Source: an uncultured Pseudomonadota bacterium (GTDB taxonomy: Bacteria > Pseudomonadota > Alphaproteobacteria > RF32 > CAG-239). Taken from it: DNA of 44,439 bases. Shown here in pieces: positions 1 to 44,439 of the stretch. Position 1 is the stretch's first letter, and the number at the start of each line of letters is the position of its first letter. The stretch lies in contig CADAAN010000002.1 in NCBI GenBank assembly GCA_902785935.1, positions 1 to 44,439 on the forward strand, read 5' to 3'. The notes beneath the pieces are model-generated. The model was given only the letters and a program-made list of their open reading frames with translations, did no database searches and was not told the origin of the DNA. A program made the position numbers and the translations under genes.

Positions 1-57
1 TGTTGACTTTGTACACATTCCATACCTTACTATAACATCGTCGTCGGAATCATTCAA

Positions 58-75
58 CCCCCATTAAAATGGGGG
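58..75. other. short perfect hairpin of unknown role
   Basis: An 8-bp inverted repeat (CCCCCATT / AATGGGGG) with a 2-nt loop. It is GC-rich in an AT-rich stretch and lies just beyond the terminator of the 133-522 gene. No gene is visible in 1-97, so it may belong to a feature outside the window. Confidence 0.4.
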
Positions 76-97
76 TAGTCTGTAAGGCATTAATACA

Positions 98-129
98 AAA
101 ACTGCGTGCTTTTAAGGACACGCAGTTTT
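98..129 (-). terminator. intrinsic terminator of the 133-522 gene
   Basis: An 11-bp stem (AAAACTGCGTG / CACGCAGTTTT) starts 3 bases past the stop codon of the minus-strand gene and ends in a T-rich tract on that strand. Confidence 0.8.
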
Positions 130-132
130 CGT

Positions 133-522
133 TTACAGGGCTTTTAAATCCAATTTATCCAATTTTTTAGGAATGGATAGGATTATCATTGACTCTTTTT
201 TGAAGAGCTCCTCGGGGGTGAACTTGAGATAATCCTCAGGAAAAACCCTCGGATGACGTTTCACTGCAAAAATTTGCAGTGTATTTTCCTCATCTATAAT
301 GGTACGGACGAGAAAAGAATTTTGGCGCTCTTCAAATTCCTTTAGAATGTCTTTTAAAGGTTTTGGAGAAATTTCTTCCATCGATATGCGATCTTCCACC
401 GGAATATATCTCCAGGAACCCCCTACTTTCATCCCCATCATATAATACTGCGCGCTTGCAGTAAATGAGAAAGAGAAAGAAAGAGACATAATAACCATAA
501 GAGTTGCAAAAATTTTTTTCAT
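133..522 (-). CDS. small secreted protein of unknown function
   Basis: A 129-residue protein. Residues 1-24 look like a signal peptide: Lys-Lys, a long Ser/Phe-rich hydrophobic stretch, then an A-S-A exit motif, so export to the periplasm or beyond is expected. The mature part is charged, with no Cys and no domain I recognise. No clear ribosome binding site precedes the ATG. A sigma70-type promoter lies about 130 bp upstream and a terminator directly follows, so it looks like a single-gene unit with a long AT-rich leader. I do not recognise the family. Confidence 0.65.
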   Translation of the reverse strand: MKKIFATLMVIMSLSFSFSFTASAQYYMMGMKVGGSWRYIPVEDRISMEEISPKPLKDILKEFEERQNSFLVRTIIDEENTLQIFAVKRHPRVFPEDYLKFTPEELFKKESMIILSIPKKLDKLDLKAL

Positions 523-649
523 AATTTTTTTGTTTTTATATTACTTAAATAAAAATCTTGTAAAAGAAACAAAAATTTATGAAAAAAGACTAAGCCCTTT
601 GGGGATAATTAACATCTTAATAATCATACTAATTTTTGTTTCTACTTCC

Positions 650-678
650 AGTTTACCCTCCTCCCGATTTTTTGTCAA
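650..678 (-). promoter_or_regulatory. sigma70-type promoter for the 133-522 gene
   Basis: On the minus strand TTGACA (673-678) is followed after 17 bp by TAAACT (650-655). The -35 box sits in the context AAAAAACACTTGACA, also found at 1522 and, as TTGACT, at 40659. The predicted 5' leader is about 120 nt. Confidence 0.5.
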
Positions 679-784
679 GTGTTTTTTCAAAAAAATGAAA
701 AATAAATAGTGTCATGCCTATTTTGCGACAGGCAAAATTCAAGGCATCTTCAAATTAAAAAAAATTAGTGCTTCGCAAAGACCA

Positions 785-824
785 GATTCCTTGATGACCT
801 GACGCGCAGCGCAGGTCAAGGAAT
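785..824. repeat. REP-like inverted repeat
   Basis: Imperfect palindrome of the form GATTCCTTGA..GACCTG / CAGGTCAAGGAAT with a GC-rich centre, in the 523-1045 gap. It resembles extragenic palindromes in style and shares the GGAATC word with the repeat near 12100. The rest of the gap holds the promoter at 650-678 and the hairpin repeat at 838-936. I see no gene there. Confidence 0.5.
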
Positions 825-837
825 TACATAAAAAAAT

Positions 838-936
838 AAAAAGTCCGATAATGTTTGAAAAAGTGCTATTTTCGGGAACGAAACTATCGGACTTTTTGTA
901 AAACAACCCCTATAAGCAAAAACCGCTCCTTGCGGA
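838..936. repeat. direct repeat copy 1, with terminator-like hairpin
   Basis: Starts with a perfect 13-bp inverted repeat (AAAAAGTCCGATA 838-850 / TATCGGACTTTTT 885-897) around a 34-nt loop. An ACAACCCC word follows, then a second small hairpin (CCGC 923-926 / GCGG 932-935). A diverged copy in the same orientation lies at 1565-1670, and the two flank the orphan gene 1046-1459. It can act as terminator for that gene on the minus strand. Confidence 0.65.
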
Positions 937-1045
937 ACGATTTTCTTTAAATGCTACGCTTTGCTTTGCACTTATCGGACTAATTATCCAAAAGAATGTA
1001 AAGCATTGGGAGTAAAGATTAATACTCTATCTATCCTCTAATAAA

Positions 1046-1459
1046 TTATTCTTTAACCTTTTGGTTATTCAATGATTTATTTTCTACTGGTTTAATAATA
1101 CTTTCCTTATTATGAAAATAGGTCAAAACTGGCAAATTATACGAATTAGCATACTTTTGCATAATTTCACGATGAACTGATTGAAGACCTCCTTGAGGTT
1201 CATAAATCAAACCATTAAAAAGAGGCTTTGTTTTTTTAGCTTTATAAATGAAACCAGCTGAAAAATCTGTGGAATTAATAATTTGAGAAGGATCATCAAC
1301 TTCAGGATCATATGGTTTAAAAACTCTATGATAACCTTGCTCTTTTTGATTCTTTTTAGATGTGCATTCAATTACATCTAATTTTTCGGCTGGTAAGACA
1401 CCTATAGCACTTAGTTTGAATTTCAAAACCTTTAATCTTCCCTTTATCGTTTCGCTCAT
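1046..1459 (-). CDS. orphan hypothetical protein between two direct repeats
   Basis: A 137-residue soluble protein with no signal peptide or membrane segment. It has a basic N-terminus, a Pro/Asp-rich middle and a Lys/Asn-rich tail. I recognise no domain. An in-frame ATG at 1468 would add three residues (M-S-E), but the AGAGG site touches that codon and sits about 9 nt before the ATG at 1459, so 1459 is preferred. A strong promoter lies 40 bp upstream. Direct repeats flank the gene, so it may be a recently acquired cassette. Confidence 0.6.
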   Translation of the reverse strand: MSETIKGRLKVLKFKLSAIGVLPAEKLDVIECTSKKNQKEQGYHRVFKPYDPEVDDPSQIINSTDFSAGFIYKAKKTKPLFNGLIYEPQGGLQSVHREIMQKYANSYNLPVLTYFHNKESIIKPVENKSLNNQKVKE

Positions 1460-1498
1460 CTCACTCATCCTCTTGCTAGAATTGCTAATTATAGTTTC

Positions 1499-1527
1499 AT
1501 TCTATCTCCTTGTTAGACAAATGTCAA
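1499..1527 (-). promoter_or_regulatory. strong sigma70-type promoter for the 1046-1459 gene
   Basis: Minus strand TTGACA (1522-1527), 17 bp, TAGAAT (1499-1504). It shares the AAAAAACACTTGACA context with the promoter at 650-678. Confidence 0.65.
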
Positions 1528-1564
1528 GTGTTTTTTGTAAAAACGGAAATTTTTCGATTTTAAT

Positions 1565-1670
1565 AAAAGTCGGATTATTCATGAAAAATTGCCATTTCTG
1601 GGAACAAAACAATCGGATTTTTTGTGACTCAACCCCATCTATGTCAAAACCCGCCACAAAAGGCGGGTTT
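1565..1670. repeat. direct repeat copy 2, with two hairpins
   Basis: Same order of elements as 838-936: an imperfect AAAAGTC...GATTTTTT hairpin with a related loop (both contain GGGAAC.AAAC), then CAACCCC, then a second hairpin. Here the second hairpin is CCCGCC / GGCGGG at 1650-1667. That hairpin also lies directly 3' of the broken tRNA-Thr at 1678 and could end its transcript. Confidence 0.6.
1646..1670 (-). terminator. terminator-like hairpin behind the broken tRNA-Thr
   Basis: AACCCGCC / GGCGGGTT stem with a 6-nt loop followed by AAAA/TTTT-type flanks. It is placed relative to the 3' tRNA fragment at 1678 as the 1894-1922 terminator is to the intact tRNA. Confidence 0.5.
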
Positions 1671-1677
1671 CTTGCGT

Positions 1678-1837
1678 TGGTGCCGGACGTGAAGAATTGG
1701 ACTTATGACCCCACTTGTTAGCAAGGCTTCGCTTCGGTTGTTGTCACTTTCCTTGCTCAGCCGCTAACGGCGCGCGTTACGCGTTAAAACAACACGTTGG
1801 TGTTCTTTTAACTGCGCCGCTACCAATGACGTGATAG
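1678..1837 (-). pseudogene. broken tRNA-Thr, unit B: 3' half plus ~100-bp insert plus anticodon-arm fragment
   Basis: On the minus strand, 1821-1837 carries a piece of the tRNA-Thr D/anticodon arm ending at base 37 (CACGTCATTGGTA). About 105 bp of hairpin-rich DNA follow. Then 1678-1712 carries a degenerate 3' half: variable loop, T-arm with the same TCCAATT loop, acceptor strand and encoded CCA. The T-stem and acceptor carry mismatches, so it should not yield a working tRNA. An inverted copy of the D/anticodon arm follows at 1831-1862. Confidence 0.6.
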
Positions 1838-1893
1838 AGCACTTATTGGTTCATGACGGGGTAACCCTTAAATCAATTTCTACCCCTCAATGC

Positions 1894-1922
1894 AAAAAAG
1901 CCCGCTTAAAAGCGGACTTTTT
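1894..1922 (-). terminator. terminator of tRNA-Thr
   Basis: A hairpin around GCCCGCTT / AAGCGGAC with A- and T-runs on both sides, starting 5 nt past the encoded CCA of the intact tRNA. Confidence 0.7.
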
Positions 1923-1926
1923 GCAT

Positions 1927-2001
1927 TGGTGCCGATAGTAAGAATTGGACTTACGACCCCGTCATTACCAATGACGTGCTCTACCACTGAGCTATATCGG
2001 C
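1927..2001 (-). tRNA. tRNA-Thr (anticodon GGU)
   Basis: A complete cloverleaf by eye. The 7-bp acceptor stem is GCCGATA / TATCGGC with discriminator A and encoded CCA. The D-arm is GCTC / GAGC. The anticodon stem is CGTCA / TGACG with loop TTGGTAA, giving GGU for ACC/ACU codons. The T-arm is GTAAG / CTTAC with the unusual loop TCCAATT. It lies between two broken copies of the same tRNA. No good promoter lies directly upstream; the nearest match is at 2212-2239, before the broken 5' half. Confidence 0.9.
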
Positions 2002-2032
2002 ATAAGCTAAAGCTAAAACATAATCCTTAATA

Positions 2033-2198
2033 TGACGGGGTCTACTCCCCCGGCCATCACCGTTTCGGTTCGCTGCGGTCGCTATCGCTTCCCTTGCTTA
2101 CCGACGTTGTTGGCGCGTTGCAGACGAAAACAACATTTTAAGGTTGTTTTCGCTTAGCCGCTACCAATGACGTGCTCTAACTCTAAAGCTATATCGGC
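2033..2198 (-). pseudogene. broken tRNA-Thr, unit A: 5' half plus insert
   Basis: Bases 2162-2198 match tRNA-Thr positions 1-37 and stop exactly after position 37, next to the anticodon. The acceptor strand and anticodon arm are kept, but the D-loop has lost its GG. The DNA then switches to the same GC-rich insert seen in unit B (shared GCGGC start, AAAACAAC / GTTGTTTT hairpin, AAGCAAGG word). No 3' half follows. The unit ends in an inverted ATGACGGGGT at 2033-2042, also present at 1853-1862. Confidence 0.6.
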
Positions 2199-2211
2199 AT
2201 AAGCTTATTGC

Positions 2212-2239
2212 AACATACACGAGTATTCAAAAAAATCAA
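2212..2239 (-). promoter_or_regulatory. promoter of the tRNA-Thr region
   Basis: Minus strand TTGATT (2234-2239), 16 bp, TATGTT (2212-2217), about 8 nt before the 5' end of the broken tRNA half. It may drive transcription through to the intact tRNA at 2001. Confidence 0.45.
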
Positions 2240-2256
2240 GCATTTTTTTTGTTTTT

Positions 2257-3489
2257 TTATCTTTTATTCAAAGTTTTTTTCAAAACGTCGATTTTATAAG
2301 CCTTAAAAAGCTTTGCAAAATGCCTGTCTTTCGGCGTTTTTGCAAAACCGGGCATATCCGTCGCCCTCGTCGTTTTCATCGTGTCGCGCGCTAAAATCAG
2401 CATTTCGGCTTTGGCGTCAAAAATCGCTCGCGCCTTTTCTTTATCTTCCATTACACAGCTTTCCATATCCGCGCGGCACACTTCAATATAATCCTTTATA
2501 TATGACGTGTGCATAATATCAAATGCATCAACCAAATCATATATTTTGCAACAACGCATTTGAAACAGCTTGAAATAAAGCATATGATATTTTGCCGCGG
2601 CGAGTGCAAAACGGCAATATTTTTTTTGTATTTTCAAACGGCGACAAAGCGTTTTTATCGGTCCGCCGGCGCGATTCTCATGCCCTAAATGGCGCGGTAA
2701 AATATCTTTCGGCGTCAAAGCCTTGCCGAAATCATGCGTCAATATCCCGAACTTCACAAGAAGCGACGCATTCGGCATCAAATCAAGCGCTGTCATAATA
2801 TGTCCGAACGTTGTCCCTTCCGGATGATATAAAGAATGTTCCGGCGTATCATAAAGAACATCAAGTTCAGGCATCACTTCTTTTAAGGCACCTGTTTCAT
2901 GCATCAAAATAAAAAATCTTGACGGCTTCTTGCTCATCAAAGCCTTTTTAAGTTCATCATAAATCCGTTCTACCGTCAAATTTGTCATCGCCCCGTCAGC
3001 AACCATTTTTTTGCACAAATCTATCGTTTCGGGGTGAACATCAAAATCAAGCTGTGCGCTCAAACGACAGACACGCAAAACACGAAGCGGATCTTCAACA
3101 AAATGCGCGGCATTGATATGCTTTAAAATGCGGTTTTTGATATCATCAAGACCGCCGAAATAATCAATATATTCCTTCGTTTCTTCATCATAAGCGATTG
3201 CATTGCATGTCAAATCTCGACGTTCCAAATCCTCTTTTAGTGTGACATCGGGCGAAAAAACAAATTCAAAATCCGTGTGCTTATCGCCCGTTTTGCGCTC
3301 TAATCGTGCCAGAGCATATTCTTCTTTTGTTTTGGGGTGTAAAAAAACGGGAAACGCCTTGCCGATAGGCTTAAAACCAAGCGCAACCATCTCTTCTTTT
3401 GTCGCGCCGACAACAACATAATCGTTGTCATGCGAAGATTTGCCTAAGATTTTATCTCTGACAGCGCCACCGACTTTGTAAATTTTCAT
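2257..3489 (-). CDS. cca: CCA tRNA nucleotidyltransferase
   Basis: Adds or repairs the 3' CCA of tRNAs from CTP and ATP in the cytoplasm. The 410 residues match the length of the E. coli-type enzyme. Visible features: GGAVRD (7-12), catalytic DND (21-23), RRD (90-92), the EDPLRVLR segment (132-139), and an HD phosphohydrolase domain with His-Asp at 252-253. It is the last gene of a minus-strand run, 23 bp after the prepilin-like gene. No hairpin terminator follows, so reading into the tRNA-Thr region is possible. Class II bacterial enzyme with an HD domain; identification is secure. Confidence 0.95.
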   Translation of the reverse strand: MKIYKVGGAVRDKILGKSSHDNDYVVVGATKEEMVALGFKPIGKAFPVFLHPKTKEEYALARLERKTGDKHTDFEFVFSPDVTLKEDLERRDLTCNAIAYDEETKEYIDYFGGLDDIKNRILKHINAAHFVEDPLRVLRVCRLSAQLDFDVHPETIDLCKKMVADGAMTNLTVERIYDELKKALMSKKPSRFFILMHETGALKEVMPELDVLYDTPEHSLYHPEGTTFGHIMTALDLMPNASLLVKFGILTHDFGKALTPKDILPRHLGHENRAGGPIKTLCRRLKIQKKYCRFALAAAKYHMLYFKLFQMRCCKIYDLVDAFDIMHTSYIKDYIEVCRADMESCVMEDKEKARAIFDAKAEMLILARDTMKTTRATDMPGFAKTPKDRHFAKLFKAYKIDVLKKTLNKR

Positions 3490-3512
3490 ATCAACACTAT
3501 ATCCAGAATAAG

Positions 3513-4145
3513 TTAGTTCGTATATCCGCTGAAATCAAAAACAATCGAGCAATATGCTGCACCGCTTGCGCAAACATTACTGCACGGGGTCAGTAAATTG
3601 CCGACAGATAAAGCGTTTTGTGCCGAAAGATTGATGAGTTGAGAGCCTTTATCGGAGGTCAACCATATTTTGCCATGACGCCAAAACCTTTCAGGCAACA
3701 TTTGATCCCAGCCTCTGGCTAAAAAATCGACACAAGCCGAAGTTTGCGAACTCAAAAGCGTAACATACATCATATAGGTGTAATAATTTTCGCCGTCACC
3801 TTCCGATATAAAAAACCGCGGATAAATCTCACCCAAAGGCACGCGGCATACCTGATAGTCACTTGAAAGTTGAGATTGCGCCACTTCACAATCAGGCAAA
3901 AGACCTGTTGATTTTGCTTTTTGTGCCATTTCTTCCTTATCGGCATCATATCCGCTGACATCTTTTTTGATAAAAAACGAAAATTCCCTCAGTCCTGAAG
4001 ATGCAACATCAATAGTTTTACTGAGTTTATAGCGGTACATCGCTTTTGAATAACCGGCCAAACCGCCCGCACTTAAAACCCCGATAACGGCCAAAACGCC
4101 AAGCATCTCGACCATTGAGCGGCCTTTTTCACAAATCTTGAACAT
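3513..4145 (-). CDS. type IV prepilin-like protein
   Basis: A 210-residue protein with a class III (prepilin) leader: charged residues 1-7, Gly8, then RSMVEMLGVLAVIGVLSAGG. Expected cleavage by prepilin peptidase is after Gly8, with Glu at mature position 5 and one hydrophobic helix (about 11-30). The C-terminal part has several Cys (disulfides likely), as in minor pilins or pseudopilins. Position +1 is Arg rather than Phe/Met, which is unusual. No pilus assembly genes are nearby. It starts 2 bp after a 40-residue secreted peptide and precedes cca, so an operon is likely. Confidence 0.8.
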   Translation of the reverse strand: MFKICEKGRSMVEMLGVLAVIGVLSAGGLAGYSKAMYRYKLSKTIDVASSGLREFSFFIKKDVSGYDADKEEMAQKAKSTGLLPDCEVAQSQLSSDYQVCRVPLGEIYPRFFISEGDGENYYTYMMYVTLLSSQTSACVDFLARGWDQMLPERFWRHGKIWLTSDKGSQLINLSAQNALSVGNLLTPCSNVCASGAAYCSIVFDFSGYTN

Positions 4146-4147
4146 TA

Positions 4148-4270
4148 TTAATTTTCCCCTGTCATATCAGGCAACGATTTAGAAGCTTCATCATAAGGAT
4201 GAGAAGCCGCCAAGGAAGATACTGTCGACAAAAAGAAAAGCATTAAGGCTGATAATACAACTTTTTTCAT
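4148..4270 (-). CDS. 40-residue secreted peptide
   Basis: ATG to TAA, 40 codons, between the Cys-rich gene (11 bp upstream) and the prepilin-like gene (2 bp downstream). Residues 1-22 form a typical signal peptide (M-K-K, hydrophobic core, L-A-A). The mature remainder is about 18 residues (starting S-H-P-Y-D-E) and acidic. An AAGG site lies about 9 nt before the ATG. The tight packing supports it being a gene. Function unknown. Confidence 0.6.
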   Translation of the reverse strand: MKKVVLSALMLFFLSTVSSLAASHPYDEASKSLPDMTGEN

Positions 4271-4281
4271 TAAACGGCCTT

Positions 4282-4584
4282 TTATTTTGTTTGAGCGCAG
4301 AGTGTATAATCCGCATTAAATTTGCACTTAACAACAGAGGCGCACCAAGAAGACTTATCTGTTTTCGTAAACCCTAACTTAGCACAATCATAATTAACGC
4401 ACTTTCTGTATTGTGTATCATAAGGACACAAGATATAATTTTTTGCCTCCGTACCGCATGCCTGATCATAGCCCTTGCTATAACCGAGTGCCTGACAATC
4501 CGGCAAAGATGCGCAATTGCTCACCGCCGATGCCGCAAACGGAACCATTGAAAACACGATATACAATAAAAAAATCCGACGCAT
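4282..4584 (-). CDS. secreted Cys-rich small protein
   Basis: A 100-residue protein with a signal peptide (about 1-20, ending A-A-S-A) and nine Cys in the mature part. Two related halves can be seen: a C..LGY...C...C segment then C..LGF...C...C, each ending in a short C-containing turn (ILCPYD; TLCAQ). This suggests a duplicated disulfide-stabilised module. It has an AAGGAGA ribosome binding site and a promoter directly upstream, and leads the run to the prepilin-like gene and cca. Odd Cys number: one may be free or pair between chains. No family recognised. Confidence 0.7.
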   Translation of the reverse strand: MRRIFLLYIVFSMVPFAASAVSNCASLPDCQALGYSKGYDQACGTEAKNYILCPYDTQYRKCVNYDCAKLGFTKTDKSSWCASVVKCKFNADYTLCAQTK

Positions 4585-4604
4585 TTTTTTCTCCTTATAG
4601 TTAT

Positions 4605-4633
4605 ATTATGGTATAAAAGCAGATAAAAATCAA
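4605..4633 (-). promoter_or_regulatory. promoter of the Cys-rich/prepilin/cca operon
   Basis: Minus strand TTGATT (4628-4633), 17 bp, CATAAT (4605-4610), about 15 nt before an AAGGAGA ribosome binding site. Confidence 0.6.
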
Positions 4634-4656
4634 GTTTTATTTTTCAATTTGATAAC

Positions 4657-4692
4657 AAAAAAAACGCACCCTTCAATTAAAGAATGCGTTTT
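4657..4692 (-). terminator. terminator of pal
   Basis: AAAACGCA (4661-4668) / TGCGTTTT (4685-4692), with further pairing inside. On the minus strand it ends in a run of eight T. It starts 18 bp past the pal stop. Confidence 0.8.
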
Positions 4693-4710
4693 AAGAACGT
4701 TTTAGGCTAA

Positions 4711-5184
4711 TTACATATCGCTTGTGCGAACAACTGTCACAGCACGACGGTTTTGAGCCCAAGCAGCTTCATTGCTACCCAAAACGGCAGGTCTTTCCTT
4801 ACCGTATGAGATTGTTGCAATGCGGTCTGCATCAACACCGTGAGAAACCAAATATTCCTTAACGGCGTTAGCACGGCGCTCACCTAAAGCCAAGTTGTAT
4901 TCACGTGTACCGCGTTCATCGCAGTAACCTTGAACAATCACGTTGACTTTGTTGTGACGTTTAGCTGTCAGCCAGTCAACCTGTGTGTCCAAAACTTCTT
5001 GAGCATTCGGTGTCAAAGCAGAGCTGTCAAGCGCGAAGAAAACGCGATCTTCAGCATTTGCCATGAAATCACGAGCTTCTTTAGCTTCGCATTCGCTACC
5101 GCCAAATAAGCCGCCGTTAGAGCTCAAAGATGAACAACCGGCCAACATAGCCATTGCACAAAATAAACCTAAGATTTTTTTCAT
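4711..5184 (-). CDS. pal: peptidoglycan-associated lipoprotein Pal
   Basis: Outer-membrane lipoprotein of the Tol-Pal system that binds peptidoglycan and helps constrict the outer membrane at division. The 157-residue form starts at 5184, with GGAG 7 nt upstream, a lipoprotein signal and lipobox LAGC (Cys17). A longer frame to 5235 would put 17 residues before the signal and is rejected. The OmpA-like domain shows FALDSSAL, GYCDERGTREYN, LGERRANAVKEYL and SYGKERP. The usual GHADERGT is GYCDERGT here. TolB/TolA/ybgF are not adjacent. A monocistronic unit with its own terminator. Confidence 0.93.
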   Translation of the reverse strand: MKKILGLFCAMAMLAGCSSLSSNGGLFGGSECEAKEARDFMANAEDRVFFALDSSALTPNAQEVLDTQVDWLTAKRHNKVNVIVQGYCDERGTREYNLALGERRANAVKEYLVSHGVDADRIATISYGKERPAVLGSNEAAWAQNRRAVTVVRTSDM

Positions 5185-5459
5185 ATATTTTCTCCATATG
5201 GGTTTTATAACAAATCTTTTACGAACGATTCGCAAAAGAACTTAATTGCAATACAACTAATACAGTTTTAACTTAAGCAATAAAAGTAAATTTTTCAATA
5301 ACAATTTTAAAAAATTTCCACAAAAATATAGCTGAAGGTTTTATTTTTAGCTATCAAAGCGCTGTGCATAAACTCAAATTTATAACGATTTTCCTTTATT
5401 TTATCAAAAAATAAACTATATTGCCTGAAAAACAATTTATTTGAAAAGGAAAAAAAATA

Positions 5460-6425
5460 ATGGATACAAAATATGTCGATTGCCAGCATACAAGAAAAGC
5501 CGTAATTATCGGATGTGGCTTTGTTGGCGCTGCATCTGCCTTCAGTTTAATGCAATCTGGTCTTTTCTCAGAAATCGTTTTAATTGACACCGATTATGCA
5601 AAAGCCGAAGGTGAAGCTTTAGATATCAGCCATGGCGTGCCGTTTGCAAAACCTGTTAAAATTTATGCAGGTGGTTATGATGATATTAAAGATGCCGCCA
5701 TCATCATCTTAACAGCAGGCGCAAACCAAAAACCCGGAGAAACGCGGCTCGATCTGGTTCATAAAAATATCGCTATTTTTAAATCAATCTTACCTGAAAT
5801 CAAAAAACGCAATTATCAGGGAATATTGCTTATTGTAGCCAATCCGGTCGATATTTTGACAACAGTCGCATTAAAAATTTCCGGTCTTCCCGAAAACAAA
5901 GTATTAGGCTCGGGTACCGTTCTTGACACGGCGCGCTTGAAATATGAACTCGGCAACCACCTAAACGTTGATGCACGTAGTGTGCATGCCTTTATCATCG
6001 GTGAGCACGGCGATTCCGAGCTTGCAGCGTGGTCATCTGCCAACGTATCGGGTATTGCGCTGAACAACTTTTGCGAGATGCGCGGGCATTTTCACCATGA
6101 TGAGGCAATGAGAAGGATTGCCGATGATGTCAAAAACAGTGCTTATGAGATTATTGAGCGTAAAAAAGCGACATACTTCGGTATTGCCATGGCCGTCAAG
6201 CGCATTTGTGAGGCCATCATCAGAGATGAAAAATCTATTCTTTCCGTTTCTTGGATGATGCATGGACAGTATGGTATTGAAGGCATTTCACTGAGTATGC
6301 CCGCCATTGTCGGTAAAGATGGCGTTGAGACACAAGTACCAATTCAACTGAGCCCTCATGAAACAGAATGTTTGCAAAAGTCAGCAAAAACATTAAAAGA
6401 TATTATTGATCGAAGCGATATATAA
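5460..6425 (+). CDS. ldh: L-lactate dehydrogenase
   Basis: Reduces pyruvate to L-lactate with NADH, regenerating NAD in fermentation. 321 residues. Rossmann motif GCGFVG at 18-23. ANQKPGETR at 88-96 puts Gln90 at the specificity position; malate dehydrogenase would have Arg there. Substrate Arg96, Asn128, Asp156, Arg159 and the catalytic loop GEHGDSE (181-187, His183) are present. AAGGA site about 9 nt upstream. The 275-bp gap to pal is AT-rich with no clear promoter. A strong terminator follows. Confidence 0.92.
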   Translation: MDTKYVDCQHTRKAVIIGCGFVGAASAFSLMQSGLFSEIVLIDTDYAKAEGEALDISHGVPFAKPVKIYAGGYDDIKDAAIIILTAGANQKPGETRLDLVHKNIAIFKSILPEIKKRNYQGILLIVANPVDILTTVALKISGLPENKVLGSGTVLDTARLKYELGNHLNVDARSVHAFIIGEHGDSELAAWSSANVSGIALNNFCEMRGHFHHDEAMRRIADDVKNSAYEIIERKKATYFGIAMAVKRICEAIIRDEKSILSVSWMMHGQYGIEGISLSMPAIVGKDGVETQVPIQLSPHETECLQKSAKTLKDIIDRSDI

Positions 6426-6437
6426 CAAATAAAAAAA

Positions 6438-6469
6438 ATGCTTTCAACTTTTCTTGAAAGCATTTTTTT
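6438..6469 (+). terminator. terminator of ldh
   Basis: ATGCTTTCAA / TTGAAAGCAT, a perfect 10-bp stem with a 6-nt loop and a run of seven T, 13 bp past the ldh stop. Confidence 0.9.
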
Positions 6470-6471
6470 AT

Positions 6472-6634
6472 TGGTGCTCCGGAAAAGACTGACCTGCGGT
6501 TTGCTTAAAAAGCAAATCCTCGGCCCTGCTGGCGCTCATCGGCTTTTTAAGCCGACCGCGATGCACCCGCCTCGCTTTCGCTGGCGATTAAACTTTCACC
6601 CGTGAAAGTTCAAGCTGTCTTTATTTCTGAGCAC
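6472..6634. repeat. tRNA-Leu-derived foldback element
   Basis: At 6472-6490 the minus strand carries the last 19 nt of the tRNA-Leu gene, including acceptor strand and CCA. At 6601-6634 a diverged copy of the tRNA 3' region (GTGAAAGTTCAAG...GAGCAC) appears inverted. Between them are GC-rich hairpins such as TTTGCTT / AAGCAAA and GGCTT / AAGCC. The intact tRNA-Leu lies next to it. It resembles the broken tRNA-Thr units at 1678-2198 in layout. The remainder of the 6426-6918 gap is terminators, the tRNA and promoters. Confidence 0.55.
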
Positions 6635-6663
6635 AAAAAAACTCCCTTAAAAGGGAGATTTTT
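6635..6663 (-). terminator. terminator of tRNA-Leu
   Basis: CTCCCTT / AAGGGAG stem with A- and T-runs on both sides, directly at the 3' CCA of the tRNA on the minus strand. Confidence 0.85.
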
Positions 6664-6750
6664 TGGTGCTCCGGAAAAGACTTGAACTTTCACTGGGAAC
6701 CCCCAACATGCACCTGAAGCATGCGCGTCTACCAATTCCGCCACCGGAGC
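6664..6750 (-). tRNA. tRNA-Leu (anticodon CAG)
   Basis: An 87-nt class II tRNA. Acceptor GCTCCGG / CCGGAGC, discriminator A, encoded CCA. Anticodon stem CATGC / GCATG with loop TTCAGGT (CAG, reads CUG). Long variable arm around GTTGGGGGTTCCC, and T-arm with TTCAAGT. Own promoter and terminator. Confidence 0.93.
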
Positions 6751-6764
6751 ATTGTTTTTTTTTC

Positions 6765-6793
6765 TAAATAAAAGCTTTTTTGGTGCTTGTCAA
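6765..6793 (-). promoter_or_regulatory. promoter of tRNA-Leu
   Basis: Minus strand TTGACA (6788-6793), 17 bp, TATTTA (6765-6770), about 15 bp before the tRNA 5' end. Confidence 0.65.
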
Positions 6794-6850
6794 CTCTTTT
6801 TATGCACAAAATTGCGTTTTTTTTTGGGATTAAAAATAAAATTTAGTGCT

Positions 6851-6877
6851 TTTCAAATCTCTTTTATTATATATAAT
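6851..6877 (+). promoter_or_regulatory. probable promoter of gpmI operon
   Basis: TATAAT at 6872-6877 with a weak TTTCAA at 6851-6856 (15-bp spacing). It is the best -10 match upstream of gpmI; the -35 assignment is uncertain. Confidence 0.4.
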
Positions 6878-6918
6878 ACAGAAAAAATTAACGTGATTCT
6901 TAAAAAGGATAAAAACAA

Positions 6919-8448
6919 ATGAAAAAACCTGTGATGCTCCTGATTTTAGATGGTTGGGGATACAGAAAAAATATAACAAATGATAATGCTATTGAAAACG
7001 GCCATACGCCGAATTGGCACACATTGCTTCAATCATGCCCGCATGGTTTTGTTGAAACTTCGGGCTTGGATGTCGGTTTGCCTGACGGACAAATGGGCAA
7101 TTCAGAAGTCGGACATATGAATTTGGGCGCCGGTCGCGTCGTGATGCAAGATTTACCAAAGATTGACCAAGCCGTCAAAACGGGAACCCTTGCCCAAAAC
7201 CCTGTTTTACTCAAACTCATCGATACCTTAAAGCAAACAGGCGGTACTTGCCACTTGATGGGTTTAATGTCTCCGGGCGGCGTACATTCGCACCAAAATC
7301 ATATCTTGGCTTTGGCAAAAATTTTAAATGAAAACGGGGTTAAAGTTGCCGTCCACGCCTTTATGGACGGGCGCGACACACCGCCTCAATCAGGCAAAGG
7401 ATACTTAAAAGCCTTTTGTGAGGGTATTGAAAAATTATCAAATGTCAAACTTGCGACAATTTCGGGGCGCTTTTATGCCATGGACAGAGATAAACGCTGG
7501 GATCGTGTCGAAAAGGCCTATAACAACATTGTTTTGGCAGATGGTGCGCGCTTTTTAAGTTTTGATGAGGCTATGACAAGTTCATACAATCAAAACGTAA
7601 CGGATGAATTTGTTGTGCCTTGCGTTGTCGGTGATTATAAGGGCGCAAACGACGGTGATGCCGTTTTGATGGCAAACTTCAGAGCTGATCGTGCGCGTGA
7701 AATTTTATATGCTTTGTCTGATGCACAGTTTACGGGTTTTGAGCGCAAAAAAATCGTCAAATTTGCTTTATCCGTCGGTATGGCGGAATATTCCGTCGAT
7801 CACAATCGCTTTATGCAAACGCTTTTTGGCCCCGAAGAACTTAAAGACATCTTTGGTGAAATTGTTTCTAAAAACGGTTTAACACAACTCAGAATTGCAG
7901 AAACGGAAAAATACGCGCACGTGACGTTTTTCTTTAACGGCGGTGAAGAGCGCGAGTTTGAAGGTGAGAGCCGCATTTTAATTCCGTCACCGAAAGTCGC
8001 AACTTATGACTTGAAACCCGAAATGAGCGTTTATGAGGTGACTGATAACCTTGTTGATGCGATTGAAAATCATAAATTTGATGTGATTATCTGCAACTTT
8101 GCAAACGGCGATATGGTCGGGCATACGGGCATTATGGATGCTGCGTTAAAAGCCGTTGCCGCCGTTGATGAAAATTTGGGTCGCGTGATGAATGCCATCA
8201 AAAAGGCGGATGGTGTTCTTTTGGTCACAGCCGATCACGGCAATGTCGAAAAGATGGTTGATGAAAAAACCGGAGAGCCTTATACCGCGCATACGGTCGG
8301 AAAGGTTCAGGCCGTACTTTACAATGCCTCATCTGACATTAAAGGCTTAAAAGACGGCAGACTCGCTGATATTTCACCGACGCTTTTGGATTTGCTCGGA
8401 CTTGAAAAACCGACAGCCATGACTGGACAATCTTTGCTTGAGAAATAG
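6919..8448 (+). CDS. gpmI: 2,3-bisphosphoglycerate-independent phosphoglycerate mutase
   Basis: Interconverts 3- and 2-phosphoglycerate in glycolysis through a Mn-dependent phosphoserine intermediate. 509 residues, normal length. Metal ligand Asp11 (LILDGWGYR) and nucleophile Ser62 (GQMGNSEVGH) are visible, as are MDGRDTPPQSG, FYAMDRDKRWDR and the C-terminal metal motif VTADHGNVEKM. AAAGGA lies about 8 nt before the ATG. envC follows after 3 bp, an arrangement common in alphaproteobacteria. Confidence 0.96.
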   Translation: MKKPVMLLILDGWGYRKNITNDNAIENGHTPNWHTLLQSCPHGFVETSGLDVGLPDGQMGNSEVGHMNLGAGRVVMQDLPKIDQAVKTGTLAQNPVLLKLIDTLKQTGGTCHLMGLMSPGGVHSHQNHILALAKILNENGVKVAVHAFMDGRDTPPQSGKGYLKAFCEGIEKLSNVKLATISGRFYAMDRDKRWDRVEKAYNNIVLADGARFLSFDEAMTSSYNQNVTDEFVVPCVVGDYKGANDGDAVLMANFRADRAREILYALSDAQFTGFERKKIVKFALSVGMAEYSVDHNRFMQTLFGPEELKDIFGEIVSKNGLTQLRIAETEKYAHVTFFFNGGEEREFEGESRILIPSPKVATYDLKPEMSVYEVTDNLVDAIENHKFDVIICNFANGDMVGHTGIMDAALKAVAAVDENLGRVMNAIKKADGVLLVTADHGNVEKMVDEKTGEPYTAHTVGKVQAVLYNASSDIKGLKDGRLADISPTLLDLLGLEKPTAMTGQSLLEK

Positions 8449-8451
8449 GTT

Positions 8452-9765
8452 ATGAACAGATACGCCGGACTATTGATTTTTATCTTCGTAGCGATTAATT
8501 TCGCCGCGCCGGCGTATACTGTTTCAGAGGCTGAGGTCAACGCGGCCGTCCAAAAATCCGACTTAAAAAAGATGGAATATAAAAAGCTTCAGGCCGAATC
8601 GGTTGCTTTGAGCTTAGAACTTGCCAAGATGAACAAACAACTGGTCGAGGCGGCAAAGCGTGTTCAAAAAGATGAGGACAGCATCACAAAAACCGAGGAA
8701 GAACTCAAGCTTTTAGAACAAAAGTTGCGCGAAAAAGAAGAAAGTTTCAATCACGAATACCAAAATTTAGCAACTGTTTTGGCAGCTATGCAAAATTTGG
8801 CATTACATCCGACCGACTCGCTTATTTTTCAGCCATTAACGCCCGTTGAAATTATCCAAAGTGCTGTTTTAATGCGCGAAAGTGTTCCTTATTTGAAAAA
8901 CAATGCGGATAAAATCAAAAAAGATTTGGCAGAACTCACAACTCAAAAAGAAGCTGTCCGAAAAAAATTGCTCGAGCTTTCAAATCAAACGCAAAACTTA
9001 AAGAAAAAGCAAGTTGCACTTAAAAAATTAGCCGATGAAAAAAGCAAACTTCATCAGCAGCTTGAGGGAGAAAAGTCTAAAGCGCGCGAAGAAGCGCTTA
9101 AACTTGCATCAGAGGCTTCAGATTTGAAAGATTTGATGGAAAAAGCCATCCAACAAGCCGAAATCAATCGACGCAAGAAAGAAGAGCTTAAACGTGCCGC
9201 ACGTGAGCGCGAACTTGAAGCTCAACGCAAATTGGAAGAAGAGCAAATCGCGCGTTTGCGTGAAAACCGAGCTTACGGATTTGAAAATCAGGATAAAATT
9301 GATTATTATGAAAAAAATGATTTGGATGATCCGGAAAAATATGATATTGTGCGGTCTAAAGAAAGCACAAATGCTTTGGGCTCCAATTCGATTGCCATAG
9401 GCCAATTTGTCAGACCGGCGCGTGGTGAAGTTATTACTTCATACGGGCAAGAGCTTTCAAAAGGAGTGACGTCTAAAGGTATTGTGATAAAAACACGTGC
9501 CAATGCTCAGGTTGTTGCATCTTATGATGGTACGGTCGTTTTTTCAGGGCCGTTTAAGGGATACGGCAATCTTATTATTATTGATCACGGCTCTGATATT
9601 GTGTCACTTGTCGGCGGTATGTCAAGCGTTGAGACCGAAAACGGTCAGATGGTTTTGGCAGGCGAACCCGTCGGTTTGATGCCCGATAACAATGATGCCA
9701 AGTTATATATGGAAATCAGAAAAAACACAAAACCGATTAACCCTGCCCCGTGGCTCGGTCAATAA
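8452..9765 (+). CDS. envC: murein hydrolase activator EnvC-like
   Basis: Periplasmic activator of division amidases. 437 residues: signal peptide (about 1-23), a long charged coiled coil (about 25-275), then a LytM/M23 domain (about 320-435). The LytM domain is degenerate: the HxH zinc motif is replaced around LYMEIRK, and the first-ligand region (GIVIKTRANAQV) lacks the usual H..D. It should therefore act as a non-enzymatic activator, as in EnvC/NlpD. Starts 3 bp after gpmI with a weak site; translational coupling is likely. Confidence 0.9.
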   Translation: MNRYAGLLIFIFVAINFAAPAYTVSEAEVNAAVQKSDLKKMEYKKLQAESVALSLELAKMNKQLVEAAKRVQKDEDSITKTEEELKLLEQKLREKEESFNHEYQNLATVLAAMQNLALHPTDSLIFQPLTPVEIIQSAVLMRESVPYLKNNADKIKKDLAELTTQKEAVRKKLLELSNQTQNLKKKQVALKKLADEKSKLHQQLEGEKSKAREEALKLASEASDLKDLMEKAIQQAEINRRKKEELKRAARERELEAQRKLEEEQIARLRENRAYGFENQDKIDYYEKNDLDDPEKYDIVRSKESTNALGSNSIAIGQFVRPARGEVITSYGQELSKGVTSKGIVIKTRANAQVVASYDGTVVFSGPFKGYGNLIIIDHGSDIVSLVGGMSSVETENGQMVLAGEPVGLMPDNNDAKLYMEIRKNTKPINPAPWLGQ

Positions 9766-9780
9766 TAAAAGGAAAAAAAT

Positions 9781-11103
9781 ATGGTTAAAAAACTTTTGAT
9801 ACTCATTATTGCAATGCAATTTATTGCTTCTGACTTAAATGCTGCAGCAGACAAAAACAAAAAGCAGGAACATAATACCTATGAAATGCTTAACCTTTTT
9901 GGTGAGGTGATGGAACGTACCAAAGCGGGTTATGTCGAAGAAGTCTCTGATCAAGTACTTATTGAACAGGCCTTAAACGGAATGCTTTCATCTTTAGACC
10001 CCCACAGCAGTTATTTAGATGCCGAAAGTTTTCATTATATGTCCGAGCAGACAAAAGGCAAATTCGGCGGTTTGGGAATCGAAGTCACGATGGACAACGG
10101 GCTTGTCAAAGTTGTTTCGCCGATTGACGATACACCTGCATTTAAGGCCGGTTTGAAGGCCGGTGATTATATCACACATATTGACGGTGAAACGGTTATC
10201 GGGCTCAATTTGAATGAGGCTGTCTCAAAACTTCGCGGAAAAATCGGTACAAAAGTTAAAATTTCAATCAGACGTGAGGGAGAAAAACCTTTTGATGTTA
10301 CCTTAAAACGTCAGGAAATTAAGATTCAATCCGTCAAGACGGATATTAAAGAAGATGATATCTTGTATATCCGCATTTCATCTTTTACGGAAGATAATGA
10401 CAAGTCGATAAAAAAAGCCTATCAAGAAACGAAGAAAAAACTCGGTGATAAGTTGGCAGGTATTGTGCTTGATGTACGTAACAACCCCGGAGGCTTGCTC
10501 GATCAGGCTGTTGCGGTATCGGATTTGTTTTTGAGCGAGGGTGAAATTGTTTCGACCCGTGCACGCAATGAAGCGGACAATGTCAAATACAGTGCGCACA
10601 GCGGTGATATGACGGAAGGTTTACCGATGGTTGTGATTATCAATGAAGGTTCGGCTTCTGCATCTGAAATTGTGGCCGGTGCTTTACAAGATCATCACAG
10701 GGCGATTATTTTGGGTGAAAAATCATTTGGCAAAGGGTCGGTGCAAACCGTGATACCGCTCGGTGATTTCGGAGCAATGCGCCTGACGACGGCTCGCTAT
10801 TATACACCGTCGGGTCGTTCTATTCAAGCCAAAGGGATTGAACCGGATATCGTTGTGCCTTTAGCACAGGTCAAAGTACTTGAAAATTATGCGTTAAATT
10901 TAAAAGAGGCAGAACTTTCGGGTGCGCTCAAAAATGAGCAGGAAGACAAAGATGCATCAAAAAATAAAAATGAACAAAAAGATGCAAAAAAGAATGAAAT
11001 TTCGGATTATCAGCTTTCAAGAGCGCTTGATTTGGTGCATGCCTTAAAACTGTATCAGTCTAATATCAATAACGTCAATCCCGTTCAAAAGGAGGACAAA
11101 TAA
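9781..11103 (+). CDS. ctpA: carboxy-terminal processing protease (S41)
   Basis: A periplasmic serine protease that trims or degrades envelope proteins from the C-terminus. 440 residues: signal peptide (1-22), PDZ domain (about 95-180, FGGLGIEV), S41 core. The Ser-Lys dyad is Ser293 (in GSASASEI) and Lys318 (in SFGKGSVQT), spaced 25 residues apart as in Tsp. A Lys/Glu-rich linker near the C-terminus is low complexity. AAGGA site upstream. It ends in TAATG, overlapping rppH by one base. Confidence 0.95.
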   Translation: MVKKLLILIIAMQFIASDLNAAADKNKKQEHNTYEMLNLFGEVMERTKAGYVEEVSDQVLIEQALNGMLSSLDPHSSYLDAESFHYMSEQTKGKFGGLGIEVTMDNGLVKVVSPIDDTPAFKAGLKAGDYITHIDGETVIGLNLNEAVSKLRGKIGTKVKISIRREGEKPFDVTLKRQEIKIQSVKTDIKEDDILYIRISSFTEDNDKSIKKAYQETKKKLGDKLAGIVLDVRNNPGGLLDQAVAVSDLFLSEGEIVSTRARNEADNVKYSAHSGDMTEGLPMVVIINEGSASASEIVAGALQDHHRAIILGEKSFGKGSVQTVIPLGDFGAMRLTTARYYTPSGRSIQAKGIEPDIVVPLAQVKVLENYALNLKEAELSGALKNEQEDKDASKNKNEQKDAKKNEISDYQLSRALDLVHALKLYQSNINNVNPVQKEDK

Positions 11104-11663
11104 TGCCAAATTATCGAAATTGTGCCGGCATTGTCGTTTTTAATGATGAGGGAAAAGTTTTGATGTGTGCCCGTGCCGATATGGGCGGGCTGAATTGGCA
11201 ATTTCCGCAAGGCGGTATCAATTTTAAGGAAAGTATTACCGAAGCGGCGCTTCGTGAGTTGACGGAAGAAACGTCGATTAAATCGGCAACGGTTTTGCTT
11301 GCCTGTGAAGATCCGATTTATTACGTTTATCCGCGCCGTATTCATAAAGCGCTATCCAAGATTGGTCGAGGTTATGTCGGGCAAAAGATGTTTTGGGTTT
11401 TAGTGCATTTTTATGGTGATGACAGTGAGATTAATTTTGATATGCCAAATCCTGAATTTAAGGCTTATGAATGGGTAGATGTCACGCGTGCTTATAAACG
11501 CATTGTATCGTTTAAGCGCAGTCCGTACCGCTTTGCCTGTAAATTGTTTGAGCCTTATATCGAAGCATATTTAAATCGTGATAAATGCCTTGTTTTTAAT
11601 GAGGAAGATATTGATTTAAATGCGGATAATGAAGAACAAAGTGCATTGCCAAACGAGGCTTAA
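11103..11663 (+). CDS. rppH: RNA pyrophosphohydrolase (Nudix)
   Basis: Removes pyrophosphate from RNA 5' ends, starting mRNA decay. 186 residues. The Nudix box lies at 37-59 (G-x5-E-x7-REL-x-EE), with Ser58 where Gly is usual. WQFPQGGI before it is typical of RppH. An AGGAGG site lies inside the ctpA end. About 30 acidic residues extend past the usual C-terminus. Last gene of the gpmI-envC-ctpA-rppH operon. Confidence 0.93.
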   Translation: MPNYRNCAGIVVFNDEGKVLMCARADMGGLNWQFPQGGINFKESITEAALRELTEETSIKSATVLLACEDPIYYVYPRRIHKALSKIGRGYVGQKMFWVLVHFYGDDSEINFDMPNPEFKAYEWVDVTRAYKRIVSFKRSPYRFACKLFEPYIEAYLNRDKCLVFNEEDIDLNADNEEQSALPNEA

Positions 11664-11695
11664 AAATAAAAATTAATACAATTTCGAAATAAGAT

Positions 11696-11732
11696 AACAG
11701 CAAATGTTTCACGCAAAACATTTGCTGTTTTT
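11696..11732 (+). terminator. terminator of the gpmI-rppH operon
   Basis: AACAGCAAATGTTT / AAACATTTGCTGTT, a 14-bp perfect stem with a 6-nt loop and a T-run, 33 bp past rppH. Confidence 0.9.
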
Positions 11733-11798
11733 ATATAAAAAAAAATCAATATGTTATTTAATTTTACGGTTCTTATTTCTTATACTATATTTTTTTTC

Positions 11799-11827
11799 TT
11801 GCTTTTTGTTTTTTGATATGCCATAAT
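11799..11827 (+). promoter_or_regulatory. promoter of the first LRR leader
   Basis: TTGCTT (11799-11804), 17 bp, CATAAT (11822-11827). The downstream GAAAATGTA..CC resembles the start of the second LRR leader, suggesting common origin of both promoter-leader units. Confidence 0.55.
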
Positions 11828-11833
11828 GAAAAT

Positions 11834-11992
11834 GTAACCAAAATGGTTGCGGTGTCAGAAAAACACTTTACATACAATTGAAACTCCTTTTAAGGGAGTG
11901 AATGAAATAAGCGCTTTGCGACGAATAAGTTCGACTATGTATGTATAGTTTTTCTGCTCCCACTTTAGATATTTTCTGAAGTGATTTTTTTA
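11834..11992 (+). ncRNA. structured leader RNA 1 upstream of LRR gene
   Basis: From the predicted RNA 5' end: a 6-bp hairpin (GTAACC / GGTTGC, 11834-11850). Then a long closing stem, CAGAAAAAC (11856-11864) with GTTTTTCTG (11948-11956), continued by TACATAC / GTATGTA, around an inner ACTCC / GGAGT hairpin. Last is an 8-bp terminator hairpin (CACTTTAG 11961 / CTGAAGTG 11983) with seven T. Same architecture as 30174-30393, though the loops share little sequence. It may be a leader with an attenuator or a separate small RNA. 11733-11798 is plain AT-rich DNA. Confidence 0.5.
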
Positions 11993-12008
11993 GTTTAACA
12001 ATAACGTT

Positions 12009-12185
12009 ATGAAAGGACTCGAAACCCGTCATTCCGAAGTTAAACCCGTCATTAAAGGAATCAAAGATGAGCAAGCTTGTCGCGCTCCACTTGTTTCGGA
12101 ATCTAAAAAAATCCTGAGACAAGCTCAGGATGATGATGAAGAGACCGCCATGACGAAAAAAGAGAAAATAGGAGAAAAGTTATGA
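12009..12185 (+). CDS. possible 58-residue upstream ORF coupled to LRR gene
   Basis: An open frame from ATG 12009 to a TGA at 12183-12185 that overlaps the LRR start (TTATGA). It stays open across the REP-like repeat and is charged (Lys/Glu/Asp-rich). No ribosome binding site precedes its ATG, so it may be a chance frame in repeat DNA. If translated, it could couple LRR translation. Confidence 0.25.
   Translation: MKGLETRHSEVKPVIKGIKDEQACRAPLVSESKKILRQAQDDDEETAMTKKEKIGEKL
12025..12156. repeat. REP-like repeat region
   Basis: Two copies of CCCGTCATT (12025, 12045), paired with inverse-type GACG/GGAATC words, and a perfect hairpin ATCCTGAG (12111-12118) / CTCAGGAT (12124-12131). It is a composite extragenic palindrome between the leader terminator and the LRR start codon. 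The GGAATC word also occurs in the repeat at 785-824. Confidence 0.55.
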
Positions 12186-13057
12186 AAAAATATGTTTTAA
12201 TTTTGGGATTGATAACAAGTTTTAATGCGTCCGCCCATGATTGGATTGACTGCGGAAAGGACGCGTTAGGATATACGGCTAATTGCCAATACAAAATTGA
12301 TACCGATGGTACACTCACCATTCGTGGAACTGGCAACAGCGGCAACATCGGATATTGGTTAGATCATAATGAAAATGAATTCATACAACCATGGAAAGAC
12401 CAAGATGTGAAAAATGTTATCATTGAAGATTCAATTAAGGATTTAGGAATTCTCGGATTTAATCAAATTAAAAGCCAGAATCCGATTATACTTCCTTCTT
12501 CCGTGACACAAATTAGAAGGTATTCTTTTGATGGAATTATAACAGAAGAAGTCATTATTCCTAATTCCGTTATCTCAATTGAGGAGGCAGCTTTTGCTTG
12601 GTCATCCATTCAAAAAATAGTTATCCCCGATTCGGTCAAAACAATTGAATGCTCAGCTTTTCGAGGGATGACAAAATTAACCGATCTCGTCATTCCAAAT
12701 TCGGTTGAAAGAATCGACCAGAACGTTTTGTCAGATTGTAGTAATCTTAAAACATTAACCATTGGTGAAAATACACAATTGGGTGCTTTGTTTGATGCCA
12801 ACGTTCCCGCCAAGCTTAAAATCTATTGCACGGGCGATGTTGCAAAATGCGATGCGAATTTAGAAGCGGCCGGATACCCGGAGCTGAAATCAATCAAAGC
12901 AACAACACAAAAAATTAATGGTGTGACTTATGTTTATGATGATAAAGGCAAACTTGTCACGACATCCGGTCATCGTACTGAAAAGCGCATCTATACCATC
13001 GATGAGGCGAATGCCATCGCGGGAAAGACAAATACATTCTCGATTCGGTATCGTTAA
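12182..13057 (+). CDS. secreted BspA-type leucine-rich repeat protein 1
   Basis: A 291-residue exported protein: signal peptide (1-18, N-A-S-A), an N-terminal beta region (DGTLTIRGTG), and four to five BspA/LRR_5 repeats (about 95-200) with the IPNSV..IE..AF pattern. It ends in RIYT..EA...GKTNT.SIRYR, also found at the end of the 29251-30141 protein. BspA-type repeats usually mediate surface binding; no partner can be read here. AGGAGA site 7 nt upstream. Expression would have to pass a leader terminator and a REP-like repeat. Confidence 0.8.
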   Translation: MKKYVLILGLITSFNASAHDWIDCGKDALGYTANCQYKIDTDGTLTIRGTGNSGNIGYWLDHNENEFIQPWKDQDVKNVIIEDSIKDLGILGFNQIKSQNPIILPSSVTQIRRYSFDGIITEEVIIPNSVISIEEAAFAWSSIQKIVIPDSVKTIECSAFRGMTKLTDLVIPNSVERIDQNVLSDCSNLKTLTIGENTQLGALFDANVPAKLKIYCTGDVAKCDANLEAAGYPELKSIKATTQKINGVTYVYDDKGKLVTTSGHRTEKRIYTIDEANAIAGKTNTFSIRYR

Positions 13058-13059
13058 AA

Positions 13060-13089
13060 ACAAAGCCCCGCGATTGATGCGGGGTTTGT
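13060..13089. terminator. bidirectional terminator between LRR gene and trxA
   Basis: ACAAAGCCCCGC / GCGGGGTTTGT hairpin, 3 bp past the LRR stop and 22 bp past the convergent trxA stop, with T-tracts on both strands (better on the minus strand). Confidence 0.8.
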
Positions 13090-13110
13090 CTTAAAAAAAC
13101 GTCGCATATC

Positions 13111-13422
13111 TTATTTATAGCTGTTAAGCCATGATGTGATGGATGCCTCAGAGCTGAAACCGACCTTGACATCAACCTGTTTACCGTCTTTGAACAAAAA
13201 CATACTCGGAATGCTTCTGATACCGAATGAGGCCGCCGTATTGGGCGCTTCATCCACATTGACTTTACAGAATTTGACATCCGTCATTTTTTTAGATGTT
13301 TCTTCCAAAATCGGGCCGAGCTGACGACACGGGCCGCACCATTCCGCCCAAAAATCAACCAAGACCAAACCCTTTGAATCAAGCACTTCTGACTTAAATT
13401 CATTTTCGCTTAATGACAACAT
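13111..13422 (-). CDS. trxA: thioredoxin
   Basis: A cytoplasmic dithiol reductant. 103 residues, with DFWAEWCGPCRQL (WCGPC) and cis-Pro in IRSIPSMFLF. AAGGAAAA site about 9 nt before ATG. It lies 88 bp after addA on the same strand with no terminator between, so it may be transcribed with the aroK-addA operon or from a weak AT-rich promoter in the gap. Confidence 0.95.
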   Translation of the reverse strand: MLSLSENEFKSEVLDSKGLVLVDFWAEWCGPCRQLGPILEETSKKMTDVKFCKVNVDEAPNTAASFGIRSIPSMFLFKDGKQVDVKVGFSSEASITSWLNSYK

Positions 13423-13510
13423 AACATTTTCCTTTCTTAAAAATTGGCTTTTAAAATATATGACTTTATTTTTGATATTAAAGATAAATCTTTGGATTAC
13501 AACCTTTTTT

Positions 13511-16500
13511 TCAGATTTTCATCAACTTTAACGTATTGGTCCATAAAATATATGTTTCAACCGTCTTTTTCGGATAAATTTGTTCAATCAGCTTTTGATA
13601 AATCTCCATTTGCCTGATATAAGATATCGGCACGTTTTCTCTTGAAAAAGCGGCCGGACGATTGGTCTTAAAATCAACAATAATCACCTTGTCATCAAAA
13701 ACAATCAGTCTGTCAATCTGACCTGAAACGATTTTGCCGTCAACAGCGCCCATCACCGGCACTTCGGCACGTGCATTTTTTGAAAATAAAAACGAAAATT
13801 TTGTATCATCCAAAAGGGCAAGAACTTCGCGCTTAATATCATCTCTAAAACTCTCGGAAACATCATTTTGAGCCGAAAGATATGCCTCAACAATTGCTTT
13901 TTGCTCTGATTTTTCTTTTTTGAAAACAAGCAGTTCTAAAATTTTATGAATCATCGTACCGCGTTTATAAAACATTTGTTGCTCCGCAAGCGGCGATGAT
14001 ACGGCCGTATCGTCTTCATCTTCCAAATGCGACGGGCTCAAAGGTTTTGAAAGCGCATTTTCAACCGGCGCCTTGTGATATGCAAAATCCGTGTTTTTAA
14101 ATAAAATTTCCTGTTTTTGTAAAAATTTTTCTTCTTTTGCGGGCAAAATTTGCGCTGTTTGATACGAAACAGCGTCATCTTCAGAGCCTGCTCCGATTTT
14201 TTGCAAAGCTTTTTGCGCCAAGCCATACCAGCTTTTGTCTTCTTTTTTTAAGCGCCCGTAGCCTGCGATATAAAGTCTGTCTTCCGCCCGTGTCATTGCA
14301 ACATACAAAAGCCGTCGATATTCATCATACGATTTTTCAATCTCTTTTTCATACAAAGTGTTGCAATTTTCTTCATAATCATCGGCGCTTAAAGGAAAAT
14401 AGACCGAATCATCGTCAAAAATCAACCCCGATTCGCGACCCGTTTTGACCTCACGCACCGTATCGGCCAAAATCACAACAGGCGCCTGCAACCCCTTTGA
14501 GCCGTGAACGGTCATAATTCGAACGGCGTCATTTTCATTTTGTTCGAGCTCACGTTTGACCTCTGTTTCACCGGCCTCAATCCATGCCACAAAATTCTGC
14601 AAATTCGGGACATGGTCTTTTTCAAAAGCCAAAGTCAAATTCATAAATTCATCAATTGCGTCTTTAGCCTCGGCACCTAAACGCGCGCAAAACTTTTTGC
14701 GTCCCTCGTCCTCAATCAAAATTTTGCTGAAAATTTCAAACGGCCGTTTCAAATCAGATATATTCATCAACGCACTTAAATTTTCTTTTAACCCCGCATA
14801 ATCGGGATTTGATGCAATTTGCGCCCAAAGCGAACAATCGCCTCTTTGATAACAAAGTTTGAACAAATCATCATCGTTTAAGTTAAAAAGCGGCGATTTC
14901 AGCGCTTCGGCAAGACTTAAATCATCATTCGGCAACAACAAAAACTTTGCGACAGAAAGCAAATCTTCAATTGCTATTTGCGCGGTTAATTTTAATTTAT
15001 CAACACCGCTGACTTCCACTCGGTTGTTTTTGCAAGCACGCACAAACTCGTCCATGAAGGCATTGCGCCTTTGTACCAAAACCATAAAATCACGATATTG
15101 AAACGGTCTGTTTTTTGAGGCTAAAATTTCTTTATTTTCAACCATACTTTTGATTTTAAGCGCAATTTTTAAGGCAAGTTTTTGTGCTGCCGTTGCCTTT
15201 GTTTTGCGTTCAAGCGGAGGATACCAAACATCATCACCGTCATCCGCATCACTTTCAACAAGAGGCCAAATTTGAACTTCTCCCCCCTCACCTAATCTAT
15301 ATGGACGGTGCAAAACAGGTTCTTCTTGAGTTGCAACACCTTTTTTTGCCTCGTCTAAGGCAAAAAGCGCATTAACCGTTTCAAGAACGGCACTTGTCGA
15401 ACGAAAAGATACATCCAGTCGTATTTTTTTGAAGCGTTCGATTTTTTGCTGATAAAATTGCCTCATTTCATCAAATTTTTCAGGTTTTGCTCCCTGAAAA
15501 CCATAAATTGACTGCTTTCGGTCACCCACGGCAAAAACACTCCGCGGTGTTTGATTTTTACCTGAAATATTAAAAAATTCATCCGTTAAAGCCTTGATGA
15601 TACGCCACTGGTCGGGTGAGGTATCCTGCGCTTCGTCAATCAAAATATGCTCTAAACCGCCGTCAAGTTTATAAAGCACCCATGCCGAAGCGTTCTCATT
15701 TTCAAGCAATTTTTTGGTAAAAACAATTAAATCCTCATAATCAAGGCGCGCATTTTTGCGCTTATAGGTTCTGTATTCTTCAATCAATCGCCTTGCAAGA
15801 ACGCTCATGGCTTTTGTTGCCTCAAAAAGTTTGATTTTTTTGAGTTTTTGAGCCAAAATCCGCACAATTTCAGCCTGTTGTTTCATTTCTTGAACAATAT
15901 TTTCAAAATATTTGGCAGCATCTTTTGTTGCAAGCCGTGATTTTATTTCACCCTCTTGCGTCAAAAAAATACTTCGATAACTGTCAAAATCAAAATTTTT
16001 AAGATTTTGCTCAATCAGCGCCGCATTTGTTTTATCTGTTTTAGAACTCTTTGAAAGTGCGTCGACGCATCTTTTTAATACGGTTTTATCAAGATGGCTG
16101 TAAAATGCATCAATACTCTTCTGCCTTGAACAATCATCTTCAAGGTTAAGGCTTTTGCGCAAATGCGCCAAAAACGCATCATTGTCTTCAAAACGGGCAA
16201 AAATCTGCATCAAAGTATTGCGTTTTAATGCAATTTCTTCAAGCAATTGCTGAAAACTGAAAGATGAAACGTTTTCGGTTAAAAATAAAACGGCTTTACG
16301 GATATCCGGCGCATCAAAATTTTCAATTTCAGTCATCACATGCTTTGTGATATCAATCAGCGCCTCTTTTGTTGAGGCCTCGTCCATCACTTCAAAATAA
16401 GGTGCAATCCCCGCTTCTATCGGAAAACGCTTCAAAATTTCTTCACAAAAGCTGTGGATGGTCTGGATTTTAATCGGGACGGGACAATCAAGTGTCAAAG

Positions 16501-16867
16501 CAAAAAGCAGTCTTGCACGCAACATCATTTCATCCGTAATCGATACGGACGGGCTGAAAGATTCAAGCTCTTTTTTGAGCTTTTCATCACTCAAAGCCAC
16601 CCACTTTGAAAGCCTGTCAAAAATACGCGATTTCATCTCTACCGCGGCCGCTTTGGTATAAGTCAGACACAAAATTTTTGACGGTTCGACGCCGCCGAGC
16701 AAAAGTCTTAAAACCCTGTCGGACAAAACTTTTGTTTTGCCCGTTCCGGCCGATGCTTCAACCCAAACGCAAAAATTTGGGTCAGAGGCGTTTGTCTGCT
16801 GTTTTAAGGCTATATTTTCAAGCTTTTTCTTTTCATCTTCAATTTGACAAACATCATTCATCGCCAT
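13511..16867 (-). CDS. addA: AddA helicase-nuclease (double-strand break repair)
   Basis: Works with AddB to process DNA double-strand ends for recombination, replacing RecBCD. 1118 residues. Superfamily 1A helicase motifs: Walker A EASAGTGKTKVL (37-48), LIDEAQDTSPDQW (about 420), VGDRKQSIYGFQGA (about 465), VHGSKGLQAPVVILAD (about 800) and YVAMTRAEDRLY (about 870). The C-terminal PD-(D/E)xK nuclease shows GQIDRLIVF and IVDFKTNRP (about 1060). It overlaps the end of addB by 14 bp (GATGGCGATGAATGA), implying coupled translation. Confidence 0.95.
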   Translation of the reverse strand: MAMNDVCQIEDEKKKLENIALKQQTNASDPNFCVWVEASAGTGKTKVLSDRVLRLLLGGVEPSKILCLTYTKAAAVEMKSRIFDRLSKWVALSDEKLKKELESFSPSVSITDEMMLRARLLFALTLDCPVPIKIQTIHSFCEEILKRFPIEAGIAPYFEVMDEASTKEALIDITKHVMTEIENFDAPDIRKAVLFLTENVSSFSFQQLLEEIALKRNTLMQIFARFEDNDAFLAHLRKSLNLEDDCSRQKSIDAFYSHLDKTVLKRCVDALSKSSKTDKTNAALIEQNLKNFDFDSYRSIFLTQEGEIKSRLATKDAAKYFENIVQEMKQQAEIVRILAQKLKKIKLFEATKAMSVLARRLIEEYRTYKRKNARLDYEDLIVFTKKLLENENASAWVLYKLDGGLEHILIDEAQDTSPDQWRIIKALTDEFFNISGKNQTPRSVFAVGDRKQSIYGFQGAKPEKFDEMRQFYQQKIERFKKIRLDVSFRSTSAVLETVNALFALDEAKKGVATQEEPVLHRPYRLGEGGEVQIWPLVESDADDGDDVWYPPLERKTKATAAQKLALKIALKIKSMVENKEILASKNRPFQYRDFMVLVQRRNAFMDEFVRACKNNRVEVSGVDKLKLTAQIAIEDLLSVAKFLLLPNDDLSLAEALKSPLFNLNDDDLFKLCYQRGDCSLWAQIASNPDYAGLKENLSALMNISDLKRPFEIFSKILIEDEGRKKFCARLGAEAKDAIDEFMNLTLAFEKDHVPNLQNFVAWIEAGETEVKRELEQNENDAVRIMTVHGSKGLQAPVVILADTVREVKTGRESGLIFDDDSVYFPLSADDYEENCNTLYEKEIEKSYDEYRRLLYVAMTRAEDRLYIAGYGRLKKEDKSWYGLAQKALQKIGAGSEDDAVSYQTAQILPAKEEKFLQKQEILFKNTDFAYHKAPVENALSKPLSPSHLEDEDDTAVSSPLAEQQMFYKRGTMIHKILELLVFKKEKSEQKAIVEAYLSAQNDVSESFRDDIKREVLALLDDTKFSFLFSKNARAEVPVMGAVDGKIVSGQIDRLIVFDDKVIIVDFKTNRPAAFSRENVPISYIRQMEIYQKLIEQIYPKKTVETYILWTNTLKLMKI

Positions 16868-19754
16868 CTGTCACACTCCATTCTTTAACGCGCGCCAAAT
16901 GTTCATAATCAGCATATTCATCCAAATGCTTGGGATTTGGTCTTGCAAGATACGGCGTTGTTTGAAAATCAAATGCCGAAATCAGTGCTTCAAGGTGCCG
17001 TTTTGTTTTATCAATCAAATCATCAATATCTTCATCATAAACGGTGATTTTTTTTGAAAGCACTTCATAAATCAACGCATCAACTTTTTTTTGCGCCAAA
17101 ATCCTGCCATCTTTTGAAAAACCGCCTTGATGCGCAATCAAAGCCTCAATCGGCAACTGCGGGGCATAACCGCTTTTGATTTCGGCCTTTGTGCGCGCTT
17201 TGCCTGTTTTATAGTCCAATATGCGATAACATCCGTCTTTTGTTTCATCAATTCTGTCCGCACGCGCCTCAATGATAACATCACCCGTCGGCATTGAAAG
17301 ATTGATTTGTCCTTTGACTTCAGAAAAAATATGTTTGATTTGTGAGCGATAAGTTTGCTCATTTTTAATCAACCACTGAGCCGTTTTTTCAAACTTTGCT
17401 GTATAAAAAGCCTTATCTTTTGCCTCAAAACGATAGCGCGAAAATTCTTTTTGCCCAAGTTCAAGAAGCACTTCAAGCGCCTTATCGTCAAAGGAAGAAT
17501 CGTATATTTTTGCAAAATTTTCCAAAACTTTATGAACAATCGTACCATAAGTTGTTTGCTTAATGCGGTCTGTCAAGTCATCAAGCACTTTCAGCTTTAA
17601 GATATAGCGGGCATATATTTCATAAGGGTTGCGCATCAATTTTTCAATCGAACTTGCCGAAAAATGACGCGGACGGGCATAAACGGGCGGTTTTGGTGCG
17701 GCCGGCTCGATTTTACAAAAAGCATCAGGCGTATCAATTTTTTGAGCAAGCATCGGATAAAATGGTACCAAAACGGATGACACATCTTTATCAAACAATC
17801 TCAAAATCGTTTCAATCCGAAGCCAATAACGCGATTTATCCGTCGGTGTGCCGTTTGATCTTTGAGAACGTGTCAGATAAACTTCTTTTGACGCCAAAAA
17901 AGTGCTTAAATCAAAAGCGCCGACACCGATAGCTTTTTCCGGCACGGGAAGCCCGTATTCTTTTTTCATCGTACGCGACATAAACGGGTCTGCATTTTCC
18001 AAAACAGGCCAAACGCCTTCATTTAAGCCACCGATGATTGTCACATCATAACGACATCCTCGCGCTTCAATCGGACCCAAAATTTTAAGTCTCGGATGCG
18101 TACCGTATGTTTTGCGCACACTTTGCGTTGAAAGCAGCGTTGAAACAATCGCGCCGTAACTTTGCGGCCAAACATTGCCGGCAATCGGTGCTTTTTCAAT
18201 CAATTTTGCAAAATATGCGGCCGCCGCTTTGCCGTCATCGTGACGCCATAAATTTTGCGCCCCGCTCATTTGATTGTCTGAGGCTAAACTTTCCGCAACT
18301 TTAAGATGCACCGTCATCAATTTTTGAAGTTCGACATCCTCTTTTTGATAAAGTTCACTCAATTCTGAAAGATATGTCCTGAGTTCAGCCGTTAAGGCGT
18401 CATCTTCAAATATTTCTTCGGGTTTTTGGTTGAAAGCCGGCATTCGTTTTTTCAATTCAGCCGCCCTGACCTCACGGCGCAAATCTTGAAGAGGTCTTCC
18501 CATCCGCATATACGGATTTTTCAAAAGCGCCGCGATACAAACGGGAGAAAAATTCTTTTCGATGACATCAATGATTTGTCTTAAATAAATCCCGATTTCA
18601 GACAGATGCAAAGGCAAACCTGCCGAATCGTCAATATCGATACCAAAACGCTTTAAGGCCGCCGACACGGCGCGTGCAAGCGTTCTGTCCGTCGTAATCA
18701 AAACTGCCGTTTTTTGCGGCACTTCAAGAACTTCACGCATCAAAAGCGCAATTGAAGAAGCTTCTTCAAAAGTTTCACGGCATTCCATCAAATGAAGCCC
18801 TTCAAAAGCCTTGTTAAAATCAAGTTTTTGTTTTAAGTCCTGCCAAGAAGATGTCGTTTCTGCCGGACGCATCACTTCGGATATCAAAATTTCACGTGCA
18901 AAATTTTGAGGCACCGTAATATCTTCAACATCTTCGCGTTTTAAACCCAAATGTTTCAAAAGGCTTTTATTTTCAAACTGAGGATGCGTCTCAGCAACCA
19001 AATCAAAAACATCATCAGGCAAATAGCGATCCAGTCCGGAAATATAAATTTCACCGTTTTCAAGCATTAAAAGAGCTGATAAAATATGTTTTGCACCGTC
19101 AAAAGAAGTATTCAATCCGGCGGCAACAATCTTATGCTCCGGCGGTTTTTGAAGCCATTGTTTTGCCTCAAGTTCCAAAAGTTTGTTTTTCTTATATGCC
19201 CCGTCAACAACGCCCCTTTCTTTTAAGATATCCGGCCAAAAAGAAGTCACGATTTTCAAAAATTTCAGCGTTTCCTGAAAATGTGAGGCGTATTCTTCCG
19301 GCACCAATTTTTCAAACCCGTCAAAGCTGAGATTTTCATCATAAATGCCGTCCATCAAATTACCCAAATCGGCCGCAAGCGCCAAAGCCTGAACAAAGGA
19401 TATATCTTTTAAGCCGTACACATCTCGCTTAGAGGCAATCAATTTTGCAAACAAAAAAAGCCTTTCTTCTTTTGTAACGGAAGGCTTGATGTCAAGCGCC
19501 TCATTTTTTCCTCCGACAAACAAATCATCTGCATCAACATCACCGATGGCTTTAATTTGCGGCAACAAAAAAGGCGACAACCCGTTTTGGCGCAAAAAAG
19601 CCTCTTTCAGCGAAAGAACGCTTCGTCTGTTTTGCACCAAAAAAAGAACATCTGAAAGTCCGATCGGATTTTGATAAAATTCATCAATAAAACGCTTGGC
19701 AAGTGTATCAAAAAAAGATGCACTCAAAGCGATATTGTAGACACCATTTTTCAT
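16854..19754 (-). CDS. addB: AddB nuclease subunit
   Basis: The partner of AddA; it scans DNA and cuts the 5' strand. 966 residues from the ATG at 19754, which overlaps the rdgB stop by one base (TGATG) with AAGGA 5 nt upstream. A TTG one codon earlier is less likely. The alphaproteobacterial form shows a degenerate helicase-like N-terminus, ILGPIEARGCRYDVTIIGGLN (about 550) and HFSASSIEKLMRNPYEIY. A C-terminal nuclease carries RADRID and ILDYKTGKA, followed by QLPIEALI (about 860-900). No N-terminal Walker A is evident. Confidence 0.92.
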   Translation of the reverse strand: MKNGVYNIALSASFFDTLAKRFIDEFYQNPIGLSDVLFLVQNRRSVLSLKEAFLRQNGLSPFLLPQIKAIGDVDADDLFVGGKNEALDIKPSVTKEERLFLFAKLIASKRDVYGLKDISFVQALALAADLGNLMDGIYDENLSFDGFEKLVPEEYASHFQETLKFLKIVTSFWPDILKERGVVDGAYKKNKLLELEAKQWLQKPPEHKIVAAGLNTSFDGAKHILSALLMLENGEIYISGLDRYLPDDVFDLVAETHPQFENKSLLKHLGLKREDVEDITVPQNFAREILISEVMRPAETTSSWQDLKQKLDFNKAFEGLHLMECRETFEEASSIALLMREVLEVPQKTAVLITTDRTLARAVSAALKRFGIDIDDSAGLPLHLSEIGIYLRQIIDVIEKNFSPVCIAALLKNPYMRMGRPLQDLRREVRAAELKKRMPAFNQKPEEIFEDDALTAELRTYLSELSELYQKEDVELQKLMTVHLKVAESLASDNQMSGAQNLWRHDDGKAAAAYFAKLIEKAPIAGNVWPQSYGAIVSTLLSTQSVRKTYGTHPRLKILGPIEARGCRYDVTIIGGLNEGVWPVLENADPFMSRTMKKEYGLPVPEKAIGVGAFDLSTFLASKEVYLTRSQRSNGTPTDKSRYWLRIETILRLFDKDVSSVLVPFYPMLAQKIDTPDAFCKIEPAAPKPPVYARPRHFSASSIEKLMRNPYEIYARYILKLKVLDDLTDRIKQTTYGTIVHKVLENFAKIYDSSFDDKALEVLLELGQKEFSRYRFEAKDKAFYTAKFEKTAQWLIKNEQTYRSQIKHIFSEVKGQINLSMPTGDVIIEARADRIDETKDGCYRILDYKTGKARTKAEIKSGYAPQLPIEALIAHQGGFSKDGRILAQKKVDALIYEVLSKKITVYDEDIDDLIDKTKRHLEALISAFDFQTTPYLARPNPKHLDEYADYEHLARVKEWSVTDGDE

Positions 19755-20344
19755 CAAAGTCCTTTTTCTGCGATATAGGCCGTTAATTTTTCAAGCGCTC
19801 TGGCTCGATGTGAAATCTTATTTTTGACATCCGCTCCGAGCTCTGCAAACGTTTGATGATACCCGTCAGGGATAAAAAGCGGGTCAAAGCCAAAACCCGA
19901 GGCACCGCTTTTTTGCAAAGCAATTTGTCCGTCAACACGCCCTTCAAAACAAATATGTTCACCGTTTTCAAAAACAAGCGCCATGACGCATGAAAAATGT
20001 GCTTTTCTTGACTTATCCTCAGCATTTTCAAGCTCACCTAACAGCATATCCATAGCTTTATCAAAATCACGATTGGGAGCATATCGTGCGGAATAAACCC
20101 CCGGCCTGCCGTTTAAGGCATCAACACACAAGCCCGAATCATCTGCCAAGCATGGTCTGTTTTTCAGACGAGCAATCGTCCCTGCTTTGATAAGCGCATT
20201 TTCTTCAAACGTTGTCCCTGTTTCTTCAACATCGGGCAAATCAAGATCTTCGGCACTCACAACGCGGATATTCAATTTTGATAAAATTTCATTTAATGCT
20301 TTAATTTTGCCTTTGTTATGGCTTGCAAATATGATTTCTCTCAT
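19754..20344 (-). CDS. rdgB: XTP/dITP diphosphatase (RdgB/HAM1)
   Basis: Cleaves ITP, dITP and XTP to monophosphates so that deaminated purines stay out of nucleic acids. 196 residues. SHNKGKIKALNEI (8-20), ADDSGLCVDALNGRPGVYSARYA (about 67-90) and SGASGFGFDPLFIPDG (about 145-160) are diagnostic. The start overlaps the rph stop by one base. The rph-rdgB order is common in alphaproteobacteria. Confidence 0.96.
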   Translation of the reverse strand: MREIIFASHNKGKIKALNEILSKLNIRVVSAEDLDLPDVEETGTTFEENALIKAGTIARLKNRPCLADDSGLCVDALNGRPGVYSARYAPNRDFDKAMDMLLGELENAEDKSRKAHFSCVMALVFENGEHICFEGRVDGQIALQKSGASGFGFDPLFIPDGYHQTFAELGADVKNKISHRARALEKLTAYIAEKGL

Positions 20345-21054
20345 CAGACTTTCAATGCCTCCTTTTGTTTTTCGATAAGTTGCGTGATACCGGATTTTGC
20401 AAGCTTAATTAAGCTTAAAAGGGCATCTTCACTGAAGGGGACTTTTTCAGCCGTTGCCTGAATTTCAACAATTTCACCGCTTTCGGTTATAGCAAAATTT
20501 GAATCCGTATCAGCAGATGAATCTTCGCCATAATCCAAATCCAGCATGGCTTGTCCGTCTTTTATACCGCATGAAACGGCCGCCACAAATTCTTTGACTG
20601 CGAAACGCTCAATCAACCCTGATTGATACATTTTTTTGATGGCCAGATAAAGTGCAACAAATGCTCCGGTGACAGAAGCCGTTCTTGTCCCGCCGTCAGC
20701 CTGCAAAACATCACAATCAATTAAAATTTGATATCCTTTTAAGGCCTCTAAATCAATCACCGCACGAAGCGAGCGAGATATCAGACGGCAAATTTCCTGC
20801 GTCCGACCGGAATGTAAACTCTTATCGCGCGAAACACGTGTGATTGTTGACCTCGGCAAAAGATTATATTCAGCCGTAATCCATCCCTTATCGGCATTTT
20901 CAAGCCAATCGGGCAATTTGGTGTCCACACTTGCCGTACACAAAACATGTGTATTGCCGCATTTAATCAGGCATGACCCTTCGGCATAAGGATTAACATC
21001 TGTTTCAATGCTGACGGGACGCAAGGCGCTTATCAAACGATTATCTTTTCTCAT
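20344..21054 (-). CDS. rph: ribonuclease PH
   Basis: A phosphorolytic 3'-5' exonuclease that trims tRNA precursors. 236 residues from the ATG at 21054 (start MRKDNRLISALRPVSIE, matching the family N-terminus), 1 nt after the aroK stop. A longer frame upstream overlaps aroK and is rejected. Visible: GNTHVLCTASV, RSTITRVSRDKS..SGRTQEI and DCDVLQADGGTRTASVTG with phosphate-site residues. Stop overlaps rdgB. Confidence 0.96.
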   Translation of the reverse strand: MRKDNRLISALRPVSIETDVNPYAEGSCLIKCGNTHVLCTASVDTKLPDWLENADKGWITAEYNLLPRSTITRVSRDKSLHSGRTQEICRLISRSLRAVIDLEALKGYQILIDCDVLQADGGTRTASVTGAFVALYLAIKKMYQSGLIERFAVKEFVAAVSCGIKDGQAMLDLDYGEDSSADTDSNFAITESGEIVEIQATAEKVPFSEDALLSLIKLAKSGITQLIEKQKEALKV

Positions 21055-21055
21055 A

Positions 21056-21592
21056 TCATTTTTCCATAAAATTATCCAAAGCTTTGACAACACGATTGAC
21101 CGTATATTCAACACGCTCATCTTTTGTTTCGACAACAATATCTGCCTCTTCGTAATAAGGATATTCCTCCTTAATATAGTTTTCCAATTTTTCCTTAAAA
21201 TGGTTATCGGATGTTTGCAAAAAAGGCCTTTGTTTTCGCCCGTATGTGCGATGATAAAGTGTATCGATATCCGCCTTAAGCCACACGGTCAGGGCATTTT
21301 GTTTGGCGAAAGCGCGTGTTTGTTCCGCCACTAAAGAACCTCCGCCCGAGGCTAAAACACAAGGGCCGCCCGAAAGCAAGCGCTTCATCACACGCATTTC
21401 GCCGTTGCGATATTCCTGAGGGCCGAAACACTTTAAAACATCAATAAGTGAAAGCCCCGAGGCTTTTTCAATTTCTCTATCGCCATCGACAAAGGGCAAA
21501 TCAAGCTTTTGTGCCAGTCTTTTTCCGACACTTGTTTTTCCGCTTCCCATCAATCCGACAAGCAAAATGATTTTATTAATTTTTTTTCCCAT
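21056..21592 (-). CDS. aroK: shikimate kinase
   Basis: Phosphorylates shikimate for aromatic amino acid synthesis. 178 residues. Walker A GLMGSGKTSVG (13-23), shikimate-site DGDREIE (36-42), FRxxE-like QEYRNGE and SGGGSLV (about 82-88), and the lid arginine segment GRKQRPFL. First gene of the aroK-rph-rdgB-addB-addA run. AroB, its usual neighbour, is not next to it. Confidence 0.94.
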   Translation of the reverse strand: MGKKINKIILLVGLMGSGKTSVGKRLAQKLDLPFVDGDREIEKASGLSLIDVLKCFGPQEYRNGEMRVMKRLLSGGPCVLASGGGSLVAEQTRAFAKQNALTVWLKADIDTLYHRTYGRKQRPFLQTSDNHFKEKLENYIKEEYPYYEEADIVVETKDERVEYTVNRVVKALDNFMEK

Positions 21593-21625
21593 TTTTTAAC
21601 GCTTCTTTTAATAAAATATGTCATT

Positions 21626-21654
21626 ATCATAATCACATTTGAATCATATATCAA
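21626..21654 (-). promoter_or_regulatory. promoter of the aroK-addA operon
   Basis: Minus strand TTGATA (21649-21654), 17 bp, TATGAT (21626-21631), about 35 bp before the aroK ATG. Confidence 0.6.
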
Positions 21655-21677
21655 TATTTTTTAAAAGGTAATCTACC

Positions 21678-21815
21678 ATGAAAGAAAAAAGTTATAAATG
21701 GATTTTTTATTTTGTTTTGATTTTGCTTATCGGCGGCATTTTGTTTTTGAGCATAAAAGACATCACTCCCGTTGCAAAGCATATCGAGCAGGATATTATT
21801 GTCAATATGCGCTAA
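21678..21815 (+). CDS. 45-residue single-pass membrane peptide
   Basis: ATG to TAA, 45 codons, ending 3 bp before xerD. MKEKSYKWI is followed by one strong hydrophobic helix (about 9-26, FYFVLILLIGGILFL) and an amphipathic tail. AAGG lies about 9 nt upstream. Likely an inner-membrane peptide with its N-terminus inside. Its position in an 85-bp divergent gap and tight spacing to xerD argue that it is a gene. Function unknown. Confidence 0.6.
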   Translation: MKEKSYKWIFYFVLILLIGGILFLSIKDITPVAKHIEQDIIVNMR

Positions 21816-21818
21816 AAA

Positions 21819-22730
21819 ATGACCGAAAATCCTGAGGAATTGATACTTTTTATTGATATGATGTCGGCTCAAAAGGGTGCTGCACAAAACACCTTGGATG
21901 CGTATGAAAGGGATATTTTTCAATTTTTAAGCACACAAAACATCACTCCTTGTGACATCAAGGCCTCTGATATCGCATCGTTTGTGCAAGATTTAACCGA
22001 TCAAAAAAGATCGGTTAAAACCATTGCGCGCAAGCTTTCGGCCGTTCGGGAATTTTGCAAATTTTTGATAGAAGAAAAAATCTTAAAACAAAATCCCCTG
22101 CCCGACATTTGTCCGCCCAAAAAAGAAAAGCCTCTGCCAAAGTTTTTGCGCCCCGAGGATGTCGAAAAACTTTATAATGCGGGAATGGCACACGAAAAGC
22201 CGCATCTGGTGCGTGCGGCCGTTATGATTAAGCTCATGTTTGCAAGCGGCTTGCGCGTTTCGGAAGCTGTTTGTTTAAGCCTGACAAGTATCTCACACGA
22301 TAAAAAACAAATCTTTGTCAAAGGCAAGGGCTCAAAAGAGCGAATCGTGTTTTTTGATGAACAAATCAATAAACTTTTGTTTGATTTTATCAAAAACGTT
22401 CGACCGTTTTTTTTGAAAAAAAATGTTAAAAATACCTATCTTTTTGCCTCAAACAAATCCAAAAGCGGCCACATCACGCGCGACGGATTTTTTAAAAATC
22501 TCAAAGAACTGTGTGTTTTAAGCGGGGTATCGCCTGCGCTTGTTTCACCGCACACATTAAGGCATTCGTTTGCCACAAACTTAATCAACCACGATGTATC
22601 TTTGCGCGCGGTACAAAAAATGCTCGGGCACGAAAATATTTCAACAACACAAATATATACGCACATCACGCAAAACAAAATTATTGACGATGTCATCAAA
22701 AAACATCCCTTAAAAGATTTTGAAGTCTGA
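21819..22730 (+). CDS. xerD: tyrosine recombinase XerD
   Basis: Resolves chromosome dimers at dif with XerC during division. 303 residues: N-terminal SAM-like core-binding domain (about 1-90), catalytic domain with Arg in ASGLRVSE (about 144), Lys in VKGKGSKER, HTLRHSFAT (about 244-252), LGHENISTT and nucleophile Tyr in QIYTHI (about 283). Length and neighbours fit the housekeeping recombinase rather than a phage integrase. XerC versus XerD cannot be fully settled without alignment. Confidence 0.88.
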   Translation: MTENPEELILFIDMMSAQKGAAQNTLDAYERDIFQFLSTQNITPCDIKASDIASFVQDLTDQKRSVKTIARKLSAVREFCKFLIEEKILKQNPLPDICPPKKEKPLPKFLRPEDVEKLYNAGMAHEKPHLVRAAVMIKLMFASGLRVSEAVCLSLTSISHDKKQIFVKGKGSKERIVFFDEQINKLLFDFIKNVRPFFLKKNVKNTYLFASNKSKSGHITRDGFFKNLKELCVLSGVSPALVSPHTLRHSFATNLINHDVSLRAVQKMLGHENISTTQIYTHITQNKIIDDVIKKHPLKDFEV

Positions 22731-22741
22731 AAGGCTCGCTC

Positions 22742-23269
22742 ATGAAAAAAAAAGATATCATTAATCACACCAAAAAAGCCGTCGGTTTGACATGTCTTTC
22801 CGATGGTATCGGCGATATGGCCAAAAAACTTTTGGGTCCGCACGGCTTGATCGAAATTGATCTTATCCGTAATTGGGAAAAAATCGTCGGTTCAGAACTT
22901 GCCGAACAAACACTTCCTCAAAAGATAGATTTCAAAAAAGATGCCAGAGATGACGGGACACTTTGTCTTTTGGTATCATCGGGGGCTTTTGCCCTTCAAA
23001 TCAACTATCAAGCCGATATAATTTTGCAAAAAGTCAACACCTATTTCGGCTATAAGGCAATTAATAAGATTAAAATTATGCAAATCGGCAACGGCGCCTT
23101 TGAAAAGACGCAAGCAAAATCTGCGGATATTGAAAAGAAAATACTTGTCACGAAGGATGAACAAAATTATATTGATACAATCATCAGCGACATTCAGGAT
23201 GATGCGCTTAAAAATCGCCTTGAATCGCTTGGCAAACATATTATGTCCGCAGGTAAAAAGGAGAATTGA
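22742..23269 (+). CDS. DUF721 protein, DciA-like helicase loader candidate
   Basis: 175 residues with the DUF721 core: LIRNWEKIVGSELAEQTLPQKIDF, then LLVSSGAFALQINYQ and FGYKAINKIKIMQIG. DUF721 proteins include DciA, which helps load the DnaB helicase in bacteria lacking DnaC. In alphaproteobacteria it commonly precedes a DsbA-like gene, as here. The C-terminal third is charged and poorly conserved. Identification at family level only. Confidence 0.8.
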   Translation: MKKKDIINHTKKAVGLTCLSDGIGDMAKKLLGPHGLIEIDLIRNWEKIVGSELAEQTLPQKIDFKKDARDDGTLCLLVSSGAFALQINYQADIILQKVNTYFGYKAINKIKIMQIGNGAFEKTQAKSADIEKKILVTKDEQNYIDTIISDIQDDALKNRLESLGKHIMSAGKKEN

Positions 23270-23271
23270 TT

Positions 23272-24069
23272 TTGGATAAGATAATACATCGCATCAGCTT
23301 TATCATCAGTGCCGTTTTAATATATGTTTTCGGTGCCTATACCTATTTGACATACAAAGGGTTTGTGTATGAAAACGGCAGTTTTGTCTTGATTTCCGAT
23401 GCCAAAGCCGGTTTTTTTGATAATAAGGAAGCTTTTTTGGAACAAGAAGCGCCCTTTGCATCGGAAGTTGATCGAAAAACAGCCTTAAATTTGCCTGAAA
23501 ATCTGATTGCCGGCGATAAAGCCACACCGCTCATGATTTATGAATTTTCATCGCTCGGATGCACGCATTGTGCCGATTTTCACCTCAATATGCTCCCAAA
23601 ACTTGATAAAAATTATATCAAAGAAGGCAAACTCGGCGTGACTTTTGTGCATTTTCCGCTTGATAAACGCTCAATGCAGGCTGCAATGATTGCCGAATGT
23701 CTTGATGAAGAAAAAAGGGCTGATTTCATCAACCTCGTTTTTTCAAAGCAGCGTGAATGGGTTCTTGCAGCGGACGCTACAAATTATCTGACAAACTATG
23801 GTATTATGTCGGGTTTAAGCGTTGCCGATGTGGCACATTGTCTTAAAAATGATGATATCGCCAAAGAGATTATTTTTAATCGTCAAGAAGCGATTGATAA
23901 GCTTGCCATTCAGGGGACACCTGCCTTTTTGGTTGTGGGGGCGGATAAAAACGAAATTATTTACGGTGTTTCAAACATCAATGAACTCAAAGCCTATCTT
24001 GACAAACGCCTCAATGAGATTGAAGCTTTTCGCTTAAAACAAGATGCCCTTTTATCGGATGATAAGTAA
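23272..24069 (+). CDS. DsbA-family thiol:disulfide oxidoreductase
   Basis: Membrane-anchored periplasmic disulfide oxidoreductase, 265 residues. One N-terminal helix (about 8-24), then a thioredoxin fold with a CTHC active site in SSLGCTHCADFH and cis-Pro in IQGTPAFLV. The start is taken as TTG at 23272, 2 nt after the dciA-like stop and about 9 nt after AAGGAG. Another TTG at 23266 is too close to that site. It likely forms disulfides in exported proteins such as the Cys-rich 4282-4584 product (inference). SMC, often next to it, is absent. Confidence 0.85.
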   Translation: MDKIIHRISFIISAVLIYVFGAYTYLTYKGFVYENGSFVLISDAKAGFFDNKEAFLEQEAPFASEVDRKTALNLPENLIAGDKATPLMIYEFSSLGCTHCADFHLNMLPKLDKNYIKEGKLGVTFVHFPLDKRSMQAAMIAECLDEEKRADFINLVFSKQREWVLAADATNYLTNYGIMSGLSVADVAHCLKNDDIAKEIIFNRQEAIDKLAIQGTPAFLVVGADKNEIIYGVSNINELKAYLDKRLNEIEAFRLKQDALLSDDK

Positions 24070-24362
24070 TGAAAAAGCCGCAGGATATATCAGCTCTTGA
24101 TGAAAAAATAAAAGCTTTCAAAAAAAAGGAGCTCAAAAAAATCAAAGATACCGATTCGGCAATACGAAAATCAGATGCAATGACCGGTTTTCAGATGAGC
24201 ATTGATTTGATTTCAGGCGTTATTATCGGCGCAGCGATCGGGTATTTTTTAGATATTTTATTTTCCTCATGGCCTATTTTTTTGGCGACTTTAACCGTTT
24301 TAGGCGGATTTGCAGGTATTTTGAATATTTATAGATCCACAAAGCAGGAATTTAAGGACTAA
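24069..24362 (+). CDS. atpI: AtpI/AtpZ-like F0 assembly protein
   Basis: 97 residues: a charged Lys-rich N-terminus (1-40) and two membrane helices (about 47-63 and 68-88, with SGVIIGAAIGYFLD). This is the AtpI/AtpZ type, which assists c-ring assembly or cation supply. It overlaps the dsbA-like stop by one base and sits 4 bp before atpB, the expected place. Confidence 0.85.
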   Translation: MKKPQDISALDEKIKAFKKKELKKIKDTDSAIRKSDAMTGFQMSIDLISGVIIGAAIGYFLDILFSSWPIFLATLTVLGGFAGILNIYRSTKQEFKD

Positions 24363-24366
24363 AAAA

Positions 24367-25089
24367 GTGTCAAACCCGTTGGAACAATTTGAAATAAAAC
24401 CGATTATCCCGCTTGAAATACGCGGTTTTGATTTGTCTTTTTCAAATTCATCTCTGGCCATGGTGATTTCTGCAACAATGATTGTCCTTTTATTTGCAAT
24501 TTGTTTGAGAAAACGCGAGATTGTACCCAATTTATCACAATCCGTGCCCGAGGCGTTATATGAATTTATCTATAACCTTGTTAAGACAAATGTCGGCAAA
24601 GAAGGGCTTAAATACTTTTCGTTTATATTTTGCCTGTTTTTATTTGTGGCGTGCGGCAATGTTTTTGGTCTTTTTCCGTACAGTTTTACATTTACGTCGC
24701 ATATTGCCGCTGTCGGGGCTTTATCGCTTTTGGCGCTGTTTTTCAACATTTGCGTCGGAATAAAAAAGAAAAAAATCGGCTATTTGCGCACCTTTTTGCC
24801 CAAAGGGATTCCCTACGCTTTAGCGCCACTTGTTGTTCCGATTGAAGCCATATCGCTGCTTTCAAAGCCGTTCAGTTTAACCGTGCGTTTGGTTGCCAAT
24901 ATGACAGTCGGGCATATTATGCTCAAAATCCTCGGCGGATTTGTCGTGGCACTCGGGGTTTTAGGTATTATACCGCTCTTTTTCCAATCGCTTATTATTA
25001 TTTTTGAAATCTTTATTGCAGTTTTGCAGGCTTTTATATATACTGTGCTGAGCTGCATTTATTTAGGGGATGCTTTACGCAGCCATTAA
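24367..25089 (+). CDS. atpB: ATP synthase F0 subunit a
   Basis: Forms the proton half-channels against the c-ring. 240 residues, with five to six membrane helices. The essential Arg lies in FSLTVRLVANMTVGH (about residue 175). It starts at GTG 24367, 8 nt after AAGGA. NPLEQFEIKP is a typical alphaproteobacterial N-terminus. Confidence 0.95.
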   Translation: MSNPLEQFEIKPIIPLEIRGFDLSFSNSSLAMVISATMIVLLFAICLRKREIVPNLSQSVPEALYEFIYNLVKTNVGKEGLKYFSFIFCLFLFVACGNVFGLFPYSFTFTSHIAAVGALSLLALFFNICVGIKKKKIGYLRTFLPKGIPYALAPLVVPIEAISLLSKPFSLTVRLVANMTVGHIMLKILGGFVVALGVLGIIPLFFQSLIIIFEIFIAVLQAFIYTVLSCIYLGDALRSH

Positions 25090-25117
25090 CTTTAGTATTT
25101 TAAGAAAGGATAAAATT

Positions 25118-25339
25118 ATGGAACCGATAGCTTATATTTCTGCCGCAATTTGCGCCGTATCAATGGTTGTTGCCGCATGGGGTGTGACAAAACTCTGGAC
25201 AACAATGATCGAAACCGTCGGCCGCAACCCGCAGGTCAAAAAAGACGTGGATATTTACGGCTGGGCAGGCTTTGCCGCGATTGAGGCCATTGCGCTTTAT
25301 GCTTTGGTTGTGGCTCTTGTGATTTTGACCGGCAAATAA
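25118..25339 (+). CDS. atpE: ATP synthase F0 subunit c
   Basis: The proton-carrying rotor subunit. 73 residues from ATG 25118, with AAAGGA 8 nt upstream; an upstream in-frame ATG at 25070 overlaps atpB and is rejected. Two helices joined by the polar loop GRNPQ (36-40), with the ion-binding Glu56 in GFAAIEAIALYAL. No adjacent Ser/Thr of the sodium type, so proton coupling is expected. The glycine-rich packing motif of helix 1 is replaced by AICAVSMVVAAWG, which is unusual. Confidence 0.93.
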   Translation: MEPIAYISAAICAVSMVVAAWGVTKLWTTMIETVGRNPQVKKDVDIYGWAGFAAIEAIALYALVVALVILTGK

Positions 25340-25342
25340 AAG

Positions 25343-25807
25343 ATGCCTCAACTTGATTCTTCGACATTTATCTCGCAAATTTTTTGGCTTATCATCACAT
25401 TTTTAAGCCTGTGGTTTGTGATGGCTTGGATGATTATTCCAAAAATTGCCGAGATTGTCGAAGAACGCCGCACAAAAATCGAAGATGACGTGCAAAAAGC
25501 AGAGCGCATCAACCATCAGGCATTTGAAATTTTGCAAAAATATGAAAAAAAGATAGCAGAGGCCAAAGAAAATGCCGCTTTTCAAATTGAGCAAAGAAAA
25601 CAACAGCTTGAAGCCGAGACTGAGCTCAAAAAAGCGACATTGAAACATACTTTGGATGAAAAAATTGCTCAAAGCAGCTCTGTTTTGGCACACGAGCGTG
25701 CCGAAACCATCAAAGCTGTTGATGATGTTTCAGCACAGATTGCAGAATTGATTATTGCAAAACTTGATTTGCCCCAAACCCTTAAAAAGGACGAAAATCG
25801 TGCCTGA
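25343..25807 (+). CDS. atpF2: ATP synthase F0 subunit b'
   Basis: Peripheral stalk subunit, 154 residues: one N-terminal helix (about 12-32, FWLIITFLSLWFVMAWMII) then a long coiled coil (35-130). Starts 3 bp after atpE. Separate b' and b genes are typical of alphaproteobacteria and photosynthetic bacteria. Confidence 0.92.
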   Translation: MPQLDSSTFISQIFWLIITFLSLWFVMAWMIIPKIAEIVEERRTKIEDDVQKAERINHQAFEILQKYEKKIAEAKENAAFQIEQRKQQLEAETELKKATLKHTLDEKIAQSSSVLAHERAETIKAVDDVSAQIAELIIAKLDLPQTLKKDENRA

Positions 25808-26426
25808 AAGCCAAGACAATTTAACAGGATCGGATATCATTGACGGCGCACAAAATGCAGTTATTGATGCGGTCAACAACGTTTCGGAGATGATTGAAAA
25901 AACATCCGAACAAGGCCGTTTTTCGCAAATGCCCTCCCATGAGGCCTTTTATTTGTCTGCCGAATTTTGGGTCGGCATGGCTTTTGTGCTTGTGGTGATT
26001 TTTTTATCAAAACCGGTTTTTGGCGCCGTCAAAAAACTCTTAATTAAGCGACGCGATGCAATTGTGCAGGAACTTGATGAGGCGGCCGCCTTAAAATCAG
26101 ATGCTCAGGCTCTTCTCGCTCAATACGAACGCCGGTTTTTAAATGCTCAGGCAGAAGCTCTGAATATTATTGAAAAAACGCGGCATGATTTGGATGAATA
26201 TACAAAAGCTCAGCAACAATCTTTAGAAAAAGAACTTTATGACAAACAAAATCAAGTTCAAAAGCAGATTGATGCCGAAATTGAAAAAACGCGAAGTGAG
26301 CTTAAAGAGCACATCACGCAAAAAACGATTAAAATTGTTCAAAATCGCCTCAAAAATGAACTCAATTCAAAGCAGCAATCCAAATTGATTGATGCCTCTA
26401 TCAAAAATATTTTGCAAAAGATTTAA
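25800..26426 (+). CDS. atpF: ATP synthase F0 subunit b
   Basis: Second peripheral stalk subunit. 208 residues from GTG 25800, 8 nt after AAGGA and overlapping b' by 8 bp. An ATG at 25755 would overlap further and lacks this site. A longer than usual hydrophilic N-terminus (about 70 residues) precedes the membrane helix (about 60-80, FWVGMAFVLVVIFL) and the coiled coil (85-200). Last gene of the F0 cluster. F1 genes are not here, as is usual in this class. Confidence 0.9.
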   Translation: MPESQDNLTGSDIIDGAQNAVIDAVNNVSEMIEKTSEQGRFSQMPSHEAFYLSAEFWVGMAFVLVVIFLSKPVFGAVKKLLIKRRDAIVQELDEAAALKSDAQALLAQYERRFLNAQAEALNIIEKTRHDLDEYTKAQQQSLEKELYDKQNQVQKQIDAEIEKTRSELKEHITQKTIKIVQNRLKNELNSKQQSKLIDASIKNILQKI

Positions 26427-26447
26427 TCCGTGCAAAATGCCAATAAA

Positions 26448-26481
26448 AAAACTGCTTTGTTTTCAGTCTCAAAGCAGTTTT
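26448..26481. terminator. bidirectional terminator between atpF and alaS
   Basis: AAAACTGCTTTG / CAAAGCAGTTTT, 12-bp stem with A- and T-runs, 22 bp past atpF and 19 bp past the convergent alaS stop. Confidence 0.88.
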
Positions 26482-26499
26482 ACGTTTTTTTTATTGACA

Positions 26500-29130
26500 T
26501 CAAAGCATTGATTTGACTTTTTCAATCGCATCATTTAATTTTGACGGATCGGATCCGCCGGCCTGAGCCATATCGGGTCGACCGCCGCCACCATTGCCGC
26601 CGACAACACCGGCCGCCACCTTAACCAAATCAATCGCATTATATTTATCCGTCAAATCTTTCGTCACACCGACAACAACAGATGCTTTACCGTCTTTATC
26701 CGAGGCTAAAACAATCACACCGGAATGAATGGATTGCGCCACTTCATCCACAAAAGATTTAAGCTCTTTGGGGTGAGCGTCTTTCACGATTTTGCCCACA
26801 AATTTAACACCGCCTACGTCTTCAGCCTCATTTTTCGTAGCTGAAGCACCTGCAAGCATTGCTTTTTTCATTTCCAAAATCGTTTGCTCAAGCTTTTTCT
26901 TTTCTTCCATTAAATTATTAATGCGCCCTTCCAAATCATTGATGTTTGTTTTCAAAAGATTTGAAATATGGTGCAATTTATCTTCCAATCGGTGCTCAAA
27001 ATCTTCAGCCGCCGCACCGGTCACACATTCCAAACGTCTGATACCTGCACCGACCGCGCTTTCGGATAAAATATGGAAATACCCGATATCGCCCGTATCG
27101 CAAACATGCGTTCCGCCGCAAAGCTCTTCACTATAAACAAAGCCGTCTCTTTCCATCTTCACAACACGCACTTCATCACCGTATTTTTCGCCGAACAAAG
27201 CCATTGCGCCTGTCTTAAAGGCATCATCTTTATTCATCAAAACCGTATTGACGTGGTAATTTTGACGAATGGATAAATTCACCATATCTTCCACTTTGCG
27301 AATTTCATCAGGCGTGATTTGCTTGGGATGCGAGATATCAAAGCGCATTCTGTCCGCTGAAACGAGCGAACCTTTTTGTGCCACATGATCACCCAGAACC
27401 TCACGCAAAGCCCTGTGTACCAAGTGCGTCACCGAGTGGTTGGCACAAATCTTTTTGCGACGCACACCATCGACTTCAAATGAAGCAATATCGCCTGTTT
27501 GAACACGGCCTTTAACCATCTTGCATACGTGAACAAAAACATCATCAAGCTTTCGTTTGGCATCAATGACTTCAATTTCAAAATCTTTGCCCGTGATTTT
27601 ACCCGTATCGCCGACCTGACCGCCGCATTCGCCGTAAAAAGGCGTTTGATTTGCAATCAGGTAAAACTCACCGTCTTTAGCCTCTTGAACTTCAGCACCG
27701 TTTTGAACAAGCCCCGAAACAATGCAATCTGCTTTTAATGTCTTATACCCCAAAAAGTCTGTCGCACCCAATTTTTCTTTTAAATCAAACCAAACTCTTT
27801 CGGTGCCTTCATCACCCGAACCTGCCCAATTTTGGCGCGCAAGCTGTTTTTGCTCTTCCATCGCCTGATTAAAGCCGTCAACATCAACTTTGATATTTTT
27901 CAGCTTTAACGCATCTTCCGTCAAATCAAGCGGAAAACCATAAGTATCATAAAGCTTAAATGCCGTTTTGCCCGACAGCATACCGCCCGCAGTCATATTT
28001 TCCGTTTCGCAGTCCAAAAGCCTCATACCGGTTGAAAGTGTCTTGCCGAAACGAAGCTCTTCCGCTTTAACGGTTTCTCTGATTAAGGCCTCATAGCGAT
28101 AAAGTTCAGGATATGCCTCACCCATTTCGCGCTGAAGCGACGGCAAAAGCTTATACAAAAGCGGCTCATGGATGCCAAGCATATAAATATGACGCATAGC
28201 CCTCCTCATGATACGGCGCAACACATAGCCTCTGCCCTCGTTTGACGGCAAAACACCGTCTGCAATCAAAAATGCGGTCGAGCGCAAATGATCCGTAATC
28301 ACGTTATAAGACGAGGTCAAATTTTTGTTTTCTTTATCTGTGCCCGCAAGCTTGCACAAATCCGAAATTAAATTTTGAAACAAATCAATTTCATAGTTTG
28401 AATGCACACCCTGCAAAATTGCCGTGATGCGTTCAAGACCCATACCGGTATCAATGCATCGTTTTTTTAAGTTGATACGCTCGCCTGTCGGCAAATCTTC
28501 AAACTCATCAAAAACCAAATTCCAAATCTCAATCCAGCGGTCGCCGTCTTCTTCTTTTGTGCCCGGCAATCCGCCCCAAACTTCCGGTCCGTGATCATAA
28601 AAAATCTCGGAACAGTAGCCGCAAGGACCTGTATCACCCATCTGCCAAAAGTTGTCTTTTGTTGCAATACCGATAATTCTGTCATCGGGCAGACCCGAAA
28701 TCTTTTTCCACAAATTGCGTGCGACATCATCAGTATGAAAAACCGTCACGGCCAATTTATCTTTATCAATGCCGAATTCTTTGGTCACAACTTCCCATGC
28801 ATAAAGAATAGCCTCTTCTTTGAAATAATCGCCGAACGAAAAATTGCCGAGCATTTCAAAAAACGTATGGTGTCTTACATCATAACCGACGCTGTCCAAA
28901 TCATTGTGTTTGCCGCCGGCACGCACTGATTTTTGCGCAGTCGTGGCACGTGTATAAGGCCGTGTTTCGGCGCCCGTAAAAATATTTTTAAACTGCACCA
29001 TACCCGAGTTTGTAAACATCAAAGTCGGATCATTGTCCGGCACCAATGATGAAGATGGCACAACGGTATGTCCGTTTTTTTCAAAATAGTCCAAAAAAGT
29101 TTTTCTGATTTGTTTTAACGTCGCTGTCAT
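26500..29130 (-). CDS. alaS: alanine-tRNA ligase
   Basis: Charges tRNA-Ala and edits mischarged Ser/Gly. 876 residues, full length. Class II catalytic domain (start about FLDYFEKNGHTVVPSSSLVP; RAGGKHNDLDSVG; HHTFFEMLGNFSFGDYFK). The editing domain has HSVTHLVHRALRE and CGGTHVCDTG zinc/editing residues. A coiled coil leads to the C-Ala domain with GGNGGGGRPDMAQAGG. Own promoter upstream; it is convergent with atpF. Confidence 0.98.
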   Translation of the reverse strand: MTATLKQIRKTFLDYFEKNGHTVVPSSSLVPDNDPTLMFTNSGMVQFKNIFTGAETRPYTRATTAQKSVRAGGKHNDLDSVGYDVRHHTFFEMLGNFSFGDYFKEEAILYAWEVVTKEFGIDKDKLAVTVFHTDDVARNLWKKISGLPDDRIIGIATKDNFWQMGDTGPCGYCSEIFYDHGPEVWGGLPGTKEEDGDRWIEIWNLVFDEFEDLPTGERINLKKRCIDTGMGLERITAILQGVHSNYEIDLFQNLISDLCKLAGTDKENKNLTSSYNVITDHLRSTAFLIADGVLPSNEGRGYVLRRIMRRAMRHIYMLGIHEPLLYKLLPSLQREMGEAYPELYRYEALIRETVKAEELRFGKTLSTGMRLLDCETENMTAGGMLSGKTAFKLYDTYGFPLDLTEDALKLKNIKVDVDGFNQAMEEQKQLARQNWAGSGDEGTERVWFDLKEKLGATDFLGYKTLKADCIVSGLVQNGAEVQEAKDGEFYLIANQTPFYGECGGQVGDTGKITGKDFEIEVIDAKRKLDDVFVHVCKMVKGRVQTGDIASFEVDGVRRKKICANHSVTHLVHRALREVLGDHVAQKGSLVSADRMRFDISHPKQITPDEIRKVEDMVNLSIRQNYHVNTVLMNKDDAFKTGAMALFGEKYGDEVRVVKMERDGFVYSEELCGGTHVCDTGDIGYFHILSESAVGAGIRRLECVTGAAAEDFEHRLEDKLHHISNLLKTNINDLEGRINNLMEEKKKLEQTILEMKKAMLAGASATKNEAEDVGGVKFVGKIVKDAHPKELKSFVDEVAQSIHSGVIVLASDKDGKASVVVGVTKDLTDKYNAIDLVKVAAGVVGGNGGGGRPDMAQAGGSDPSKLNDAIEKVKSML

Positions 29131-29162
29131 TGTTTTTTTTCCAAAAAAGTTTATTTTCGCCT

Positions 29163-29191
29163 AAAATAGAGCAAACATGCGCGCATGTAAA
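29163..29191 (-). promoter_or_regulatory. alaS promoter with palindromic spacer
   Basis: Minus strand TTTACA (29186-29191), 17 bp, TATTTT (29163-29168). The spacer is almost filled by a perfect 14-bp palindrome, ACATGCGCGCATGT (29175-29188), in the position of a repressor operator. Confidence 0.5.
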
Positions 29192-29224
29192 GCAAATTTT
29201 TAAATCAAAAAGAAAAAAAATGAT

Positions 29225-29252
29225 AAAAAAAGAGGGCAACGCCCACTTTTTT
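29225..29252 (-). terminator. terminator of the second LRR gene
   Basis: GGGC / GCCC core hairpin extended by AAAAAAAG.. / ..CTTTTTT, overlapping the stop codon region of the LRR gene. Confidence 0.75.
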
Positions 29253-30141
29253 ATCTGTACCTGATTGATACGGTATTTGTTTTGCCACTCGCCTCCTCTG
29301 CCTCTTTTAATGTATAAATGCGCCTTAAAACATATTTCGGCAAATCATCAAAACTGTCATACGTTTTATCCCCGACTTTGATTTTTCCGTTGCTGTCTAT
29401 GGTATAAATTTTAAGTTTCTTCGGGTCAATTGCGCTGTCAGCCAAAAGCTCGGCACAACTCTTTGAGCCATGTCCGTCACCTTCTTTACAATAAACGTAT
29501 GTGGGCGTTTCTATAAATGCATTTAAACCGATGCTGCTGACATTATCCCCGATGATGATACTTTTCAGATTGTCACAGTTTCTGAAAGCATAATAACCTA
29601 TTGTTTCAACAGATTCCGGAATAATCAGAGTTTCAATGGCTGAACGGGCAAAAGCAAAACCGGCTAATTCTTTCACCCCTTCCGGTATGGTAATGCTTGT
29701 GATATTATTTGACCCGAAGGTATCATAACCTATTTTATTTAATCTTTGAGGCAAGACAACTTCTTTAACATGGCTTTTTTCCCGCTCACCTGAATCAACA
29801 TAAAAAGCACAATCTCCGACATTTTGTACACCTTCTGCCACAACAATTTTTTGAATTTGTTCAAAATGCCCTTCTTCATCACGCCATGGTGCTGTCGTAT
29901 AAAAACGTGAATAAACATCAGGATTTGTCTGCAACAAATCCCGTTTGTACGTGTAATTATTCATTACGGCTTCTTGTGTGTTATCTATCGGCTCAACCTT
30001 AAAAAGACCGTCATCATACAAAGTTGCCATACAATTTTGCCCACAGTCCCATTGCTCAACAATCGTGTTTGATATTTCCTCAGCGTGCAATTGAAATGCC
30101 AAAGCGAATAATGGTGCTATAATTAAAATATTTTTTTTCAT
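29251..30141 (-). CDS. secreted BspA-type leucine-rich repeat protein 2
   Basis: 296 residues: signal peptide (1-20, L-H-A), an N-terminal region with two Cys (WDCGQNCMATL), and about four BspA/LRR_5 repeats (about 105-205: VVLPQRLNKIG..TF, ITIPEGVKELAGFAF, LIIPESVETIGYYAF). A Cys-containing hairpin resembles that of LRR protein 1 (IYCTGD; VYCKEGD). The C-terminal RIYT..EA...GKTNT.SIRYR matches LRR protein 1. AAGGAGA site about 9 nt upstream. The terminator of the leader RNA ends about 33 bp before the ATG, with no room for a separate promoter. Confidence 0.8.
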   Translation of the reverse strand: MKKNILIIAPLFALAFQLHAEEISNTIVEQWDCGQNCMATLYDDGLFKVEPIDNTQEAVMNNYTYKRDLLQTNPDVYSRFYTTAPWRDEEGHFEQIQKIVVAEGVQNVGDCAFYVDSGEREKSHVKEVVLPQRLNKIGYDTFGSNNITSITIPEGVKELAGFAFARSAIETLIIPESVETIGYYAFRNCDNLKSIIIGDNVSSIGLNAFIETPTYVYCKEGDGHGSKSCAELLADSAIDPKKLKIYTIDSNGKIKVGDKTYDSFDDLPKYVLRRIYTLKEAEEASGKTNTVSIRYR

Positions 30142-30173
30142 GATGCTTTCTCCTTGTTGACGTTATATAAATT

Positions 30174-30393
30174 AAAAAGTCGCACCTTAAAGAGCGACGG
30201 GGAGTGCAAAAATCATATTAGAGGAAATGACTCCGAAAACCTTTAGAATAATCTTGTACATTCGTTATCGGCTCCCCGTTTACCATCCGGGGATAAAGGT
30301 TGTTTAAAACAAAAAACAACACCATAAAATTACAGTGTTATCCTCACTGCCTCTAATAAAAAGCTTTTGCAAAGCCCTGCACCTATCAGGTAC
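30174..30393 (-). ncRNA. structured leader RNA 2 upstream of LRR gene
   Basis: On the minus strand from the predicted start: a 6-bp hairpin (GTACCT / AGGTGC). Then closing stems TGCAAAA / TTTTGCA (30365-30371 with 30205-30211) and a perfect 9-bp TATTAGAGG / CCTCTAATA (30350-30358 with 30216-30224). Inside are hairpins CAGTG / CACTG (loop AGGATAA), GGTGTTGTTT / AAACAACC and CCCCG / CGGGG. The AGGATAA loop could pair with TTTATCC next to the last of these, competing with it. A terminator follows (GTCGC / GCGAC plus five T, 30174-30198). No match to RNase P, tmRNA, SRP or a riboswitch that I know. Confidence 0.55.
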
Positions 30394-30399
30394 ATTTTC

Positions 30400-30428
30400 A
30401 TCATGGCACAAATTTTATCCGTTGTCAA
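30400..30428 (-). promoter_or_regulatory. promoter of leader RNA 2
   Basis: Minus strand TTGACA (30423-30428), 17 bp, CATGAT (30400-30405). Downstream GATGAAAATGTA matches the corresponding stretch of leader 1. Confidence 0.65.
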
Positions 30429-30446
30429 ACAAAAAAAACGAAAATC

Positions 30447-30479
30447 AAAAAACCGCCCTTTATTTCAAAAGGCGGTTTT
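30447..30479 (-). terminator. terminator of the ffh-rplS operon
   Basis: AAAACCGCC / GGGCGGTTTTTT on the minus strand, about 22 bp past the rplS stop, directly before the leader RNA 2 promoter. Confidence 0.85.
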
Positions 30480-30501
30480 GATTGTATCAAAGCAAATCAG
30501 C

Positions 30502-30900
30502 TTATTTTTCTTCAACTTTCTTTTCAGCTGCTTTTGAAGCTGCCGTCAAATCATCCGCAATACGGGCTGATTTACCACGCAAAGCACGCAAGAAATAAAG
30601 TTTTGCACGGCGAACTTTACCGATACGTGCAACTTCAATCTTAGCCACATTCGGTGAATAAAGCGGAAATACACGTTCCACACCTTCACCGAAAGAGATT
30701 TTGCGAACCGTAAATGAAGAATTCAAACCATCGTTTTTACGTGCGATGCAAACACCTTCATAAATCTGAATACGTTCACGATCACCTTCTTTAACTTTGG
30801 TATGAACTTTCAAGGTATCGCCGGCTTTAAAATCCGGAAGGTTTTTACCCTCGGTGAGCTTTTCAATTTGCTCTTTTTCTTTCATTTTCAAAATATTCAT
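30502..30900 (-). CDS. rplS: 50S ribosomal protein L19
   Basis: Sits at the 30S-50S interface. 132 residues. [51 protein letters not shown] and [12 protein letters not shown] are the family signature. A short Ala/Lys/Glu tail is extra. AAAGG lies about 9 nt upstream. Last gene of ffh-rpsP-rimM-trmD-rplS. Confidence 0.97.
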
Positions 30901-30942
30901 TGGTTTTACCTTTTCAAATAAAAAATTTGTTATCTTATATAC

Positions 30943-31635
30943 CTAAACCTTTTTGAAATCAAGATATTTTTTCAAAAGATCAGGACGCTTTTTTTCGGTT
31001 ATCTTCAAAGACTGTTCCAAACGCCATTTTGCAACATTTGCATGATGCCCTGAAAGCAAAATATCCGGCACTTTCAACCCGTTCCACTCAATCGGGCGCG
31101 TATATTGCGGATATTCAAGCAAGCCGTTTTCAAAACTTTCCTGCAGTGATGATTCATCATTGCCCAAAACACCGTCAAGCAGCCTCACAACACCATCAAG
31201 CATGACCATTGCCGCCTGTTCACCGCCCGTTAAGATAAAATCACCGATACTGATTTCATCTGGCTGATAAGCCTCAAGAACACGCTCATCAACCCCTTCA
31301 AAACGATTGCAAATAATCGTCAATTCAGGCTCACGAGCCAGCTCATGCAACTTTGATTGCGTCAGGGGCTTGCCCTTCGGTGTCATATAAATCAGCTTGC
31401 CGCTTTTGAAATTGGCATCAATTGCCGCACCCAAAATATCGGCACGCATCACCATACCGGCACCGCCTCCGCACGGCGTATCATCAACACTGCCATACTT
31501 ATCGGTGGCATAATCCCTGATGTTGACGGTCTCAAGCGACCATTTGCCCTCACTAAGCGCTTTACCCGTGAGCGAAACACCCAAAAATCCGGGGAAAATA
31601 TCGGGATAAAGTGTCAAAATCTTAACTTTAAGCAT
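30943..31635 (-). CDS. trmD: tRNA (guanine-N1)-methyltransferase
   Basis: Makes m1G37 in tRNAs, preventing frameshifts. 230 residues from the ATG at 31635, which overlaps rimM by 8 bp with GAGG 6 nt upstream. Four codons upstream at 31647 is less likely. Trefoil-knot SAM site features: YMTPKGKPLTQ, CNRFEGVDERV, SIGDFILTGGEQAAMVMLD and GNDESSLQES. C-terminal LLSGHHANVAKWR. Confidence 0.97.
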   Translation of the reverse strand: MLKVKILTLYPDIFPGFLGVSLTGKALSEGKWSLETVNIRDYATDKYGSVDDTPCGGGAGMVMRADILGAAIDANFKSGKLIYMTPKGKPLTQSKLHELAREPELTIICNRFEGVDERVLEAYQPDEISIGDFILTGGEQAAMVMLDGVVRLLDGVLGNDESSLQESFENGLLEYPQYTRPIEWNGLKVPDILLSGHHANVAKWRLEQSLKITEKKRPDLLKKYLDFKKV

Positions 31636-32152
31636 CGTTTTCCTCATCTTCTTGATAGCTCATTTCCCGCACTTTGATAAAGCCGCTTTGAGTATCTACC
31701 TCAGGCACATATGTATCGTTGAAAGGCAACATTTCGGTTTGCTTTTTTTCATCAAATTTGATTTCCAAAATATCACCGGCGCCAAAATTAAATACACCGA
31801 CAACTTTGCCGATTTTTTGCCCCGTTTTTTCATCAAAAACTTCAAGCCCGACCAAATCCGTCTGATAAAAAGTATCTTCGGCCAAATCAGGCAACCTGCT
31901 TCGTGACAGATAAAGTTCCGTTCCGACCAGGCTTTCGGCATCATTTCTTGTATCAACACCTTTAATTTTGACACGCAACAATTCTTTTGCAAAACTTAAA
32001 AACGTTAAGTCAAAAAAACGCGTTTCATCTTTGTTTGAAAGCTTGCCGTACGTGCACACATCTTTGGGCGCGCGGGTAAAACTTTTAATTTTAACCTCGC
32101 CTTTGATGCCGTGTGCGGCAACGATTTTTGCCAAACAAACAAGATCCGTCAT
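31628..32152 (-). CDS. rimM: ribosome maturation factor RimM
   Basis: Binds S19 and helps mature the 30S head. 174 residues: N-terminal beta-barrel (AKIVAAHGIKGEVKIKSFT) and PRC-barrel domain (DLVGLEVFDEKTGQKIGKVVGVFNFGAGDILEI). AAGG lies about 9 nt upstream. It overlaps trmD. Confidence 0.95.
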   Translation of the reverse strand: MTDLVCLAKIVAAHGIKGEVKIKSFTRAPKDVCTYGKLSNKDETRFFDLTFLSFAKELLRVKIKGVDTRNDAESLVGTELYLSRSRLPDLAEDTFYQTDLVGLEVFDEKTGQKIGKVVGVFNFGAGDILEIKFDEKKQTEMLPFNDTYVPEVDTQSGFIKVREMSYQEDEENDA

Positions 32153-32185
32153 TTTTTAAGCCTTAAAACAATAACCTTTACTTAA

Positions 32186-32584
32186 TTATTCAGCAGACTG
32201 AGCCGATTCTTCAGCTCCAGCAGCTGCGGCAGCCTCGGCGGCAGCTTTAGCTTTTTCTTCTTTTTCTTTAATGCGTTCCAAAGTCTTGGCGCGCGGTGCT
32301 GATTTTTTCGGCTGTTCATGGATAACAGGAGCGTTGCAAAGACCTAAGTTGGCAAACAATTTTTGCAATCTTTCGGTCGGCTGAGCCCCTTTGCCGAGCC
32401 ATGCTTTAACCTTTTCGACATCTACAATCAAACGCTCTGCATGATCTTTGGGCAAAAGCGGATTATATGTGCCTAATTTTTCAATAAAGCGGCCATCACG
32501 AGGTGCGCGCTGATCTGCGGCAACAATGCGATAAAACGGACGTTTTTTAGAACCGCCTCTTGATAATCTGATACGTACTGCCAT
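32186..32584 (-). CDS. rpsP: 30S ribosomal protein S16
   Basis: 132 residues. [32 protein letters not shown] is diagnostic, with LGTYNPLL following. The C-terminal 45 residues form an Ala/Glu/Lys-rich extension longer than in E. coli S16 (82 residues); such tails occur in other alphaproteobacteria. AAAGGA lies about 10 nt upstream. Confidence 0.97.
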
Positions 32585-32646
32585 TTTATAAATTCCTTTC
32601 TAAAAAAAGTTGTATCGTTAAAAGTTTTAAGCCTTATGGCAAAGTC

Positions 32647-34023
32647 TTAAAACCGTTTGTTATTCATTGGTCCGAACGGAAAATTTGCCATCGGACCGCG
32701 TTTAAGCATTTGGGCAAATCCTTTGATAGAACCGAACTTACCCATTTGTTTGATCATTGAAGCCATCTGCTCATAAGACTTTAAGAGCTTATTGACCTCA
32801 AAAACTTCCACCCCCGCGCCCAAAGCAATCCGTCTTTTGCGGCTTGCTTTAATGATATCGGGATTTTTTCGTTCTTTAATTGTCATTGAAAGAATAATTG
32901 CTTCTTGTTTTTTCAATATTTCGTCGCCGCCTGCCTGCTCTATCTGATTTTTGAACTTTGAAAGTCCGGGAATCATCGCGGCAATCGACCCCATTGACCC
33001 AAGCTTTTTCATGTTCCGCATTTGTGATAAAAGGTCATTTAAGTCAAATTTACCTTTCATCATGGCGTCCATTTCTTTTTTTGCCTGTTCCTGATCAACG
33101 GTTTCAATGGCTTTTTCAACAAGACTGACGACATCGCCCTGTCCCAAAATGCGGCCGGCAATTCGGTCGGCATGAAAAGCCTCAAGTTCATCAATCTTTT
33201 CACCCGTACCAAGGTACTTAATCGGCACGCCGGTTGCCATTTTCATCGACAACGCCGCACCGGCACGTGAAGTACCGTCGGCTCTGGTCAGCACAAGCCC
33301 TGTCACACCGACCTTTTCATTAAAAGCTTTAGCAACGTGGCACGCCTCTTGACCGATAAGCGCATCAGCCACAAGCAAAATTTCCGTCGGCTGAGAGAGC
33401 TTTTTTATCTCGCAAAGTTCATCCATCATCGCTTCATCAATTTGCAAACGGCCGGCCGTATCGATGATGAGGACGTCATAAACGCCTTTTTTTGCCGCAT
33501 CTAAAGCGCGCAACGTGATTTCATACGGCTTTTGCCCTTCAATCACAGGCAGCGAATCGACGCCGATACTATCTCCGAGCTGATTGAGTTGTTCCTGTGC
33601 GGCCGGACGATAAATATCGGTTGAGGCAAGCAAAACACGTTTGTTTTTTTTGAGTTTTGCGGCAATTTTGGCCGCCGTTGTCGTTTTGCCCGAACCCTGC
33701 AACCCGACCATCATCATCACAACGGGCGCCGGCGCATTCAAGTTGAGTTCCGTATCTTCATCGCCCAAAAGCTTGACAAGCGCGTCATGCACGATTTTGA
33801 TGACCATTTGCCCCGGCTTAATTGAGCGCACAACCTTTTCACCCAAAGCCTGCCCTTTGACTTCGGCAATAAAATCTTTGACAACCGAAAGCGAAACATC
33901 GGCTTCTAAAAGCGCGATTCTGATTTCGCGCATGGCACTGTCAATATCCGCCTCGGACAGAACGCCTCTTGAGGTGATTTTATTAAAGACCGCGCCTAAT
34001 TTATCGCTCAATGTTTCAAACAA
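32647..34023 (-). CDS. ffh: signal recognition particle protein Ffh
   Basis: GTPase that binds signal sequences and the 4.5S RNA for membrane targeting. 458 residues: N domain (1-95), G domain with GLQGSGKTTTAAK (about 107-119), DTAGRLQIDE (about 188) and TRADGTSRAG (about 247), and a Met-rich M domain (about 310-458) with IPGLSKF and KRRIALGAG. First gene of the operon; a structured ~120-nt leader precedes it. Confidence 0.97.
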   Translation of the reverse strand: MFETLSDKLGAVFNKITSRGVLSEADIDSAMREIRIALLEADVSLSVVKDFIAEVKGQALGEKVVRSIKPGQMVIKIVHDALVKLLGDEDTELNLNAPAPVVMMMVGLQGSGKTTTAAKIAAKLKKNKRVLLASTDIYRPAAQEQLNQLGDSIGVDSLPVIEGQKPYEITLRALDAAKKGVYDVLIIDTAGRLQIDEAMMDELCEIKKLSQPTEILLVADALIGQEACHVAKAFNEKVGVTGLVLTRADGTSRAGAALSMKMATGVPIKYLGTGEKIDELEAFHADRIAGRILGQGDVVSLVEKAIETVDQEQAKKEMDAMMKGKFDLNDLLSQMRNMKKLGSMGSIAAMIPGLSKFKNQIEQAGGDEILKKQEAIILSMTIKERKNPDIIKASRKRRIALGAGVEVFEVNKLLKSYEQMASMIKQMGKFGSIKGFAQMLKRGPMANFPFGPMNNKRF

Positions 34024-34046
34024 AAGTCAATTCCTTCTTTTCTTGC

Positions 34047-34133
34047 GATTCGTTTTATATAAAACTTTTACGCCAGTGTGCGAACCCTCGCTGACTGGCG
34101 GCACGCCTTGGCGTGTTATGTGAAAAGCGAATC
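34047..34133 (-). promoter_or_regulatory. structured 5' leader of ffh
   Basis: Between the promoter and the ffh ATG the RNA can close GATTCGCTTTT (34123-34133) with AAAACGAATC (34047-34056). This stem encloses two perfect GC-rich hairpins: CACGCC / GGCGTG (34102-34115) and CGCCAGT / ACTGGCG (34071-34100). A three-way arrangement this stable suggests regulation of the ffh-rplS operon or a processed RNA. It lacks the conserved 4.5S RNA loop. The rest of 34134-34260 is promoter plus AT-rich DNA. Confidence 0.5.
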
Positions 34134-34153
34134 TTTTTAATTAATTCGTTTTT

Positions 34154-34181
34154 CTTATACACCGATTCGCATGAATGTCAA
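34154..34181 (-). promoter_or_regulatory. promoter of the ffh-rplS operon
   Basis: Minus strand TTGACA (34176-34181), 16 bp, TATAAG (34154-34159). Confidence 0.65.
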
Positions 34182-34268
34182 GACGTTTTTTCCAAACAGA
34201 GGTCAAAAAATGTTTTGTTCTCTAAAAATACAACCGCAAGTTTGTCATTTTTTGCAAAATGATGTGAT

Positions 34269-34297
34269 TTGACATAACGATTTATATCCTTTTTAAT
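34269..34297 (+). promoter_or_regulatory. promoter of the beta-barrel gene
   Basis: TTGACA (34269-34274), 17 bp, TTTAAT (34292-34297). Confidence 0.55.
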
Positions 34298-34303
34298 AAA
34301 CCC

Positions 34304-34332
34304 TCAGAGAAATGTCTGATATTTTTCTCTGA
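34304..34332 (+). promoter_or_regulatory. 5' UTR stem-loop of the beta-barrel mRNA
   Basis: TCAGAGAAA / TTTCTCTGA, a perfect 9-bp stem near the predicted mRNA 5' end, ~30 nt before the start codon. 5'-terminal stem-loops are known to stabilise abundant outer-membrane mRNAs such as ompA; that role here is inference. Confidence 0.5.
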
Positions 34333-34361
34333 AAGTTTTAATTTTAAAAAGGATATTAAAC

Positions 34362-34979
34362 ATGAATAAAGTTTTGTTGTTAACAGGCGCAACCTGCCTT
34401 TTGGCCTTAAATGCTTCAGCTTTTGAATTTAACCCCTATGTCAGCGCTAAGGCAAAATATGCCTTTTCAAGAAATGAGGTTAAACTCACGGGCACAACAG
34501 AAGGAAAGATCAAAGCCAATGATGATGTTTTCGGCGGCAGTCTTGCTTTAGGTACGATTTGGCCTGTCGAAAATGGTGATTTTCGTTTTGAGGTAGAATA
34601 CACAAAAAATGCCGATGCCGAAAAGAAAATAGGCGGCATCAATGCAAAAGTCAAAACACAAGCTGTTTTGTTTAATGTTTATTATGACTTTAACCTCAAT
34701 TTGCCTGTTGCTGTTAAGCCTTATGTCACAGCAGGTCTCGGCTGGGGTCAGTCTGAATTCAGTTTAGGATCTTCTTCTAAAAAAGAACATAGCGCCGCAA
34801 TGCAAATCGGTACCGGTGTGAGCTATCAACTTTGCGATCATATGAGTTTTGATTTAGGTTACCGCTATATCACTTACGGCGATTTTGATGAAACATATCG
34901 CGGAGCCGGCACCTATATCAAGGCTGACTACAAACCGCGTGCACACGAAGTTTTGCTTGGTTTAAGATATGCCTTTTAG
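34362..34979 (+). CDS. outer-membrane beta-barrel protein
   Basis: 205 residues: signal peptide (1-20, N-A-S-A) then alternating strands of a small eight-stranded OmpA/Opa-like barrel. The features are PYVSAKAKYAF, FRFEVEYTKN, VKPYVTAGLGWG, FDLGYRYITYG and a terminal LLGLRYAF ending in Phe, the BAM recognition signature. AAAGGA lies about 9 nt upstream. Monocistronic, with leader hairpin and terminator, suggesting an abundant surface protein. Confidence 0.85.
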   Translation: MNKVLLLTGATCLLALNASAFEFNPYVSAKAKYAFSRNEVKLTGTTEGKIKANDDVFGGSLALGTIWPVENGDFRFEVEYTKNADAEKKIGGINAKVKTQAVLFNVYYDFNLNLPVAVKPYVTAGLGWGQSEFSLGSSSKKEHSAAMQIGTGVSYQLCDHMSFDLGYRYITYGDFDETYRGAGTYIKADYKPRAHEVLLGLRYAF

Positions 34980-34992
34980 TTAAAGCAAATCT

Positions 34993-35027
34993 AAAAAAAG
35001 GCCTCGTTTTTTAAGCGAGGTTTTTTT
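34993..35027 (+). terminator. terminator of the beta-barrel gene
   Basis: CCTCG / CGAGG core stem extended by A/T pairs, with seven T, about 15 bp past the stop. Confidence 0.88.
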
Positions 35028-35038
35028 GTGCAAAATTA

Positions 35039-35054
35039 CCGCCCTTTCGGGCGG
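35039..35054 (-). terminator. possible terminator of the 35100-35378 gene
   Basis: CCGCCC / GGGCGG hairpin with a GAAA-type tetraloop on the minus strand, followed only by TAATTTT. It lies about 45 bp past the stop. Confidence 0.45.
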
Positions 35055-35099
35055 CACAGGAGGAAGATGAAAAACAAAATTTTGATTTTAGCATTAGTG

Positions 35100-35378
35100 C
35101 TAACGTGCGCGACTTGTTTCTTGTACAAGCAACGCAGATACGGACTTGACAAACTTTTCGAGTTTTGCAGGAGTTGCAACTTCCTGAAGTTTGCCAACCC
35201 ACTCTTTAAAATCACCGTCTTGCAAATGTTTTTTAACGTGTGATTCTAATTTGTTGTCAGCACGAAATTGATCAAGCTGTTCAGGTGTGACAATATACTG
35301 CATCTTTCCAGCCCAATCCTTCAAAGTGCCATCTTTGATGTGCTGATCGATAACTTCCATAAACTGATCTGTTTTCAT
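35100..35378 (-). CDS. small protein with a duplicated ~26-residue motif
   Basis: 92 residues, cytoplasmic, Lys/Asp/Glu-rich, no Cys. Two tandem copies of H..DG..K(D/E)W.GK(M/L)Q..(V/A)TP..L(D/E).F can be aligned (about 13-38 and 51-76), joined by a short linker. A clear promoter lies just upstream and an AGGA site about 9 nt before the ATG. A plus-strand frame overlaps its 3' half but lacks such support. No family recognised. Confidence 0.65.
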   Translation of the reverse strand: MKTDQFMEVIDQHIKDGTLKDWAGKMQYIVTPEQLDQFRADNKLESHVKKHLQDGDFKEWVGKLQEVATPAKLEKFVKSVSALLVQETSRAR

Positions 35379-35410
35379 TTTTTTATTCCTAAATCACTCT
35401 ATTTTGTCTA

Positions 35411-35439
35411 AACATAACATGAAAAAAATCTTTTGTCAA
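35411..35439 (-). promoter_or_regulatory. promoter of the 35100-35378 gene
   Basis: Minus strand TTGACA (35434-35439), 17 bp, TATGTT (35411-35416), about 30 bp before the ATG. Confidence 0.65.
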
Positions 35440-35552
35440 CATCTTTTTTTCATTTTTTTTCATTTTTTGTGTAAAAAAATTTTTTTCTTAAGTGAAAAAT
35501 AAATATTTACGGCTAAAATCGCCTCAAACAGAACCAAAAAAGTGAGTAAAAT

Positions 35553-37124
35553 ATGTCTCTTTTCAAATCGATTGCAACATTTGGAAGTTATACGATGATC
35601 AGCCGTTTGACGGGCTTTGTGCGTGATATGGTTTTGGCAGATTTTTTAGGTGCGGGCGCGGCTTCCGATGCTTTTTTCGTATCATTTAAGCTGCCCAATC
35701 TTTTCCGCAGTCTTTTTGCCGAAGGAGCATTTACAAGTGCATTTGTTCCTCTTTTTTCGCAAAAACTTGTCAGCGAAGGGAGGAAAAAATCTTTATTTTT
35801 TGCATCTGAAGCACTCTCGATTCTTTTTTTCTTTTTGATGATTTTTGTATTGATTTTTGAGCTGTTAATGCCTTATGTCGTCACCATTTTGGCCCCCGGA
35901 TTTATTCGTGACCCCGAAAAAATCAAGCTTGCGACAGAACTGTGCCGCATCACATTTCCTTTTTTGCTTTTCATCTCGATTGTATCATTTCAGGCTGGTG
36001 TTTTAAATGCATTTGAGCGATTCGCAGCCCCCGCAAGTGCACCGATTATCTTAAATTTGACGATGATTTTATCGGCTTTTGTCATTGTACCTTTTATGCC
36101 GATACCGGCATACGGCTTTGCTTGCGGTATAACGCTTGCAGGTATTTTTGAAATTTTGTGGCTCAGATACGCGCTTTCAAAAATCGATATCAGGTTAAGA
36201 CCCTATATGCAAATCAAAAAAATTTTAAAAAATCCGGAGATTAAAACGCTTTTCAAGCGCATTGCGCCGGGCGTTGTCGGTGCGGGAATTTATCAAATCA
36301 ATATGGCGCTCGACACGATTTTGGTATCCCTTGTCGGCACAGGTGCAATTTCGTGGCTTTATTTTGCAAATCGCTTGCAACAGTTGCCTCTAGGCGTTGT
36401 CGGTGCGGCCATCAGCGTTGCTTTGTTGCCGATTTTATCCAAACAGCTTAAATCGGGCGATTTAACACAAAGCCGACAAACGCAGGACAAAGCAGTAGAA
36501 TATGCGGTTTTATTATCATTTCCTGCAGCTGTTTTGATGATTGTTTTGGCTCGCCCGATGATAAACATATTGTTTGAGCACGGCAAGTTTTTATCATCTG
36601 ATACCTTAAAAACGGCAAACGCATTGATTGCCTATGCCGTCGGATTACCCTGTTATGTTGTGGTCAAAGCCTTAATGCCTAACTTTTTTGCCAGAGGCGA
36701 CACAAAAACGCCGGTTCAATTCAGCGCCGTCGTATTTGCCGTCAATCTGTGTTTTAATCTGATTTTGATGAAGCCTTTCGGGCATATCGGAATCGCTGTT
36801 GCGACAACAATTTCGGCATTTGTTTCGCTTTTCCAATATATTTACGGCCTTCAAAAGCGCGGATTTTGGTCATTTTCCAAGGCACTTATCCTCAAAATCG
36901 GCAAAATCATCACCATTTCACTTTTGATGGGCATCGCCGTCATTGCACTTGAAAGCGCGATAACGCATCTTTTCGGCGACTGGCTTTTATTTAACTTTCT
37001 GCTCAAGCTCGTTATTTTGGGTACTTTGGGCGGATTCGGTATCACAACTTTCTTGATTTTTGCATTTATTTGCCATATTTTAGATATAAATGACATTCTC
37101 AAAATATTCAAGAAAAAGGCTTAA
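35553..37124 (+). CDS. murJ: lipid II flippase MurJ
   Basis: Flips lipid II across the inner membrane for peptidoglycan synthesis. 523 residues with about 14 membrane helices. The N-terminal SRLTGFVRDMVLADFLGAGAASDAFFVSFKLPNLFRSLFAEGAF is the MviN signature with its essential Arg residues. No strong ribosome binding site. The stop overlaps the next start by one base (TAATG). Confidence 0.96.
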   Translation: MSLFKSIATFGSYTMISRLTGFVRDMVLADFLGAGAASDAFFVSFKLPNLFRSLFAEGAFTSAFVPLFSQKLVSEGRKKSLFFASEALSILFFFLMIFVLIFELLMPYVVTILAPGFIRDPEKIKLATELCRITFPFLLFISIVSFQAGVLNAFERFAAPASAPIILNLTMILSAFVIVPFMPIPAYGFACGITLAGIFEILWLRYALSKIDIRLRPYMQIKKILKNPEIKTLFKRIAPGVVGAGIYQINMALDTILVSLVGTGAISWLYFANRLQQLPLGVVGAAISVALLPILSKQLKSGDLTQSRQTQDKAVEYAVLLSFPAAVLMIVLARPMINILFEHGKFLSSDTLKTANALIAYAVGLPCYVVVKALMPNFFARGDTKTPVQFSAVVFAVNLCFNLILMKPFGHIGIAVATTISAFVSLFQYIYGLQKRGFWSFSKALILKIGKIITISLLMGIAVIALESAITHLFGDWLLFNFLLKLVILGTLGGFGITTFLIFAFICHILDINDILKIFKKKA

Positions 37125-37633
37125 TGATGATTGAAATTGAAAATACATATAACCCGAATGTTTTGAATTTTTATTTTGATAAACCGCTTTTGCCTCAAGA
37201 GGGATTTTTATTTGCCGATAAGCATACTGATTTGCAAGAAAGTCTGATAAAAAATATAATGGCACTTGACGGGATTGAGCGTGTTTTATTGTTGCCTGAT
37301 ATGCTGTTTGTTCAAAAAGATAAAACGGCAGATTTTGATATTTTAGCGCCGCAAATTATGGCTTTTTTGACAGGCAGCACCCTGATTGGTAAGACAGATG
37401 ATGTTTTAAGCCAAAACTGCATTGAAGCTTTAATCGAATCGCGCATTCGCCCTTTTTTAAAACGTGATGGCGGAGATATTGAGTTGGTTGACTTTTCTTG
37501 CAACACGTTGCGCCTTCGTTTTGAAGGGCACTGCAAAGGCTGTCCACACGCCGATCAAACCTTAAAAAATGCGGTGATTGCCATCATTGAAAAATATTTT
37601 CCTCAAATCAAAAAAGTCATCAGGGAAGCATAA
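37124..37633 (+). CDS. Nfu-type iron-sulfur scaffold protein
   Basis: 169 residues: N-terminal Nfu domain (about 1-90) and C-terminal NifU domain (about 100-169) with the cluster-binding CKGC motif in FEGHCKGCPHADQTLK. It carries or transfers [4Fe-4S] clusters. RDGGDIEL before it is typical. It overlaps murJ by one base; a second ATG at 37127 is also possible. Confidence 0.9.
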   Translation: MMIEIENTYNPNVLNFYFDKPLLPQEGFLFADKHTDLQESLIKNIMALDGIERVLLLPDMLFVQKDKTADFDILAPQIMAFLTGSTLIGKTDDVLSQNCIEALIESRIRPFLKRDGGDIELVDFSCNTLRLRFEGHCKGCPHADQTLKNAVIAIIEKYFPQIKKVIREA

Positions 37634-37636
37634 AAG

Positions 37637-38533
37637 ATGAAAAGATTTTTAATATATTTTTTATTGATTTTATTTTCCCTGCCCGCAACGGCAAAACAAT
37701 TTTATGTGAGCGATTCGGGACTTTATTTGAAAGATTACAAGACAGATGAATTGAAAAAAATGTTTGCTGATGCAGCCTATGATGATTATATCGACTTGCC
37801 TGATAACGAATATCCGCGCATTTTTGTTCAAAATCTGCCGTCGGATTTTGCCCTGCAGGAAGACAGAACACTGCGCAATCGCTTTTTTATGCAAATTTTA
37901 ATGCCGCTTATCTTAAAGGCCAATGATGAAGTCTTAAAAGAACGCGAAATTGTAGACGCGCTTTCGTACGGCTTTGAGCAGAACAAAGATTTTGACGAAG
38001 CATCGGTCTTTTATCTTGAGGAACTCGCAAAAAAATACGATGTCACAACGCCTTTTAAGGACACGCGTCGATACATAACCCTTTTGGATGAACTTAAAGT
38101 AAAGGTCGACACCGTTCCTCCCTCGCTTTTAATGGCGGCGGCAGCCATCCGCACCGATTGGGGAACATCGAGAATCGCCATCAAAGCAAACAACCTTTAC
38201 AAACAACGCATTTGGTATCAAAATGAGGGCTTAGAACCTTTAGAAGACAAAGACGGCGGTTATCGCTACAAAATTTATTCCAATTTGGAAGAAAGTATCA
38301 AAGATTATATCTTAAAACTCAATTCTGACATAAATTTTGACGCTTTCAGAGTAGCGCGAGCCGTTTCACGCAAACGCGGTTCTGACTTATATGGCAAGCG
38401 CATGGCCTTTTCTTTTGTTTTGGCAAGCAACTTAAAAAATTATGCCGGCCTGCTTGATTATACTCTGACATACTACAAAATGTACTATTTTGATGAAGCA
38501 AAACTGGAAAAACCGTATACATTTGAGGACTAA
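37637..38533 (+). CDS. Bax-like glucosaminidase-family protein, catalytic Glu apparently lost
   Basis: 298 residues: signal peptide (1-19), then a Bax/FlgJ-type glucosaminidase domain (about 130-270) with TVPPSLLMAAAAIRTDWGTSR and NNLY. In active relatives this helix reads A-x-E-S-x-W-G with a catalytic Glu three residues before Trp; here Arg172 holds that place and Asp174 precedes Trp175. It may be inactive or use another acid. It starts 3 bp after the Nfu-like gene and is followed at 5 bp by the kinase gene. Confidence 0.75.
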   Translation: MKRFLIYFLLILFSLPATAKQFYVSDSGLYLKDYKTDELKKMFADAAYDDYIDLPDNEYPRIFVQNLPSDFALQEDRTLRNRFFMQILMPLILKANDEVLKEREIVDALSYGFEQNKDFDEASVFYLEELAKKYDVTTPFKDTRRYITLLDELKVKVDTVPPSLLMAAAAIRTDWGTSRIAIKANNLYKQRIWYQNEGLEPLEDKDGGYRYKIYSNLEESIKDYILKLNSDINFDAFRVARAVSRKRGSDLYGKRMAFSFVLASNLKNYAGLLDYTLTYYKMYYFDEAKLEKPYTFED

Positions 38534-38538
38534 AAAAA

Positions 38539-40176
38539 ATGTATTTGAGCCTGAAGAAAAAAATTTTTTATATCGTTTTTACACTTTTTGTAATTATGGC
38601 GACACTGTTTTTATCGATTTTTATCATGATATACGCAAAAAAATACTCTTCGGATTTTGATATCGTTTCAAACCGCAATCAATATGTGATGGGTTTATTG
38701 CATGAAAACATTACATTACAGCGCCAGCTCAATGACATTCATATCAAAGTTTCACCTGCTGTCGAATCGGATATTTCAAACAAGCAACAGCAGCTATCGC
38801 GTGAGGCAAAAATCAATGCCGAACTGCAAAAAAACTTTAACGAACAATCTAAAGCTTTTTTTGACGGTATGAAAATCATCGGTATCAGCTCGCTTTTAAG
38901 TTTGGTATCAATTTTAGGGCTCGGTTTGATGTTGCAAAGGTGGGTTATCGTACCGATTATCAAGCTTACAAAAGCCACCAACCAAATTTCAAAAGGTGAT
39001 TTTTCATACCGAATCGAGGCGCAAAAAAATCAGCATTTTTTTGATGAATTTGACACGTTGGCTTCGACTTTTAACAGTATGGTTTCAAATATAGAACACA
39101 ATGTCGAAGAAATTAAAAACTCCGAGCGCTTTTTGCAGGCTTTGATTGACGCTATTCCTGATGGGATACGTGTGATTGATCGTGAACATAATATTGTGAT
39201 GTCAAATAAGGCCTATCAAAAACAATTTTCAAATCAAAAAGATGCTCTCAAATGTTATGAAGCTTATGGCTTTGATAAAGCTTGCCCGCACGGATTGTTC
39301 AGCTGTCCGCTAAGAGAAATAAAGGATATCAAATCAAATACCATCAGTATGATTCAAAACTTAGACGGCCGGCCGCTTTCCGTCAATGCCGCACCGCTCA
39401 AAATCGTCAACGATAATGGGCAAAATGATTTTTACATCATCGAATCTATCCGAGATTTAAGTGATGACATTCGTTTTTCGCATGAGCAAAAAATTGCCTC
39501 ACTCGGCTTTTTGGCTACCTCGGTTGCCCACGAGATGAAAAACAATTTGGGCTCGGTACGCATGATTTTAGAGGCTATTTTAGAAAATGCACAAACATCT
39601 CAAAGCCTGAGCACAAAAGATATAGAATACCTTAAAATGGTCTATGATCAGGTTGTAGCAAGTGTCATTATTCCTGAAAGACTTCTCAGTTTGTCGCGCA
39701 ACAACCCCGATAAACAAGAAGTTTTTGATGTACGTTGCGCCATTGATGACGTTCTTTCGCTTTTAGATTACGAGGCCAAGCGCAATGGTATTACATTTCA
39801 AAGCCAGCACAAAACAGCTGAAGCCAATATTTTGGGCAACATTTCTGATTTTAAGATGATTATCTTAAATTTGGCACAAAATGCCATCAACGCCATGCCT
39901 TCAGGCGGAAATTTGATGATTATGAGTTCTAAAAACAAAAATAGCGTCATCATCAAAATTGAAGATACGGGCACAGGCATAGACAGCGCCATGTTGCCGC
40001 ATATTTTTGAGCCGTTTTATTCTAAGGGACAAACAACAAATCGCCTGCAGGGTACGGGTTTAGGGCTTGCGATTGTTAAGTCTTTGATGGAAAAATACAA
40101 GGGCAAAATCGATGTTTCAAGCACCCTTGGCAAAGGCACCACCTTTGAGCTGATATTTCCAAAAGCAAAAGCTTAA
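38539..40176 (+). CDS. membrane sensor histidine kinase with PAS domain
   Basis: 545 residues: helix 1 (about 9-32), periplasmic part (33-110), helix 2 (112-134), HAMP (135-188), PAS (about 197-310), HisKA with His331 in SVAHEMKNNLG, and HATPase with N448 (LNLAQNAINAM), DTGTGID (476-482), FEPFYSKG and GTGLGLAIV (505-513). The PAS domain has three Cys (239, 249, 256; C-P spacing), a possible metal or redox site. The H-box lacks the usual Arg-Asn-Pro-Leu. No response regulator in the window. Confidence 0.92.
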   Translation: MYLSLKKKIFYIVFTLFVIMATLFLSIFIMIYAKKYSSDFDIVSNRNQYVMGLLHENITLQRQLNDIHIKVSPAVESDISNKQQQLSREAKINAELQKNFNEQSKAFFDGMKIIGISSLLSLVSILGLGLMLQRWVIVPIIKLTKATNQISKGDFSYRIEAQKNQHFFDEFDTLASTFNSMVSNIEHNVEEIKNSERFLQALIDAIPDGIRVIDREHNIVMSNKAYQKQFSNQKDALKCYEAYGFDKACPHGLFSCPLREIKDIKSNTISMIQNLDGRPLSVNAAPLKIVNDNGQNDFYIIESIRDLSDDIRFSHEQKIASLGFLATSVAHEMKNNLGSVRMILEAILENAQTSQSLSTKDIEYLKMVYDQVVASVIIPERLLSLSRNNPDKQEVFDVRCAIDDVLSLLDYEAKRNGITFQSQHKTAEANILGNISDFKMIILNLAQNAINAMPSGGNLMIMSSKNKNSVIIKIEDTGTGIDSAMLPHIFEPFYSKGQTTNRLQGTGLGLAIVKSLMEKYKGKIDVSSTLGKGTTFELIFPKAKA

Positions 40177-40254
40177 GCCTTAACAATACCGAATCGAGAT
40201 TGTTTAAACTTACATTATCTCAATTGGGCATTGATCATTGCACTTTGCTACAAG

Positions 40255-40287
40255 AAAAAAGCGGCTTTTCAAAAGAAGCCGCTTTTT
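40255..40287. terminator. bidirectional terminator
   Basis: AAAAAAGCGGCTT / AAGCCGCTTTTT hairpin between the kinase gene and the convergent 40289-40609 gene. Confidence 0.88.
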
Positions 40288-40288
40288 C

Positions 40289-40609
40289 TTAAAAACCACT
40301 CAAGGCTACGTCTATGCGCCGGAGAAGATCGTCCCACTTGACCTTTTGATTTTCATCCTCGGCCTCAATCTTCTGCTTTAACGCATAATCCTCAAGCCAC
40401 AGCAAGTCTGCCTGTTCAAAGGCGCACAGCTCATCTATGGAAAAGACGAGCAATTCCGTCCGCACAGGGATAGTTTTACCCGAAGGTATGTGTACAAACG
40501 TATCTTGCATACACACAAACCTTCTAACCTTGCGCACTTTGAGAGCACACACAATAACAAGCGCCAGCAATGCAACAACAACGCAGACAATAACTACAAT
40601 ACTTTTCAT
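40289..40609 (-). CDS. small single-pass membrane protein of unknown function
   Basis: 106 residues: an N-terminal membrane helix (about 4-22, all Val/Ile/Ala/Leu), a short basic stretch (KVRKVRR), then a soluble acidic domain rich in Trp/Glu/Asp. Probably inner membrane with the domain in the cytoplasm by the positive-inside rule. No clear ribosome binding site; a promoter lies about 30 bp upstream. The start and expression are less certain than for its neighbours. Confidence 0.6.
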   Translation of the reverse strand: MKSIVVIVCVVVALLALVIVCALKVRKVRRFVCMQDTFVHIPSGKTIPVRTELLVFSIDELCAFEQADLLWLEDYALKQKIEAEDENQKVKWDDLLRRIDVALSGF

Positions 40610-40635
40610 GGCATAAATTTTTAAGATTTATGTCT

Positions 40636-40664
40636 TGTATAGTCCATTTTTGTCAATAAGTCAA
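40636..40664 (-). promoter_or_regulatory. promoter of the 40289-40609 gene
   Basis: Minus strand TTGACT (40659-40664), 17 bp, TATACA (40636-40641), preceded by the same AAAAAACAC context as promoters at 650 and 1499. Confidence 0.55.
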
Positions 40665-40702
40665 GTGTTTTTTTATTTTTTTAGCATAACGACAAAAAAA
40701 AT

Positions 40703-41095
40703 TTAATCTTCGTCTTTTTTCTCAAGGTCTTGCGCCACTTTCGGATGCCTTAAAAGCTTTTCTATCCTGTCAACTTCGGCAAACGTATCATCTGCTCTGA
40801 AAGTGATATCAGGTGTATATCTGAGCTGTAATTTGCTCGCGATTTGCCTTTTGAAGATACCTTTTTCAGCATTGAGCATCTCAAGGACAATCCCCAAATT
40901 TTTGCCGTTTAAGGTCATAATGTATGCACTGACATACTTCAAATCAGGCGAAACACGTACTTGCGTGACTGTAATAAATGCTGAGCGCAACTCTTCGGCG
41001 CGCAAATCACCCCTTTCCAAAACAGAGGTAATCACGCGCTTAACTTCTTGAGCCACACGAAGCTGTCTTTGTGAGGGTTCTTTATTTTCTGCCAT
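40703..41095 (-). CDS. rbfA: ribosome-binding factor A
   Basis: Late 30S maturation factor. 130 residues. SQRQLRVAQEVKRVITSVLERGDLR at the N-terminus, VTQVRVSPDLKYVSAYI and KRQIASKLQLRYTPDITFRADDTF are typical. AGGAG site at the infB end, 9 bp after infB. Confidence 0.96.
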   Translation of the reverse strand: MAENKEPSQRQLRVAQEVKRVITSVLERGDLRAEELRSAFITVTQVRVSPDLKYVSAYIMTLNGKNLGIVLEMLNAEKGIFKRQIASKLQLRYTPDITFRADDTFAEVDRIEKLLRHPKVAQDLEKKDED

Positions 41096-41104
41096 TTTTA
41101 TCTC

Positions 41105-43594
41105 CTAGAGTTTGGCGGCAATTGTCTCAAGCTCATAACACTCGATGTAATCACCGACATTGATATCGTTATAATTTTCAAAGCTCATGCCGCACTCATA
41201 GCCCTCTCGAACTTCTTTAACATCTTCCTTAAAGCGCTTGAGCTGAGCCAGATTGCCGTCATGAATAACGATGTTGTCACGAAGAAGTCTGACTTTTGCA
41301 CCACGTTTGACAAGTCCTTCAGTCACCATGCATCCGCCAACTTTACCGACACCCGTAATATTGAACACATTTCTGATTTCGGCATAGCCCAAAATCTTTT
41401 CTTTAATTTCAGGTGACAATAAGCCCTCAAGACCTTTTTTGACATCATCCACGACATCATAAATAATCGAATAATATTTGATATCAATACCATCACGGCG
41501 CGCCATGTCACGAGCCTGAGGATTGGCACGAACGTTAAATCCGATGATAAAGCCGTTTGAGGCTTTTGCCAGCGTCACATCAGATTCTGAAATCGGGCCG
41601 ACAGCCGAATGCAAAACCTGCACCGAAACTTCATCATTTGAAAACTTCGTAATTGCACCTTCAATCGCCTCAATAGAACCCTGAACATCTGCTTTGATAA
41701 TCACGGACAAATGCTTTGTTTCACCTGATTTAATCTTATCCATCATCTGTTCCATCGCCGATTTGGCGCTTTTAACCAACTTAGCTTCACGTTCTTTTCT
41801 GATACGATAAGATGTCACCTCTTTGGCTTGCGTTTCGTCTTTAACCACGATAAAGTTATCACCGGCAGAAGGCGTTCCCTGCAAGCCTAAAACCTCAACA
41901 GGTGTTGCAGGCAAAGCTTCCGTCACTTTTTTACCATGCTCATTAAACATAGCCCTGACATGCCCCCATTCTTTACCGGCAATGAAAATATCACCCACTT
42001 TTAATGTGCCGTTTTGAACCAAAATAGTGGCAACGCTACCGCGCCCCTTCTCCATTTTGGCTTCAATAACCGATCCCTCGCCTTTTCTGTTCGGATTGGC
42101 TTTCAAATCCAAAATTTCGGCCTGCAGTAAAATCGCCTCAACAAGTTTGTCAATATTGATGCGCTTTTTTGCCGAAACCTCAGCACACAGGCTTTCACCA
42201 CCCATTTCTTCAACCGCAATACCATGCTGTAAAAGCTCTGTCTTCACGCGCATAGGATCAGCTCCTGGCAGATCTATTTTATTGATAGCCACGACAATCG
42301 GCACTTCAGCCGCTTGGGCATGGCGGATAGCCTCAATCGTTTGAGGCATGATACCATCATTTGCCGCGACAACAAGCACCACAATATCCGTCACCTTAGC
42401 ACCTCTGGCACGCATTTCTGAAAACGCTTCGTGACCCGGTGTATCAATAAAGGTGATTTTTTGACCGCCTGCTACTTCAATCTGGTATGCACCGATATGT
42501 TGAGTAATGCCTCCGGCCTCTTTTGCCACAACGTTTGTTTCTCGAAGAGCATCAAGAAGCGAGGTTTTGCCATGATCAACGTGTCCCATTACAGTGACAA
42601 CAGGCGCACGAGGCAACAAATCCTCTGCTTCATCTTTCGGTCCCTCTAAACCCTCTTCCACATCACTGTCGGCAACGCGTTTGAATTTATGCCCCATCTC
42701 TTCGACAATAATTTGAGCCGTATCCGCATCAATCGGCTGATTGATGGTGGCCATCACACCCAGACTCATCAATTTTTTGATAACTTCCGCGCTTTTTTCG
42801 GCCATACGGTTTGCCAGCTCCTGAACCGTAATTACTTCAGGAATAATCACCTCTTTGATGATTTTTTCCTGTGTCTGAGAAGGCGCTTGCTGAACTTTTG
42901 GTTGCTTTTTCTTAAAGTGCCGACGCGGTCCGCCGAAACCATAATCATCGTCATCATCATCTTGCATATATGCATTTAAGTTGATTTTGCTGTTGCGGCG
43001 AGGCTGTTCAAAACTGCGTTTTTGAATTTTTTTGCGTTCCTGCTCAAACGTTTCTTCCTTGCTCATCGGTTTTGATGTACTGAAAGTCGGCTTTTTGTCC
43101 TTTTTATAACCTTCTTCCTCATCATCTTCATCAAAATCATGCTTTTTATCTTTTTTATAAGTATTTTCTTCCGTATTTTGGGGTTTTGCGGCCGATGCTG
43201 CAAAAGCCTTTTCTTTTTCTTTGGCCGCCTGAGCCTTGCGTTCTGCCTCTTCTTTTTTCTTTTGTTCTTGAAGTTTTTGCGCCTCAAGTTCTTCGGCTTC
43301 ACGCTGTTTTTCGGCCTTAATCTGCTGGCGAACGACTTCTTTTTCGGCCTCTTGTTTTTGACGCTGAGCCTCATGCTCTTTTGCAGAGGCGATTAATTTT
43401 AATTTTTGAGCCGTCTCTTCATCAAGTTCTTTAGGTGTTTCCATAGCCGCCGGTTTTGAAATCGTGCGTTTTTTTCTGACTTCAACCTGAACCATTTTTT
43501 TGCCGCCGTCGACACCTGAACTTACCTTATTTTTCAAGGTTAAAGTCGGTTTTAAGGATAATGTTAATTTCGTCTTTGCATTATCTTCTGCCAT
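41105..43594 (-). CDS. infB: translation initiation factor IF-2
   Basis: Brings initiator tRNA to the 30S subunit. 829 residues from the ATG at 43594, with GGGAG about 10 nt upstream; an ATG at 43603 and a longer frame to 43669 are less likely. N-terminal low-complexity Lys/Glu/Ala region (about 60-250), IF2N helix set, G domain with [33 protein letters not shown] and NKID, then domains II-IV ending in [18 protein letters not shown]. Between ylxR and rbfA as usual. Confidence 0.97.
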
Positions 43595-43613
43595 AACATT
43601 CATTCTCCCAAGG

Positions 43614-44183
43614 TCAATTTTCCATAAACGTCTGATACTTTTTGATATTTTCATAAACTTTCGGGGCAATATCGCTTTTCAAAACCGCAACAAAAACGGT
43701 ATTTTCTTTGTTGAGCGCTTTATCTAAATCATCCGTGTTATAAATTTTAAGCATTTCAAGATTTTGATGAAGTGCTTCAAGCTTTTGACTGCTGTCCTCG
43801 GCGGCATTTGTCGCCTCAACAACAAAAGCAACTTTATGCTTTACGATATTTGCCTTTACTTTTTCAAAACCCGTCACCAAAGCCCCCGCTTTGCGCGCCA
43901 AATTAAGCCAATCGAGCCCTTTTTGGTACAAAAGATGTTCCACCTCTTGTTCAAAATTTTCCGGAATTTTCAAAAAAAGGTGGATGGATTTGATAAACAG
44001 ATTTTTTTCCAAAGCCTTTTTCAAAAGTGTTTTTGAATTTGAAACATACAACCCTCTGCCCTCAAGCTTTTTGTTAAAATCAGGGACAAGGCGGCTGTCG
44101 GGCGTTTTGACAAACCTCAACAGCGCGTCTGTTTCCTTAATTTCGCCTGAAGCGATGCATTTTCTTGTCGTATCTTGTTGCAT
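43614..44183 (-). CDS. ylxR: YlxR-type RNA-binding protein (DUF448 plus L7Ae-like domain)
   Basis: 189 residues: DUF448/YlxR domain (about 5-75, [26 protein letters not shown]) and an L7Ae-like domain (about 88-180, [21 protein letters not shown]). Fused forms are common in alphaproteobacteria. It lies between nusA and infB. Weak ribosome binding site, so translation may depend on nusA readthrough. Confidence 0.88.
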
Positions 44184-44203
44184 GTTTTTTGCTTTTGAAA
44201 AAA

Positions 44204-44439
44204 TTATTTTTCCTGCTCGTCCTCGTTTTCAAACCAGTGTTCGCGAGCAGCCATAATGATACGATTTGCTTCACTTAAAGGCATAACGGTTTCACCCAAA
44301 ATCTCAACAAGTTCATCACCTGCAAGATCGGCCAAATCATCAAGCGTTTTAATACCGTTTTCTGCCAATTTGATAATCATATCCTGATCCAAACCGTCAA
44401 CCGTCTTCAGATCATCGGAAATACCCAAATCTTTCATCT
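44204..44439 (-). CDS. nusA: transcription factor NusA, C-terminal end only
   Basis: The last 78 or so codons of a gene that continues past the right edge of the window. The piece has helix-hairpin-helix acidic repeats (IIKLAENGIKTLDDLADLAGDEL) and an acidic tail, as in the AR2-type C-terminus of NusA. Its place before ylxR-infB-rbfA supports the call. Confidence 0.85.
   Translation of the reverse strand, partial: MKDLGISDDLKTVDGLDQDMIIKLAENGIKTLDDLADLAGDELVEILGETVMPLSEANRIIMAAREHWFENEDEQEK

Follow-up and report, generated by a model that had tools for sequence, protein, structure and literature searches.

The window, by which we mean the whole 44,439-nucleotide stretch of DNA analysed here, carries on its minus strand, at 30174-30428, an element composed of a promoter, a structured RNA of about 230 nt and a terminator, with an LRR gene directly behind it (Table 1). 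An earlier note made from the letters of the window had placed a promoter and a terminator at these positions and had argued that the LRR start codon lies too close to the terminator to leave room for another promoter. These three points were borne out: the TTGACA-17-CATGAT site is the top-listed promoter-like site in the 25-31 kb region (10/12, with TG), the terminator consists of a stem and a U-run, and this U-run ends 33 nt before the LRR ATG at 30141, with no minus-strand promoter-like site found in between. As rplS, located just upstream of the element, has its own terminator, the element represents a separate transcription unit by sequence. Its minimum free energy of -74.2 kcal/mol is far below that of dinucleotide shuffles (-51.4 +/- 4.4 kcal/mol, z -5.2). 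A promoter of its own, a structured leader and an intrinsic terminator ahead of the start codon are, at the sequence level, the features of an attenuator, and that LRR expression would need antitermination is a fair inference.

Table 1. Features of the minus-strand element, its downstream gene and the second leader of the window
Feature	Position	Strand	Support
Promoter: TTGACA (30428-30423), 17-nt spacer, CATGAT (30405-30400), extended -10 TG	30400..30428	(-)	
P1 hairpin GTACC..GGTGC, RNA 5' end	30379..30393	(-)	95.7% of cells paired; 4/6 pairs changed on both sides
P2 hairpin, with TGCAAA (30371-30366) in its loop as the 5' strand of kissing pseudoknot PK-A	30361..30377	(-)	
Pa 5' strand TATTAGAGG, partner 30224-30216, locus-specific 'barcode'	30350..30358	(-)	
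P3 hairpin; loop GGATAA (30343-30338) pairs with TTATCC (30296-30291), forming PK-B	30333..30349	(-)	
P4 hairpin GTTGTTTTTT..AAACAAC; sequence and length variable	30299..30320	(-)	alignment
P5 hairpin CCG..CGG (CCCCG..CGGGG); 3' strand common to PK-C	30276..30290	(-)	
PK-C 5' strand ACGGGGAG, partner 30204-30197, crosses Pa	30272..30279	(-)	
P6 (CCGATAAC:GTTTTCGG), small hairpin P6a, conserved internal loop CGAATG / CTAAAG	30233..30271	(-)	
TCA..TGA clamp around Pa 3' strand CCTCTAATA (30224-30216)	30213..30230	(-)	
Kissing strand TTTGCA, PK-A 3' half	30205..30210	(-)	permutation test z 16.4
Intrinsic terminator GTCGC(N10)GCGAC + TTTTT	30174..30198	(-)	sequence
Shine-Dalgarno AAGGAGA, LRR gene	30148..30154	(-)	sequence
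Downstream gene: 296-aa secreted LRR_5 (BspA-like) protein	29251..30141	(-)	PF13306, 6.1e-23
Type B leader ('leader 1'), ~157 nt, own terminator, ahead of LRR gene 12182-13057	11833..11989	(+)	

A nucleotide search of relatives with the window element returned dozens of matches, and we aligned 35 homologous copies from seven genomes over 271 columns; we refer to this form of the RNA as type A. In the alignment, 92.7% of cells were paired, whereas only 38-48% were when partners were slid by 1-3 columns. The covariation score was 0.441 versus 0.08-0.11 for slid partners, and both sides had changed in 35 of the 58 pairs. The conserved pairing expected in the earlier note is thus confirmed by covariation in these 35 copies, which leaves no doubt that type A is a structured RNA and strongly supports this fold, pseudoknots included. 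From 5' to 3', the fold consists of P1, P2, Pa, P3, a variable hairpin, P5, P6 with P6a, PK-C and the terminator. Two closing stems, of 7 and 9 bp, had previously been drawn around three hairpins. The 9-bp stem is real and corresponds to Pa, a long-range helix of 8-9 bp in which every position varies, with both partners changed at all 8 aligned pairs and 99.6% pairing. The 7-bp stem is not a closing stem but PK-C (GGGGAG:CTCCCC); because it crosses the 9-bp helix, it is a second pseudoknot. P6 also had both sides changed in 8 of 8 pairs. The AGGATAA/TTTATCC pairing, formerly regarded as a competing one, turned out to be the conserved pseudoknot PK-B (97.1% paired; sequence nearly invariant among the 35 copies), which is compatible with the rest of the fold, and a third, kissing pseudoknot (30371-30366 with 30210-30205) had been missed. 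Small ORFs inside the element were rejected by eye, as loop lengths shift the frame among copies.

At its 3' end the fold touches the terminator. Of 35 parsable type A copies, 33 have a PK-C of 6-10 bp, and in 25 its 3' strand enters the terminator stem by 1-3 nt (2 nt in the window copy). Such an overlap would also fit a classical attenuator, in which AGGATAA/TTTATCC would form an antiterminator hairpin that is mutually exclusive with the terminator. That pairing, however, is a conserved part of the knotted fold. In addition, while the two arms of the terminator covary (z 13.9), a locus-specific upstream partner for the terminator 5' arm was sought in the leader and none was found (z 0.0-1.7), so that a classical antiterminator hairpin is not supported; the 3' arm gave a weak upstream-partner signal (z 2.8-3.6). 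We therefore regard a classical attenuator as very improbable.

The second leader of the window, on the plus strand, had been taken as another copy of the same element. It instead belongs to a different subtype, type B, and scores 151.5 bits with the corresponding covariance model (R2). Type B is a different sequence family from type A built on the same plan: P1, P2 with a kissing loop, a clamped Pa strand, P5, P6, PK-C and a terminator. Its Pa clamp, CTG..CAG, is the counterpart of TCA..TGA in type A, and the P6 internal loop is similar in sequence in both types. Across 50 copies, type B covariation was 0.447, compared to at most 0.100 with slid partners. Of the 51 type B copies tested, 47 had a -10 hexamer 12-13 nt ahead of P1, and 38 of 57 type A copies scored at least 9 for a promoter versus 28% of shuffles. 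Among 64 type A copies, 88% had a terminator-like hairpin with a U-run behind the core, versus 5% of shuffles, and so did 100% of 53 type B copies, versus 2-5% of shuffles. These counts are biased toward terminator-bearing copies, since the search for copies started from a terminator-ended element and relied on similarity to it; the type B alignment (A2) had moreover been cut by a pattern ending in a T-run, although the type B count was made on a separate extraction. Overall, computation places a promoter-like site at conserved spacing before most copies tested, a terminator-like hairpin directly after the fold and a same-strand gene start about 20 nt later.

Pa stands out among the helices by its pairing. 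In alignment A1 it comprised 276 Watson-Crick pairs, one G-U pair and one mismatch, whereas P6 had 36 G-U among 280 pairs, and P1 was likewise unlike the nearly G-U-free Pa. A helix that is variable yet nearly without G-U argues for selection on exact private pairing, which perhaps serves to avoid cross-talk between copies. The variable strands differ at every locus (64/64 in type A, 38/38 in type B), and in both types their upstream pairing is highly significant (permutation z 16-29). Each type A or type B copy is thus a compact, multiply pseudoknotted RNA with private Pa and kissing helices.

To survey the 1.46-Mb genome to which the window belongs, we collected copies by covariance-model search. 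This yielded 73 type A copies above 50 bits (model R1) and 64 type B copies above 88 bits (R2), with no overlaps between A and B matches, so that the element is present not twice but about 137 times. A type A or type B leader lies directly upstream and on the same strand at 73 of 81 LRR_5 genes, and of the remaining eight, C8:21086 has a type A copy in degenerate form. Downstream of type A, an ORF begins within 260 nt in 68 of 73 copies; by a heuristic signal-peptide assignment, 10 of these ORFs are pseudopilin-like, 46 carry a signal peptide and 12 are neither. Among 38 parsable type B copies in this genome, 37 have an ORF, of which 31 encode a signal peptide by the same heuristic and 4 are pseudopilin-like. 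The median ATG lies 20 nt past the end of the R1 model (70 type A copies with an ORF). The pseudopilin genes behind leaders (for example, the downstream ORF at C9:31674) belong to numerous prepilin-like proteins with a GRSMVEMLGVLAIIGVLSAG N-terminus, one of which gave no match when scanned against Pfam. The proposed link to LRR genes thus holds for most of them in this genome, but the leaders also precede pseudopilins, other secreted proteins and, in other genera, further targets. About 137 leaders of one architecture in 1.46 Mb, in front of roughly 90% of the LRR surface proteins, would form an unusually large cis-RNA regulon.

We next considered how far the RNA extends beyond this genome. 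Type A was found in 87 of 101 family genomes (15 of 16 genera) and type B in 60 of 82 (14 of 16 genera); copy numbers per family genome are lower bounds, few candidates having been scored. The named records with the RNA are metagenome-assembled genomes of rumen and gut Alphaproteobacteria. In other genera, target genes mostly start 5-30 nt behind the terminator and encode autotransporter-like repeat proteins, lipoproteins, GT2 glycosyltransferases, an acyltransferase, an epimerase, SNase-like secreted nucleases and one XRE regulator. These non-LRR surface targets link the RNA to surface and secreted genes in general and make the dominance of LRR genes specific to one genus, outside which type A mostly precedes other surface genes. 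A class-wide R1 search matched 26 of 240 alphaproteobacterial genomes, many of them far outside the family, and most of these matches show the same plan by eye. The core is also present, with the same kissing and Pa pairings, in six viral contigs (IMG/VR, L379-L384), where it scores 81-94 bits with R3 (a model of distant cores, described below); L381 has it in two copies. This indicates that the RNA also travels on phages or prophages. A plasmid collection searched with the window copy gave no match, and a literature search for such an RNA before LRR genes returned nothing specific. A type A pattern match was also present on a Gastranaerophilales-labelled contig (CALVEI010000052.1), reflecting either mis-binning or transfer.

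Together, these data suggest that the element acts in cis, as a leader that attenuates transcription of a surface- and secreted-protein regulon in gut and rumen Alphaproteobacteria, a reading to which we assign a probability of about 0.7. The earlier interpretation is partly supported in that it was right in kind, a leader plus a terminator, although it underestimated the scale and drew the range of targets too narrowly. If the attenuating-leader reading is correct, a single RNA fold would govern the surface repertoire of an entire family of gut and rumen Alphaproteobacteria.

Whether this RNA is undescribed, as had been proposed, has a divided answer. When the window and close copies were compared with Rfam, neither the gathering thresholds nor permissive ones gave a relevant match, and the window copy did not match RF02221 (sRNA-Xcc1, a small RNA of plant pathogens; gathering score 53 bits) up to E=5. 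However, the best RF02221 match in the window's genome was a degenerate type A copy (C8:20627-20714, 32.9 bits, below the cut-off), and two distant alphaproteobacterial R1 matches scored 37.2 and 31.7 bits with RF02221, likewise below the cut-off; all three matches span the whole family length and are in register. We therefore used R3, a model built from distant alphaproteobacterial cores only (covariation 0.604 versus at most 0.157 slid). R3 finds the window copy (46.5 bits, E 7e-7) as well as RF02221 loci at their Rfam positions (33.6, 31.1 and 30.0 bits, E 3e-4 to 2e-3), whereas a direct R1 search of RF02221 loci found nothing, so that the type A link needed these intermediates. RF02221, at 87 nt, resembles the 3' half alone of the type A architecture: its outer stem GGCCGGGAG/CUCCCGGCC corresponds to PK-C, and it shares the P6 region, the hairpin enclosing the Pa 3' strand and the kissing strand. 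Judged by this predicted homologous core fold, type A is a distant relative of sRNA-Xcc1 via intermediates. Type B was reached neither by R3 nor by RF02221, and its kinship is inferred from shared architecture. What is new, then, is a variant that ends in a terminator and has expanded massively, within a family so far known only through sRNA-Xcc1, the description of which changes accordingly.

This relationship also bears on RF02221 itself, which matched in 54 of 349 Pseudomonadota genomes. In 30 RF02221 loci, the variable strands of the core have complements upstream, in a P2-type hairpin and a Pa strand (permutation z 12.5 and 12.6), and the family as defined in Rfam appears to lack its 5' part. 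These complements occur a second time at the ribosome-binding site (z 10.9 and 6.8), and a terminator after the core was found in 0 of 30 loci. In contrast, the variable strands of types A and B showed no complementarity to the downstream ribosome-binding site (z -0.1 and -1.5 for type A; 0.0 and -1.0 for type B), and we rejected sequestration of this site as their mode of action. Most simply, a single core would serve two output platforms: the ribosome-binding site in the RF02221 branch and the terminator in the alphaproteobacterial branch. The genes behind RF02221 leaders in the same orientation include those for SymE, KilA-N, BRO-N and Rha phage regulators, and in Xanthomonas integron cassettes sRNA-Xcc1 precedes a co-oriented symE (PMC12444791); in Xylella, five of seven copies cluster on an island (PMC12189769). 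The 87-88 nt of this virulence-associated, integron-borne RNA look like the 3' half of a leader, and its strands find a match in an upstream mimic as well as at the ribosome-binding site of the following gene, which offers a concrete new reading of its role. On paper, this branch works like the C4 antisense RNA of phages P1 and P7 (RF01695), in which two variable loops pair with the target mRNA, one of them partly occluding the ribosome-binding site (PMC5320573). C4 RNA and the Acinetobacter baumannii group 1 sRNAs are likewise multi-copy and leader-derived with two variable loops. Nevertheless, RF01695 gave no Rfam match to type A, type B or RF02221 loci and no sequence kinship, and types A and B differ from C4 in lacking a complement to the ribosome-binding site and in having terminators.

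The literature describes sRNA-Xcc1 as a trans-acting sRNA, whereas we read types A and B as cis leaders. Northern blot and RACE revealed sRNA-Xcc1 as an 88-nt species (PMC2996969), and since RNAs of this family can thus be stable small RNAs, the terminated RNA itself could be the product. Types A and B might accordingly be genes for trans-acting small RNAs that lie before surface genes by chance, as their own promoter and terminator would allow and as is known for C4-type antisense RNAs, which are processed from leaders (PMC5320573). The fixed position on the same strand, mostly about 20 nt from the start codon, argues against this, as does the pairing of the locus-specific variable strands inside the same RNA and not with the downstream ribosome-binding site; we consider it quite improbable. 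Even less likely, to an extreme degree, is that the RNA has no regulatory role and is a dispersed repeat or mobile cassette carried along as LRR genes were duplicated. The very high copy number, the tandem copies and the relatives in integron cassettes and viral contigs would fit such an origin, but compensatory changes occur throughout types A and B, and the same RNA precedes unrelated gene families in 15 of 16 genera.

For the attenuating-leader reading, we propose a model in which RNA polymerase would stop at the terminator by default and the downstream gene would be read only when the terminator fails to form. The complete knotted fold would be the read-through state, a direction that we put forward tentatively: as PK-C abuts the terminator base and usually shares 1-3 nt with it, a closed knot should hinder terminator formation. 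If the knot did not close, the P5 hairpin would take the PK-C strand and the terminator would form. The factor tipping this balance could be a ligand, a protein or the speed of transcription. An equally tentative, wider proposal is that a superfamily of knotted leaders with private, strictly Watson-Crick barcodes, expanded to about 137 copies in this small genome, might constitute a general RNA-only system of surface-protein expression, in which the tertiary fold opposes the terminator in place of an alternative hairpin. sRNA-Xcc1 would then be a piece of the translational branch of this superfamily that has been misread.

If the tipping factor were a small molecule bound by the core, the leader would be a riboswitch for a metabolite or second messenger with a surface regulon, as for c-di-GMP riboswitches, which occur in multiple copies and control pili and adhesins. 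The conserved unpaired core sequence, the terminator platform and the many targets of one theme fit such a riboswitch, and platform exchange between terminator and ribosome-binding-site types is typical of this class. Yet no Rfam riboswitch family matched, c-di-GMP riboswitches included, and the targets show no enzyme or transporter theme. c-di-GMP itself is an unlikely ligand, since one genome (G013, 100% complete) has no GGDEF domain and still has at least 13 type A copies. Overall, we consider a riboswitch unlikely, and slightly more unlikely an RNA-based processive antiterminator of the HK022 put or Bacillus EAR type, which would act on RNA polymerase to pass adjacent and possibly later terminators. 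EAR, HK022 put RNAs and RfaH/LoaP leaders are 5' elements of surface-structure or phage genes that promote read-through, and the surface-protein and polysaccharide regulon seen here resembles those of EAR and RfaH. A large knotted RNA abutting a terminator without an alternative base-paired antiterminator would suit this mechanism, as would the single NusG per genome where found, which leaves no RfaH/LoaP paralogue at hand. However, the targets here are mostly single genes, for which long-range antitermination is not needed, there is no Rfam match to EAR or the other families, and the RF02221 relatives act near the ribosome-binding site without a terminator. Dependence on a specialised NusG (RfaH/LoaP) was rejected, as exactly one NusG was found in 14 of 17 family genomes searched and none in the other 3. 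The window's genome (99% complete) is one without a NusG (PF02357) match, probably because of an assembly gap, and most relatives have exactly one.

The genome of the window also contains leaders in unusual surroundings. Type A leaders occur in tandem, in a run of three at C3:57536-58255 and as a pair at C59:4276-4793, spaced by about 0.3 kb and each followed by a short or broken ORF, which suggests local duplication of the leader plus the gene start. At C1:56029-56276, C8:20542-20741 and C36:7729-7965, the downstream genes are interrupted or missing, and here surface genes have been pseudogenised behind intact or decaying leaders.
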